Shown here: one piece after another, positions 1 to 64,000 of the stretch
Layout: each line of letters opens with the position of its first letter
How positions within the stretch are numbered: position 1 is the first letter of the stretch
NCBI GenBank assembly: GCA_947462335.1
Contig: OX381714.1
Location: 22,788,618-22,852,617 of the forward strand
Source of the DNA: Harmothoe impar
Lineage: Eukaryota; Annelida; Polychaeta; Phyllodocida; Polynoidae
Reading direction: 5' to 3'
DNA length: 64,000 nucleotides
The notes under the pieces: model-generated
Seen by the model: only the letters and a program-made list of their open reading frames with translations
The model's database searches: none
Told to the model about the DNA's origin: nothing
Made by a program: the position numbers and the translations under genes

Positions 1-348
1 GAGACACACCTGCTGCAATACAAGAGAGTTTGTTTGGACTTAGCATGCAGGACAACAGACGACCACACAAGCAATTAAAGCGGCCATACCTCGAGGTGCC
101 TGGACGTGTGCTTACCTCCTGTATTAAAAAAAGCTTACCCTCCGTCTTTCCTCAATGTGGCACAACCATTAGAATGAATATGGACACATGAAGTTTGCTA
201 TCATTCTATATATCGGGGCTCTAGCCCCAAACTCCCTTTTCTGTTTTAGCTATCATTTCTTTCTTATTTTGAAACTGATAACACAACTATTGTCGAACCC
301 ATCCACCGTTATGCACCTCCATCAGTGAACTAACTGATGGATAATTAC

Positions 349-424
349 CTGACGTAGAGGCACTGGGGGACCATGTTACCACATGCAGTGTCAGGACAAA
401 CCAGATAACCAATTCTGAAGACAT
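349..424 (-). CDS. Signal-peptide exon of a C-type lectin/PAN family gene (copy 0)
   Basis: The exon begins with ATG at 424-422 and encodes a short hydrophobic leader (MSSELVIWFVLTLHVV...) ending in STSG. A donor-like CAG|GTAATT follows at 349/348. The same leader (IWFV.TL.V..W...STSG) followed by CAG|GTAACT occurs at 53439-53364, just upstream of lectin copy 2, and the exon phase (one base left over) matches. The remaining exons of this copy should lie left of base 1. Seen: leader and donor. Inferred: family membership, from similarity to the copy 2 leader. I saw no lectin exon in 1-348. Confidence 0.6.
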
Positions 425-883
425 TCTGCACAATCTGAAAACACATAAACAATTATCCCGAACAATAATCAATAATCTGATGGTGGAATTTATCATAACT
501 CTACAGAAACTATTGCGCCTTTATTATTTCCTCAAAGGTATTTTGCTTCTAATTCAAGTAATAAATTATTTGTTCTGGTATTAATCTAATTTTCGAAGAT
601 TCGACATTTAACTGCAGTTTAGTAGAACGTCTTAGCCAAATTACATTTATTTCAAATGGAAGAATCATGACTGGACCTAAAGTTGAAATACTTCTATAGA
701 GATCTAGGTGAAGAATATTGGTCCACATACACTTTGAGGGTAGCATAATATATTTTAATGCCCTATGTTCTTGTTTGTTACCATGATGTTTAAATGTGAC
801 CTTGATGAAGAACTCTACAGGGATCCATATATACATATATTATAACACTATGGGGTTGATGCAGCACTGGGGAGCTACTCCTC

Positions 884-1021
884 CCCAGCTAACAAAAAAA
901 ACGTTATTTTACGTCAAAATAACGTGCTAAATCTGTACATAACGTTATGCCATAGTGAGGAGCCTTAGAGAAACGTTAAATAACGTTACAAAATGTTGTA
1001 TAACGTTTTTTGTTTACTGGG
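884..1021. mobile_element. Short AACGTT-rich MITE, copy A
   Basis: This 138-bp unit has inverted ends: CCCAGCTAACAAAAAA on the left, and the complement of TTTTTTGTTTACTGGG on the right. The interior contains several AACGTT palindromes. A second copy lies at 48827-48970 and a half copy at 48347-48384. It has no coding capacity. No clear target-site duplication is visible for this copy. Confidence 0.65.
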
Positions 1022-1560
1022 TCGGCACTGAATTTGTGCATCATGACAACAAATTAACATGCCCTTACTAGCTCGCACAAGGAGAATCTAAAATAACACA
1101 TACCTTTCAGTCCCAGCTTAGACTACGCTCGGTTCTTTCTGGCTTGGGTATATGTATTACAGCAATAGTTGTAGTGCCAATACGGGGTGGCAATCAATGG
1201 GGGTAAACAAAAATGGTCATATTGGTCATATTACTGAGCAGAGCTGCGCTTGAGTGTAGGCCTACTTGAATGACAATGCATGCATTCTACCTGTAAGCGG
1301 ACCTGTAAGGCAGTAACTCAAATAATACTATTAGGAATAAGACAAAATATAACCAAATGAGCAATAAGATTGACACTTATGTATGGTCTTAGTGAGCATG
1401 CTAATTCATGTGTACGAGTGACCTCCAGCCCCACATCATGTATGTATGACCTTTATGACCCTGGAAAATGGAACTTGTAAGAGTGAGACTTGAAAGAACG
1501 AAAACACCTTATAAAAAAAGTAATGGATGTTTTAACCCTTTATATTACCTATTATTTTAA
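1022..1560. other. Non-coding stretch, nothing recognised
   Basis: Moderately AT-rich sequence with no convincing exon, RNA gene or terminal repeat on either strand. Confidence 0.5.
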
Positions 1561-2110
1561 TTTACCCAGTACCCATGACAACTGTGGAACAATATTAAAA
1601 TCATGCATCTCAGTGAGACCTTTACTTTGAGATATCACATGACCATATCATGTTAAGAAAAGACAATTTCCTCAATACAAAATATATTGTGAGCTAAAAT
1701 CATGTTTTGAGTTAAAATGTTGGTTGCTATGGAAATGATGCATCCCCATGAATACCCACTCAAATGACTTTTTGACATTGAGGACAGAGCATATTGTGGC
1801 CATGTTGGTTGTTCTGTCATGCATTCACAGTTATCAGTAAGGATGATGATGTTTCCGCATCAATCATTAGGCATCATTGTTGGTGTTTCTGGTTGCCATG
1901 GTTACCTAGGACCTGTGACAACTCTAAAACTATGTTAAAATGATGTATCTCAATGAGACCTTTAATTTGAGATATTACATGAGTGTAGGTGTTGAGAAAT
2001 GACAAACTTCATAACACAATATATATTTTGTATTAGAATTGGCATGCTGGTTGCTATGGAAACACACTATCACCATGGATACCTACTCAAATGACTTTTT
2101 GACTCTTTCA
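1560..2110. repeat. Diverged tandem repeat, unit about 340 bp
   Basis: Two related blocks, roughly 1567-1775 and 1907-2102, share the order 'CATGACAACT / ATGCATCTCAGTGAGACCTT / TTGAGATATCACATGA / GGTTGCTATGGAAA / ACTCAAATGACTTTTTGAC' with many substitutions. No ORF is present. It is probably part of an old repeat family. From 2110 to 2357 I see only unassigned sequence. Confidence 0.6.
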
Positions 2111-2357
2111 ATCAATCAGGCATGCCCAAAAACCCCAATTTAGAGGTATTACACATGCAAATCTCATAAGAATTGACTGATTTATGACTTTAAACATTTT
2201 CGTCAGCCATCTTGGACGCCATCTTGAATTTCGGAAAATGCTCAACGATGCCAGCCGGGCATCGTCAAGATTCTGAAAGTATATGACTTCCTGTACCCAA
2301 ATCAGTCATAACCTCTTCGGGGTTTTTTTCTGCAAGGTTTTCAAGCTGGCAACTGGA

Positions 2358-5300
2358 CTATAGAGGACTCGTTGTCACTCTGTCAGAATGCACGCAATGC
2401 TTAAAATATAAGTATCGCACTCCAGTTTTCTTTATTGTGAAAGTGACCATTTTGTTTCGTACCACTTTGAAATTTCTAATAGTAGTAAGGATAGATTATC
2501 GGTTGGAAAGAACATTCAAGAAGTCTTTCGGTTCTTTAAGGTTTTGTTTTTTCTGTATACCTTTTGCACTCCATTTTTTACATTTTCTTTCACCTGTCGA
2601 GTCGATATCGTAGCAAATGTAAGTCTTAGGGTTGAGACTTAGAATCCCGTCACCTTCCCACTCGGATTTCAAAAGCCCCATAGTTCTCAGATCGTGAGCG
2701 TAACGTCTCTCACAACACCCGCCAGGTGGAGGGAGCCATTCTTGCACGCCTTCGGTTTTTATCTTTACGAAAAGGTCTAAGTGATCGTTGCACACTGCTG
2801 TTGGAATCCACTTTCGTTTCTCTCTGAAGTACGTTTCTCTCAGCTCGGGTTTTACCAGGTCATCCAACGTTTCACCGCTGAGAGCCATGTAAAGACTGTC
2901 CGTGTCCATTTGACAAAGAGCATAATCGCGCCGATCGATGAATCTATCCAAAAAGTCGTACGTGAACTCTAACATTTTCAACTTAGCGTACTGGTACACC
3001 ATGAACCCTATTTGAATAGGGAGGTTGTTCTTGACCATTTTTGGTTGCAGTTCGACTTCAAAGAGATCCGTGGTCAACTTGGCCCCCTTTTTGAAGCGCC
3101 ACGAATTGGTCAATAAATTGAAATTTCGACCGTTAGTGTATTTCACATTGGTGTGTCTTTCTTTGTTGCAAATTGTTTTACCGTATGTAGCATTTCCCAT
3201 TAACTTGTAACAGTCTGACAGAATTTTCTCGTTCGGGTTCACGTCGCCACGTCTTCGCGCTGTGGTTACTTTGTCTGCGAAACCGGCGAAGGGTCGTCTA
3301 GGAAGGTATTCTACGAACATCTGTACTTGGGTGACTATCTAACCGTGATCCAAATACCACTTAAGAAGCGGTGTTCCCAAGAGAACATTTTTTCCGTGAT
3401 AACTCCCTATCAGACTTCTCTGAGGTGTGTTCAACAACTTTTCTTCCTTGGCAAAGTCTGACATGTGAGTTCCTATGTCGGATCTCGAAACGTTTACGTT
3501 CTTGAAAACGGGGGTCATCTCTTCGAAGTATTCTCGTAGGTGTGGATCTTGCCGTTTCATCTGTCTCCATTCACACTCCCACACGACGATCAGCTTGTAA
3601 CCTAGTGCTTTCAAGTAAGCGCTTACTCTAGCCGTTCTGTCGCGTCTCTCATCCCTGAGTGAAGCGCACGGATATCGCTGCAGTGGTATGCACTCGTGAG
3701 CGTGGAACCAACACCCGTGAAACTGGAAAACTGTATTAGAGGTCGGGTGAAAGCCGTCGACGCGAATTCTTCGACAACCTAGAACCATCTCACCGCCGTT
3801 CAAAGCGTGGCGTAGTTTGACGTCGAGAGTGTGCTCTACGAAGCGTAGCCACTCCAAAGCGCTGTGAGAGTGTTTTTGTCTAATTTCAGCTCTGAACTCT
3901 GACGTCTCACCACGTAATTACCCGTGCAGTGCGCTTCGCTCATGCAGCGCAAGTACAGCAAGTTAGCGTCTACTCCTAGGATGTGCTCCCACGTTCTCGC
4001 TTCTTCGCCGTACTTATGCTCCCTTATTCGTGTGGTACCCTTCTCGTGAAATCTATGGAAGATAATCGAAGGACCGCCGACTGGATTTTCTTTGATCAGA
4101 GAGTGGAGGTGAGCGTCAAACTGGGGAAACGTTACGAACATTGCCTCTGTGTTTTGGAACAAGAACCGTAAAGTCAAACCAGGAAGGGAGAACATGTCAA
4201 TTCCGCGATCTCTGAAAAATTTAGCGTGATTGTTCAGAGCCTCTATGAAAGGTTTCACGTCTTTGTTGCTGTAGTAGATCAAGTAATCTCTCACAGTTTG
4301 CATGTTCTGTTCGGACCAAACTTTTCCACATTTGGCGTAGTCGGATTCGGTCATCTTGCTTCCGGTCAGTTTGCTGTCAAAAGCCGATCTCGGTGGTAGT
4401 GTTCTGTTTTCCAGTTTCCTGGTAGACGTCATCCATTCGTAAGGAAAGTGACCTTTCTCTTGATTTCTGGTGGAAGCAAGCAAATAATTCGCGTAATTGT
4501 AACCAGGTGCCAAATAGTTTACTACGTCCAAGAAAACCGTGTGCTGTGTGTAAACTGCCAAGTATTGGTTACTTCTCTTTACGCTGAATTCTTCTTTATT
4601 TCGGTCTTTAGAGGAGAAGAATGCGTGAAGCTGTATTTTGATCAAGTTCAAGTCGTAGCGCCCCGAGTTGAAACCTACGACCGGAACTTGACGGAGATAT
4701 CTCAAAAGCCTCTGCTTCAGTTGAACCAACGGATGTCTGTGTCGAGTTGCAGTGAAGTCGCCTGTACCCGGAGAAAGTCTGAACACCGCTTCCTCTAGCA
4801 GGAGAGCTTCACTTATCGCTGCATCTAACTTCGCTAGCATCGGTCGGTAAACTTCTAGCATCCTCGCTCCGATGACTTTGGCGGTGTCGTTTATGTGATT
4901 TAAAACTCTATCCAACAAAGGGTCGGAATCTGCGTCGGATTCTCTCACGAAGCATACCGGACCCTCCTACCCAGGAAAGTCGGATGCGACGCTAGCCGAC
5001 AAAGGGACGTGATCCCACAGCACGGACACATGTTCGGTGGACGGTTCTTTGGACGCTCTGGAGAGAGCCTCGGAATCGAAGGTGATCTTGTAAGGGTACA
5101 TTCGCGAATTACCGTCGGGGGGAAAATGGAGAAATCTGCTAGCGCTTGGAAAATCGTTTTCGAATTGTGGTAGATTCCACCCACATATCTCAACTTGACT
5201 TGTCGACAAGGGGAAAGCTGATTCCTGTGTCTTTTCAGTAAGAACTCAGTGGTGAACGCCGCCTTACACTTGCAACACTTGTAGATACCTGCGTATGCGT

Positions 5301-6304
5301 TGAAATCGGTAACCAGAGACACGTGCAAACCTTCTTTCGTCGTCAGGTGTAGGTTGATTTTACCTCGGACGGCCTGAGTTTTCGAAGGTGGTCTGATCAG
5401 ACTAACTTGTCTTTTCAACTTCTGTCCCCTCACTGCACGCACGGTGTAAAGCGCTATTTGTTTATCAAACAAGTTCTCTAACGTAGGTAAGTTGCGGATG
5501 TTCAAACCCGGAAAGGTTTCAGGATCGGCAGTGGGATCGAACTGACGTAACAATTCCGAAGCGTGTTTGCCAGTCTTGTATAAGTGAAAGTAAATGCAGC
5601 GAAAGACGCACAGTTTGTCTGCGTTGGGAAAATCTAACACACCGCTTCTTTTTCCAACTCGACCCGCGTGGGTAACCCTGCCACCTATGGGAAATTCCCC
5701 CGGTCCCATGTAAATGCAAATGTTCAAATTGGTGGGGAAAAGAACGTGCCACTTGGTGTCAGAGTCGCAAAGTTTCTGTAATTCTTCGCAAGCGATGGTG
5801 TTTTGCATGAGGGAGAGGAGCTCTTCTAAACTTTCTGAATTAGTTATGGTGGGAAGTGGTTGTATAAGAGTTGCGTTGTTTTGGGAGGCGTGAAAGTAGC
5901 GTCGTTTGCTTTTGTCTTCTTTGTGTTGTAATATTAAACCTAGCGACAAACCTACTTTGTATCTGAATCTTTGTGTTAAGTGAATGTGTCGCATAGTATC
6001 TACAGCGTCACTCAACTCACCGGTTGGTAGTCTTAAGTTTGTCACACTCACACGAGTCCCGTGCACCTGTTTGTATTGCAGACCAATTCACAGTGAATAT
6101 TTCTTCACCGTTCGGTATAGCGCATATCATGGGAGGGATAGTTACTCCGTTGAGAGATTCGCGTCGACAGGTGATTTTTCAACAACTACCTTCGCCGCAT
6201 AAAGGACAAAACCTCGATATTACTTTACATTGTTCCATGTGTCTGTCATGATTGTACGACCGTTTAAAACTTTTGAAACACTTTTCGCAGATGTACTGCG
6301 ACAT
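2358..6304 (-). pseudogene. DNA polymerase B, protein-primed Polinton/adintovirus type, broken
   Basis: Read right to left, the pieces give a family B DNA polymerase of the type found in Polinton/Maverick elements, adintoviruses and bidnaviruses. The start (ATG 6304) encodes a C2H2 finger (CEKCFKSFKRSYNHDRHMEQC) and a CPLCG motif. A second zinc finger (CCKCKAAF...HRNQLSPC) lies near 5280-5210. Exonuclease-like motifs follow (ITFDSEA near 5080; GFNSGRYDLNLI near 4660), then FHGCWFHAHEC and VVWECEW near 3715-3590, KLMGNATYGKT near 3200 and the palm motif MDTDSLY near 2900. Breaks: frameshifts near 6180-6090, 5100 and 3860, and in-frame stops at about 4967, 3339 and 2496. Past the last stop, homologous-looking sequence continues to a stop at 2358. 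Such enzymes copy linear genomes from a terminal protein. This copy cannot make a full protein. The assignment is strong; the exact viral or transposon lineage is inferred. Confidence 0.85.
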
Positions 6305-6376
6305 GTTTTCACTGAGATATCGATATATTATGTGAAGCGAAATTATTCTTATTATTTTTTTCATCTACTTAACCAA

Positions 6377-6378
<2 letters not shown>

Positions 6379-6415
<37 letters not shown>
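6379..6415. repeat. (TCTG)n/(TCTA)n microsatellite
   Basis: A tandem TCTG run passes into TCTA between the polymerase remnant and the acidic gene. It is non-coding. Confidence 0.9.
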
Positions 6416-6416
<1 letters not shown>

Positions 6417-6481
6417 TATTCTTTTTGTCTACGCCGCATCCGTCAAACACTTTCTCACGTGTGTGTGCATGTGCATACCTC

Positions 6482-7882
6482 TCATTCCAGAACTCTGCCG
6501 AGAAATTTGAGAATGATCTCTCTTTTGTCATCAAACTCTTTGAGCACCTTGTTGGACACCGTCACACCCTCCAGTGTGGGGTTTTTGTCGACGCCTTAAT
6601 ACTTGCGGACGTGGATCACGTTCTTACCCTTGTAGTAGCTGACCGCGGTGTACACTTCCCTTTCTGCGTCCAACAACATAAACCAAGCTTCGTGAAAGGG
6701 GAGGCCCTGCGTAGCCCCTGCGTCGCGTATCCGTGCCACCTGGTGGGTGTTCGCGATGTTCGCTATCAGCTTGAGCAGTCCGTCGATGGTGAAGCGCACT
6801 TGTTTAGTGGGGGTTGGAGATGAGTGTTTGATGCTGTAGCGCTCCTTGGACAGTCTAACCTGATCCAACCAGATCTCAAGCTTCAAACCGTCGAGGAAGA
6901 ACTCTAACATGCCGGCCTTCGTGTCATCTTTCTCTGCTTCTTCTCTTTTTCTCTTCTTGGAGGTCAGGTCGTGACTCTTCTTAGAAGGTTTCAAGACAAG
7001 AAGAGTATCACCATCAGGGTGAGCTGAATCAGGAGCAGAGCCAACAACAGGAGCAATGTCCGTGCCTATAGCGGTGAAGGTGGGGTCATAAGTCGTCGAG
7101 GAGGAGCGAGCATGAAAAAACACCTGAACGTCCTCACCGCCCTCAGCGCCCTCTGTCTCCACCGTCACTACCTCCTCTTCCTCCTCCTCGTCCTCTGTCT
7201 CCTCCTCCTCCTCGTCCTCTGTCTCCTCCTCCTCCTCCTCCTCCTCCTCCTCCTCCTCCTCCTCCTCCTCCTCCTCCTCCGCCTCCGCCTCCTTCTCTCC
7301 CTCTTCCACCTCCTCCGCTCCTACTACTACGTGGTGCATGCGCTGAGTGTTGAAATCGATGTAAGTGTATTCACCAGCGTCGGTCGAGGATGATGGAGCG
7401 GCCCCTTCTTCAATGTGCGCCGGTTGCTGACGGTCTTCATCGAAATCAGTGGGGAGGTAAAAACCTGGTTGCCAGTAAGGACGACAGTCACTTGTGAGAG
7501 GCGACCCGATGTTGGTAGTAGTAGCAGCAGCAGTAGCAGCAGCAGTAGCCGGAGCAGTTGGGGTCTCTGTAGTAGTAAGTGTATCACTAGGTACATCAAC
7601 ACCAACAGGAGCACCAACAGTAGCAGCAACACCAACAGCAGCAGCAGTAGGGTCGTTAGCAGTAGTAGTCAGGTGTAGCAGTGTAGGTGCCACAGTAGGT
7701 GTAGCCGTGGGAACCGACAGGTGTGCAGAGGGGGTCCTTGTTGTTGTCGATGTTGTAGTCGCAGCAGTAGCACACGTAGCAGTAGCATGTGTAGGAGGTG
7801 GAGTTGGTGTAGTAGGTTTAGTAACACTACTACCGCTAGTACCACCGCTAGTACTCACTACACTGCGAAGGTTATAAGTCAT
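6482..7882 (-). pseudogene. Poly-Glu protein with PC4-like C-terminal domain
   Basis: ATG 7882 opens 428 codons. The first ~150 residues are Thr/Ala/Pro-rich. A long Glu tract (encoded by (CCT)n at about 7163-7300) and a basic KKRKR nuclear-signal-like motif follow, then an ordered C-terminus. The last part (SYYKGKNVIHVRKY) resembles the beta-strand segment of the PC4/SUB1 single-stranded-DNA-binding fold. An in-frame TAA at 6596-6598 interrupts it, and the same frame continues 37 more codons to TGA at 6482, with a PTLEGVTVS...LKEF segment that fits the rest of a PC4-like domain. Upstream of the ATG the frame stays open and basic to about 7990, where ATA sits in a start-like context, so the original start may be lost. 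It is oriented like the polymerase. A DNA-binding role in viral replication or transcription is inferred. The PC4 assignment is from motif resemblance only. Confidence 0.55.
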
Positions 7883-7989
7883 TGAGGTTGTGGTGATACT
7901 ACCATCTTCAGTAGCAAGGGAAGCCGCTAAACGCCCTCTCTTCGTCGTCTTCTTGTGTAGGTGTAGCTTAGTTGGTCTTCTGCTTATGA

Positions 7990-8596
7990 TGGTGTGTGTA
8001 GAGAAAAGAGTAGGTGAGTGAATGGTGGTTTTTCACCTTCCTTATATACCACCGCTTCTGGATACCTGCTGGTTTTGCTAAGCCTATTATCACAGTAGGT
8101 TGTCTATTAATCCGTTTTTCACCTGTCCTCTGCTGTTACATCATAAAAGGAGCGTGTGGACTTCAAAGAAAATAGTCGATAGGGTGTCTATAAATCCGAT
8201 TTTCACCTGCCCTCTGCTGTTACATCATGAAAGGGGGGTGGTCCTCATAAGCTCTTAATGAGGGGATTAAAAGTCTCATGTGGATAAGACAGGTATACAG
8301 ATGGAAACGGGTTTAGTATAAAAAATCCCATTTTCAGCTGCCCTCCACAGATGGAGATGAAAAGGAAAGCCGAATACCACCTGTCCGCCTCATAAGCTCT
8401 TAATGAGGGGATGAAAAGTCTCATGTGGATAAGTCGGGTATGCAGATGGAAATGGGATTAAAATCCTCTGTATAAAAGCTCTGATTTTTCAGTTGTAAAA
8501 CCCATATCACATCTGACCACTACACCTACCACATCTACCAACGCCACTACCTCGAGCGTTACCACCAAACACTAGCACCGCTAGCAACTACACCTC
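7990..8596. promoter_or_regulatory. Bidirectional promoter region with two direct-repeat families
   Basis: This spacer separates the divergent acidic (-) and Death-domain (+) genes. A TATA-like TTATATA at 8042-8048 serves the minus direction, and TATAAAA at 8471-8477 lies about 125 bases before the + gene. Two repeat families occur. One is a ~50-bp unit at 8101-8150 and 8185-8234 (AATCCG.TTTTCACCTG...CTGCTGTTACATCAT). The other is a ~46-bp unit at 8243-8288 and 8388-8433 (CCTCATAAGCTCTTAATGAG...TCTCATGTGGATAAG), which contains a near-palindrome. The arrangement suggests paired upstream control elements. No ORF is present. Confidence 0.55.
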
Positions 8597-9014
8597 ATGC
8601 AAGATGGCGAGAGCTCACCCTTGCCTTCCTCGGTATCGGTCGACCGGATCTGTTGCTAAAGACGCTACACTTTTTCACCAAGCGTGAGTTGGATTACAAC
8701 AATCCCGACTTGCCTACAATGGAGGGGTACTTTAGCATCATGGCCGAATCGTTAGGTAGTGAGTGGAAACACTTGGGGCAGTATTTACCTTTGGCAACTG
8801 ACGAGTTAGATAGGATCGCTCAACAATCCAAAGAAAAAACCTCACTCGCCCGATCTTCGAAGTGTTGAAAATATGGCGAGCTGATCATCGCAGTACACAT
8901 TTTCAACTCATTCGAGTGTTGTTGGAGCACATGGACAGGTCTGACGTCGTCATCCATATATTACTTCACTTTCAACACCAAGGAAGGCGCTCAGGCTCTC
9001 GCTATGACATTTAA
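8597..9014 (+). pseudogene. Death-domain protein, frameshifted
   Basis: One frame (open through 8599-8868) encodes AESLGSEWKHLGQYLPL and then DELDRIAQQSKEKT. This matches the first helices of a Death domain: LG..W..LA..L.L...ELD.IE. The frame then fails at about 8847. The following frame, 8850 to TAA 9014, supplies FEVLKIWRADHRS and LIRVLLEHMDRSDVV, matching helices 4-6 (..L..W.......T...L...L....R.D). The only ATGs near the start (8597, 8604) are in other frames, so a second 5' lesion or an unseen exon is likely. Death domains mediate homotypic contacts in apoptosis and NF-kB signalling. In a viral gene this would suggest interference with host signalling, which is inference. A downstream neighbour encodes a BIR domain. 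Confidence 0.65.
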
Positions 9015-9019
9015 GGTAG

Positions 9020-9345
9020 TAGTTGCATATAACATCGAGCGCACCCTTTTCTAATACACTTGTGAAAGAAAAAAAATAGAAGTTGCGCGCTGGTGTAGAA
9101 TTAAATATTAAGTCGCTACACAGGAGCGTGTGTCTGCAGTGGCGTCGTTTTCGTCGTCGTCTTCGTTGTCGTCGTCGTCATCGTCGTCTTCAGAGGGTGT
9201 GAGTGTGCAGTCAGCCGGCGGGAAAAAAAAAAGCACTGAGCTACCTGTCTACCTGCCTACCTATCTACCTACCTGGCTACGTGTCTGTCTACCTACCCGA
9301 CCAACTAACTGACTGTCTGACTGACTGACTGACTGACTGACTATC
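9020..9345 (+). repeat. Simple-sequence stretches between the Death and BIR genes
   Basis: GTC/TCG runs (about 9147-9190), CTAC-rich tandem repeats (about 9240-9300) and a GACT run (about 9309-9342) fill the spacer. A 60-codon Ser-rich frame here is a by-product of the triplet repeat. Confidence 0.75.
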
Positions 9346-9779
9346 CCCCACCGTACTACCATCATGGGCGACCACCCTGCACTGGCCAAGTACACGGCTT
9401 TCGAGAGTTTAGGGAGGCGACTGAACACTTTGGAACACTTTGGTATAGACCACGCTCTTTCGCAGAGACTCTCGCCGCTCACGGGTTCTTTTACATAGGT
9501 GGTAAGGATGTTGTTCAATGCTTTCAATGTGGAGTCACTATACACACGTGGTTAGACAGCGATGACGTCGCTGTGGAACATTTCAGACATTCTCCTACTT
9601 GTCAGTTGGCTTGTAAAGCAATGAATATAACGCCACAAACCAGAATTTTACTGACGGCAATGTTGAAGACAATAAATCTACTGACCGATGATATAGCTCT
9701 CAGAAGGGAGATGAGAGGGTTGTCAGTGGAAAACGCTAGGTGTTTCTTCCGTTTGGACGACGAGGACATCTTAGGATAA
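9333..9779 (+). pseudogene. BIR-domain (IAP-like) protein, 5' part out of frame
   Basis: The frame open from 9333 to the stop at 9779 contains a near-complete BIR zinc-binding core: RSFAETLAAHGFFYIGGKD, then CFQCG, W, DD, and EHFRHSPTC. That supplies the C-x2-C...H...C ligands and the typical G...C..C....W...D.P/V..EH.RH..C spacing. The best start codon (ATG 9364, context ACCATCATGG) is one frame away. That frame carries the natural-looking upstream BIR helix until about 9435, where a 10-bp direct duplication (AACACTTTGG twice) sits. A frameshift or sequencing/assembly indel is therefore likely. About 65 residues follow the BIR with no RING finger. BIR proteins bind caspases or other apoptosis factors, and viral ones are known. 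Here a single BIR without RING follows a Death-domain gene on the same strand. Confidence 0.72.
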
Positions 9780-9824
9780 GTCGTCGTAGGTGATTCACCA
9801 CAGAGTCGACACACATTAGTCAAA

Positions 9825-9975
9825 TGATTCAAAAAAAAAAAAAAAAAATTTAAAAAAAAGAAAATTGTTGTGTTTTTATTTTCATACGAAATCTAAACAG
9901 AAAAAAAAAATTAAGTGACTCGCCTCCGAAGAGGAGGCGAGTCTCTTGATTAAGTAAAATTCTTTTTTTTTTTTC
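9825..9975. terminator. A/T-tract-flanked perfect hairpin at a gene end
   Basis: GACTCGCCTCC (9917-9927) pairs perfectly with GGAGGCGAGTC (9933-9943) around a GAAGA loop. Long A runs precede it (9831-9848, 9901-9910) and a T run follows (9963-9974). It lies 140 bases after the BIR stop. It could be an RNA 3'-end structure or a processing signal. The function is inferred. Confidence 0.5.
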
Positions 9976-10016
9976 TTCCCCCTTCACTACTAGCACCCTA
10001 AGAGACGCTCACTCCC

Positions 10017-10132
10017 AAAGTGCCCCCTCCCCCCCAAAGTGCCCCCCTCCCCCCCCAAAGTGCCCCCCATACTCCCGCAGAGTGCCCCCCTCCCCCCTAT
10101 GCACCCCCGCCCCCTATGCACCCCCCCCTTCT
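10017..10132. repeat. C-tract tandem repeat, potential G-quadruplex on the minus strand
   Basis: Repeated AAAGTGCCCCC / CTATGCACCCCC units carry at least ten runs of four or more C. The minus strand could form G-quadruplexes. It is non-coding. Confidence 0.8.
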
Positions 10133-10149
10133 CTTCTTCCTCCCCTCAG

Positions 10150-10330
10150 TTAATTAACTACTAAAGAAATCCTCCTCTGACATGTCTGATGTGTACATTC
10201 AGACTCCGATACATATTATACTACTCATGGTGAGGGTTGTAGAGAAAGTGTGAGTGAATGACATTCTTCTTCTTTCCCCACCCCTTATACACACCTCTGG
10301 AGATTTATAAGCTGCTTAAGAGAGAGTGAG
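10150..10330 (-). promoter_or_regulatory. Orphan promoter-like segment, minus direction
   Basis: GTAGAGAAAGTGTGAGTGAATG (about 10229-10250) followed by CACCCCTTATACACACC resembles the segment before the acidic gene at 7999-8050 (GTAGAGAAAAGAGTAGGTGAGTGAATGG ... CCTTATATACC). Here no minus-strand ORF follows to the left. It may be the relic of a promoter whose gene was deleted, or replaced by the C-tract repeat. Confidence 0.35.
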
Positions 10331-10559
10331 CTAGCTAGCTAGCGAATCCTGTTTCCAGCTGGAGGGTCCTTCCTACCTTCCCTCCTTCCACCCCTGGATT
10401 CAAATCTTGTTTTTGATCTGGAGGTGTGTTACATCTATAAGAGGATCAAGTGTCGTCATTAGGAGATTAAGGTGGTGTTCAACGAGGACGTATACAAAAA
10501 ACTTCATACAGCAAACAGCAGGTGGTGATCATCCTGCAGACATTCTTCATGTTAACTAG

Positions 10560-10970
10560 GTGGGCACTTCCAGTCACGTGACCACATTTTTATTGTTTTT
10601 ATTATTTTATTTTTTTTAAATTGGGTCACTTCTGTCACTTCCGGTCATTCCTAATCCCTCCCCTAAGTAGGTCACGTGACGTCACTTCCGGTCATCTTAA
10701 GTAGGTCACTTCCGGTCACGGGGGTGTGGTCTATTATGCAAATGAGGGGGTCACTTCCGGTCAAATGGAGGCCTCTGATTGGCTGGTACATCGGAAGTGA
10801 CCCATTATGCAAATGAGGAAGTCACTTCCGGTCAAATGGAGGCCTCTGATTGGCTGGGGTCATGACCTTGACCTCTAAGTAGGTCAAGGTCACGTGACGT
10901 CACTTCCGGTATGCCCTTATATGTGACGTCACTTCCGGTCAAATGGAGGCTTCTGATTGGCTCCAAGTCC
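10560..10970. promoter_or_regulatory. Dense cluster of ETS, CRE, CCAAT, octamer and E-box motifs
   Basis: ACTTCCGG (ETS core, reverse of CCGGAAGT) occurs at 10637, 10684, 10708, 10753, 10824, 10902 and 10931, with CGGAAGTGA at 10792. TGACGTCA (CRE) is at 10678, 10895 and 10924. GATTGGCT (inverted CCAAT) is at 10777, 10848 and 10955. ATGCAAAT (octamer) is at 10736 and 10807. CACGTGAC (E-box) is at 10575, 10673 and about 10891. TGACCTTGA and TCAAGGTCA half-sites lie at 10862-10891. Several motifs recur in a fixed order (octamer - ETS - AAATGGAGGC - CCAAT), forming a ~70-bp tandem module. The motifs are seen directly. Enhancer or promoter activity is inferred. Confidence 0.6.
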
Positions 10971-11026
10971 AATGAGTAATAAACAGTACTTAACCATAGT
11001 CCCGTTCCGATACAAACTATACTACT

Positions 11027-13176
11027 TATATATATATATATGGGTGGGGGTCCAGAAAATGTCCATTTCACAAATTGAGTTATTTTTTAAAAATAATCAT
11101 TTTAAATGAAGAGAATGTATTGGGATAACTACATAATTGCAAAAAGCCCAATGAGTACTAATAGAAAAAATATGCGTATTAATTATAATTTCATGATTTT
11201 TTCAGATTTTAGCTACTTTTCAGGGAAAAAATGACCAAAAATCGATGTCCCCTGGAAAAAATCTGATTTTAACGGAAATTTTCTTCAAATGATATTAGAT
11301 TTACACTTTTTGCTTCATATGTGTTGCATACAAATGATACTTCTTCATAACACCATTTATTTCAATATTTAATTTTTATTTTTTTTAAATATTTGTTTAA
11401 ACTACAAAAATAGCAATTATTCTCATAATCTCATATATCTTTTTAAACACTTGATTTTTTTGGAAAAATATTACACTAGATGGATGTTTTGTGCCATTAG
11501 GCATATCGCGGACACCTATACTCTTGGGCAGAATGATAAAAATTAAGACAATTGATCATTTTCTTGGTGAAATTAGAGCCCAAAGAAGGAATTAAAAATG
11601 ACCTGTTTAAGCCAAATTTCTTGAAAAGGTAATTAATTATACAAATCCTGCATAAATTACATATTACCTGCATTGGATAAGCGTATGTGTGAGCTCTACA
11701 CTCCCATATCGATCGATTTTTTCTATTTTACATTTAACAAGCAAAAACAATTGTTTTCACTGGATGTTACGTTCACTAGATTGCTGTTACGTTCACTAGA
11801 TTTATTTAAACATTTTGAATAATATCAGTCTAAATGTCCTCTAAGGAGGAAGGGAAATATCCATGTGGTGCCTACATAGTACATGCACCATATGCAATAA
11901 GAATCGTAACTCGGTGCAACGTCTTTGTCTTTGTAAATTAAGATATCAATTTATGTTACGTTCACTAGAATTATGTTACGTTCACTAGAATTATGTTACG
12001 TTCACTAGAATTATGTTACGTTCACTAGAATTATTTTTGGTTCCACGGAGACAGTAAATTGTCATGAAAATATGTCCTTTTTTGTTGATTTCTTTTGATA
12101 GGCCGCATGTATGTCTGTTTGACAAACCTATCAGCAAGGATGTATGTGGATGAATGCATGATTTATGTAATATTAAGAACTATCAAAACAACATGTCCTG
12201 TATTTTATGTAATGTTACGTTCACCAGATATATGAAAAAGTCAGAAATATGCATAAATAATTAAAATATAGCCGTAACACAAATTGTCCAAGTATATCTG
12301 AGCATTACAAATGACACTGACCTGTTTCCATCATTTTATCATAAACATATTTCATTCTAGAAACTATTCAATTTTTGTGTTACGTTCACTAGATGTTACG
12401 TTCACCAGATATATTGAAAACAACCGAATTTTGGTCTAATTGTCTTATTTTTCTTATATTAAATATCTGGGACATGCTGTGCCTTTTTTTGCATAGGTAT
12501 TATACCACAACCAACTGAAAAAAATGCTATTATTGACTAATATTTCATTATAATTCCTCTATTTTTCTACTATGTTACGTTCACTAGATCCCACTGAACA
12601 CCTCTGAATAGTAAAATAAACACAATAGAATGGCAGAAAATACAAAATATCTTCAGATATGTTAGAGCACTTTGTATACTTTCATCTGGGTTTCACAGCT
12701 AGTTTAATACTCTTACATGTTAGTACTTTTCCCTATTTAAAAAGATTATAGGTTCGATTTAGACAGAAACCAACTGGCCCTCAATTGACTCTAGCTATAA
12801 AACTATCACAATGAGGAATTAAAAATAGAGAAAAAGTGTACAGCACCCTGTTACATGGTAGGAAATGACACATTTTTGCCCTAATTCAGTGAATCAAGTT
12901 CATAACTAAAAAATGTCATCATATTTTTTCACTATTCTCTTGTTTATGATAATATCTGGTGAACGTAACACAATTTTGTTTCATTAGTAAATGTATTTTT
13001 CAAACTTACATAGAAAAAAAAGTAAGAATCCTAGTATCACAAAATTTGGGAATGTGATGGTTCATTGCCTCCTTTATATATAGACAAATCTGCTACAACA
13101 TTTGGGCAATTCAGAAATATTATTGTTTTTCACTGGAAATGGACATTTTCTGGACCCCCACCCATATATATATACA
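11027..13176. mobile_element. Non-coding 2.1-kb DNA transposon with ~27-30-bp terminal inverted repeats
   Basis: The left end (11040 on) reads ATGGGTGGGGGTCCAGAAAA and continues through TGTCCATTTC. Its exact complement ends at 13165 (GAAATGGACATTTTC...CCCACCCAT, allowing one mismatch). Both ends abut TATA runs, consistent with insertion in (TA)n and a TA target duplication. The interior is very AT-rich with no ORF of note, so it is non-autonomous. It contains the 16-bp motif array described separately. Superfamily is not assignable from the TIR alone. Confidence 0.75.
11765..12970. repeat. Eleven copies of TGTTACGTTCACYAGA inside the TIR element
   Basis: Plus-strand copies start at 11765, 11785, 11954, 11974, 11994, 12014, 12213, 12378, 12394 and 12573. 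One minus-strand copy is at 12955-12970 (TCTGGTGAACGTAACA). Four are in a 20-bp tandem; the others are scattered in AT-rich sequence with little flanking similarity. The variable position is T or C. Conservation of the motif against a decayed background suggests a protein-binding site, for example for a transposase. Confidence 0.85.
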
Positions 13177-13198
13177 TATACACTGTATTTATATATAT

Positions 13199-13265
<67 letters not shown>
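13166..13265. repeat. (TA)n microsatellite
   Basis: Nearly pure TA/TATATA tract bordering the right end of the TIR element. Confidence 0.95.
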
Positions 13266-13266
<1 letters not shown>

Positions 13267-13293
13267 CCTTGGTTATGATAAGTGACAAGTGAC

Positions 13294-13636
13294 AAGTAGA
13301 TACACTTTCGCCTAGGTCCTGTCCAACACAAATTCAGGAGGCCAGTTTATTAACAACTGAAACAACAAATTTGACAATTGAAACAAAAAGAAAAAATGAA
13401 CCGTTTCCGGCGACCTGAGATGGGTGAATGAGGGCGGTTACTTGCCCGTTGTGGGTGAGGTAGACACTCCACCCCCCCCCCCCCCCCCCCCGTGGCTGAT
13501 CAATGAACTAGCTCCCCACTGGAGTACCATCGGGTGTGTACAATATACACTGATATTCCTGCGCGTGTAATATCCAGTTCATACACTTAGATACACTTTT
13601 GCCTAGGTCCTGTCCAACACAAATTCAGGAGGCCAA
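13294..13636 (-). repeat. Split direct repeats (B2-A2-B1) of Ngaro-like element 1
   Basis: A ~48-bp unit (AGATACACTTTYGCCTAGGTCC...AATTCAGGAGGCCA) occurs at 13296-13344 and 13587-13636. Between them, 13395-13575 matches 31927-32095 (AAAAAATGAACCGTT...GATCAATGAACTAGCTCCC...TAATATCCAGTTC). With the - strand coding region to the right, this gives coding-B1-A2-B2, the terminal layout of PAT/Ngaro-type tyrosine-recombinase retrotransposons. A poly-C run is at 13473-13490. Confidence 0.7.
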
Positions 13637-13661
13637 GGCCAAACAAACACAATTTTGCCAC

Positions 13662-14597
13662 TCATGAGTAGTCCAACAAACGCGAAGCCACCAGGGCATC
13701 CTTAGAGCGCCTTGCTTTATAATTGTTGGATATATAAAGGAGAACAGCAAGGGATTTCCAGTTGCCATATTGCAGGAATGAAGATAGATAAGTAGCAGAT
13801 CCAAGGTATAGGCTGTGCGTGTTAAAGTCCCCAGATAAGCGTGCAGACGCACAACACGACTTCAGTCTAGCAGAGAAGGCCTTGTAACTGTACATAAACA
13901 GATAGTCCTCCGCCTCAAATTTTGAGAATGAGACATATTTCTTGAGTGATCTTACAGGACAGAGAGGGGAAGCAGTTGCAGCTACTACCGGTATCCTTTG
14001 CACCCTGTCGCCATACTGTATAGTCTTGGAGCTTCTCACATTCACATCCATACCACCTTTCCAAAAAGACAGGTCCTTTACTTTCAAAGTATGAGGAGAA
14101 AATGACACATGGCTGGCTCGAAGTAGGCATCTATAACATATCAGCACAGCGCACCAGAAAGTGAAGTCCGCCCATACATTTATATCCAAAGTGCCATATA
14201 TACACAATAAGTCAGCAGGCAGCAATGGGTCCTCTTGCTTGGTTGCGGATCCCTGTAGTCTCTTAGCACCATTAAGGGTACTTTTTATCAGGAAACTGTC
14301 AATATCCACATGGTCTTGACCCCATAGACTCGAGACATAGTTCTTGATTGACACAAAACACAGCGTTTTCATGAGATAGGTAATATACAAACAGACCATT
14401 GTTATGGACGCTGGTATAGGGGTAAATGAATAAGTCCTACAGAATCTATAATATTTGTTCCATCTTGTAGCATATGACTTTTCAGTGTTTTCAGCCCAAC
14501 ACTCCTCCCGCACCACCATCCAATAGTCCAACAAGGCCACCAGCTCTACAACAACAATTAGCAAAGCCAGGGATGGCATTAATACACACTTCCACAC
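13662..14597 (-). pseudogene. Tyrosine recombinase of Ngaro-like element 1, active-site mutant
   Basis: About 300 residues are homologous to the recombinase at 18129-19148 (shared RWNKYYRFC / RWKSYFKFC-like core, PIPAS, TKQ, GxWKSL). The first catalytic Arg is kept (CYRCLLRASHV) and so is the candidate nucleophile Tyr (WKSLAVLLYIS). The HxxR motif reads HSLYLGSA where the intact relative has HSMRRGGA, so the second catalytic Arg is lost. YR enzymes integrate circular cDNA. This copy is predicted inactive. Confidence 0.75.
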
Positions 14598-16586
14598 AAT
14601 CAGGATTATTCAATCTAGACAAACAATCTGGTATCAAATTATCAACACCCGGGATCCATGCCGCCTTCAATTCAATATTCATAAAGCAACATGCCCAAAA
14701 TAACTCTCTAGCCCACTTCATAGCAGTACTATTACTACTTCTACCAGATTGTAGAACCGCCAGGACCTGGGTATTGTCAGTTATTACATTCACAATACAG
14801 TTTCTCAATTCTGAACCCCAACGTTTCAGGCCTATAAGAACCGGCCACAATTCCTGTTCGTGATATGGTCATCAAAAACCTCAGTCGGGGGTTTTTCCTC
14901 ATGGGGGCAGGTGTCACCTGTGCCATCCCAGGTACCCCACATATACCCCAATTCACAAGTGCCACCAAAACCAACCTTTGAAGCATCAGTACCCATGTTG
15001 CATACAGGCCCTTTATGATTTAATATCCTAGCTTTGCCATTACACCAAGACATAAAGGTTTTCCATCAAACAAGATCTGCTCTAACAAGGTCATCAAGTA
15101 CAATTACATCTCCATTGGCAGTATCTCTCAAAAGGTTATAAATCCTTCTGGTATAAGTCCTACCAGCGCGGACTACCGTGGCACAATGGCCTAAAAGGCC
15201 TGCCAACTTCTCTAACCTCTTAAGTTTGCAAAGTCATGCTTTCAGTATTAACAATTATACCTAGATACTTCACACACCTGGAAGGGAGAACCTGCTTTTT
15301 TGCTGACACATTAAAGCCCAAATTATGAAGTGCACTACACAAGTTGTTCGGAGCTGTTATACAACCCTCTTCCGAGCTATGAGTGACAAAGTAGTTGTCT
15401 AGGTAATTTATACACTTGGGAAAACCACCTTTTTCACCTATTTTCACCACAAAGTCAGACACCATAGTGAAGATGTAACAAGCAGATTTAAGGCCAAAAC
15501 AGAGCCTCAGATCTTAATACCACTCTTCCCCTCTACCCATATTCCATACAAAAACTTGGAAATCTCTGTGTGACGGAATGACAGCGATAGAGCGATAGGC
15601 ATTCCTGATATCAGACACTCCACAGTATGCATTTTCCTCCAGTAACTCCACAACATTGTCTATGGATTCATAACGAAATTTTTTACAACACTCGTTCATA
15701 TAATTATTGATGCTGAGACTTTCTGGACGTGAACAATCAGTTATGGGGCGGAGAGAACCATCGCCCTTTTCTATACCACCCATAGCATGGATACAGCGGG
15801 GTTTTACCTTCACAGTCCCGACTTTATCCTCCTTTAATTTGGCCTTTATTTTTGCACTCATTTCACCTGAAAACTTTTTCCCCATCAGGGAGTCGTAATT
15901 TTGACAAAAATAGCACGCATCACAACCGTGGTCTACTATCCTGAATCCCTTGTATATGCCTGTCAAAACATACATGTCGTTTAAAGTAACATTTTCACCA
16001 AAACTCAAAATCTTTGCACCAAAACAACAAGGTTTCATCTGCGTCTCAACCCCCTCCAGGGTGTAAACACAACCGCAGGTGCCTGCCACACATCCCCTCC
16101 ATACGGGAACCCAGCTACCCGGTACAGCCTCAACAGCAGCCACCGGACGGACAACACTGTAAGAAACACAACAATTATTTAGAACCGAGATATCAGTGGA
16201 AAAACTCACATATTCTCCCACATTGAGTCGTGTATGCATGACAAATCTACATGGGCACTGCCATTTTGACCTACATTAACAGTCCGCGGCGCGATTTCTA
16301 AACGCTTACATTTTGACTCCCATTGCTCACAGTGACCCATTTTGCCCATATCGGACAATTTTAAAATTATATTGACATTGTCACCATTATTTGACAAATT
16401 ATCTGCGTTACTCCAACCATTGTATAAAGCTTCCGGATAATTTTCATCAATAACATAGTCTGCGGAATGTTCATGTACACAGGAGTCTCGCCGACTGGCC
16501 GCTTGAGCTACTACTTCAGTTTTAGCGTTAGAAATATCACAGTTTGTAGCTCTAGAAGTGTTGTTAACACCCACCTTTCTGCTCAA
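14491..16586 (-). pseudogene. Reverse transcriptase/RNase H of Ngaro-like element 1, decayed
   Basis: The RT N-terminus lies at 16239-15514 (KPRCIHAMGGIEKGDGSLRP, ITDCSRPESLSINNYM, GVSDIRNAYR). An in-frame TAA at 15514 interrupts it, and the frame continues to the palm motif, which reads NYLDNYF instead of YLDD (near 15390). Further breaks precede an RNase H part (NMGTDASKVGFGG near 15000; VITDNTQVLAVLQSGRS near 14780; ELFWACC, CLSRL). The upstream piece 16586-16206 matches the polyprotein N-terminal region in position only. The order RT-RH-YR fits DIRS/Ngaro-type elements. No complete frame survives. The gag end is absent here; a gag fragment with a matching A repeat lies at 30.7-32.1 kb. 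Confidence 0.78.
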
Positions 16587-16878
16587 AGGACCTAAAGAGC
16601 CCTTATGGCCGGTGAGTCACGCATTACCACCGCCACCTTCACCACCGCGGCGATTGAAATTGGGGCAGTTCAGCATACTACAGACCAAGCCAACCACCGT
16701 GACGACAGAAGTACAGACCGACCAGCACTCAACTGAGGAGTCCTCCTCAGAGTCTGAAGGGGAAGAAGAAACTCCACTTGCTGTGAGAAGTGAGACATCT
16801 ACCACAGCTGACTCCACGGCTGACCCCTCGACCCAGGAGGACCAACCTACTCGCGACACGTCCAACACATCATAGTCA
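16558..16878 (+). CDS. Possible low-complexity Pro/Ser/Glu-rich protein
   Basis: The frame is open to TAG at 16876-16878. It is Pro-rich then strongly acidic (STEESSSESEGEEE), followed by Thr/Ser/Asp-rich sequence. The only candidate starts are a non-ATG codon at 16558 or in-frame Met codons not clearly placed. ATG 16605 opens a different frame that stops early. It ends 22 bases before the hydrolase ATG on the same strand. It may be the upstream ORF of the same transposon piece, or chance. No known domain is recognised. Confidence 0.3.
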
Positions 16879-16900
16879 CACTCTCTCAGTAAGACTTAAA

Positions 16901-17626
16901 ATGGCTAACTTTAATCATCATAATGCTCATGTGCCATATTATGCAGGAATCCCAACCCCTGCACAAGCCCTAGCAGATACAAGAACGCCCAAAATCCTAA
17001 TGATTGGCGACTCGAGGTTGGCAAAACTACAGAACCTACCCAATCTCATTAATAATCTGCAAAATGTTAGTATTCATTCAGGAACCACCACCTCTAGCAT
17101 AAAACCACATCTTGATATTGAGCTGCTGCTATACCCGCCTAGTGCGGTTTATCTAAACATAGGGGTCTGTAACATCACTGTTAAAAACCCTATTACCCAG
17201 CAGTTACACATTATTAATGACAACCCCACTGAAGCCATAAATGACTTCAGGCTGGAAATGAACTCTCTCATTGACTATGTGAAATACGCCTCCTACCGCC
17301 CAAATCTTCCTGTAGTAGTGATTCCCACATTCGGTGTCAACATGACCCATGCCAATCAGCAGTGGACACATCCACAGGTGCAATATACAATGAACACTAC
17401 AGCAATAGGGATGGCTCAGGAGGCCATGAAATTGAATAATGCCCATGGGGCATTCTCAACACGTGTACATAGCTTGATTCACCACTGTCACGGCCATGGC
17501 AGATTCTCAGCATCCTTTAATCATCTGTATGATGGTGTACATCAGGACAACTGGCTGGCTGCCAAGATGGCTTCCATCATGACAAACACTATAGCCAAGA
17601 ACAGGCTTCATGGTGTACATCCCTAG
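16901..17626 (+). CDS. SGNH/GDSL-family hydrolase, probably transposon-encoded
   Basis: ATG 16901 (ACTTAAAATGG context) opens 241 codons. KILMIGDSRLAKL places the GDS block with the nucleophile Ser near residue 38. YLNIGVCNIT fits the Gly/Asn oxyanion blocks. LYDGVHQDNW near residues 210-218 gives the terminal D-x-x-H dyad (D211, H214). No signal peptide or membrane segment is seen. Such esterase-like domains occur in some tyrosine-recombinase retrotransposons (Ngaro) and in CR1-type LINE ORF1; this is family knowledge from memory. Here the gene lies on the + strand between two - strand Ngaro-like elements, ending 46 bases before a B repeat that contains AATAAA (17674-17679), a possible polyadenylation signal. 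The frame and all catalytic residues are intact, unlike the neighbour to the left. Substrate unknown. Confidence 0.7.
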   Translation: MANFNHHNAHVPYYAGIPTPAQALADTRTPKILMIGDSRLAKLQNLPNLINNLQNVSIHSGTTTSSIKPHLDIELLLYPPSAVYLNIGVCNITVKNPITQQLHIINDNPTEAINDFRLEMNSLIDYVKYASYRPNLPVVVIPTFGVNMTHANQQWTHPQVQYTMNTTAIGMAQEAMKLNNAHGAFSTRVHSLIHHCHGHGRFSASFNHLYDGVHQDNWLAAKMASIMTNTIAKNRLHGVHP

Positions 17627-17672
17627 AAAGGACACCTGCCCTGGCTAAGGCTACCAGAATAATACAGTTGCC

Positions 17673-18088
17673 AATAAACCCTGCCTTACATTATATGCTG
17701 ATACACAATAGCAACTCTGATTATGGTTTGGGCGTGTTTATTCTCACGTAGGTTATCCAGGCTATACAAAACAATAATTATAAAAAATTTGACTTCCGTG
17801 CCACACCGGTCACTGTCTGAGTTCTTTGTGCCTGACCACTGTTGTTGTGGTTGCTTAGCACCAGGTACCAACCAATGCCTCCAGGTGGGGTGGTTGAGCT
17901 TGAGTCCAAGGCAGTTCACCCCCATGACACCAGGGGGGGATACTGTCACGTCCAGTTGGTTTTATAGCCGCATAAAGCTGCTCACTTTATGCCCACAATA
18001 AACCCTGCCTTACATTATATGCGGATACACAATAGCAACTCTGATTATGGTTTGGGCGTGTTTATTCTCACGTAGGTTATCCAGGCCA
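17673..18088 (-). repeat. B2-A2-B1 terminal split repeats
   Basis: B2 17673-17761 and B1 17997-18088 are near identical, differing for example at ATGCTGATAC versus ATGCGGATAC. A2 17786-17997 matches A1 at 23047-23266, which has a few extra bases near GGCTCCCACCAG. B1 directly abuts A2, while 24 bases separate A2 from B2. These repeats are expected to template circle formation before YR integration. Confidence 0.88.
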
Positions 18089-18128
18089 AGACACGCCAAA
18101 CCGAAGGCAGAGTTTAGTAGTCAGTCCA

Positions 18129-19148
18129 TTAATCACCGATATACGCCGCTGGGTTCTCAAATATGTCCTTCACAATAGAACGCTCCAGGCTGATCTTGGA
18201 ATCCAGGGATCTCGTGAGGTAGAAGAGTACACTTAAACTCTTCCAGTCCCCCAAGTTTTTAATGTCCACCAAGCTGATCCCATTTTCTGCTAGGAGGCTA
18301 GCGCCTCCCCGCCTCATTGAGTGCGAAGACATCAGTTCAACACCCTGAGACACACACAACCTTGACAACTTTCTTGAATACCAACCATAGGTACCCCTGA
18401 CCCAATCCCCCCCAACCATGTACCCTACCAGCTGAGAATCCTGACTTGGGTAACACACCTTCTCACACAATAAGGACAGATAAGCACAGATACAGAATAT
18501 AGACCCTGGTATAGGTACAAAGGGAATGTACAAGACCCTTTCCTTAAAACAAATGGTTTTTGTCCTATGCACCGAAACCCCCACCCCCCATGACTCCCAA
18601 CCTACATCCTGTTTCTTGACTGACAATTCCACTTCCACAAGATTAGACTTCCTCAGAAGCCCCCTGAACCCCAACAGAACCGCCACCCAGAAGGCCAGGT
18701 CCTCTGTTTTAGACAAGTCTAAACCTTTAAATATCGCCACTAGATCCAATAGGGTAGCAGGCCTGGCCTGCTTGGTAGTATCACCCAAAGTACGCTTTAT
18801 ACCCCTTAGAGAAATAACTAGTTCAAATTTATTTGGATCTACATGATCCAACCCCGCCATATCATGGAGAATCCATACGGCACCTAGATACTGCTGTATT
18901 GATTTGAAACACAACCTGTCCGCTAAATGTACTATGTACAATAATAACATGTCTAGACTAGCTGGAATGGGTTCTACAAACCCATACTCCTCACAGAATT
19001 TGAAATAAGACTTCCACTGAGAGGAACGGGTTGACTTGGAGTTTTCTGCCATCCATCTGGACTGATACACCCGAAGTTTCCTCATCAGGGTGAGACCTGA
19101 AAACAGCACAACCAGTCTGAGAAAGATACCGGTAGGGACCCCTTGCAT
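18129..19148 (-). CDS. Tyrosine recombinase (YR) of Ngaro-like element 2
   Basis: 339 codons. The catalytic set is complete: Arg162 in GFRGLLRKSNL, His276-x-x-Arg279 in HSMRRGGAS, Trp302 in GDWKSL and Tyr310 in VLFYL. An N-terminal SAM-like DNA-binding half includes RWMAENSKSTRSSQWKSY. The frame starts inside the end of the RT-RNase H ORF (64-base overlap, another frame), so it is probably expressed by frameshift or reinitiation. It stops about 40 bases before the B1 repeat. The enzyme integrates cDNA without target duplication. It appears intact. Confidence 0.88.
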   Translation of the reverse strand: MQGVPTGIFLRLVVLFSGLTLMRKLRVYQSRWMAENSKSTRSSQWKSYFKFCEEYGFVEPIPASLDMLLLYIVHLADRLCFKSIQQYLGAVWILHDMAGLDHVDPNKFELVISLRGIKRTLGDTTKQARPATLLDLVAIFKGLDLSKTEDLAFWVAVLLGFRGLLRKSNLVEVELSVKKQDVGWESWGVGVSVHRTKTICFKERVLYIPFVPIPGSIFCICAYLSLLCEKVCYPSQDSQLVGYMVGGDWVRGTYGWYSRKLSRLCVSQGVELMSSHSMRRGGASLLAENGISLVDIKNLGDWKSLSVLFYLTRSLDSKISLERSIVKDIFENPAAYIGD

Positions 19149-21469
19149 TTCTTGTCAAAAAGCCTAGATAAATAATCTGCTACTGTATTTTCCTTGGTTG
19201 AGATTCTCCTAGAGACTATGTGAAAATTATAAAAACAGCTTCTCCAAAACAATTCACGAATCCACCACATCGCCCTGACACTAGTGGACCTACCCGTGGA
19301 CAACATGGCCTGGACCTGGGTGTTGTCGGTCCAGACCACCACCTTCCTATCTCTCCACAACTCCCCCCATCTATCTATGGAGGCCAAAACTGGCCACAAT
19401 TCTAGAATATTTATGTCAGCATCCGGAACTATCTCTGTGGGGCGTGCCGAGAAATGATGATCTAAGAACTCCTTGGCTTCTTCTTGGCGCTTAATATCTA
19501 AGGAACCCGCCAACCAGTCCCCATCCCACCTTGAACCAAACCCAGTTTTTGACGAGTCTGTTTGGATATTGACCGCCCCCATGTCATAATATCTAATCAT
19601 CTTGGCCTTACCATTAAAGACTGTTATAAAACTGTCCCACCACCTAAGATCATCCTCCAGCCATTCCGGTAGATGTACTACAGTCTTGGAGGTTGGCACA
19701 TATTTTAACAAGTTGATGATTCTTCTGGAGAATGTGCGACCCCCCCTCACCACTTGACTGGCGTGAGCCAAATGGCCACCCAAAACCTCTAGATCCTTCC
19801 TACTACACAGCTTCTTCCCCAAGAATTCAGAAATTAAAGCAGCTGTCTTATCCAACTTGTCTTGAGGTAACCGGATCTCCATATTCAAACTATCAAGTTC
19901 CAGCCCTATATATCTACAAACTTGAGTAGGGCTGATTACCTTCTTCCACGCTATGTGGAACCCCAGACTTCTGAGCAGTTCTACCAGCACTGCCTGCTTG
20001 TCCCGACACTCTTCAAAAGTGTTACCAATAACAAGAAAATCATCTAAGTAACCATACACATTGTTTATACCTCTCCTACCCATACATCTTACCACAAACT
20101 CAGTAATCTGGGTAAAAATGAAAGGGGCGCACTTCAATCCAAAACTCAGACTACAATCCATGAAATACTCCTCCTCCCCATTCACATTCCAGATGAAACC
20201 CTGTTTGGACCTATCCTGCACTCGTACCGGTACGGCCCTATAAGCCGAGCTTATATCTATCACAGAAAAAAAACAATTCGGAGTAACATCTTCCAATATG
20301 TGATCCATCCTTACAAATGAAAACTTCTCGCAAGTCGTTTCCATGTAATCATTTATACTTTTCCCCTCTGGCCCCGACTCTCCTCTACTACAATCAGTGA
20401 TGGGGCGTATGGACCCGTCAGGCTTATAAATAGCCCCCAGTGAATGCACACACTGAGGTACTTCTTCTGATCTACAAACTTTACCATCTAACAATTCCTG
20501 TGTGACAATCCTATCCATTTTTTCCTTGGCGTCACCTTTCAAAATAGAATCATAATTAGACCGAGTGTAAGATCCTTCGTATGAATCATCCACAATTTTG
20601 AACCCTTCCCGCACACCATTTAGCAAGTATTTAGCATTAACATCCACACCCCCGGGATGATTGAAACACTCGTCAAAGAAAATACACGGATTTAATTGGG
20701 TGGGGGCTGACCCCAAGATGTGATATTTCTTGCAGAACAGACCACAAGGTCTGTTTACTTTTTCGCCACCGACCGTAACCGAATCCACCACAACAGGCTG
20801 AGACGTTTGCGCCCCAACACCCACAGTATTGCTTCCTGCCGGCCAAATAACACCATCTTGTGGATTATCATCCACCACATCAACCAATTCTATCGGCCTA
20901 CCATCAAAACAAGAATCATAATTGTGTAACTCACATGTATTTTGATGAAAACTGCTTGCGAAACTACGAGACACCAACCCATCGCCATGCACGCCGCCAT
21001 CTTGTATAGTGACGTCACCACCGGTCTCGCGCCACCTCTCGTCTGGATTTGTACGAGAAGCCGCGAGATCCAAGATGGCGGTCTTCGGAACCAAGTTCTC
21101 GGAATCAACTATTTCATAATGATTTTTCCCTAATTCCGCGGAATTACACGTGACAAAACCCGGGTTTGGCTTCTCATCGTGTACAGAACCATAAGAAATT
21201 GAACAAGAGCGTGTTTCCACACCGCTCACGACCTCTGCGCAGGAATTCTGGCGTCCACACTCCCGATGGGAGCCGCCGCGACCAACAACAACACACCCGG
21301 CCCCGCCCCCTTCCGTCAGAAGGGGCGGTTCACACACCGAAACTGATAGTTTTATATCAAGACATTCACTTGTCTTATCCAATTTACCTTGGAAACCACT
21401 TGTTACTTTACCTTTATTCATACCTACACCTGACTGTCCCTGATTCATACTGACCCCACAAGCTCTCAA
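19085..21469 (-). CDS. Reverse transcriptase-RNase H polyprotein of Ngaro-like element 2
   Basis: An uninterrupted 794-codon frame. The first ~270 residues are Cys/Gly-rich and unassigned. The RT runs from about residue 290 (QCVHSLGAIYKPDGSIRPIT, SVIDISSAYR, SLSFGLKCAPFIFTQ) to the catalytic YGYLDDFLV, followed by the thumb (YIGLELDSLNMEIRLP). RNase H follows (IQTDSSKTGFGSRW, ILELWPV, VVWTDNTQVQAML, DYLSRL). Motif order and the YLDD box are those of DIRS-like RTs. It probably makes cDNA in a cytoplasmic or nuclear particle with the upstream gag. It overlaps the YR frame at its 3' end. Confidence 0.88.
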   Translation of the reverse strand: MRACGVSMNQGQSGVGMNKGKVTSGFQGKLDKTSECLDIKLSVSVCEPPLLTEGGGAGCVVVGRGGSHRECGRQNSCAEVVSGVETRSCSISYGSVHDEKPNPGFVTCNSAELGKNHYEIVDSENLVPKTAILDLAASRTNPDERWRETGGDVTIQDGGVHGDGLVSRSFASSFHQNTCELHNYDSCFDGRPIELVDVVDDNPQDGVIWPAGSNTVGVGAQTSQPVVVDSVTVGGEKVNRPCGLFCKKYHILGSAPTQLNPCIFFDECFNHPGGVDVNAKYLLNGVREGFKIVDDSYEGSYTRSNYDSILKGDAKEKMDRIVTQELLDGKVCRSEEVPQCVHSLGAIYKPDGSIRPITDCSRGESGPEGKSINDYMETTCEKFSFVRMDHILEDVTPNCFFSVIDISSAYRAVPVRVQDRSKQGFIWNVNGEEEYFMDCSLSFGLKCAPFIFTQITEFVVRCMGRRGINNVYGYLDDFLVIGNTFEECRDKQAVLVELLRSLGFHIAWKKVISPTQVCRYIGLELDSLNMEIRLPQDKLDKTAALISEFLGKKLCSRKDLEVLGGHLAHASQVVRGGRTFSRRIINLLKYVPTSKTVVHLPEWLEDDLRWWDSFITVFNGKAKMIRYYDMGAVNIQTDSSKTGFGSRWDGDWLAGSLDIKRQEEAKEFLDHHFSARPTEIVPDADINILELWPVLASIDRWGELWRDRKVVVWTDNTQVQAMLSTGRSTSVRAMWWIRELFWRSCFYNFHIVSRRISTKENTVADYLSRLFDKKCKGSLPVSFSDWLCCFQVSP

Positions 21470-21502
21470 TCCCTCACTGATAGAACTAAGAGCTGCCTCA
21501 TC

Positions 21503-23027
21503 CTAGTCTTTAGTAGGCATTGTACACTTTACCACACAATGGTCTGCAGAGCCACATCCCTTGCAAACGTGAGGGAACCTACAGTTGACAAACCTACAAC
21601 CAAAGGAGCTATTGAACTGGTTGCAAGTTATCCTGCCACTCCCCATACCCCCGGTATGACCCTGTGGTGGGAACCCCTGGTTGTCACCTCCCTGGTTACC
21701 ATAGTAACCCCTGTTACCATTGTAGCCACCACCATAACCTCCCCTGTTGTAACCACCCCTGGCCCTACCTCTACCACGGCCCTGGTGATTTTGGCCCCAA
21801 TTACCTCCCTGGTTTGAGGCCCCGTCACCCTCACCTAGCCCCATCCCATTCTTGGACAAGCCCTCTGGACCTACATATCTCATCCATAATTCATGGTCAC
21901 CATAGCAGAAAGACTTGATCCCATGTAGCTCAGCTCTGTCCCTCATGGCCATATCATATCTTACCAAACAACCATGGTCATAAACCTTGACCTTGTCCAA
22001 TAGGAATTTTATGTTTACCGTACAAGTGGGTATTTACCCCCAAAGCCCCAATAGCACTTTCCAATCCCAAACTGGCGGAAATAACATCATGGATTGAAGG
22101 TTTTTTCAAGTTGTCAAAGGTCATATGAGGCTCAAGGTCAAAAACTGTGTACCTACGCTTGTTTGCCTTTTCAGAGACGATGAAGGTGGGTTGTTGCTGC
22201 TGGTGCTGTTGACCTCCCGCCTGTCCGTGCTGGAGTAGTCCCTGTAGCTGTGACAACACCTGGTTGTGTTGTTGTTGCTGTGATGTGCCTGGTAGTTGAT
22301 GCGGTTGCTGCTGCGGTTGTAGTAAATGTTGAAACGCCGACTGCTGGGTCGGTTGGAGGAAAGAGGAGGGTGCAAACTGTGTTGACTGGGTTGGGATGCC
22401 ATACTGTAGGTGGGAAGGGGTGATGCCACCCTTCCCTCCCAACCTGCCACCCAGGAGCGCAGACTGCGTCCCCGAGCCACCCCCCAGTTTGCTGCCCAAA
22501 ATGTTACCCAACAATCCATACACATCGAGCCCTCCTTCTGTGGCCGGCTCACCCGCTCCTTCTTCACTAGGATCCTTTATATCACTCTGGGTCGAAATGT
22601 CTTTGTCTTTGTCTGTGTCACCGGTTGGGAGGGGGGCACCGGCACCACCCCCCGCACCTGCTTCCCCAACCGCCGCCATGACACCTTGCCCTAGGTTCAT
22701 GCCTGTCAAGCCTTGGACCAACCCGGTAATCATGGACATCTGGTGCTCCATGGTTTTACGAGACTCTCTACACTCCAAGAGAAACTCCTTTAGTAAACCA
22801 GACTCCGTCTCTGGTGTTTTGGACTCTTCTGTCCCACCGTTACCCGCTAGATATTTATCAGCGTCCTCCTTGATCATCTCGGCATCAATGTAAAGTTTCC
22901 ATTCCGAGTCATTACCGGTAGCCAGTCCACATGCTTTCTTTGCTAGCTCCACGTAGATGCACTTCTTCCCTCCTTTAGGCTGATGTGCCTCCAGGCATTC
23001 ACCACATTGCTGAAGTTTCCTGGTCAT
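21503..23027 (-). CDS. Gag-like protein of Ngaro-like element 2, one frameshift
   Basis: The first frame, 23027-21978 (349 codons), starts MTRKLQQCGECLEAHQPKGG, a Cys-rich head. Then come acidic and coiled-coil-like stretches, a Gly-rich segment and a Gln-rich segment, and a DLEPHMTFDNLKKPSIHDVI core. A second frame, 22000-21503, continues with VYDHGCLVRYDMAMRDRAE, a Gly/Arg (RGRGRARGG) region and Cys-rich zinc-finger-like motifs (CNQF...GCRFVNCRFPHVCKGCG...C). The two overlap by 23 bases near 21990, so either a frameshift mutation or a programmed shift links them. The gag at 30.7-31.9 kb has the same order. The role is RNA binding and particle assembly (inferred). Confidence 0.7.
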
Positions 23028-23046
23028 TTTAACCTATCACCATTTC

Positions 23047-23266
23047 AATTTGACTTCCGTGCCACACCGGTCACTGTCTGAGTTCTTTGTGCCTGACCAC
23101 TGTTGTTGTGGTTGCTTAGCACCAGGTACCAACCAATGCCTCCAGGTGGGGTGGTTGAGCTTGAGTCCAAGGCTCCCACCAGTTCACCCCAATGACACCA
23201 GGGGGGGATACTGTCACGTCCAGTTGGTTTTATAGCCGCATAAAGCTGCTCACTTTATGCCCACAA
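23047..23266 (-). repeat. A1 terminal repeat of Ngaro-like element 2
   Basis: The 5' end of the element, matching A2 at 17786-17997. The promoter is presumably here. The last 10 bases contain an ATG (23257) that opens an unrelated + strand frame. Confidence 0.85.
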
Positions 23267-23766
23267 AAAACAACTCCCACAATTTGGTAAGATCTACTAC
23301 TTGTATCCCTAAGCAAAGCTCCTTATTTAAATATTTCACTCCCTCGAGGGGCCCATCACCGATCAATGAAACTCAAACTAATTTGACCGAAACCACGATC
23401 GAGTTGCCACGCCCCCCTCCCGATACCGAGGGATCCGAAACCTCACCACAACTTAGTCCTATGACCAACTCTCAAGCCATCTTTGGCCCCCCACCACCTT
23501 TAGACCGAATGCTAAATATGGTCCCTCTCCCCCAAAGACAAACCCATCAATACCACACTCGATCGATGGGGCCGGTCAAATCACATGAGTTTTTGATCAG
23601 TTCTGACGCCGATCAACAAAACTTTTTCCATGCCGAAATCACGCCAGACCAAAACGACTGGTATTCGGAAGATTTAGAGTTTCCTCCGTTACCAAAGCGT
23701 AAACTAAGCAATATAAGGTCTAACCTGGCTTTCAGCGACACGATAACGCATGAATTCCCTCCATAA
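23257..23766 (+). CDS. Unrecognised Pro/Thr/Ser-rich ORF
   Basis: 169 codons from an ATG lying in the end of the A1 repeat, so the annotated start may not be the original one. Composition is Pro-, Thr- and Asp-rich with a basic PLPKRK stretch near the end. No domain is recognised. It lies upstream of, and on the same strand as, the Penelope-like ORFs. It may be the 5' part of that element, truncated by the Ngaro-like insertion boundary. Confidence 0.35.
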   Translation: MPTKNNSHNLVRSTTCIPKQSSLFKYFTPSRGPSPINETQTNLTETTIELPRPPPDTEGSETSPQLSPMTNSQAIFGPPPPLDRMLNMVPLPQRQTHQYHTRSMGPVKSHEFLISSDADQQNFFHAEITPDQNDWYSEDLEFPPLPKRKLSNIRSNLAFSDTITHEFPP

Positions 23767-23814
23767 ATATCCATTTTAAGCCAAAATACGACAAACAATG
23801 GCGAAACGCCTTGC

Positions 23815-24214
23815 TCGACTCGCGAACTCTCGCGCCCTCTCGCGGGTAGACGAGAGGATACGAGAAATGCGCCTATGACGTCATGGAATTCCCTCTCGCG
23901 GGAACGGGGGAACCCCTCTACGCCGACAATGCCCTACTCGCATGTTGAAAATGACCGAAATATCCCAAATAAAGACGATTCAAGCAACCAAACGCCTCAA
24001 AATCAATCTATTTCGAGCCCTACTCCTGATTCTGCCCCTATCAGCATCGATTTAACCCCCGAAAACGCTGAAAACAACAACTTTTCGGTTGCCCGAAGAG
24101 GCTCGATTCAAAGTATTGCCGAACTCTCGCGCCCTCTCGCGGGCACACGAGAAAACGCGAGACTTCACACTATGACGTCACAGGATTCCCCCCACCCGAG
24201 CGGGGGAACCCCTC
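23815..24214 (+). repeat. Direct repeats about 297 bp apart containing CTCTCGCG and TGACGTCA
   Basis: CGAACTCTCGCGCCCTCTCG at 23822 recurs at about 24119. CTATGACGTCA(T/C) at 23873 recurs at about 24170, followed by GGATTCCC / GGAATTCCC and CGGGGGAACCCCTC in both. The second copy lies inside the first Penelope-element ORF; the first spans its start codon. They may be terminal (pseudo-LTR-like) or promoter repeats of the element. Confidence 0.6.
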
Positions 24215-25875
24215 CTCGCACTCGCCAAGGCTCCAGACCATCACAAAATGTCGTTTCTAGCCTTGATAAAAGCGATCCGATCAATATAAATGTACCCCAG
24301 GTACACAATATCACCTCTTACATGATCCCAAAGACCCCATTGACTGTCACCCCCGCCGCATCCGGCACTGACACACCCACCACCATCCGAGCCACTCCCT
24401 CGATTGTGATCTCCCACTTCCATTCACCATCCAGACCCAATAGAGTACCCTTAAAAATCTCTTTCAATATGGATGACGATTACAATTTAACTGCACCTCG
24501 CTCTGTTCTATTTCAGGGAAATGCACCAAGGACAAGCTCTTTTGTCCCGATGGAGGTGGACAACAACTTGACCCCTAGCGGCATTAATCCACTAGACACT
24601 ACCTTTGTCCCCACAGCCAGCACTTCCACCCAGGCTATGGGCACAGCTGTCTCCACACTCGGCCCAGTTTTTATCCCCACTGCCAGCACCTCTACTGCCA
24701 CTGCTGGGATGGGCATAACGACTCCATCAACCAACCAGGCTGCCATCACCACAGGCTTCGCCCAGATGACCGCAGAAGCGCAAGTAGCCTTCCTACAGAA
24801 CACCATCCGTCAGATGCTTGGTTCAACCAACACAAATTCCAGCCCCCTGACCACACCAACCCCTAACCCAGTTATCCCTAGCCAAGTGGTCGCACCCCAT
24901 CTTACGCCTATCAATATAGAAAATGCCAGCGGCAAACAGGCATATTTCGCCCGACTCCTACCTGAGGCGGCTGATACCTGGCGACTCTATTGGGGGTGTT
25001 ATGAAAATTGCGCACACTCCAGATTACGAGCCGATTTCTTTAGGCATCTGGCCCACGTTAACCGATTCCCCGCTTGGACCACTGGTGTACTACCACCCGG
25101 CGGCCTAATCACAACAACAGAATCGGCCCTAGCACTCGTAGGCATGCGACGCACACAAGCCATATCAACCCTCAATACTATGGTGTCCATTTTGGACAAT
25201 AAGGCTGATGGCCTACGCGTCAACATGGAGGCGTTCTATGCCGCGATGCAGGCGCATTACGAGCGCCAGAATGCAAAACCCGGTAGTCCAGATTATTATG
25301 AATTTCTCCCCGCGTGCACTCTCGCCACTCAGGTTGTAGAAAGAGCAACCGCTGAGTTGAACAAGAAACTTAACGATGAAGCAACGCAACTCAAAGACAG
25401 ACCACAAGATGCCCTGTGGTCTGGCATCCCGGCTGAACTACGCCCGGGATACAACCCTCATGCCATCGCTGGAGCAAACAACATCCTCCGAACAAGGGAC
25501 CCTCGCTCTCTTTCACAGGTCAGCCCTCTAGTTTCACCCATGGCGACTGGCACCATCCCCCAATCAGCTCTCACCCTGGAGCAAATTTTAGCTGCGGAGA
25601 ACAGGGCCCGGTTAGAAGCCGAAGCCCCCCGTAGCATGAACCAGGTTTTTTCCACCCAGTGGAACCGCGGCAACAACCAGAGAGCTCCCCGCCCTCGAAA
25701 TACTCGAGGCGGGACAACGGGAAGCCCCAACAACCAGCGACAATCAGCCACAAACAATCCACGCTCCCAACCCGGGCGTCGCCGCAACCAGGGAACCCCG
25801 GAGAACAACCAGGGACGCCCTCGCCGACCAAGGGTGGACCTGGTGGACCTCCTCCGCCAGGCAGGCCACATTTAA
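23875..25875 (+). CDS. First ORF of Penelope-like element, gag-like
   Basis: 666 codons from ATG 23875. The N-terminal ~300 residues are Ser/Thr/Pro-rich and disordered-looking. A folded central region (about 350-540) has Trp-rich helices (DTWRLYWGCYENCAHSRL, FFRHLAHVNRFPAWTTGV, EAFYAAMQAHYERQ). The C-terminal ~80 residues are Arg/Asn/Gly/Gln-rich, as expected for RNA binding. No zinc knuckle is seen. The ORF overlaps the RT ORF by 217 bases in a different frame. I do not recognise a named domain; the nucleocapsid-like role is inferred from position and composition. It could instead belong to a separate element. Confidence 0.55.
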   Translation: MTSWNSLSRERGNPSTPTMPYSHVENDRNIPNKDDSSNQTPQNQSISSPTPDSAPISIDLTPENAENNNFSVARRGSIQSIAELSRPLAGTRENARLHTMTSQDSPHPSGGTPPRTRQGSRPSQNVVSSLDKSDPININVPQVHNITSYMIPKTPLTVTPAASGTDTPTTIRATPSIVISHFHSPSRPNRVPLKISFNMDDDYNLTAPRSVLFQGNAPRTSSFVPMEVDNNLTPSGINPLDTTFVPTASTSTQAMGTAVSTLGPVFIPTASTSTATAGMGITTPSTNQAAITTGFAQMTAEAQVAFLQNTIRQMLGSTNTNSSPLTTPTPNPVIPSQVVAPHLTPINIENASGKQAYFARLLPEAADTWRLYWGCYENCAHSRLRADFFRHLAHVNRFPAWTTGVLPPGGLITTTESALALVGMRRTQAISTLNTMVSILDNKADGLRVNMEAFYAAMQAHYERQNAKPGSPDYYEFLPACTLATQVVERATAELNKKLNDEATQLKDRPQDALWSGIPAELRPGYNPHAIAGANNILRTRDPRSLSQVSPLVSPMATGTIPQSALTLEQILAAENRARLEAEAPRSMNQVFSTQWNRGNNQRAPRPRNTRGGTTGSPNNQRQSATNNPRSQPGRRRNQGTPENNQGRPRRPRVDLVDLLRQAGHI

Positions 25876-28121
25876 CTCCCCCACGTCAGGCCACCAACAA
25901 TGCCTCGATAGATCCGAACTTACCACTACTGTTCAATGCTAATTTTGACAATCCCTTTGAAGATGAAACCTTTGTAGAATCATTTGAACTATACTGTATG
26001 GACTATCTGCCATTGCTGTACGACTATCAAAACTTAAATAGTAATGCTACGATCAACTCTGCAAACAATAAATCTCTAGACTGTCATTCCGGTGTTGTTA
26101 ATCTTTCAGATCATCAACTTTCAGAAGGGGAGTTTACCCTCTTACAGAAAGGTCTCACATTTGTAAGCACTCCAGCAGCACCAGACCCCGGTATCATCAT
26201 GGAAGACATTAACAAATTCCATCTTAGTGTTAAGAGACATATAGCACTAAGCAAATTTGACGATAAGGCCCCCCCTCCGGCAGACTTTGATAAGATCCAA
26301 GTCCGCTTCAAGGACCAAAAATTCAAATGTCCCTCCAAATGGAACCCTCCAGCTCCAGGTATAGTAGAACATATGGCCCTACTTAATCAAAGAGACATAG
26401 AAAAGAGTTACCCTAAAATAACGCCCCGCTCCAACCTAACTTGGTCCGAAAAACAAGCCAAAATAACTCTCTCGAAAAATCCTAACATAGTCATTAAAAA
26501 AGCAGACAAGGGTTCCGCAGTAGTACTCCAGAATAGATCGGACTACATCAAAGAAGGTCTCCGCCAACTAAATGACAGAGACTTCTATAGACTGCAAGAA
26601 GACAACCTCACCGAGATCCACAATGACACCATCACTAAAGAGGTAACTAGAATGTACTATCAAGGTGAGATACATCTACAAACAGCTGAGTATCTAGTCG
26701 CAGAAAAACCAAGGACACCTAACCTGTACCTTTTACCCAAAATCCACAAAAATGTCCTCCCCCCTCCAGGTAGGCCCATTGTTTCGGCAAATGAATGCCC
26801 AACAGAGAAAATCTCCCAATTCGTCGACTTTTTCTTACAACCAATTATCCCAAAACTACCATCCTTTCTAAAAGATTCGGGAGCCTTCATAAACACTCTA
26901 TTAGATCTTGACATCCCCGAGGGTGCCATTTTGGCCACCATGGATGTGACAAGTCTCTACACTAACATCCCTACACCTGAAGGCATCGCAGCTGTAGGTA
27001 AGGCCTTAGCCACAATGAGACACCCGAATCTGAACCCCACCAATCGTTCCCTATGCAAACTGTTAGAATTGGTCCTCACATGCAACAACTTTCAGTTCGA
27101 TGACAAGGATTTCCTCCAAATTAGCGGAACAGCAATGGGAACCAAATTGGCACCAGCTTATGCCAATATCTTTATGGGAGATTTTGAAAACAGGTTTGTA
27201 TATCCCTACCACACTCAGCCACTGGTATGGAAACGATACATTGATGATGTGTTCATCATTTGGACTCACGGCAAACCTGCATTAGACATCTTCCTACACC
27301 ACCTAAACACATGTCACAAAACAATAAAGTTCACAATGGAAGACTCTACCACTACGGTAAACTTCCTAGACATCACGGTCATCAAAAACACTGAAAACAA
27401 ATTAGAAACCACTCTCTATTGCAAACCCACAGACAGTCACAATTACCTGCTATACTCCTCAGAACACCCCAGACACGTAGTCAGAGCTATCCCATACTCT
27501 CAATTTATCAGAGTCAAACGGATCTGCACTAGAGAGTCGGAATTCCTCAGAAATTCCCTCATGCTCTGCACACATTTCCTACGCAGAAAATACCCCAGGA
27601 ATCTCCTCCTAGATTCTCTCACAAGGGCAAAACTCCAAACTCGGGCTGAACTAATCAAACCAAAAACAAAACTCCCAACTACCGGTAGACCAAAAGCCTT
27701 TTACTGCATCACTACCCACAACCCTCATAATCCCCCCATAAAACAAATTCTCACAGAGAACTGGGACCAGATGAAAAAGACCAAAACAACTCGAGAGTTT
27801 CACGAGCACAAACTGGTCTTTGGCAACAGGCGAAACAAAAGCCTGGGTGACGAGCTTGTGAGAGCCTCCACCAGCCAAAAAACCCCCGCCACCAAGGTCC
27901 CACACATTAGGAAGTACCCGTGTAACTCTCCACTGAACTGTAGATACTGCCCAAAAATTAACAAGAGCGGCTTCATTCAGTCGACCACTACCGGCAGAAA
28001 GTTCAGGACTTTGACCTCCGTCAACTGTCAAACCGCCAACATAATCTATGCCATAACTTGCAAATCCTGTGGCATACAATATGTTGGCCAGACCCTGGAA
28101 CGGATAATGGACCGATTCTAA
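25659..28121 (+). CDS. Penelope-like reverse transcriptase with broken GIY-YIG endonuclease
   Basis: 820 codons from an alternative start; no early ATG, so fusion to the upstream ORF by -1 frameshift or reinitiation is plausible. RT signatures: LYLLPKIHKN, GRPIVSANECPTEKISQF, ATMDVTSLYTNIP, GTAMGTKLAPAYANIFMG and the catalytic KRYIDDVFI (27231-27255), then VNFLDITV. After a linker with a Cys-rich CNSPLNCRYCPK motif comes the start of the endonuclease, NIIYAITC...GIQYVGQT. A TAA at 28119 cuts the nuclease; the same frame continues about 25 codons of nuclease-like sequence (GHHGDI...VGRHYNL) before LINE sequence begins. PLEs with GIY-YIG (Neptune/Poseidon type) prime cDNA at a nick. This copy lacks a full nuclease. 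Confidence 0.85.
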   Translation: MEPRQQPESSPPSKYSRRDNGKPQQPATISHKQSTLPTRASPQPGNPGEQPGTPSPTKGGPGGPPPPGRPHLTPPRQATNNASIDPNLPLLFNANFDNPFEDETFVESFELYCMDYLPLLYDYQNLNSNATINSANNKSLDCHSGVVNLSDHQLSEGEFTLLQKGLTFVSTPAAPDPGIIMEDINKFHLSVKRHIALSKFDDKAPPPADFDKIQVRFKDQKFKCPSKWNPPAPGIVEHMALLNQRDIEKSYPKITPRSNLTWSEKQAKITLSKNPNIVIKKADKGSAVVLQNRSDYIKEGLRQLNDRDFYRLQEDNLTEIHNDTITKEVTRMYYQGEIHLQTAEYLVAEKPRTPNLYLLPKIHKNVLPPPGRPIVSANECPTEKISQFVDFFLQPIIPKLPSFLKDSGAFINTLLDLDIPEGAILATMDVTSLYTNIPTPEGIAAVGKALATMRHPNLNPTNRSLCKLLELVLTCNNFQFDDKDFLQISGTAMGTKLAPAYANIFMGDFENRFVYPYHTQPLVWKRYIDDVFIIWTHGKPALDIFLHHLNTCHKTIKFTMEDSTTTVNFLDITVIKNTENKLETTLYCKPTDSHNYLLYSSEHPRHVVRAIPYSQFIRVKRICTRESEFLRNSLMLCTHFLRRKYPRNLLLDSLTRAKLQTRAELIKPKTKLPTTGRPKAFYCITTHNPHNPPIKQILTENWDQMKKTKTTREFHEHKLVFGNRRNKSLGDELVRASTSQKTPATKVPHIRKYPCNSPLNCRYCPKINKSGFIQSTTTGRKFRTLTSVNCQTANIIYAITCKSCGIQYVGQTLERIMDRF

Positions 28122-28194
28122 GGTCACCATGGGGACATAGACCACAACCGCGACAAACCGGTTGGGAGACATTACAACCTATGCCCCCCTCCTC

Positions 28195-29701
28195 CACAAC
28201 GAAAAAGGCCTCTGGTGTAGACTACACCAACGCAAATGTCATGAAAGACTTTTTGGTATTGATTATTCCCCACCTGAAAACATTAATCAATAACTGCTTG
28301 GACAAGGGCATTTTCCCTGACAAATGGGCCAAGGGGACGATAATCCCCATCCCCAAAAAGGGAGACTTACAAAACCTTAGTAATTGGCGGCCAATCACAC
28401 TGCTCCCTATCATGAGCAAAATCATGGAGCGTGTAGTACATGGACAGCTAATGGACTATTTGTTAGAAAATGATTTATTGTCCAAGGTTCAATTTGGCTT
28501 TACACCGGGACGCTCAACTGCAGATGCAGTATACAAACTCACAGATATGATATACAAGGCCATGGACAGGGGGAAAATTACCTCATGTCTCTATATAGAC
28601 ATAAGGAAAGCTTTTGACACTGTCCACCATGCCAGGTTACTAGACAAACTCGGCGCTATTGGTGCCAATAGATCAGTTTTAAGATGGTTTAGTAGTTATC
28701 TTGGAAATAGGGTTCACAATACTCTGGCTAACAACAAATTATCTGACCCTACTAAGGTCACGTATGGTGTCCCCCAGGGCTCCATACTGGGGCCCCTACT
28801 TTTCTCAGTTTATATTAATGGCATGCCTGATGTGGTAGAAAATTCAAAAGTGATCCTGTATGCTGACGACGCTGTCTTAGTAACTGAGGGTTCTAGGCCC
28901 GAGGACCTGTCACGTATCGGACAGCCAGACCTAGACACTCTCCTTGACTGGTGTGCCACAAACAGACTAACAATCAATACTGAAAAAACAATGATAGTCA
29001 TTTATGGTACTCCAGCTAATACTGGAGGTGTAAATGTACCGATACTTAAGATTGGTAATGAAAGCGTAATCAGGGTAAGCTCATTCTGTTACCTAGGCGT
29101 AACACTAGATGAAAACCTGACAATGAAAACCCACATGGCTGGAGTCAGGAAAAGGGGCAATTTCAAGGTAAAACAAACCCACAGAATTAGAGACTACATT
29201 GATAATGACACTTGCCTAACAGTCTATAAGCATTATACTCTCCCAACACTAGAATATTGTAGCTTCATGCTAGACAGTGCCACCCATCTGGACCAAAAAA
29301 GCATCCAAACAATTCAAAATAGAGGTCTCAGGCACTGTCTAAGGATTAGAAATCCAACTGACATCACCCGGGAGGATTTACACTCACAATGTCACCTCCC
29401 TTTCCTAGTTAAAAGACGCAACACCCAACTTCTTCTGTTTCTCTATAAACTCTCAAAGGTCCCTGATAACCTGATCACCCTTGAAAACCCAAGAACCCGA
29501 GGAGAGAATAAAGTGAAGTTCAAAGTTGGCCGGGGCAAGCTCCACGTGGTTAAAAAATCCCCACTACACAGAGGGGTGATACTGTGGAACTCACTAGATA
29601 AGGCAGTTCAGGAGGCCGACACTCGCGCTAAATTTAAGAGTCTCATTGAAAAGATAGATTTCACAGAAGTTAAGCTGCGTCATGCAGCCATGCGACAATA
29701 G
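28195..29701 (+). pseudogene. 5'-truncated LINE (non-LTR) reverse transcriptase
   Basis: The open frame carries non-LTR RT blocks: IIPIPKKGDLQNLSNWRPIT, FGFTPGRSTADAV, LYIDIRKAFDTVHH, GVPQGSILGPLLFSVYING and the catalytic LYADDAVLV near 28860, then thumb and C-terminal connection segments to the stop at 29701. No endonuclease domain is present, so the 5' part is missing. Sequence before about 28195 belongs to the Penelope-like element, and the apparent upstream codons from 28058 are a chimera. The frame of the RT is intact. The clade was not determined. Confidence 0.82.
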
Positions 29702-30702
29702 TCTATGTATTAACACTCGTCAATTGTAACACTGTAGTACATCAAAGGGCATGTCCAGTGCATCAGCACTGCTCCCCTCAGACAGATTATCTGGTAGGTA
29801 CAGTGCACTAGCACTGCCCCCATCTCATGATATATATATCATATTAACATGAGATACAAATATTGGTAGGTTCAATGCATGAGCATTGCCCCCAGCTTGA
29901 TACATATAGATATGACATATTTTGGTAGGTCCAGTGCACAAGCACTGCCCCCAGTAGTATATATTCACACCTTATTGATAGCACATTATGATAATTATAG
30001 CCATATTATCATCAAATACATAGGTAGGTACAGTGCACAAGCACTGCCCCCTTCCGGCTACTTCATAACATCTGCCATAACCATCCTGAGCTGACACACT
30101 AAATGGACGCTGATGACCAAAAAGCAGTTTTACTATTCTGGCAGGTACAGTGCACCAGCATTGCCCCCAGCTAGTAATTGAAGAAGACATAATATTTTGA
30201 ATTAAATTAGCGTGCAATGTCTACTCCACAATCTATCTATATGTTCTTTAAGCTGGATGGTATATTGCATAAGCAATACCCTCCCCGTATCAAATATGGC
30301 CTCAACATAGACTGATAGTGGTACATTGCATCAGCAATGCCCCTATCTTTAGTCTTTGTATAAATTTACTATTTACTATTCACTTATTTATTTATTTATT
30401 TATTACAATCTGTAAATGACTAACTTAGCCATATTTATAAAAACATTAGACTAGGAAGGAAACCAACCCTATTATTATTAAACACTCCTCTGTCCATTGT
30501 GAAAATAAATGACATTCCGCTACCCAAGATACTCTGTAACCATAAATTGGTACAGTCACCTATCTATAAGAAACGTATGACATGACATCACTGAATTGTA
30601 CATATTGTTCTACTTTTCAACCTTTGAAAATCGCAGTGTAAACCGTGACATTGTTTGAATAAAAAATCTTACAAATCTTACAAATCTTACAAATCTTACA
30701 TA
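29702..30702 (+). repeat. LINE 3' region with eight covarying hairpins and (AAATCTTAC)n tail
   Basis: Sixteen-base imperfect palindromes followed by C runs occur at 29756, 29801, 29873, 29932, 30031, 30148, 30263 and 30324, mostly preceded by GGTAGGT. Each is a 6-bp stem with a 4-base ANNA loop. Stems vary in a paired way: CAGTGC/GCACTG, CAATGC/GCATTG, TATTGC/GCAATA, CATTGC/GCAATG, plus one G-T pair at 30148. An AATAAA at about 30658 and a 9-bp repeat (ATCTTACAA, 30667-30702) close the element. There is a TTTA microsatellite near 30385. No ORF is present. Confidence 0.8.
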
Positions 30703-31882
30703 CTATGGTCTTTTGATCCACTGGAACATTCATGTTTAAAGCGACACCCATCACAACGACGACCCTGAGCGTGCTCAAAACAGATGGCCCTGTCTGCGGC
30801 CACTCGTCTCCGGCCAGTCAGTCCTTGACGACAGCCACCGTAATTGTTACTGCCGCTACCGTTGTAGTTGGAGGACCTACCTCTCCCCTTATTATTAACT
30901 CCAGTCGCCCTATATGCTTTGGTGCCATTGGCCCCCAGATACATGTTGGAAAGGTGCGTGTCACCTCCGCAGAAAGCACTGCATCCCTTCTCCCTTGCGC
31001 GATCGCGCATCTCATAGTCATATTCCACCAGAGCATCCACCGAATATATACCTAGATGCCATCCATGATACATAGGACAGTTGCTGGAGGAGGCCTGTCA
31101 CATCAAAACCACGGGAATTTAAATCTTCAAGTAGCCTTGTAAGTAAATAAATCAGTTTTTCTGAAGACTCGATGTGTAAAGGTTTCCTCTTTACCCTGCA
31201 GGCAAGAACCGACGTAAATCAAACTCATTGGGATAGGCCTCCCCTGTTGTGCATAAGCTTCCTCCAAGTCTGGCTCAGCACCATCCACTGCCATGGCCAA
31301 CATGGCCGCCTCGTCGTCCCTCCGCCCAGGTGTGTCACGCTGACGACCCAGGATCAGACGCCCACGATGCCGACGGTACTCCTCCTCAGCGCGACAATCA
31401 GCAGCTGTTGGGTCAGAGCCTCCTGCGGCACCAGGAAAGTTGAACTTAATCCCACTGGTACCAGCTGTGGCACCACCAGTGACACCACCTGTCGCACCTG
31501 GCTCCTCCTGTACGGCTGGGTCCTGTGCGGCCGGGTCGCCGGCATCATCACCTTCCTCGCCGCCATCTTGACCACCAGGTAACCGCCGGTTTATGTCCAA
31601 AATCAGGCCTTCTATCTTATTCATACGGGTATTCAGACTTAAGGACAGGGATCTAAACTCTTCCAGGAGGCCACTTACATCCCCAAAGTCCCCAATGTCT
31701 CTGTCCAAGTCCCCTAGAATACTCTCACTGCCACCCACGGTTCCGGTCCTACTCCCCACATTCCAGCTTGAACTCACCCTGTCTGTCTGTCTCTGTAAGT
31801 ATTCATTGTCGTCCTCACAATATGAACAACATTTTCTCCTGCCGTCGTACTCGCGTTGGCACACACCACACTGCTTAGGCAT
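30703..31882 (-). pseudogene. Gag fragment of a third Ngaro-like element
   Basis: ATG 31882 opens MPKQCGVCQREYDGRRKCCSYC, a Cys-rich head like the gag at 23027, then about 230 residues with Gly/Asp-rich low complexity. The frame ends at 31127 and resumes at 31073 with VDALVEYDYEMRDRAREKGC, FCGGDTHLSNMYLG, Gly/Ser/Asn-rich linker and CFEHAQGRRCDGCRFKHEC, the CCCH-like zinc motif. This parallels the element 2 gag closely in order. The element is cut at about 30703, where the LINE tail ends. RT and YR are missing here. Confidence 0.7.
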
Positions 31883-31926
31883 CTTGACAGACTCTAAGTA
31901 GGGTTTTTAAATAGGGAGTCATAAGA

Positions 31927-32095
31927 AAAAATGAACCGTTCCTGGCGACCTGAGAGGGGTGAATGAGGGCGGTTACTTGCCCGGTGCCGATGAGTTAGAC
32001 ACTCCCCCCCATGGGTGATCAATGAACTAGCTCCCTACTGGTGTACCATCTGGTAGGCTGATATTCCCGCGCTTGTAATATCCAGTTCCCCGTCA
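31927..32095 (-). repeat. A1-type terminal repeat of the third Ngaro-like element
   Basis: Matches 13395-13575 over most of its length (ATGAACCGTT, GGCGACCTGAGA, GGGTGAATGAGGGCGGTTAC, TGATCAATGAACTAGCTCCC, TAATATCCAGTTC). It sits just 5' of the gag ATG in the coding direction, as A1 does in element 2. This element and element 1 therefore belong to the same or sister families. Confidence 0.75.
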
Positions 32096-32136
32096 CTGAC
32101 TCCGTCAGTCAACATATGAAACTGTATATTAGTCTT

Positions 32137-33386
32137 CTAATAGTAGCACCGCATGTCGGAAGAGCACACAGCAAAAGTCTCACCGGCACTAGCATATCTC
32201 GGGATGCCAAGTAACATACGAAGTGCATCATTGTATGCTACCGTTAACCTTCGCATAGAAGCCATATTGTAATTAGTCCATAACTGAGCAGTATACAAAG
32301 GTGTACATGTAAAACTTACGTACAAGCATGTTGCCCTGAGCATATAACATTCTGCGCTCTCGTAAAATATCATTATCATGAGTGAATTACAAATAATGTG
32401 ACCCAGGTACTTGACCTCCTCACATTCATTAAGAGTAGAGCCCTTTAGATCAAAAATGGGCATCCTCATCTGTTTGGCCATAGGGGATCAGACTACTATT
32501 AGCGCACTATTGAGAGGGTTATAATTAATATCATTTTCAATACCATATTGCCCACAGACCTTTAACAGGCTAGATAGACCATGACTAGCAGGGGTAAATA
32601 TGACCAAGTCATCAACATACATAAGATGATTTACAATGTTTGGTCCACTTATACAACCACTTTTACAACTATTTAGCTTATTGGATAAGTCATATATATT
32701 AAACAACTAAGGAGAAAGTATACCCCCCTGTCTAACACCATTACCGACAGTGAAGTCTGCAGACGTAACACTGCCCCATCGAATAGAAACCCTCTGAGAG
32801 GTGTACCAATATATTAGTATTCTAACAATGTAGCCTGGAACTCCTCGGTTAACAAGCTTATTAAATAGCTTGGCATGGTTAGCCCTGTCAAATGCTTTTG
32901 ACGCATCTAGAAAACACATAAACATTGCAGCATTAAAACCCTCTTAGAGGTGTACCAATATATTAGTATTCTAATAATGTAGCCTGGAACTCCTCGGTTA
33001 ACAAGCTTAATAAATAGCTTGGTATGGTTAACCATGTCAAATGCTTTTGACGCATCTAGAAAACACATAAACATTATAGCATTAAGCGATGTGTATTTTA
33101 GTACTAGTTCCTTAAGTGCATGGATACACATATCTGTGCCGTGCTTCTTTTTGAACCCAAACCGGTTGGCATTAGTAATAAAGTAGTCTTCTACCTTTGA
33201 TAAAAGAATCATTTCCAGTATTTTAGATATAATACTTGCCAAAGCTATAGGTCTATAATTGTCCTTACTGCTTATTTTCCCTGTGTTATTCTTTATGACT
33301 GGGACCAGGACCACAGCCAGCATGCTATCTGGTAGAGATCCGTGTAGCAAAAAACCTGTTAGGCAAGACGAGAGCATTTTCAACAA
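32137..33386 (-). pseudogene. Degraded LINE reverse transcriptase with internal tandem duplication
   Basis: Blocks in order: DNYRPIALASIISKILEMIL, RFGFKKKHGTDMCIHAL, MFMCFLDASKAFD, NRGVPGYIIRIL. The FLDASKAFD-to-WYTS block is then repeated (33085-32941 and 32936-32791), followed by GNGVRQGGILSP, a stop at about 32707, YVDDLVIF (catalytic box near 32610) and C-terminal sequence with stops. The repeated block puts the second copy out of the first reading. No endonuclease domain is present. A (TA)n run lies at 33399-33447. Confidence 0.8.
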
Positions 33387-33412
33387 ACATTGACTAGAGT
33401 ATATATATATAT

Positions 33413-33446
<34 letters not shown>

Positions 33447-33450
<4 letters not shown>

Positions 33451-33968
33451 GGGGCACGAATAATACGTGTACATATGGGTTCGTGGAGTCAGAGCGGGAA
33501 GTGCCTCCTTTGCACACTAGGTGGTAACACCTACGCCATGTCCTTTTGGTTATCCGGTAGCGGAGCCAGGCAGGGCACTCCAGACGGCGCTTCGGTGGAG
33601 TGCCACGTCGACACTGCTTGGTCCGCGCTCAGGATATATAAGAGGCCGAGGTTGGCTACCTCAGGGAGTTCGTCCCAGGACGAGCTCTGACCCACACCTT
33701 TCGATACCTTTGTTACCTTTTCGATCGGGGCACCTACACCCCTCCCACACTCTGGCTCCTGCACCAGCCATGCTGGCTCAGGACCAGATCATCCAGCTTT
33801 GCTGACTTCGAACTACCGGTAGAACGCTGTACATCTTCGAGTGGTTAAACCAAGTGAACCGAGCAAACCTTCGTGTTACTTTAAGGCTGTGATCGTGACT
33901 GAATAAACCTGTTGCATTCAAACCGATTTTGGAACCTGTGTTCGCGTGATACTTCCACAACCCCGACA
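33447..33968 (+). repeat. 5' LTR of Gypsy element 1
   Basis: Begins TGTAGGGGCACGAAT and carries TATATAAG near 33635 and AATAAA near 33903. Matches 43592-44093. The right boundary is set by the TGGTGCCGTGACC site and is uncertain by a few bases. Confidence 0.85.
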
Positions 33969-33989
33969 TTGGTGCCGTGACCAGTTCGG

Positions 33990-34700
33990 GTGAAACACAG
34001 AATAGCACAGTCGGTTCGGGTGAACATGGCTGAACAGGCAAAGGGTGGAGCTTCACTTCACCCTATTTCGAGTCCGGATCCGGAGGTGGTTGCTGCCCTT
34101 GAGAAGCACTATGGGCCGAGCCGTTTGAGTTCCACACCAGAACCAAGCAGACACAATCCTGATTCTATTCGAAAGGATCTAGGTACGAACCTAGAAGATT
34201 CTTTGTATGAGACTGGCGGTTCGAAGAGGCACATTGCTCCTATGCCAACACAGGGCATGAGCATTTTGCATGCTGAACGACACCAGTGGCAGGTAGTATT
34301 TGACTGTAGCAGTGAAGGGAAGATCTGCGGAATTTTTAGTTGATACTGGGGCTAGTCACTCCATGATCTCCAAACAATTCCATGATCTTGTAGCCGATGA
34401 ACCAGATAACTTCACAACGAGGGTAAAAGCTCATTCGGCCGACGGTAGTTGCATGCAGACGTTTGGTAAAGCGTTTTTTTAAGTCAATATAGGTGGACAG
34501 GACTATCTTCTGTCGCCTACTATTGCTGATCTGAGTGATGATGGCATCATTGGATTAGATTTTGCTGCATTGTACGGGGCGATGTTGGAACCTTGTAGGG
34601 GGATGTTGAAGATAGAGCATCTGTACAAGATGGCCGTACAATGCGTGTTGAGAAAAGTATCTTCTGTAGCCTCGGTGGTACAGACGGTTTAGATACCCCC
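33990..34700 (+). pseudogene. Gag remnant and aspartic protease of Gypsy element 1
   Basis: After the primer site, a ~95-residue frame (MAEQAKGGASLHP...) runs into protease-flanking sequence, with no gag core or zinc knuckle; most of gag is deleted. The protease active site, EFLVDTGASHSMIS, is at about 34330-34370 in another frame. That frame ends at a T7 run (34474-34480), and DGIIGLDFAALYGA continues past it in a new frame. The protease resembles that of Gypsy element 2 (EFLLDTGASHSAMS). Non-functional. Confidence 0.75.
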
Positions 34701-34739
34701 AAGACAGACATGTGATGTCCTATTTTTGAGTGACAGTAT

Positions 34740-37700
34740 CTTCCGAGACCAAATGGGGGTAATCAAACCCGACGTGGTGAGACTGGCGTCCATTGGACTC
34801 AAGAGTGCAGATACTTTCGTTGGCAGTGGCAGCAAGAATTTGATTCCCATTTCGAATCCTGGAGGTAAAGTCCGATATCTGATGAAAGGTACTCCGGTGG
34901 GGCAGGTGATCGTTGCACAGGCAAGCACCAGTATACTCTCAGAAGATACCAAACCGAACCTTGAAGGGATGTTCGATTTGCGTTGGTGGACGATTCGAGC
35001 CTGGTGATGGGGGAGCAGAAAGATCAGTTGAGACGACTATTAATGAAGTACGATGTAGCATTCGGGGAGCCCACTGGGTTGGGCCGAACTGATATGGTGC
35101 TACCTTCTATCAATACAGACGACGCTGTACCTTTCAAAATCCCTTATAGACGCCTACCTTTGAAGAAGAAATTGATGGCAGAGAAGGAAATCGCTGATCA
35201 GCTGAGATTAGGGGTGATTGTTCCCAGCACTAGCCCCTGGTCCAGTCCTGTTCAGATGGTAACTAAGAAGGACGGCACAATTCGCTTCTGTATCGATTAT
35301 CGAAAGTTGAATGGTTGCACAAAGAAAAACTCCTATCCTCTTCCCCGTATAGACGAGACTATTGATTCCCTGGGCGGAAACCAATGGTTCTGTACGCTGG
35401 ATTTACAATCCGGATACTGGCAGGTTGGAATGAAGGATGAGGATCAGGAGAAGACAGCTTTTTCGAGCCATGTCAGTCTTTTTCAATACAATGTGATGCC
35501 GTTCTGGTTGTGTAACGCCCCTGCAACATTCGAAGCCATGATGGAATCTCTGTTGAGTGACCTGTTATGGAAGGAATGTTTGGTGTACCTGGACGACGTG
35601 ATTGTATTTGGGAAAACCTTCGATTCGTGCCTGGCTACCTTAGCCAAAATTTTCGAGAGGTTGAAAACCAATGGTTTGAAATTGAAACCAAAGAAGTGTC
35701 ACCTATTCAGGACTTCAATTAACTATCTTGGTCGGATAATATCCACCAAGGGCGTTAAGGCAGATCCCGAAAAGCTAGATGTTGTGTCGGAATGGGAAAA
35801 GCTGGAAGGACCTAAAGACATACGGTCTTTCCTTGGTCTGTAGCTACTACAGGGACTTCCTACCGGGGTATGCCAGAATAGCTCAGCCTATGCAGGCTCT
35901 AGCTCACTGGACTCCGGGTAGAAGGAAGGAACCTTTCCCATGGGGTCCTGAACAAGATCTAGCATTCGAAGCCGTGAAGAGCCTATTTCGAACCACTCCA
36001 GTTTTGAGATATCCCACAGCTGAGGGTCATTTCATACTAGACACTGACGCCAGTAATGACAGCATCGGTGCTGCTCTGTCCCAGATACAGGATGGGAAAG
36101 AAGTACCACTGGCTTTCGCTAGTAATACCCTCAATAAGGCCCAGAGGAATTACTGTACTACTAAGCGCGAATTGTTGGCGGTAGTAGTATATACGAAAAA
36201 GTTTAAGCACTTTCTGTGGGGAGGTGATTTTACTTTACGGACAGATCACTCCTCCTTAAGGTGGTTGCTAAACTTTAAGGAAGCAGAGGGGATGATCGGT
36301 CGATGGTTGACCCATTTGTCCAAGTTCGGGTCGGAAAATAGCCAAATCCAACACAGAGCAGGGAGCAAGCATATCAATGCTGATGCCCTTTTGAGAAGAC
36401 CCATAAGGAAATGTTCTAGAATGGATTGTGATGACTGTGGAGCCCATAACGCTGTAGTAGCTGGAGTTCAAATGCCGTATAATGTAGGACATTCTAAAGC
36501 TATGGAATGGTCCACGGGGACCATCAGGCAATTCCAGAAGGGTGATACTGTCATTTCAAGACTAATAGAACAGGTCTCCAGTGGTATTCCGCCACAAAGA
36601 CCAACAATTTCGATTGAGAACCGGGAAATGAGACAGCTACTTGCTCAATGGTCTGAGCTAACCGTTGTTGACGGTATCTTATGTAGGTGGAAAATATCAC
36701 CTTACAAGACCAAACTTCGTCAAATCGTGATACCCACTGCTATGCGAAGGGATATCATGTATTTCGTACATGGACACCAGACCAGTGGACATTTTGGAAA
36801 GAAACGCTCCCTTGTGCGACACTCCAGAAGGTATTACTGGCCTGGCATGAGTAAAGATATGCTAAGGTCTTGTCCGGATTGTTGTCTGAATATACCAGGT
36901 GAAGGCCTGGGGAAGTTACCACTAACTCAAGAACTGTGGGGAGTTAGATTTGCACGCATAGCGGTTGACATCTGTGGTCTCAAAACCACTCCTGATGGAA
37001 ACATGTGCATGATGGTGATCTCCGACTACTATTGGAAATACACAAGAGTGTTCCCTCTAAAAGATCATAAAGCCCATACATGTGCCCGTGCATTTGTAAA
37101 AGGCTGGGTGCTCCATCTGGGCGTGCCCTTGATGTTGCACAGTGATCAAGGAAGAGAATTCGAATCCGAGTTATGGGCAGCAATGTGTAATAGCCTTGCT
37201 ATATGCAAAACAAGAACAAATCCGTACAGACCTCAGTCTGATGGACAAGTAGAAAAGTTCAATAGAACCCTAATACAAGTCCTGAAGCCTTTGGTCAACA
37301 GTCAGATGGATGATTGGGACGAACAATGCGAGTTTGTGGTACATGCTTACAACAGTGCGGTGCATGCTTCCACCGGTTGTTCCCCCAATCTGTTAGTGTT
37401 TGGAGAGGATTTGATTATGCCTGCTGACTTGGTGTTCGGCGTAGCTGGGATAAACACTGAAATACCATGTCAGGTGATGTTTGTGGAAGCATTGAGCAGG
37501 GGTAGACACTAACGCTGGCCCGGGAGCCAATGGCCCGTAATTCTTAGTCCGGGCCCGTAATTTTCCACAGAATTAGCTTCCTATGGGCCCGGGTGGCCCA
37601 CAAGAATGGGGAGAGGTAACCCATGGAAATTATCCTGTTATCATTACAGGCATGTAATATACCGTTGGAAAGAGAAAATCAACGGGAATCTTCATATTTT

Positions 37701-38537
37701 GATTAAGTTTTGATGTATCCTAATCAATAATAACTATGATTTTATTTTTGAAAAAACTAAATGCTTTTGTTGGGCCCGCAGATGTAGGTCCGGGCCCGTA
37801 GAATTTTGGAGCTTCGGGCCCGGGTGGCTCATGACTGATAACGTTAGTGTCTACCCCTGTTGAGGGATCAATTCAAGTCCGCATATGAGATGGTTCGATG
37901 TGAGCTGAGTAAATCTGCATCATGGCAAAAAGTGTGCTATGACGTTGGGTTGAAACTCAGGTCCTTTCGAGTAGGGGATGAAGTAGTCAGGCTACATGAT
38001 CCACTACAGCAGCTGAAACTGTCGCCCAACTGGGATGGTCCATTTACTGTAGTTCAGATTGTCTCTGAATCTACAGTAGTGATCAAATCAATGTTGGGAC
38101 GCCTGTATAAATCCAATGTAGCTCGTCTACGTCGGTGGCATGGTGATATTTCGGCGCATTCGAAGTCAGGGGAGCATTCGAAGTCAAGTGACACTGAGCG
38201 GAGAGCGACCACCCCGGAACGACGTGGTCCTGATAGACCTAGGAAACTAGTTATACCCTCAAGTGTGGGAAAATCAATGCCCCCCAGTGTTGGTAAATTG
38301 AAGAGAAGCCGGGATAGGCCTAAAAAAGATTTACCAACACAACAAGTTTGAGCTTCTGGCAAGAAGGATAAAAAACATGTAAAAAAAGTCTCGGCAAATG
38401 AAGGTCTGAAGGGGAGGAGGGCTGTCCAATTGACTACTGGACATCCTGTCGAATCTTCCCGGATGACCAGGTCTAAAGAACCCAAGGTAGGGTTGAGGCG
38501 CAGCCCACGGTTTGGCCAAGGGGCTGCTGTGACCTAA
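34740..38537 (+). pseudogene. Pol (RT-RNase H-integrase) of Gypsy element 1, interrupted
   Basis: RT: FCIDYRKLNGCTKKNSYPLP, LDLQSGYWQVGM, MPFWLCNAPATF (Trp where element 2 has Gly) and VYLDDVIVFG near 35583. The frame breaks near 35840, then RNase H (ILDTDASNDSIGAALSQ, YCTTKRELLAVV, TDHSS). Integrase follows: a His/Cys-like HGHQTSGHFG...CPDC, then the DDE triad in IAVDICG, HSDQGREF and SDGQVEKFNRTL. A 363-bp MITE at 37497-37859 splits the integrase C-terminus. The GPF-type module (NWDGPFTVVQIV) lies beyond it at about 38030. An in-frame TGA at 38349 precedes a further basic tail to TAA 38537. The element family resembles element 2 throughout. Confidence 0.85.
37497..37859. mobile_element. 363-bp MITE, hAT-like ends, TTGAG target duplication
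   Basis: The left end CAGGGGTAGACACTAACG is matched by its complement at the right end (CGTTAGTGTCTACCCCTG, to 37859). TTGAG occurs at 37492-37496 and 37860-37864. The interior has several GGGCCCG motifs near both ends. It is non-coding. CAGGG ends with a 5-bp duplication suggest a hAT-related non-autonomous element; superfamily not certain. Confidence 0.85.
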
Positions 38538-39117
38538 TTTGTATACACAACAAGAAGATTCGATCCCATGGTGGTAGTACAGACCTAATTGCTGTCAAGT
38601 GATCAGAACTAGGGCAAGTGCTGGTTGAATGAATGTCCCCGAGGGTGGCAGACGGATTATTCCGGTGGGTATTCTGATGTTACCCGTAATGACATTTGCC
38701 TACACTCCTGAAGAATTCATGATTAGCAACAGCCGTGGTTCTGTGGAATTGACTCAATAAGGATTACACTCCGGTGAGCTACCCGTTCGATTAGTGGCGG
38801 GAAACGCGAGCGTCTCCCGCTGCGTTATCCGTTAGAAAAGGGCTATCTGGTGAGGCGTGAACGCTGATTAGTTGACCTTTGCTCCCGCGGCGGGCGTGGT
38901 GGCGCGAGACAAGAAGGGCGGCTGCCATATTGGAAGTCTGACAAGAAGACGCATGTTCGCTGCAGGGCAACAGAGGGAGATTAAAGGGTCCTGGTACCGA
39001 CAAAGATCCTCCAAACCACATCATAATACGTCGAAGGTTGGTTAGTTCCCGCTCAAAGTGTCGATCTCCGCAACATCTTCGTTTAAACTTCGTTTTTTTT
39101 AGAAACATTCGACTTCG
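38538..39117 (+). other. Spacer between pol and accessory ORF in Gypsy element 1
   Basis: No ORF. It contains GCCATATTGG and other GC-rich stretches, and ends in a T8 run before the ATG at 39118. It could hold an internal promoter or splice acceptor for the downstream ORF, but I see no decisive site. Confidence 0.4.
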
Positions 39118-42100
39118 ATGGAGGAGCAGTACCCCTACACCCCCGGTGAGGGCCTCCAGTACGAGGATCTGGATCTATTCCAGGATGTAGACGACGGACA
39201 ATTCGATGACGTACGGGAGTCGGACTATGAATTCGCCTCCGAGTCAACGGGGAGTACAGCCACCGTCCGAGTGGCTGGGATAGGCTCCTATTCGTCGGCC
39301 GAGCAGGACGCTGTGGCTATGCCACCGCCGGCGACGGTCAACTTGGGGCCGTTGCCGTTGCGCAACACCCCAAAACGTGTGGCTTCGAAGGGCATCGAAA
39401 ACTCCATGGAGCTGAACGCGGCAGGCGACCTGGAGGAGAGTGACATGCCAGAACTGGAGGAAGTGGGTCAAAAAGTGCCTATTCACGCAGTAACTGAGAC
39501 AGAAATGGAGGAGTACGTTCGCAAATTGTTGACTCAGCAGCAGCTGATGCAAGTGCTGGAATGTGAACCACCATTTGACACTTCGTTGCATCTCCACCCA
39601 ACTCTGATGGCTATGATGATGGATAGACTGGGGGATCAGGGCTTCTATCGCTATGACCCTACCTGGTTGGACAGTTACGGAGGACCTATCCGTGGGGCTT
39701 ACGAGAACGGAGTCTTTAGTGATATATTGTTAAGGTGTGGTAAAGACTTTTGGGCCCTCCAACAGGCCCCACCAGCCAAGGAACAGGTCCCTTCGATTGA
39801 TGGGAGTACTAAAAGTACCAAGGGGAAGAAGAAACGGCTCACCAAAACTAAAGGTGGCCGCAGATCCTCCCGTTCGGGTACCCCTCCAGTTACTCCACCA
39901 ACATCCGAAACTTTCGAGCCTACTCCAGCTCAGTTCGAATGCTCTTCGAGTCCTCCAGAGTCAACCCCGACTCCATTCGAAGAACCCACTACTACGACTG
40001 AGACTGTTAAATCTCAATTCGAACCACTTCCGAAGACTCCGGGACCTTCACCGGTCCCCTTCGACAAGTCTCCAAACGTCCTTTGGCTAACAGCCATGGA
40101 TGTTACCCCCGGTACCCCGGAGCTGGCTGAGCAGGAAGCTCGGTTTGCTCAAGTGGTAAGGGAGTCTGATGAGCTGAGGGCAGCAAGCGAACAATTACGG
40201 CAGACCCTTGATGCTATGAAAGCTGCTCACCCGAGCTCAGTCCCGGAAAAATCCCAACCCACAACAGAAGGGACGCGCCGTGCCTGACTCCTCAGCACCC
40301 AATTCGGATGTGGAGGAGGGACCGTTCGAGCTACCAACGATGTAAAGTGAAGAAGGCTGAAGCACGACAGCCTTGTGTCCCTCACGTCTTGCCCCCACAA
40401 ACAACTGCGATAAACATGTCTCCAACTGTGAGGTTGGTCGATGTGGTTTCGAGAAGTGAAGCCAATACGACTTCAACCCCTTCAACACCTCCAAAGACAC
40501 CGGCTAAGACTCCTGTGCAGGTTCCTATGCCTGTATCTCCGTCAAGACCTCGGGATCAGGGCATTCGAATACTCCACCTGTTGTAGCTTCTCCCCCTCCG
40601 GCAGCCGCGGCAGCAGCCTCGGTAGGCCGCCAGGATGTACCTAACTCCAGGGCAGAGGAGATGATCTGGCGTAATGCTACTGGGGGCTTCAAAATATTCA
40701 GGCCTGAGTGCATCGAGCACTGTAAGAGATCCAGAGACATGTATTCCTGCCCTAAGGAGAAGGACTTCGAGGAGTTATCCGATGATGAGGAGTGGATGAA
40801 GTCAAGCACCACCTCTCAGAGCACCTTTCGATGGACAGAGAATTGGTTCGGCCATCTTCATGATCGGAAGGAATTCCCTGAGTCTTATTACAATCATAAA
40901 GGCCGCCCTAAAATCAGATGGGCCATGGCTAGATACCGGCAAGGGGTGAGGGAAGAGTGCCCCTTTGACTCATGTATGTATAATTTTAAGCATGAGAACC
41001 GTCCCATGCCCACCTCATGCGGCATCTGGTTGAGTGCCATATGCACCACCGGGCGCAGTACATCTGCACCAATTCGGGTAAATCCAACAAGAAATGCCAC
41101 GGGCTGTGGACCTTCAGAAGGGGTCGAATGATTGAACATTTGATCCAGTGTCATGGCCAAGCCATGCTGCTGGCCAGGAAGAACGTAGGGGATCTGCATG
41201 CACGGTTGGTGGCGGGGTTAGACAAGGGGAAGTTCGAACACATCACCATAGAGACCCTACAGTTCAGGAAGGTGCAAATCGCCAAGTATTCGAAGCAGTC
41301 CGCTGTGTTTCAGCGCACGGATCAAAAGGGTCGCTTGGACCTGGGTGCAGATTTGTATAAGGAGATGACTGATTGGAGGACTGCCAATCCCCTCACAGGG
41401 AAACGTAGTGAGACAAACAGAAGTCCGGCCACCTCTGAACCTGACTGTAAGAAAGTCAAGTCAGAGGATCCTTCTCCCCGAGCCCCGACTCCCGGAAGAG
41501 GGCGAGCAGTGACAATCGAGCACCGGTCCCCACTCCAAGGCCTACGACCTGATTATGGTCCGAACTTTTTGGCACCAAAGGGTCGCTCCAACCTCCAAAC
41601 CCTTCGTCCCCTGACTCCTGGTAACTTGGCTAGTAGGACCGAGTACCCTTCGATGGACCCTCCTGGTCCGGAACAGCAGACCCAGAGAGATCCCTACAAG
41701 GACCTCCCCTCGGGTATCGCTGTAGAGGATGCCCTTCGCTGGCCAGATTCCCGAAATGTCGAGATGATCGACTCTGAGAACTATGTCTTACCTGGGAAGA
41801 AGGACATGGTGGTCACTGCCACCATCCACACCCCCCAGGTGGTGGGAAAGACAAGTCCGGAAGTAAGCAGCTCCAGTGTGAAGGGTGGGCGTAAAACCCC
41901 CACCTCCACAGTGACTTTGAGTTCGGAATATACAGAGACAGAGACTGTGGTGAACCCAGTCCCAGTGACTACTTCGAACCCTGTCACCACCACACCAACT
42001 ACGACTGCTCTAGAGGCGACGGCAGGAACTGTCGCTTCTCCAGTAACCTTAAAGACCACTACCACAGCTACCATGCCCTTCAGGCCCGTGGTGAAGGAGG

Positions 42101-42609
42101 AATTGACAACATCAGTTAATCCTGAGAGGTGGTACGAGCTAATGGTCAGTGGCGAGAACCTTCGTCCCGCCGTACACCTCCCAAAAGACTACTTCGAGCC
42201 TGTGAAGGCCCCGGATGCAGTAGTGCATACAGAGTTGTATGAACGATGGCTGCATGAGCAGCAGGCCGCCATGCAACAGTGTGCCACTTGGGTGGATAGT
42301 GCATCTGCAGACTATGCCATAGCCATGCAAGGCAAGGAGGTGGAACGATTGAGACTGATCTTCGAAAAGCAGCGTATCGATGAGCAGCCAGAACAAGGCA
42401 AGGTGACCGAGCTCACCAAGAGACTAGAGAAGTCGAAACGAGAACTCAAGACGGCCTGGCCCTTTCAAAAGGCAGCGGAGGATACTCTTGAGGAGCAGGC
42501 TTCTACGATGAAGGCCTTAAACATCAAGTTTATCCGGGTGTTCGGAGTCGGACTCGCTCAGTGGAGTGGAACTCTCGAGGAACTCCAAGCCATTATCAAA
42601 GACTTGTGA
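39118..42609 (+). pseudogene. Accessory ORF downstream of pol: zinc-finger and coiled-coil protein
   Basis: ATG 39118 opens 389 codons: an acidic N-terminus, a helical region (EEYVRKLLTQQQLMQVLE, FYRYDPTWLDSYGG), then a basic KGKKKRLTKTKGGRRSS stretch and Pro/Thr-rich linker. After a stop at 40287 and a frame change, 40570-41010 encodes an Ala/Pro run, WRNATGGFKIFRPECIEH, and half a C2H2-like finger (CPFDSCMYNFKHENRP). Another frame change near 41015 leads to 41017-42609: H..ECH, then a CTNSG...CHGLW...HLIQCH finger, Thr/Pro-rich sequence and a C-terminal coiled coil (EQGKVTELTKRLEKSKREL). It sits where env would be, but there is no signal peptide or transmembrane segment. No known family recognised. 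Function is unknown; nucleic-acid binding is a guess from the fingers. Confidence 0.65.
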
Positions 42610-43591
42610 AGTGTTCGTGTGTTCAACTGCATCTTATGACTTGTGTGTATTGTGTTTCAATGATGGCATAATAATTCATTAGTTACAAACGTCCATGATT
42701 GAAATCATAATTCTAAAATAACATAAACCGGTTATAAGATGTATATTTGATGTTCATTTGTCGGGTGTGTAAATGTCTTCGTCGTCTGCATTAAAAAATA
42801 AATAAAAAGAGTGAAAATCCTAATACTTCTAAAGTTCCAAGCGTAAGTTATACTGTCTACTATGGGCGGCTACATATCTGGTACCCTCATAATTCGAACC
42901 AACAACTTTGTATCCAAAATTTTTTTTTGGGAAATAACAACCGGTATTCGAATTTCGAAACTACATTTATTCTTATGGTATAAGGTCATATATTTTTTAC
43001 CTCAGGTAAAAACATATTATAAGACATTCCTTGGTTATGTGAGAGTTAATTTCACAATTATGTTGGTTCCATGTATTTTTGATTATACAATAGGTCATAT
43101 AATTACCCCTCTAGGGACGGTTCGCCCATATAAATATTTTCGAACCACTACTTCTGTGTCAGTCCGTCCTAAAAGTCACTTAATGTGCATTTCTTACCTA
43201 CCTTAAAGAGTAATGATAAATAATTCCATATTATTATTAGCAATCTCATCAAAACCATAAAAAGCTGTGATCTCGGTAGTTAAGAAAAGTAGAGTAGTAT
43301 AGAACATATATTCGTATCTTTATTATAGATGGATACTCACGTATCCATCTTGTCGTTATGATGTTGGATCTATGAGATCCCTGTTATGTACATAAAATGT
43401 ATAAATGTTGTTTGGGTGTAACAGGTCAAGCTAGATCCAGTTCTACTTTCTACATGTTCAGGCAGAACATAATTCGAACCCCTCGAATCTATACAATTGA
43501 TGTCATTATGTACACTGATATTATTCTCCTATGTTCGAGTCGTATATTATATCAGATGTGTTCAACCCTTGTTATAATCTGGTGGGGGTGA
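42610..43591 (+). other. AT-rich 3' untranslated region of Gypsy element 1
   Basis: No meaningful ORF. Ends in the polypurine-like tract before the 3' LTR. TTCGAA-containing words are frequent, as in the coding part. Confidence 0.5.
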
Positions 43592-44093
43592 TGTAGGGGC
43601 ACGAATATTACGTGTACATATGGGTTCGTGGAGTCAGAGCGGGAAGTGCCTCCTTCGGACACTAGGTGGCAACACCTACACCATGTCCTTTCGGTTATCC
43701 GGTAGTGGAGCCAGGCAGGGCACTCCAGACGGCGCTCCGGTGGAGTGCCACGTCGACACTGCTTGGTCCGCGCTCAGGATATATAAGAGGCCTAGGTTGG
43801 CTACCTCAGGGAGTTCGTCCCAGGACGAACTCTGACCCACACCTTTCGATACCTTCGTTACCTTTTCAATCGGGGCACCTACACCCCTCCCACACCAGCC
43901 ATGCTGGCTCAGGACCAGATCATCCAGCTTTGCTGACTTCGAACTACCGGTAGAACGCTGTACATCTTCGAGTGGTTAAACCAAGTGAACCGAGCAAACC
44001 TTCGTGTTACTTTAAGGCTGTGATTGTGACTGAATAAACCTGTTGCATTCAAACCGAATTTGGAACCTGTGTTCGCGTGATACTTCCACAACA
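43592..44093 (+). repeat. 3' LTR of Gypsy element 1
   Basis: Begins TGTAGGGGCACGAATATT and ends at about TTCCACAACA. It has the same TATA and AATAAA positions as the 5' LTR. It lacks the ~14-base CTCTGGCTCCTG segment present in the 5' LTR. Confidence 0.85.
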
Positions 44094-45444
44094 GAGTTCG
44101 GTCAATTCTATTCTACCAACAATATCTCCTAATCACTTGGGATTATATTAGTTTGATGTATGATGATGTGATTGAAGCAAAAAAGATCCATACCTCATAG
44201 TGCTAGATTTTGATATATTGACATTTGAAGATAGGACACCCTTAACTCAGAAGCTAGCTGGTGAGTTCTACTGGACGTCGGCTATGTATAGGTCTAAAAA
44301 GCAGGTTCAGATCGGTTTCTGGACGTGCTGAAAGCAGGCTCAGATCGGTTTTTGGATGGGCTAGCTAATTTGGTGCCACAGCACCACCTGATAATTATTG
44401 GTTTTCAGAATCTATTCAATCATTACCCAATAATATCTTTCATGAACAAGATATCCTAAGTCCTGCTAATCAACCCAAGGCATGATCATACTCTTCCTAT
44501 CTAAGAATCGAAGTATCAAGAAGGCCTTTCATCATCAGGTTTGAGCCACATTCAGCATATAGACAAGTGTCTATAGGGTGTACATTGGCCTTCAAATCCA
44601 TAGTTCATACCCACATTGAGCATATGAGACTGTGTTATGCAAATTGTAATGCCACAGAAATAGTGTCTACACTGGATAGCTGCTTAGAGACCCCCCTTTT
44701 CATCATTCAAATATAATATAGTCTACCTTATTTCCACACTAAGAACATCTATTCATTATTATTTTCCTAATCTACAGCACTTTGACCTTTTCTTGTGTTA
44801 TTGTATAATGTCAATTTCATCAGTCTTTGTTAGACAACTCTATATATTGTATAGTAGGGTTCGTGGTTATTCTAGTTTAAGGAACAATGAGAACGGCAGT
44901 TTCCAGGTGCGAGAATAACAGACTTTTACTACAAAAGTGAATCACGTTCCTGAACAGGGGAACACTCAGTGTGAAATCAGCACACAGATAATAATCAGGT
45001 TACTATACGAATACAGGAAACTGTCGGTTTAATATCAATATACAACATTGTCCGCACAGTTGGACATGGTGAAGTCTATTGTCAGTCGGGCCTGCACTGA
45101 CTGCCCTCCAGGTAAACACACATGTCTTATATAACCGCCGGTCCTTTGATCACGTGGCCAGGTGGAAGGGTCGGCAACCCACCTGAGAGCGGCACACGGT
45201 AACCTGGAGAGGAACAGTGTTGCCCATGTAGATTTTTTCCCCATGTAGGAGCACAGCGGTAGTGACCACTACACCTTATATCTGAACTTACAGGATAACA
45301 TGATGTGTTACATACTAAGACGTGTAAACAATGGTTGTATACACCAGGTCAGTACCACCTCATACAGTAACAAAAAGACAGAAAGCAGACACTGGCATGT
45401 TTCTTCAGTTTTGTATGCAGATATGAAGATGATGGCACCTAGAG
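44094..45444. other. Intergenic stretch between Gypsy element 1 and lectin copy 1
   Basis: Contains a short tandem (AGCAGGYTCAGATCGGTTT at 44300 and 44335). I see no exon, LTR pair or RNA gene. Confidence 0.5.
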
Positions 45445-47044
45445 TCAATAAGTGATCTGGTACCATACATCTACACTGGAGACCTGGAGCTGGTTCATGT
45501 TGTCATTGTTGTAGAGCTGGCAGGTGTGTTCAGGCTGTGTGTGTCTGAACCTGTAGCAGCGGGGGTCTGCAGCACACAGAATGCCACATCCAATAGCTGA
45601 TTCTGACTGTTTGGTTTCAATAAGGGATCCCACTCGGATGGTCTCCCCTGTGGCAATGGCATTGAAGTAGAAACCATCTGGAAATATAATATAAATATGG
45701 ACAATCAAGCTATGTTATATGCATCACAAAGGTGTCTGCATGGTAATCTAATTAAAATAAAAAGGTACCAAAGATTTCTCGATTGAATTTACTTGTATGG
45801 TTTGCAACTCTTTCCATGACTGAAATGCATGGTGTTTGTCTAAGGATATTGAGTACATTTGCATCTTTCTTTCTTTCTCACACAGTCAACATGTATTTGG
45901 AAAATGTTAAAAGCGAGGCTACATACACCATTATGGGTCAAATGACTTGTGTGCCACATTTAGAGCACTATATTGGTTATAACCACGGTAACTTAATAAA
46001 ACAACCGCTAAGAGTAGTTTGCTAAGGGCTATCGGAACGAATATAAATATCAAGCTGAGTATTAAACAATATAGCTATTCCATTCAGGCTCCATTGCGAT
46101 CTCTTCACCTGTCCATTCCCTGCACATGAAGGAGTTTGCCAACCATGTCAGCCGTAGCTCACACGTGGGTAAGGGTGTCAGGGTAACATAATGAACAGCA
46201 CCAAAATAATAACAAAAGTAAAAGTAGTAGTATCAAATGACATTGAATAATATATATAGTGACCACTCCCTAAACTACATACCAGAGGGCATGTGGATTT
46301 GACAAAGGCCTTGATTGTCATGGGAACACATAATGTCCGCCCACTTCCAGTTATACGGTGGCCACTTCACTGTGCAAAACTCTGAGGCACCATTTGGTTC
46401 ATTTCCATAATAGTTTGTCCATGAGAAGGGGCTGCCGTCATTCCAATTAGCAGCAGGTTCTTCATAACCAATCCATAGTGCGCTGTTGATCCTTAACGTG
46501 TTGAAAGGAGAGAGCAAAAGAAGGCATGTTGTATCCTTGAATGACAATGTTGAGACCATTGTAGAAACTATAAACTTAACTGTCTCTTTGTTCTGTCGGA
46601 GTGTACCGTCTATACTCTTTGTAATTCAGCTATGCCCCATTACCTTATTGTGGTGTTTGTCACATACAATGATTGGTTCATCTTCGCACTGATGCTATTT
46701 GATAAATATATGCATTATACTCCAATGTCAAGATCATGAATCTAAATAACTCTATTGAGCTCCATGTCAAGATGTATCAAGTAGTAATGTTATTTAGACC
46801 TCCTCCAAAGAAGGACCTACCACTCAAATATGGATTTCAACATGTAACATAACAAATCCCCAGACTTACTTGGAGACCTGAATGAATTCCATCACAAGGT
46901 CTGATGTTTGCTGTGAGTCGATTGTGGCCAGGTTCCCACCTTTGCTGACACACGTCTGTTCCATGTTGTGGAAGGTGTCAGGAGTTGTCTCCACCCAGTA
47001 GCAGGTGTGCTTGTGTCTGTTTCTCTGGGACTGACACCTACTTA
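45445..47044 (-). CDS. C-type lectin/PAN secreted protein gene, copy 1
   Basis: Three exons fit by splice sites and phase. Lectin exon 1, 47044-46870: TTGTAG acceptor, donor AA|GTAAGT; encodes CYWVETTPDTFHNMEQTC, GGNLATIDSQQ. Lectin exon 2, 46491-46283: TTAAG acceptor, donor CTG|GTATGT; encodes ALWIGYEE, NDGSPFSWTNYYGNEPNG, WADIMC, GLCQ. Terminal exon, 45677-45445: CAG acceptor, TGA stop; encodes a Cys-rich PAN/apple-like module (GCGILCAADPRCYRFRH...CQLYNN). The lectin has an EPN motif, typical of mannose-type Ca-dependent binding in classical C-type lectins, and WAD where WND is usual. The signal exon of this copy was not found between 47.0 and 51.7 kb. A secreted recognition or adhesion role is inferred from the domains. 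Confidence 0.8.
45456..46708. repeat. Segmental duplication, partner of 57271-58523
   Basis: The two segments align with a constant 11,815-bp offset over about 1.25 kb, through two exons and an intron, with only scattered substitutions. The right limit at 58523 is where the second Gypsy LTR begins, so the original duplication was longer. Confidence 0.9.
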
Positions 47045-47059
47045 CTACAATACAGGGTT

Positions 47060-48346
47060 CATGTATTTCTCATTGTAGGACAAAATGCACAAAAAAAGAG
47101 TACGAAAACGGTGGTGCAAGTTTGGAGAAAGGCTTATGTCAAATTGTCTATTTCCCACATTACGAGATACCCCCTATTTTAGACTGTTCCAACCACCCAC
47201 TTATATAGCCATGGCTCAAATAAATTATCCACATCGACACCAGGTCTCGGTGACTTTGGACTTAGCAGTATCATAGTTTATCCATCAAAAGTCAATTATC
47301 CCGCTTCCTGCCGCCCCAGTGTACGTCCTTGGAACGTGATCAGGCGACTGCCATCCTCTAATATAAAGCTGGGGCTTGACTATCCGATTTTCTGCTCCAA
47401 AGTAAATCTGCCAGATCATGACCCTAACACAAATGATTGCTGTCAGTTGCTGATCCAGGATTGTCTAGAGAGGGAGGGGGGGGGCAAAATCTGGCCAGCC
47501 TAGACTGAATGTCTGTTCCTCCGATCACCGCAAGCGAAGCGTAGCGGGCATACTAGGGGGGTTTGGGGGCATGCCCCCGCCCCAAGGAAATGTTGATGAT
47601 CTAAACTTGTAATGGAGCATTCTCAGGCATTTTGGAACAAAAATGTTAAGACTTTGGCCTTTATAACTTGGGGATAGAAATCCCTGTTATAAGGAAGAAT
47701 ACTTTGATATAGTCATCTGTAGAGCATTTTAGAAATTTCGAACCTCAAGTGCAGTGGGGATTTGGGAGCATGACCCCCAACAAATCTCAGTGATCTAGAC
47801 TTGACATTCTCAGGCATTTTTAATACAAAATATATTAAGACTATTATATAGTGTCTATTATATGACTTGGGAAATCCTCTTTTAGTGATAAATGTTCTTG
47901 GTAATCATTTGAAGAAAATCTAAATGCAGTAATCTGGTACATTTTCCTATACATGATACCAATACAGAGGGACAATGTAATGCCTTGGAATAATGAGGAT
48001 GGTGTTGAGAGAGAAGGAGGAGGTAAATTAGGGGGTTCAGGCAGGAACATTAAGGAAAGGAGCCAATCGAGGGAGGTAAGGATGTTGAGAGAGACTGGGG
48101 GCAGTCATATGCCTTGGCTCTCATTACTGAGATTCATCATTGAGCCCAAATTTGAATGCCCCTCAGATTTATACTGCATTGGAAAAGGCTGCTATGTGTT
48201 ATATGATATTGTTCCCCTCTCTCTCTTTCTTTTTCTTCTCTCTTCTTCCTCTCCCTTTTCTTGTTGGGGAGGGGGGGGGGGGAGGCCTTCGGCTCGTGCA
48301 TTATTGCCAGATATACCTCACGCGTGCTTTCCCGAGCTGCCATTAT
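47060..48346. other. Intergenic with GGGGGCATGCCCCC-type repeats
   Basis: Two diverged units (about 47520-47660 and 47750-47840) share GGGTTTGGGGGCATG / GATTTGGGAGCATG, GATCTARACTTG and ATTCTCAGGCATTTT. There is a CTCT/TTCT-rich stretch near 48210-48260 and a G run at 48271-48283. No gene seen. Confidence 0.5.
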
Positions 48347-48384
48347 TGCGTTAATAACGTTGTTTTTTTGTTAGCTGGGCACAG
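48347..48384. repeat. Half copy of the AACGTT MITE
   Basis: Ends TTTTTTGTTAGCTGGG preceded by AATAACGTTG, i.e. the complement of the left end of the 884-1021 element. Confidence 0.5.
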
Positions 48385-48826
48385 GGTCCCTACACTGGGA
48401 ACATGTATAGCCTTATCCTTTTATATCTATTGTCCATGGTGCTAGGTATGGGATTGATTTTTCGAAAGAGGCGTTGAAATGTTTTTATAGACTAATTAGC
48501 AAAACACATGATTGTGCCTCTCATAATAAGGCATTGTTAACATAAATCTCGAACACGTAACACCATGCAGGGAAACGTAACAGAGACAACCAGGTAGTTA
48601 ACTGGGAGGAACGGTACAGATTACTGAACTCACCCAATATGCGACCACAAATGTCAATTTCTTGACTTAAACATACACATGGATAACCACAACTACATAG
48701 GCTTCAGCCAATCAGAAGGCAGAGCCTTGCTCCTGATGCAGAAAATTGACCAACTACAACATAGCAGACTGGATCAGGCTGGGAGAGTGTGATATGAGTG
48801 GATTATTCATTTACAGATACTGCATC

Positions 48827-48970
48827 CCAGCTAACAAAAAACATTATTTTACGTCAAAATAACATTTTAAAACTCTAAATAACGTTATGCCATAGTAAGG
48901 AGCCTTAGAGAAACGTTTTATAACGTTATATAATGTCATAAAATGTGGTATAACGTTTTTTGTTTACTGG
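48827..48970. mobile_element. AACGTT MITE, copy B, with CATC target duplication
   Basis: About 144 bp, alignable end to end with 884-1021 (shared TTATTTTACGTCAAAATAAC, CATAGTRAGGAGCCTTAGAG). Ends CCAGCTAAC and GTTTACTGG. CATC flanks it at 48823-48826 and 48971-48974. Confidence 0.75.
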
Positions 48971-48974
48971 CATC

Positions 48975-50234
48975 TTTCCTTTGTTATGGAGACTTGTGGT
49001 TTCAAGCTTAGTGTGTCATCAGGCATGAATATAACTGGATAGGATGATAAGACAATTGTTGTGTAATTCTGTGCTGTAAATGCAGACCAAACCTGTCGGA
49101 ACAGTTTTCTAGGGGAAAGGTTTATTTGCTTTGGCTGCATGGCTATACAGTAGTTGACTCAGGGTTTAATTAACCCTGAGTAATATACACCTACCAATTT
49201 TGCATTTTAAGACTATATTGTTACATAGGAGAATTGTTATATTTCGGTTATCATTCGACATAGAGACATGTGGAAAAACCCATGACATAGGCAAGATCGG
49301 GGGACAGCATTTTCCTCAAAATTTTTTCTATAAAACTCAATTTTTCTTCAAAATATGGAACTGCGATCTTCACGAATTTATTTCTCTCTTTTGCTATTAT
49401 GGAAATGTACTAAACCAAATCTATCACCCGCTTCGGACACCCATAGACTTCAAGGCTTAAGCGTTTTCAACAGAAGATAGAAATGACTTTTTCAGCGAAT
49501 TTGCCCGTATTTCTCTCTTTCTACCCCCAAACTGGGCAAAAACTGGGCACATTCTACCACCAGTCTAAAACACACAACAGAAAAAGTGGGACATGTAAAC
49601 TGTCAGATGCAGAGAATGAATTTAGGTATGATAGCACAAACAAGGGGATCACAGATCACTTCCAAATTTTACAATAACACAGTCCAAACACAGAATACGG
49701 GAAAATATCAACCCCCCACACCCCCCCTCCCCCCTCCCCCTATTTTCTCCCCACCTCCTCCCCACCTACCCATAACTATATTTTAAATGAACCAGAAGAG
49801 GTGGAAGTGAGGCTAGCACATGCCACACGCCGAAGAGTGGCGCCACTGGTACTTCTTGTACTGCGCGAGATGTCAACGTGTGCAGAGGAAATTGTACCAC
49901 CCGTATCTCTGCCGTTTATCGTCCGATCGACTCGCTTTTTGATAGGGACAAAAGGCGGTACATGCCCGCAGCCTGCAACTGTCGCTCACACCCACCTGCA
50001 CACCCACACCCACCTGCTCTCCCACACCCACCTGCTCACCCACACCCACCTGCTGGCCTGAAATGGAATAACATACATGTATGACATATGACTTGAGGGT
50101 GCTTTTTAACAAGGAATTCATTTCTGGTGCCAGAATTGACCAATGAATGATGATAAGGGAGTACTATATCTAAGTACATGATAAGCTCCAGCTCCAGCTC
50201 CAGCTTACCCTGAGTCATCTGTGAGGCCACTCAC
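48975..50234. other. Intergenic with C-rich run and a CCCACCTG minisatellite
   Basis: A C/T-rich stretch lies at 49710-49770. A 16-18-bp tandem (CACACCCACCTGCTCACC) repeats four to five times at 49985-50053. The minus-strand frame across it encodes a V-G-V/E-Q repeat, which I treat as a by-product. No supported gene. Confidence 0.6.
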
Positions 50235-50870
50235 ACGCTCAATCTTTTAATCTGGTAAATTAAGCCCAAGGGGAGTGATGGTGCAGAGTCTATGCATCCA
50301 TCTTTTCTCTTCTTGATTCCTTTCAGCTCTTCCCTCCGGTGACTTGGGAGAGTCTTTGATGAAGCTCAAGATGCTGATGACTGGGCCCTCATCCCAATTT
50401 TGGAAGGGGTCTCTCACACTGGTGGAACACTGTTGTGTCTTCTCCTAAAGTGAAGGGAATGTTGAATCTGTGACCCTTGAACGTTTCTAAGAGTGCTCTT
50501 TCTGTTCGGCCTACATATTGTATGGCGCAATGCCTACAGGTGGTATAGATTATGTTTGCAGTAGGCAATTTACATTGATTAGAGGGCGTTATCTTCTGCC
50601 AGTGATGTGAGCCACCTATGGTTGATCTGGGGACAATAGTTGCATCCTTTTCGATTGTTTAGCACTTTGCATAGGAAGCGCTAGATATGTGGTCTTATGG
50701 CCCTTATAAGATTAGAACTGGTAGAGGCTTTAACTAGTTCATTCCTTAGGGGTTGGTTTTTGCATTTCCGAAAAATAGATTTGGCATCATCATACACTCT
50801 GGTTAGTTTACATTTCAGTCCCAGTTGTGTTGTATTATGCACTGTCAGAAGTAAGTGTAGCTGCACAGTG
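50235..50870 (-). pseudogene. Penelope-like GIY-YIG endonuclease remnant
   Basis: Fragments in shifting frames include RKCKNQPLRNELVKAST (near 50740; compare NRRNKSLGDELVRAST in the intact Penelope-like protein), RKGCNYCPQINH near 50640, and RREELKGIKKREKMD with LHHHSPWA at the end, the usual C-terminal signature region. Many stops. It is a dead 3' fragment of a different Penelope-like copy. Confidence 0.6.
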
Positions 50871-51741
50871 AGTTATACTGTAAATTTACAGTATAGAGGA
50901 CGTATTTCTGGTTTCTGCTCTTAATATTCGAGGTTGTGAGTCCTTTTCTAGTATTTAAGGCTGTGTCTCACCAGATCAGGCCAATGTGAACCGGGTGCCA
51001 TCTTTGACCGGCCACAATAAAAATAATTAGGAAAAAAGTCTTCTTTGATATGTAAGGCTAAGGCCAGTAAGGGATAAAATAACGAAAATGTTGGTGGTTA
51101 CATGTCCATTTATATCTTCACCTGCCCTAAATAAACTGTTTTCTGTCAGAAGGTCAAATTGTTTGATTGTCTTTGTTGCAAGTAGAAATTTGTATTGTAT
51201 TTGATTTCACCCTTCTGTTGTGTTGGTAGACTATATTTTGGGTTTATCATTATCGTTATCTTATTCTGAGAATAGAGAACTGTTCTTTCCCATGTCTACT
51301 ACAAGGAAAGTGATTGGGAGATATTTTGAAATACTAAACTGGTAGTATGTATGGTTCGCCTTGCAGTTATGATGATTTCGCAATTGAAAAATAAAGGCAA
51401 ATATTTGAAATATCCATTATAGAAATATATTTTCATTGAATTAAAATCCAGAATGATACATAACTCAGCTCTCTATGGAGGCAGGCAGGGAAGCCAGGGT
51501 AAAAAATAATTGCGGATTCAAAAGTCACTGGCCTTGTCATTTTAAGGAGTTGCCAGCACTTAATTACATCATGAAGTAAATAACATGCTGAAAGGTTTGT
51601 ATGTCTTTGAGTATTGTTCTTGATTACTTTATTTTAGGTAGCTTTGTTCCAGTGTTTAGATAATGATCTGCTGGTAGGGCACTATTTTTACCGCTTCTAT
51701 AATGTATGTCAGTTCTATTCATGTCAGATGAAATGCCCCCT
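50871..51741. other. AT-rich intergenic stretch, nothing recognised
   Basis: No exon-like frame or terminal repeats found before the stop codon of lectin copy 2. Confidence 0.4.
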
Positions 51742-53439
51742 TTAATAGAGGAGCTGGTACCATACATCTACACTGGAGACCTGGAGCTGGTTCATGTTGT
51801 CATTGTTGTAGAGCTGGCAGGTGTGTCCAGGCTGTGTGTGTCTGAACCTGTAGCAGCGGGGGTCTGCAGCGCACAGAATGCCGCATCCAATAGCAGACTC
51901 CTGGTGCACAGTCTCAATGAGTGATCCGCTATAAAGTGTCTCCCCTGAGGCAATGCAATTGAAGTGGAAACCAACTGAAAATAAAAAGATAGGTTATCAA
52001 AATATTCAAGATAAATAAATCATCAAAGGTGATTATGAATAAGAATAAAGTAATTAGAGCATGGATTATGACTGGAGCTAATAAACTAGTGTGGGTCAAA
52101 TTCGTAAATGTTATCCTGATTTCCATACACTTGTGTACACCATTTAAATCTGATCAAGTTGATAGCGGAGCTAGGAAGGCCTAACCATTAAAGATTATTG
52201 ATAATAAGACATTTTCAAGAATAACATTTGGATTGAATATAGAATATATCTTAATTACACGAATAGATTCATCTTAATAGTGGACATTCTGTAATGACAT
52301 CGATGGATTGTAATGTTGGACCAACCCCGTTGTGAGAGGCTCCCGAATCTGACCTCTCCCCCACATTGTTGATAGATTAGCTAAAGTACATACCAGAGGA
52401 CAAGTGGATTTGACAAAGGCCTTGAATGCTTGGACTGCATATATGATCTGCCCACAGCCAGTTGAACTGTGTTATCATCACTGTGCACAGCTCTGTGGCA
52501 CCATTGGATGGTTCAGTATAATGGTAGTTTGTCCATGAGTAGGGGCTGCCATCATTCCATTTACCATGCGTTTTTTCATATCCAATCCATAGGGAGTTGC
52601 TGAAACTTTAAGATGTAGGAGCCTCCTGAGGTGGAAGGAACTGCAAGCCTCCAGATTGTATTACTCATCTGGGGAATACCCAACAATCTGTATATAACAA
52701 TTAGGCACCATTTATATAATAAATGCCTACCATGAAACTAATATCCAGGGTCTAGTTATGCACTTAAGAACTTATGACTGAATAGAAACGAACCCATACA
52801 ATGTCAAAGGTTCTTACCCAAAGTCCTGGATAAAATCCATTACAAGGTCTGATGTTTGCTGTGAGTCGATTGTGGCCAGGTTCCCACCTTTGCTGACACA
52901 CGTCTGTTCCATGTTGTGGAAGGTGTCAGGAGTTGTCTCCACCCAGTAGCACATACGTTTGTATCGATTAATCCTAGACTGACAGACACTCACTGTAACA
53001 CAAGACGTTTCTGATTGTAGATTTCACAATTTAAACAATGATATGTTCCCCAAGATGAGATGACTATAGGCTGCTGTGGAGCATGTGTTGGGACAGATGT
53101 TACCAACTGGTAATATATTCACTTTAATAATTTATTAATGTCAGTTACACATGTGAGGTAAATAGTCAGGCATATGAAGGAAGCTACGCCTAATCCATGT
53201 CAAACACCTTTGTTACAACATAGGTTTTGCTTTGTGTCCTCCCACAACGTTACAGGTTGAAACGCTAATTCAGAGTTATGATAACTAAATTTAATAATGT
53301 GAATTTAACAAATAAAGGACATATTGATTTGAAACACTTTTTCACATTTGCATTTCAAGTTACCTGAAGTGGAGTACCCCATGGACCATATTGATACATT
53401 CAATGTGATGACAAACCAAATAATCCTTTCAGAGAACAT
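51742..53439 (-). CDS. C-type lectin/PAN secreted protein gene, copy 2 (complete exon set)
   Basis: Four exons in consistent phase. Signal exon 53439-53364: MFSERIIWFVITLNVSIWSM..., donor CAG|GTAACT. Lectin exon 1, 52992-52818: TTACAG acceptor, donor GG|GTAAGA; MCYWVETTPDTFHNMEQTC. Lectin exon 2, 52599-52395: TTTCAG acceptor, donor CTG|GTATGT; SLWIGYEK, WNDGSPYSWTNYH, WADHIC, GLCQ. PAN-like terminal exon 51974-51742: CAG acceptor, TAA stop. The total is about 230 residues, with no membrane segment after the leader, so it is probably secreted. The sugar-binding tripeptide is degenerate (EPS in place of EPN), so ligand preference may differ from copy 1. All three introns are short (213 to 420 bases). 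Confidence 0.85.
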
Positions 53440-56400
53440 TTTCCTGCAGCTGAAAGTATAAGAACTAAATAACACCAAATGCATTAAATCGTATTTGTAA
53501 ATTGAATAAAATGTGTTCCTGAGTGGGAAGATACTTACAATGCAACTTGGTCTCAACTTATGATTGAACACGACATCAGCCCTTGCTCATATATATTGAC
53601 CATGTCACAGTCAACAGTAGTGAATGTGGACGTAAGGCTATCTATACAAGGTATTGATTGTAATAGAATAGGTCTATTTGGGGTTCCTGCCGCATATGAG
53701 TCCTCTTAAACATAATATCTACTGCTGGTCTGCCCAGCTAGCTGCAATAAGTGAGTGTATCACCCCTGTAGGGTCAACATGATGCATGAATGCAGCACTG
53801 GTGAATCACTTGTCAGGACTGCATTCCTGCATCACACCAACAACCCAAGGCGCAAACATAACTGGGCCCCAGTTGGGCCCCGGTTGGGATGGAAACTGGG
53901 GCCCTGCGAGAACAGGCACAGGGCAAATGTCCGCGCCCAAGCGGGCTAGCCCAGAGTGGGCCCCAACTAGGCCCCGGACGGGCCCCACTTTCATATTTTA
54001 GGTTTACAACTTACATAATAGGCCAGTTTAGTAATTGATTTTAATAAATACATTGCCATTTTATCAATTTAATGATTAATATCTAACTGGGCATTGGATG
54101 GGCACAGGTAGGGCTGGCCCAAGTTAGGATTCTGCTAGGATATCCTTACAGGAAGCCTTTCAAGTCACACATTTTCTACTAAGAAGAAAGAAAATGTGTT
54201 CATCAACTTCAAGTCAGCAATGATAAGACTTGTGCAAGTGGCTATTTTAGTAAATCTAGATACTACTTCATCTTAGCCATCAAATCTTTAGCTGATACCT
54301 TCAGGATATGTGGGTTCATGTCTTATAGTTAATTTTGACCCACAGCATAGGGGTCTCCAGGTGAATACTTCATTTTCTACCTTAATAGAAACTTCCATAT
54401 ATTATATAACTGCATTGAAATATCTTCATAATTATACATATATTAACTACATGACACATTTTGGTTTCATTGTATTTATGAAGAAGTTATCTTGAATCGG
54501 AGGAATTCTCTCTAAATGATATACAGAGGCCATCTAGTGTCAAAACTTAGAACCACATGGCCATCTAGTGTGAACACTCTGAACTACTTGCTAGGAAGCC
54601 CACATCAAACCCAAATAAAGTCCAACTATGATTTTCCAGTAAAATCATCATTATAAAATTTCAAATTAATTTGTTTTTTTAAAAGAGGAGTTTGATTCAT
54701 ACCGTAAGGGACTTCCATAAAGCATTTGTGAAAATGAAAATTAGCCAAGTCTAAGCCCACCTAAAGCCCAATCATACACTTCCTACATAAAAGTGACTAT
54801 AACATGTTCATAATTGAATTTTTTTAAATAAAGAGCATGATTCAAGATATCAGGGATATTTACAGTTTACATTTATAGTAAAATTCACATAGCTCAACTG
54901 GGGCCCCATTGAAGCCCATGCATTTGCCCATCCCAAAACACAGCGCAGTTCAGCCCAAGGTTACCCAAGGTAAACCCAGCTGGGCGCCAGTTGGGCATGT
55001 TACTTGGGATAGGGCACATTGAAGTGCTATGTGGCCTTTAACGGCCACCATAGAATGTACACATGTAGCCTGGCCAGAGGTTGAACCACCTAAAAATGCA
55101 GAAAAAAAACAGACAATAATACAATTGGGTCACGCACCAAATACGTTAGTCAATGTCTATATGTAGGTACAGAGTCTCAGACTCAATAAGACTTCATGTG
55201 GATACATTGTACAGCCCGACAGCATGTTCACCCTTGCGCCTTTGTTGTCATGGTGACCGGGCACATGACTGGGGGGCAACTCATCATGCACCCCAGTTGT
55301 TTGGGTTAATTCCTATTAGATAGTCACACTTAGATATCTTTTGGCTGAGGGCAGGATATCATTGTCTAGCAGTAAAAAAGTGTATCCGTCATAAATCTGC
55401 TTCAGCTAGATAAAACGGCTGAACAATGAGCTGATCCTTTTTTTATGTGTTTTATTGGGTAAAAGATGACAAATGCAAAAGTAGATGTATCATCCTAGCT
55501 TAGGCGCATTGCCTTGCTTCCGCTAGGTCCCCTCAGTTGTCCATTAGAAATGTGACGTGCTTTTGCTAATTACGAACAAGTCTGGCCAATTGTCTTGACA
55601 ATATTCCCATAGAATCTTCTATGTTCTTTCATACCATCGAAAATGATGCTTATTTATAATACTCTCAGCACTGGTATATGGGCTAGCTCTTTAAGGACAA
55701 CAACGTTCTTCAATACATTACTTATGCCCTTTGTCGTCATAACAATGCCAGGGCAGCATTCACCATGCACCATGACAATACCTTGGGAGCGTGCTCAGGT
55801 TCTATGCCGTATGTAAACAAAAAGGTTCAATCATTAACAGGCACATTGATCAGAGTTCACAGTATGTAACCCTAACTGAATCAACAGCAACCAGCATCAC
55901 ACGTGTTTACTTAATCTGTTAACCCTTTAAAGATGGCATGTCGTTAAAAGATGACATTTGTTGTCAAGATTTACCGATGTAGCCACGTTGAGTGACTCAC
56001 CATGGCTGCATTGGTGCATCATGCCAATCCTTTAGTAGTGCCTCAACCCTCTAGGGTCGGCATGTTGCTTGAATTCAGCACTGCACCCAGCACGATACTC
56101 GTCAGGGCCCATATAAGCATTTCCATTTAATATACCTCACCCCACATTCAGTAGGATATCTAACCGATCACTTAAACATGGTAATTACAGGATATAACAT
56201 GTTTCCTGGTTAACCAGAAATAACCTGAATGATGATAAAGGATCCTAACAGATCTATAGACCTTAATGTGTTCAGAGAATATTGGGAACAAGTGCACTAA
56301 GACGTATACCATTCATATGTAAACAGTAGAGGTATCTAGTCAAGTTGATGAATGCATATATATACAAGGTGGCAAAGCAGGAGCGCAAACCTCTCTGCAT

Positions 56401-56690
56401 CAGACAATACCACACTGCTAATCTATAGGTTTAAGAAGTTATTCATTAGTAGCTATTCGAGGTCAGTCATAGGGGTATTCCTCCTGCAGTCAAAATGACA
56501 TTAAAAAAACTTAAATGAAACAATGACTTGGAGAACTCAATAATATTTTAGCTCCTTATACACCCAACCTATAGGTTAGTCAATACTGTCCGGTTCGTCA
56601 ATACTGACCAACCCACCTTTGACATTTTAGGAGTATAGTAGGGTTTCAGAAAGTTGTTTTGACTAAGGCCATATTAGCCATATTTTATTT
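53440..56690. other. Intergenic with GGGCCC-rich repeat blocks
   Basis: The 53860-53990 and 54890-55010 blocks are full of TGGGCCCC / CAGTTGGGCC words and flank about 1 kb of AT-rich sequence. They may be the ends of a degenerate element, but I could not match exact inverted ends. The (+) frame over the first block is low-complexity. Nothing gene-like in 55010-56690. Confidence 0.5.
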
Positions 56691-56965
56691 GGACTCAGTC
56701 ATTTTTGAATATAACTTCGTCTGTGGCTGCTTTTATCGATCTAGACAAAGCTTTTAACACCGTAGGCCTCCCCATTCTCAGAAGTAAGCTAGAGAATTAT
56801 GGTATAAGGAATAGCCCTCTACCTGGCTTTTGATCTATCGTCCCAAAGAAGAGAAAACTGAGGCGAATAATTCATTTTCGGTACTTGAAATAATGATCTG
56901 TATATATAGTGTCCATCATGGCTCTATTTTGGGCCCTCTGTTATTCTCATTATGTAAATGCAAGG
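56690..56965 (+). pseudogene. LINE reverse-transcriptase scrap
   Basis: AAFIDLDKAFNTV near 56728-56765 and HGSILGPLLFSLY near 56918-56955 are the A and B blocks of a non-LTR RT, separated by stops. Too short to place in a clade. Confidence 0.65.
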
Positions 56966-57259
56966 CTTAATCCCAATATGTGTATAAACCTCATTAGAGG
57001 TATACCAGGTACCAAAGACATTAATACACAGAGACACGGAAAGTTTTATTCTTGGAAAAAGTTATTTTCAAAAAATCTGAAAAGATCTTCATTTAATTGT
57101 CAACATTCTTTCCAAGCCTTCGAAACAACTGCTGAACTGTCTATCACAGCGTGTGTAAGATGTGTGTAAAGCAGGATATGGAATTGTATGTGGAGTTGGT
57201 ATCAGTGTATAACTCTTACTCTCTGTTCTGTTCTGGAAAAGTGAACTGCAATATCATCA

Positions 57260-58306
57260 TTAATAGAGGAGCTGGTACCATACATCTACACTGGAGACCT
57301 GGAGCTGGTTCATGTTGTCATTGTTGTAGAGCTGGCAGGTGTATTCAGGCTGTGTGTGTCTGAACCTGTAGCAGCGGGGGTCTGCAGCGCACTGATTGCC
57401 ACATCCAATAGCTGATTCTGACTGTTTGGTTTCAATAAGGGATCCCACTCGGATGGTCTCCCCTGTGGCAATGGCATTGAAGTAGAAACCATCTGGAAAT
57501 ATAATATAAATATGGACAATCAAGCTATGTTATATGCATCACGAAGGTGTCTGCATGGTAATCTAATTAAAATAAAAAGGTACCAAAGATTTCTCGATTG
57601 AATTTACTTGTATGGTTTGCAACTCTTTCCATGACTGAAATGCATGGTGTTTGTCTAAGGATATTGAGTACATTTGCATCTTTCTTTCTTTCTCACACAG
57701 TCAACATGTATTTGGAAAATGTTAAAAGCGAGGCTACATACACCATTATGGGTCAAATGACTTGTGTGCCACATTTAGAGCACTATATTGGTTATAACCA
57801 CGTTAACTTAATAAAACAACCGCTAAGAGTAGTTTGCTAAGGGCTATCGGAACGAATGTAAATATCAAGCTGAGTATTAAACAATATAGCTATTCCATTC
57901 AGGCTCCATTGCAATCTCTTCACCTGTCCATTCCCTGCACATGAAGGAGTTTGCCAACCATGTCAGCCGTAGCTCACACGTGGGTAGGGGTCTCAGGGTA
58001 ACATAATGAACAGCACCAAAATAATAACAAAAGTAAAAGTAGTAGTATCAAATGACATTGAATAATATATATAGTGACCACTCCCTAAACTACATACCAG
58101 AGGGCATGTGGATTTGACAAAGGCCTTGATTGTCATGGGAACACATAATGTCCGCCCACTTCCAGTTATACGGTGGCCACTTCACTGTGCAAAACTCTGA
58201 GGCACCATTTGGTTCATTTCCATAATAGTTTGTCCATGAGAAGGGGCTGCCGTCATTCCAATTAGCAGCAGGTTCTTCATAACCAATCCATAGTGCGCTG
58301 TTGATC
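57260..58306 (-). CDS. C-type lectin/PAN gene, copy 3, interrupted by Gypsy element 2
   Basis: Lectin exon 2 (58306-58098) encodes the same residues as copy 1. The PAN-like terminal exon (57492-57260) differs at a few places (CGNQCAADPRC, QPEYTC) and ends like copy 2 (LLY, TAA). The first lectin exon and leader should lie to the right, but at 58524 a Ty3/Gypsy LTR begins inside the intron, and the window ends within that element. Whether the gene is still spliced across the insertion cannot be told. See copy 1 for domains. Confidence 0.78.
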
Positions 58307-58523
58307 CTTAACGTGTTGAAAGGAGAGAGCAAAAGAAGGCATGTTGTATCCTTGAATGACAATGTTGAGACCATTGTAGAAACTATAAACTTAACTGTCT
58401 CTTTGTTCTGTCGGAGTGTACCGTCTATACTCTTTGTAATTCAGCTATGCCCCATTACCTTAATGTGGTGTTTGTCACATACAATGATTGGTTCATCTTC
58501 GCACTGATGCTATTTGATAAATA
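57271..58523. repeat. Segmental duplication, partner of 45456-46708
   Basis: Constant 11,815-bp offset. Interrupted at AAATAT|TGTAGGG by the LTR, where copy 1 reads AAATATATGCAT. Confidence 0.9.
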
Positions 58524-58846
58524 TGTAGGGACATTAATATTATTACGATAGTCGAACGCCTACAAGGTAGTTCGGGCGGCCAGAGCCAGGGGGCACCCCT
58601 ATCGGAGGCGGACAGTATATAAGCTGTCCTCACCCCCTTGCTCTGGCAGACCTTCTCAGGTCTCTGACTGTATTACATTGAAAGATATCGAAAGCCGCAT
58701 ATACATATTGATCGAACCTCATATACATCAAGGATTAGCATTATTGTACAGGAGAACGATAAATAAACCCTGTTTTCTTGCATCTCTACATGAAAACTGC
58801 AGTTCGAGTCCTTATTTAATCGAATTACATATAGACGAACTCTACA
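58524..58846 (+). repeat. 5' LTR of Gypsy element 2
   Basis: TGTAGGGACATTAATATT start, TATATAAG at about 58616 and AATAAA at about 58760, ending TCTACA just before the primer site. The 3' LTR is outside the window. Confidence 0.8.
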
Positions 58847-58869
58847 CTGGTGCCGTGACCAGGATTTTC

Positions 58870-61463
58870 ATGAAAGAGATAGCGGACTGACCCTGGCGGA
58901 GGCTCAGTCAAGAAAGGGGGGGGATGAAGGATCCGGGACCGAACTGGAGGATGGGGAGCTGGATCTCACAGTGGCCCAAATAAACGAAGTCTGGAATGTG
59001 GCATCTCGGATGCACACCCCGGACAAGAAAGGATCTCGAAAGAGGAGTTTGGTTTTTCGAACTCCAGGATAATTCACTCCATTAAGAAAGATTCCGAATA
59101 CCAATCCGTTCAGAGGGAACCCATGGGCGGACGCGCTTCCCTCCGAACCAAACCTCGGACATATGGAAAGAGATCTGTCTAGGCGAGGCCGACAGATCCC
59201 TGATTATGATGCCTACTGCGAGAAATTGAAAGCAGAGGAAGAGGAAATGAGGGATCGGTATACGGCCATGAATGAGGATCTGATCCGTCTGGCAGACGAA
59301 AAAGCTAGGGTAATCGCCCAGAACCAGAAAGAAGCAGAGGAAATGAAGGAGGTAAAAGCCAGAATACAGGCCGACAGAAAATATATCAGTGAACAGTTGG
59401 CACTCGAAACTTCTCAGTTGGCCAAGGTTCAACAGAAGGTGAAATGTGTCCAGCACAACCTGACAGAAGAACAGACGCAACTCCAGAAAGACAGAGAGGA
59501 GGCTCGTAGAAGTCGTGATCTTCGGGACACCTACGAAAGCGAGATCGAGCGACAGTCCCAGAGGGTAAAGAAAATCAAGGCGGACTATTCGAAAGAAGAA
59601 AAGTCCGGCCAGGCCTTGAGGGAACAGTTCGAGCAAGAACGAGAGGCCTTGAAACAGGCCCGAAGTGAAATGAAAGCGGACCTCGAGGTTATTCAGAAAA
59701 AGAAAGAAGAGATGAATGACACCTATCTGGCCTACCAGAGTCAGATGGAGGAGATCCGCAAAGCGGAAGAGGTTCGTAACAAAGAACCAACGAATGAGGG
59801 AGGCCGGCTACCAAAGCATGTCGCGTCCACCCCTAGTCCGATCTTTACCACCGTGGAGCCAATCGAAACACGGGGGGTAGTATCGGACGGTAAGTATGAA
59901 CGAACCCACGGGAGGACTGCCCCGAATGACGCCGACCGTAAAGTAACGTATGGGGGAACGGAGGAGAAAGAGATCTCTGGTACCCATGATGTTACGAGTG
60001 AGATCCCACCCAAAAGAATGAATCATAGCTACGGCTCCCTGCATCCCTTCGCGGATGATACGCTGGCAGGACATAACTATACGGTACCACCCCTACCGAT
60101 ATATAATATAACCTACCAGTACCGGGCACCCTTTCCCGGAGCCGGCTCAAACGAAGGACGTCAGTCCTATAATGAGGGAGGTGGATCATTTCCAAGCGGG
60201 GGAGCCGGCGGTGTTCCTAATCCAGGGTCTAACCCTGGAGGAGGAATGGGGACTGTGCCGGACCCCGGTTCATATGGAGGCTACCCCTCTAGTCCTGATC
60301 GAACACAGCCCAATCCAAGGGGAGGGATACCAAAACCGGTCCCTGCCCCACGTAGACTGACAAAACGATCATCAATGGGCCCGAGGGTCGCTGCAATAGT
60401 GGAATCCGATCCTTGTATACAAGGGATGGGGATAGACTGTTGTAGTCGAACCAGGGAGGATGAGTCTGAAATTATGGAATGGAGCCGGAGGCAGTCGGAT
60501 CGACTGGTATGGAGTCACAACAGTGCTCGGAAGCCTGTTCGGACTCCCCGGCGTTTCAATGGAGAGAATTGGAAGGAAAGCTACCAAGACTTTTGTGACG
60601 ACAACCGTTACCATGGGTGGGACAAGGAGGCTTCCTTGGGTCCCCTCATTAAATGGTTGAGTGAAGGTCCGGGAAGAATAGCGGTAGATGATTGGCGAGA
60701 GACGTATGGAGAATCCGGAGATTACGACCAATTGGTGGCAGCAGCCACACATATCTTTGGTGTATTGTCAGCGAATGATCCTTGGTCGGAGTTCCAGGTA
60801 CGGACGCAAAAACCAAAGGAGTCTCCGAAAGTGTTCGGTCTGGAGCTTCAAAGGTTGTTGCAAAAGGCCTGACCTTATTGGAGGCGTGATGATGAATATT
60901 TCTTAGATGAACTATTCACCCACTTCATAAAAGGACTGAGGGATCCGTCCCATGCTGAACTCGTCCAGAAGGAATGGGGACGAGGTTCCTCAATGGTAGA
61001 CTTCTTCTTGGCTATAGATCAGCATGAGAAGAAGAAACGCTTACTTGCCGGGTTCGTACCCAACCAAAGGGTGGCGTCCGCACATACGGCCAACCCCGAA
61101 GAGAGTGATTCGGATGATGGTTCGGATGAAGAAAGAATTGCGGCCATCGGGGGCGACAAGAGGGATAGAAAGAATCGGTGGAAGAAAAACGTTAGTAAAC
61201 CACCTGAGAAAGAGAAGCCAGTTGAGGTAAGCTAAGGTAAATCGGTCCCTACCCCCCTGGTGGTGGAGTTATCCGAGAACGAAAAACGGTTGATGGCCAT
61301 GATAGAAGAAATGAAAGGGTTGCTGGATTATCAGAAACGACCGAAGCTGGATAGAGCAACGGTGAAGTGTTTCAGATGTCAGGAGACCGGACATTTCGCA
61401 GCCGAATGTACAGCGGATAAACCTGTTTGGAGAGAAAGAAAGAGAGAGGAGACGGGAAATTAG
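58870..61463 (+). pseudogene. Gag of Gypsy element 2 with coiled coil and zinc knuckle
   Basis: From ATG 59163 a long charged coiled coil (MERDLSRRGRQ ... EQLALETSQLAKVQQKV ... REQFEQEREALKQ) covers about 200 residues. A Gly/Pro-rich linker follows, then a retrotransposon-gag core (FNGENWKESYQDFCDDN, WLSEGPGRIAVDDWRE, FGVLSANDPWSEF). In-frame TGA at 60870 and TAA at 61233 interrupt it. The same frame continues with HFIKGLRDPSHAELVQKEWG and the CCHC knuckle CFRCQETGHFAAEC near 61372-61413. An upstream piece (58870-59072, TELEDGELDLTVAQINEVW) is in another frame. The N-terminal coiled coil is unusually long for a Gypsy gag. Confidence 0.82.
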
Positions 61464-62161
61464 AGGGGGTTGTCCGTGAAGGCAAACTGACGGCCCCGAA
61501 TAAAGTATGCCAGGGTACAATCCATACGAACGCGATTGAGGAGTCTGTAATGTATCTGCCCAGCAGCATGGGAAATGCTAATGAGCCGAAAACATGTGGG
61601 GCTGGGGGTATTGGTGAGACAGTTGCCAGGGAGAGCAAAGAAGGGAAACCGATCACCAATAGAGAGGAAGGTTGGGTAGAAGAACTATCCAGGATCGGGG
61701 GGATCCGCCTTCCCCAAGGTCATCCGTGTCTGGAGTATTTGAAAGGATTCGGATTCAATTTTGACATGACAGACGACGTCAAACGGTTCGCAAGTAATCC
61801 CTCGATGATGGGAGGAAAGAGATGGTATGTGTCCGTATCTGTAAACGGCAGAATGGGGGAATTTTTGTTGGATACTGGAGCTAGCCACTCCGCTATGTCG
61901 AAAAGATTCTTCGATCTGGTGTCGAACATGGATGATGACCTCACAACGAGGGTAAATGCATGTGCGGCTGACGGGAGCAAGATACGAACGTTTGGTAGGA
62001 CTTGTATGATCATCTTGGTGGGCGGTAGGGAATATATCATTTCCCCTACGGTTGCTGGGATTGAGGACGACGGGATCATAGGGATGGATTTCGCTTCCTT
62101 GTATGGAGCAAAATTGGATCCCGTCACGGGAGTGTTGAAGTTAAATCATCCCTACACGTGA
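61427..62161 (+). CDS. Aspartic protease of Gypsy element 2
   Basis: 244-codon frame overlapping the end of gag in another frame. About 140 residues of unassigned linker, then MGEFLLDTGASHSAMSKRFF with the catalytic DTGAS, and DDGIIGMDFASLYGA, the second conserved protease segment. TGA at 62159 ends it just before the pol frame, so a frameshift links protease and pol. Protease matures Gag-Pol in particles. Confidence 0.82.
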   Translation: MERKKERGDGKLEGVVREGKLTAPNKVCQGTIHTNAIEESVMYLPSSMGNANEPKTCGAGGIGETVARESKEGKPITNREEGWVEELSRIGGIRLPQGHPCLEYLKGFGFNFDMTDDVKRFASNPSMMGGKRWYVSVSVNGRMGEFLLDTGASHSAMSKRFFDLVSNMDDDLTTRVNACAADGSKIRTFGRTCMIILVGGREYIISPTVAGIEDDGIIGMDFASLYGAKLDPVTGVLKLNHPYT

Positions 62162-62162
62162 A

Positions 62163-64000
62163 GTTAGTGGTGTAGCGAGTGTAGTACAGACGGTAAAAAT
62201 ACCTCCCGGAATGGCATGTGATGTCTTGATAGCCTCCAGTAGGATGAAGAGGGGCGTTCCGGGGGTTTTCGAACCTAATGTGACTGTGTTGGGAAAGAAG
62301 GGATTGGAGTCGGCCGACACCCTGATAGGGAATATAGCGTGGGGAGTGGCCCCCATCACGAACCCGGGTTCGAAAACCGTCTACCTAGAGAAAGGCACTG
62401 TAGTAGGAGAAGTGATATCCGCGGAAGCGGTCACCAGTAGCTTTGAGAAGGGAAACGGACTAGTCCCGAACTGTGAAGGAATTGAGGAGGGATTGGCAAC
62501 ATTAATAGAAAGGTCCGGATTACAGACAGAGGGACAGAAAAGTGCCCTGAGGGAGATGTTGACTGAGTGTAGTTCAGCCTTCGCGCGGCCCGGAGATTAT
62601 TGGCAGGTGGGAATGAAAGAAGAAGACAAGGAGAAAACAGCGTTTTCGAGCCATGTAGGGTTGTACCAGTATAACGTGATGCCATTCGGACTATGTAATG
62701 CTCCGGCCACGTTCGAAGCCATGATGGAGACCTTACTGAGTGACTTGTTGTGGAAGAAATGTCTAGTGTATCTGGACGATGTGATAATATTCGGAAAGAC
62801 ATTTGACGAATGCCTGGGAAACCTGAAGTTAGTGTTACAGCGGATAATCTCGAATGGATTGAAGCTGAAGCCTAAGAAGTGTAATATGTTTCAGAAAAGT
62901 ATTAACTATCTAGGACGGATCATCTCTACGGAAGGGGTGAAGGCTGATCCGGAGAAGGTTAAGACGGTAACGGACTGGAGCATTCCTAAGGGGCCGAAAG
63001 AAGTGAGATCCTTCTTAGGGTTTTGTTCTTATTACAGAGATTTCTTACCGGGATATTCCCGGATAAGTTATCCAATCCAATGTCTGTCGCACTGGACCCC
63101 GGGGAGACGTAAGGAGAAGTTCCCATGGGGAAAGGAACAAGGGGAAGCATTCGAAACAATTAAACGGTTGTTCGTGGAGACACCGGTGTTGAAATACCCC
63201 ACTGCGGATGGTCATTTTATATTAGACACTGATGCGAGCAATGAAAGTATAGGGGCGGCCTTGTCTCAAGTCCAAGATGGGAAGGAGGTTCCAATAGCAT
63301 TTGCAAGCAATACAATGAGTAAAGCGCAAAGAAATTATTGTACGACAAAGAGAGAATTATTGGCAGTGGTAGTGTATACAAAGAAATATAAACACTTCTT
63401 GTGGGGATCTGATTTTACGTTACGTACGGATCATTCCTCTCTGCGGTGGTTATTGAACTTTAAAGATGCGGAAGGTATGATAGGACGGTGGTTGGCACAC
63501 CTATCTGAGTTCGGATTGGACCACAGCCAAATTCAGCATAGAAAGGGGGCTAAGCATGTGAACGCTGACGCGTTGTCGCGAATCCCAGTGAAGAAGTGTC
63601 AGAATGACGGATGTGATGATTGTGGGAAGCATAATGCCGTGCTGGCAGGAATCAGAAAGCCTTTTAGAGATCTCGAACCGGTAATACTGGAATGGGACGA
63701 GAACTCCATTAAGAGCTTCCAGGAGAGAGATGCGAATAGTATCCGTCTGAAGATGTTACTTCGAGAAGGAAGGGTCCCGACTCGGCCAGCGATATCGTTG
63801 GAGAACAGGGAGATGAGGCGACTGATAGCTCAATGGACAGAGTTAGAGGTGGTAAATGGATTGATTTATAGGTGGAAGACGAATGCTTTGGGAAATAAGT
63901 CAAGACAGATCTTTATTCCTACTGCCATGCGAAGGGATATAATGTTCTTTTGCCATGGGCATCGGACCAGTGGTCATTTCGGTAGAAAACGGTCCCTGGA
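62163..64000 (+). CDS. Pol (RT-RNase H-integrase start) of Gypsy element 2, partial, RT deletion
   Basis: An uninterrupted frame to the window edge. After ~140 residues of protease-RT linker comes ECSSAFARPGD, joined directly to YWQVGMKEEDKEKTAFSSHV at about 62595. Compared with element 1, about 95 residues are missing in frame, including the fingers and the first catalytic Asp (LDLQSGYWQVG in element 1). The remaining palm has MPFGLCNAPATF and VYLDDVIIFG (62766-62795). RNase H (ILDTDASNESIGAALSQ, TDHSS, HVNADALSRIP) is intact. The integrase zinc-binding start (HGHRTSGHFGRKR) reaches the edge. RT is predicted inactive despite the open frame. Confidence 0.88.

What the first reader, a model, noticed from the sequence alone, without database searches (positions are those of the whole stretch)
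2358..10970. Virus-like insertion that pairs a protein-primed-type PolB with Death-domain and BIR genes
One block holds a Polinton/adintovirus-type DNA polymerase, a poly-Glu protein with a PC4-like end, a Death-domain gene and a BIR gene. Both apoptosis-type domains are on the same strand, after a bidirectional promoter. All genes are broken, as expected for an old integrated genome. A Death-domain plus BIR cassette beside a PolB is not a gene set I recognise in a named virus family, so this may be a fossil of an undescribed lineage. No capsid, ATPase or integrase is visible, so it may be only part of a genome.
Basis: partly seen in the sequence, partly recalled or inferred. Interest (0 to 1): 0.85.

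Follow-up and report, generated by a model that had tools for sequence, protein, structure and literature searches.

The report
Split-genome endogenous polinton with cell-death genes
The PolB, Death-domain and BIR block is an old copy of one piece of a virus-like element whose replication genes and capsid/integrase genes seem to lie on separate DNA pieces with shared ends, present in thousands of copies in this animal's genome, which would be a polinton-type virus with a divided genome.

Summary
The block is real: PolB, an acidic protein (PC4-like end in its young homologue), Death and BIR. It is a left-truncated old copy (2358 to about 11026). Death and BIR belong to the element: BIR lies 3-13 kb from 11 of 13 old-subfamily PolB copies and from 0 of 125 younger ones.

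Young copies are 9.2-9.5 kb with terminal inverted repeats and, in 3 of 4 read, clear 6-bp target duplications. They carry PolB, PC4-type and Death-domain genes, no integrase or capsid gene. The same terminal sequence occurs 5,895 + 5,899 times in the genome. It also bounds a 10.5-kb class with rve integrase, packaging ATPase, adenovirus-type protease and a double jelly-roll capsid protein, but no PolB. The four classes seen share nearly identical outer ~86 bp.

Best reading: a polinton/adintovirus-type element with a divided genome; PolB replicates, and the other segment's integrase and capsid move and package, every class. Mutual dependence is inferred. A rare undivided master is not excluded, and no old partner segment was found (0 of 6 probes). 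The nearest printed parallel found is segmented bidna-like viruses.

The parts
2358..11026 (.). Old, left-truncated copy of the PolB-bearing class ('segment A'); about 640 bp of the left end, with the left terminal inverted repeat, is missing
   Evidence: blastn to young copies: window 2358 corresponds to L011:9792, 644 bp inside that element; window 11026 to the right tip; no inverted match of the right end in window 1-2357 (self-comparison)
6179..6364 (-). PolB, N-terminal piece with C2H2 finger
   Evidence: Pfam zf-C2H2 E 0.012, weak; collinear with the young PolB start
4945..6087 (-). PolB piece: OTU-like motif (by eye), C2H2, start of the exonuclease
   Evidence: invariant columns of A1; OTU and exonuclease labels are readings by eye, the OTU one after PMC11071308 passages
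3836..4966 (-). PolB piece: exonuclease to polymerase motif A (motif labels by eye)
   Evidence: dN/dS 0.27-0.29 against 4 young copies
3339..3917 (-). PolB piece corresponding to the Vsr-like endonuclease part of relatives
   Evidence: profile A1 residues 871-952 match Vsr 1vsr/1odg, E 1.2e-6; the window piece itself gave no Vsr hit
2496..3338 (-). PolB C-terminal piece, palm motifs
   Evidence: DNA_pol_B_2 E 0.014; 138 scored copies in the genome
6596..8032 (-). Acidic poly-Glu protein; homologue of the young protein with a PC4-like C-terminus
   Evidence: (PF02229 E 1e-4 in L012)
8485..9014 (+). Death-domain gene, split over two frames; other copies carry two tandem Death domains
   Evidence: PF00531 in two frames; two stretches in L021, two tblastn places in L023
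9333..9779 (+). BIR (IAP-type) gene of the old subfamily
   Evidence: PF00653 E 2e-15; PDB best match NAIP (BIR-containing protein 1e) E 1.7e-21; linkage
9837..11026 (.). Right terminal inverted repeat; tip at 11002-11026, second tip-like copy inside at 10201-10225
   Evidence: window 9837/9940 to 11000/11026 recurs at the PolB-side end of L006-L008; tips by pattern with up to 5 substitutions; tip compared with classes B, C, D

Best explanation
The window block is a decayed copy of 'segment A' of a polinton/adintovirus-type element with a divided genome. Segment A (9.2-9.5 kb in the young copies read, 11.1 kb in one old copy by its tips) encodes PolB, a PC4-type ssDNA-binding-like protein and a Death-domain protein, plus BIR in the old subfamily. 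Segment B (about 10.5 kb) encodes rve integrase with chromodomain, packaging ATPase, adenovirus-type protease and the double jelly-roll major capsid protein. Both end in nearly the same ~86 bp or more. Inferred mechanism: PolB primes replication at the shared ends of every class; the segment-B integrase inserts them, leaving 6-bp duplications; segment-B proteins package them, which would explain why most spans seen stay at 8.7-10.5 kb; the Death and BIR proteins interfere with host death-receptor and caspase signalling so that an infected or expressing cell survives. Classes C and D, with no PolB or integrase match in the copy read of each, would be satellites using the same ends. Shown: gene content, shared ends, duplications, tip numbers, predicted capsid fold. 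Inferred: trans-complementation, packaging, protein-priming, anti-death function.
For: Same tip in exact form 5,895 + 5,899 times, reversed control 0. Of the 100 listed tips, 41 adjacent pairs: 28 at 8.7-9.9 kb, 11 at 10.34-10.54 kb, 2 longer, none shorter. Class B: 11 of 11 spans of that length carry the integrase (10 probed in the middle; 1 read). Class A: of 17 shorter spans probed (11 of 28 not probed), 8 match PolB, 1 the PC4 gene only, 1 uncertain, 3 are class C, 4 class D. Complementary gene sets: A proteins find nothing in the B copy read, and B proteins nothing in 4 A copies or the window (E up to 1e-4). 0 of 108 scored integrases lie within 10 kb of any of 138 scored PolBs. 6-bp duplications: CCCGTA, AATATT, AATAGT in three of four A copies (the fourth lies in TA repeats), GTTATT in B, AACGTC in C. 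Outer ends: 83-85 of 86 between class C and A, B or D; 95-97 of 98 A to D; 97 of 99 B to D; 116-117 of 128 for three of four A (C14) to B arm pairs; each class read at both ends keeps its own longer inverted repeat. Capsid: AlphaFold pLDDT 84.8 for the 95% homologue P0125; best Foldseek hits Sputnik, PBCV-1 and mavirus capsid proteins. 54 of 125 young PolB rows have stop-free open frames of 1,300 aa or more (my count); 108 of 108 scored integrase rows are without stops (top-scoring rows only). PolB dN/dS 0.27-0.29 between subfamilies (8 comparisons).
Against: No experiment shows that A and B need each other. Genome searches score only the top rows (138 of 4,676 PolB candidates; 108 of 7,859 integrase candidates), so a rare undivided element could be missed; probes sample only 0.4-1.6 kb of a span. 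Two young-tip spans of 13.2 and 15.9 kb exist; their 9 probes are D (5) or unmatched (4). Among old tips a pair 20.4 kb apart on C19 was not read (no PolB row falls in it), and a 10.8-kb pair on C1 matched none of the classes at its one probe (L082). Monopartite relatives with PolB, integrase, ATPase, capsid and BIR live in the same genome and might help, although no shared tip was found in the stretches held. No old partner segment was found (0 of 6 probes), so the split is shown only for the young family. Selection results are mixed: window-to-young Death comparisons give dN/dS 0.57-1.02, three short Death comparisons 1.36-1.37 on 1-1.5 synonymous changes, and PolB among old copies 0.16-1.01.
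Confidence: 0.67

Rival explanations
1. A, B, C and D are non-autonomous internal-deletion or capture derivatives of one undivided polinton with the same ends; a rare complete master supplies everything in trans, as with ordinary non-autonomous DNA transposons.
For: Same tips and 6-bp duplications; classes C and D look like passengers; monopartite polinton-type elements exist in this genome; a 45% capsid relative and a 49% PolB relative both come from a contig of 12,657 bp, perhaps one undivided relative; an unread old-tip pair is 20.4 kb apart.
Against: No element with both PolB and integrase was seen: 0 of 108 integrases within 10 kb of 138 PolBs, and none in the four A copies and one B copy read. 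Beyond the ends, A and B share only short repeat-like or low-complexity stretches, so each would need near-complete replacement of its interior rather than a simple deletion. Both gene sets stay open in many scored copies. No short derivative among 41 young-tip pairs, although one 239-base old-tip pair exists.
Confidence: 0.22
2. Segment A is a replicating satellite of a co-resident monopartite adintovirus-like element (C7/C8 type), which supplies integrase and capsid; segment B is an independent related element.
For: C7 and C8 elements encode integrase, ATPase, PolB and a BIR 39 and 43% like the window's.
Against: B shares the ends of A, whereas no tip with up to 7 substitutions occurs in the C7/C8 stretches held (the true ends of those elements were not found). 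B itself has no polymerase match.
Confidence: 0.06
3. Death and BIR are host exons or unrelated repeats that happen to lie beside a PolB relic.
For: BIR and Death domains are common in animal genomes (recalled).
Against: Fixed linkage of BIR at 11 of 13 old copies, 4 of 4 young copies with Death, inside the element's ends, as open frames; relatives of the Death protein (P0121-P0124, 52-99%) occur in other records.
Confidence: 0.02

Closest known systems
Polinton/Maverick elements
   Same: PolB, rve integrase, A32/adenovirus-type ATPase, adenovirus-type protease, double jelly-roll capsid, terminal inverted repeats, 6-bp duplications; AG...CT ends and 6-bp duplication as polinton marks are recalled
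   Different: Genes are divided over two element classes of about 9.4 and 10.5 kb; no undivided copy with these ends seen. A table in PMC12567637 gives Eupolintoviridae as linear dsDNA of 15-40 kb (passage)
Adintoviridae
   Same: Integrase with chromodomain, protease, ATPase, capsid; [quoted passage not shown]
   Different: The definition there takes PolB and hexon together in one virus; Drosophila adintoviruses are single contigs of 13.3-14.6 kb (PMC8363768 passages)
Bidnaviridae and Vesanto-type multi-segment bidna-like viruses
   Same: Divided genome, similar inverted ends between segments, PolB taken from polintons (PMC8363768 and PMC11071308 passages)
   Different: Those are ssDNA viruses with parvovirus-type capsids and candidate segments of 3.3-5.8 kb; here a retrovirus-type integrase and double jelly-roll capsid
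Adintovirus-like elements on C7 and C8 of the same genome
   Same: C7: homologous ATPase, integrase, capsid, protease (39, 31, 26, 33%); PolB in both (27-41%) and BIR
   Different: All in one gene block; no shared tip seen in the stretches held

Membership tests
Polinton/Maverick | Protein-primed-type PolB | tested here: met
   DNA_pol_B_2 E 3.7e-7 in P0001, 98% homologue of the young PolB; protein-priming itself not testable
Polinton/Maverick | rve integrase in the same element as PolB | tested here: not met
   Present on class B (E 3e-13), no match in four class A copies or the window
Polinton/Maverick | Terminal inverted repeats and 6-bp target duplication | tested here: met
   Three of four young A copies, one B and one C copy; the window keeps only the right end; the D copy shows no matching duplication
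Polinton/Maverick | Double jelly-roll capsid, packaging ATPase, protease | tested here: met
   On class B only; protease hit just below Pfam's cut-off
Adintoviridae | PolB with N-terminal OTU-like domain plus hexon in one genome | tested here: not met
   PolB and capsid on different element classes, unless the classes form one divided genome; OTU motif seen only by eye
Adintoviridae | Integrase with C-terminal chromodomain | tested here: met
   Chromo E 0.002 after rve on L041, below Pfam's cut-off
Segmented virus genome | Different segments share terminal sequences | tested here: met
   Nearly identical outer ~86 bases or more between the A, B, C and D ends compared (one copy of B, C, D, right end of D not compared)
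Segmented virus genome | Segments depend on each other and are co-transmitted | not testable with these tools
   Only genomic copies are available
Bidnaviridae | Parvovirus-type NS1 and single jelly-roll capsid | tested here: not met
   None among Pfam matches of the 8 and 10 frames scanned; capsid is double jelly-roll

The most novel reading that the evidence does not exclude
A dsDNA polinton-lineage virus with a multipartite genome: a replication/anti-death segment (A), a virion/integration segment (B) and size-matched satellites (C, D), all sharing one ~86-bp terminal sequence, which has colonised an animal germ line with about 5,900 tip-bearing copies, possibly still mobile, and in which capsid capacity sets the 9-10.5-kb size of every segment.
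Probability: 0.56. Interest if true: 0.92.

Novelty: new variant of a known kind. Interest (0 to 1): 0.84.

Why it matters
Polintons are seen as a hub of eukaryotic DNA virus evolution, and the passages I saw treat them as single undivided elements. A divided one would show how genome segmentation can arise in a dsDNA virus, offers a parallel to bidnaviruses, which took their PolB from polintons, and would make the question testable in a host with thousands of copies. It also places Death domains and, in the old subfamily, a BIR gene on the replication segment, pointing to control of host cell death as part of its strategy.

Tried and rejected
Host-exon origin of Death and BIR: rejected on linkage. 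IMG/VR scans for PolB and capsid relatives: none confirmed. AlphaFold model of the tandem-Death protein: mean pLDDT 50, no Foldseek match at E 0.001 or better, so the Death call rests on Pfam; PDB sequence matches to RIPK1 (E 0.013) and FADD (E 0.2) are weak and rank behind designed toroids and calcineurin. Two long spans as undivided masters: probes show class D or nothing. Old partner segment: 6 probes, 5 without any match, 1 with a 73% match to a low-complexity-type stretch of B and D. Paper searches: no listing title or abstract start, and none of the passages I saw in PMC11071296, PMC11071308, PMC8363768, PMC6431247, PMC12567637, PMC6943099, PMC11521997, describes a bipartite, segmented or multipartite polinton or adintovirus; the other listed full texts were not read. 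Starrett et al. 2021 is not held; Barreat and Katzourakis 2021 was not read (rejected for a too-short search term, not repeated). The host species was not identified.

Mended on checking: the unread 20.4-kb old-tip pair and the unmatched 10.8-kb one had been left out; the main confidence was lowered from 0.70 to 0.67, the undivided-master rival raised from 0.20 to 0.22 and the novel case lowered from 0.58 to 0.56 for that reason. The statement that probed spans lack both genes was narrowed, since probes sample only parts of them.


Full report
What is in the window. Frames on the - strand from 2496 to 6364 are pieces of one PolB; 6596-8032(-) is a poly-Glu protein; 8485-9014(+) holds one Death domain split over two frames; 9333-9779(+) holds a BIR domain. 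Comparison with other copies sets the element at 2358 to about 11026: the right end carries the terminal tip, while about 640 bp of the left end are missing.

Two subfamilies of the PolB class. The PolB C-terminal piece gave 138 scored rows out of 4,676 first-look candidates: 13 at 90-100% to the window, several with stops, and 125 at 83-84%, of which 54 have stop-free open frames of 1,300 aa or more (my count from the table). Four young copies were read (9.2-9.5 kb by their tips; interiors 97-99% alike). Three have clean ends with 6-bp duplications (CCCGTA, AATATT, AATAGT); the fourth, on C6, is flanked by TA repeats. Left and right arms match over about 430 bp, at 98.6 and 97.6% in two copies and at 87% in the two others. 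In one young copy the + strand frame shows two Death stretches (Pfam E 1.5e-7); weak PDB matches are RIPK1 for the second and FADD for the first (E 0.013 and 0.2), behind unrelated proteins. The acidic protein ends in a PC4-like domain (E 1e-4, below cut-off).

Death and BIR belong to the element. Close BIR copies lie within 13 kb of 11 of 13 old PolB copies, on the opposite strand, and of 0 of 125 young ones (55 close BIR rows entered out of 152 matches). Of seven old loci fetched, three show both Death and BIR, one shows Death with its stretch ending short, one shows only the right end, one only PolB and one nothing. BIR comparisons give dN/dS 0.04-0.63, the first Death piece 0.18-0.58 among old copies; the second Death piece 0.28-0.48 in two loci and 1.36-1.37 in three on 1-1.5 synonymous changes; window-to-young Death 0.57-1.02; PolB between subfamilies 0.27-0.29, among old copies 0.16-1.01.

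PolB architecture. A profile of 29 relatives matches Vsr endonuclease at residues 871-952 (E 1.2e-6) and, more weakly, C2H2 fingers (E 0.005); by Pfam 17 of 29 members have C2H2, 11 Vsr, 8 DNA_pol_B_2 (E up to 0.01). An OTU-like motif between fingers is my reading by eye of the invariant columns, guided by passages of PMC11071308, which report terminal-protein and OTU domains in polinton PolB. Among the 120 of 574 relatives listed, named ones come from lancelets, gastropods, echinoderms and a sea anemone at 39-46%.

The second class. The exact 23-base tip occurs 5,895 times forward and 5,899 times reverse, against 0 for the reversed control. The first 100 places, on C1 up to 5.0 Mb, hold 41 adjacent pairs: 28 spans of 8.7-9.9 kb, 11 of 10.34-10.54 kb and two of 13.2 and 15.9 kb. 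If that pairing (82 of 100 tips) holds genome-wide, some 4,800 spans of about 9.7 kb would make up about 3% of the genome (extrapolation). A 10.5-kb copy (L040, L041) has 6-bp duplication GTTATT and carries an ATPase (Adeno_IVa2 E 1.6e-5), rve integrase (E 3e-13) with chromodomain (E 0.002, below cut-off), and Peptidase_C5 (E 3.8e-4, just below cut-off). A 438-aa protein has 35 database relatives, some annotated F54H12.2-like, mostly in turtles. The model of its 95% homologue (pLDDT 84.8) matches Sputnik, PBCV-1 and mavirus major capsid proteins (E 3e-17 to 4e-16) and capsid models in the viral library. No PolB match is present.

Typing further spans. Middle probes of ten more 10.3-10.5-kb spans: 10 of 10 carry the integrase (86.5-99.6%) and the neighbouring 433-aa frame. 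The two long spans are class D towards their ends with unknown middles (5 of 9 probes D, 4 unmatched). Class C (duplication AACGTC in the copy read; three 1.2-kb probes 99.6-99.75% alike) and class D (tandem repeats, no matching duplication in the copy read) have no match to the A or B proteins apart from a faint Death trace in C (37%, E 4e-4), and no convincing Pfam match in 8 frames.

Shared ends. Class C agrees with A, B and D over its outer 86 bases at 83-85 of 86; A and D at 95-97 of 98; B and D at 97 of 99; A on C14 and B at 116-117 of 128 for three of the four arm pairs (the fourth runs on as 183 of 240); beyond that the similarity weakens or stops, while within a class the inverted repeat continues (A 371/432, B 418/440, C 449/450) (one copy each of B, C and D, left end only for D). 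The window's old right end is a variant of the same sequence (80 of 87 to B). This is the pattern of a common replication and integration signal on different segments, and not what recent internal deletion of one parent would be expected to leave.

Integrase and PolB apart in what was scored. The integrase search scored 108 of 7,859 candidates, all 99-100% identical and without stops (by construction the best rows). None lies within 10 kb of the 138 scored PolBs; the nearest, at 11.7 kb, would fit separate neighbours, as on C14, where a B copy ends about 2.6 kb from an A copy.

Monopartite relatives in the same genome. More distant BIR copies on C7 (39%) and C8 (43%) lie in gene blocks with integrase, ATPase and PolB; on C7 a NADAR domain (E 2.6e-11) is in the frame that holds the PolB C-terminus. 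The C7 ATPase, integrase, capsid and protease are homologous to those of class B. No copy of the tip with up to 7 substitutions was found in the stretches held, but the true ends were not found. In the protein database a 45% capsid relative and a 49% PolB relative both come from a contig of 12,657 bp, perhaps one undivided relative; PolB relatives at 98, 76 and 69% come from contigs of 9,882, 4,271 and 9,859 bp. These are hints only.

The old family. The old tip variant occurs 30 + 36 times. One old A copy on C11 is complete by its tips at 11.1 kb. Other forward-reverse neighbours include spans of 10.8 kb (C1), 20.4 kb (C19) and 239 bases (C6); the first matched nothing at its one probe, the second was not read, though no PolB row falls in it. 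Six probes gave no B match beyond one low-complexity-type stretch. So for the window's own subfamily only the A class is shown.

Reading. The simplest account is a polinton/adintovirus-type element whose genome is divided: replication and cell-death genes on A, integration and virion genes on B, both recognised through the same ends. Dependence, co-packaging and anti-death action are inferred. The main rival is an undivided master rare enough to escape the scored rows.

Literature, from passages only. [quoted passage not shown] PMC8363768 describes single-contig Drosophila adintoviruses and a bidna-like virus of up to twelve segments with similar ends; a table in PMC12567637 gives Eupolintoviridae as linear dsDNA of 15-40 kb. 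My searches brought up no divided polinton; the library lacks most subscription journals and does not hold Starrett et al. 2021.

Noticed in passing
window 13662-16275 (-): Tyrosine-recombinase-like and reverse-transcriptase-like frames that look like a DIRS-type retroelement (by eye; not tested)
   Followed up: no
window 11765-12973: Scattered and tandem copies of TGTTACGTTCACTAGA with an inverted pair at 12375/12950, perhaps a small unrelated repeat element just outside the element's right end
   Followed up: no
L034, L036, L037 (C7:79.40-79.42 Mb) and L035 (C8:50.16-50.17 Mb): Monopartite adintovirus-like gene blocks with BIR; on C7 a NADAR domain (E 2.6e-11) shares a frame with the PolB C-terminus
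   Followed up: partly
L058, L059, L061, L062-L063 (class C) and L054, L056, L064-L065 (class D): Two further tip-bounded classes of about 9.2-9.8 kb without PolB or integrase matches in the copy read, class C probes 99.6-99.75% alike: candidate size-matched satellites
   Followed up: partly
window 10201-10225; L006, L023, L027, L032: A second tip-like sequence lies about 0.75-0.8 kb inside the end of old copies, within the inverted repeat
   Followed up: partly
L011/L012 and L020/L021: Two copies more than 97% alike both have unequal inverted repeats (about 87% left to right), so arms are not always equalised
   Followed up: no
C19:35578430-35598830, C1:80465069-80475852, C6:71094910-71095148: Old-tip pairs 20.4 kb, 10.8 kb and 239 bases apart; the first unread, the second unmatched at one probe (L082), the third a very short derivative or rearrangement
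   Followed up: partly
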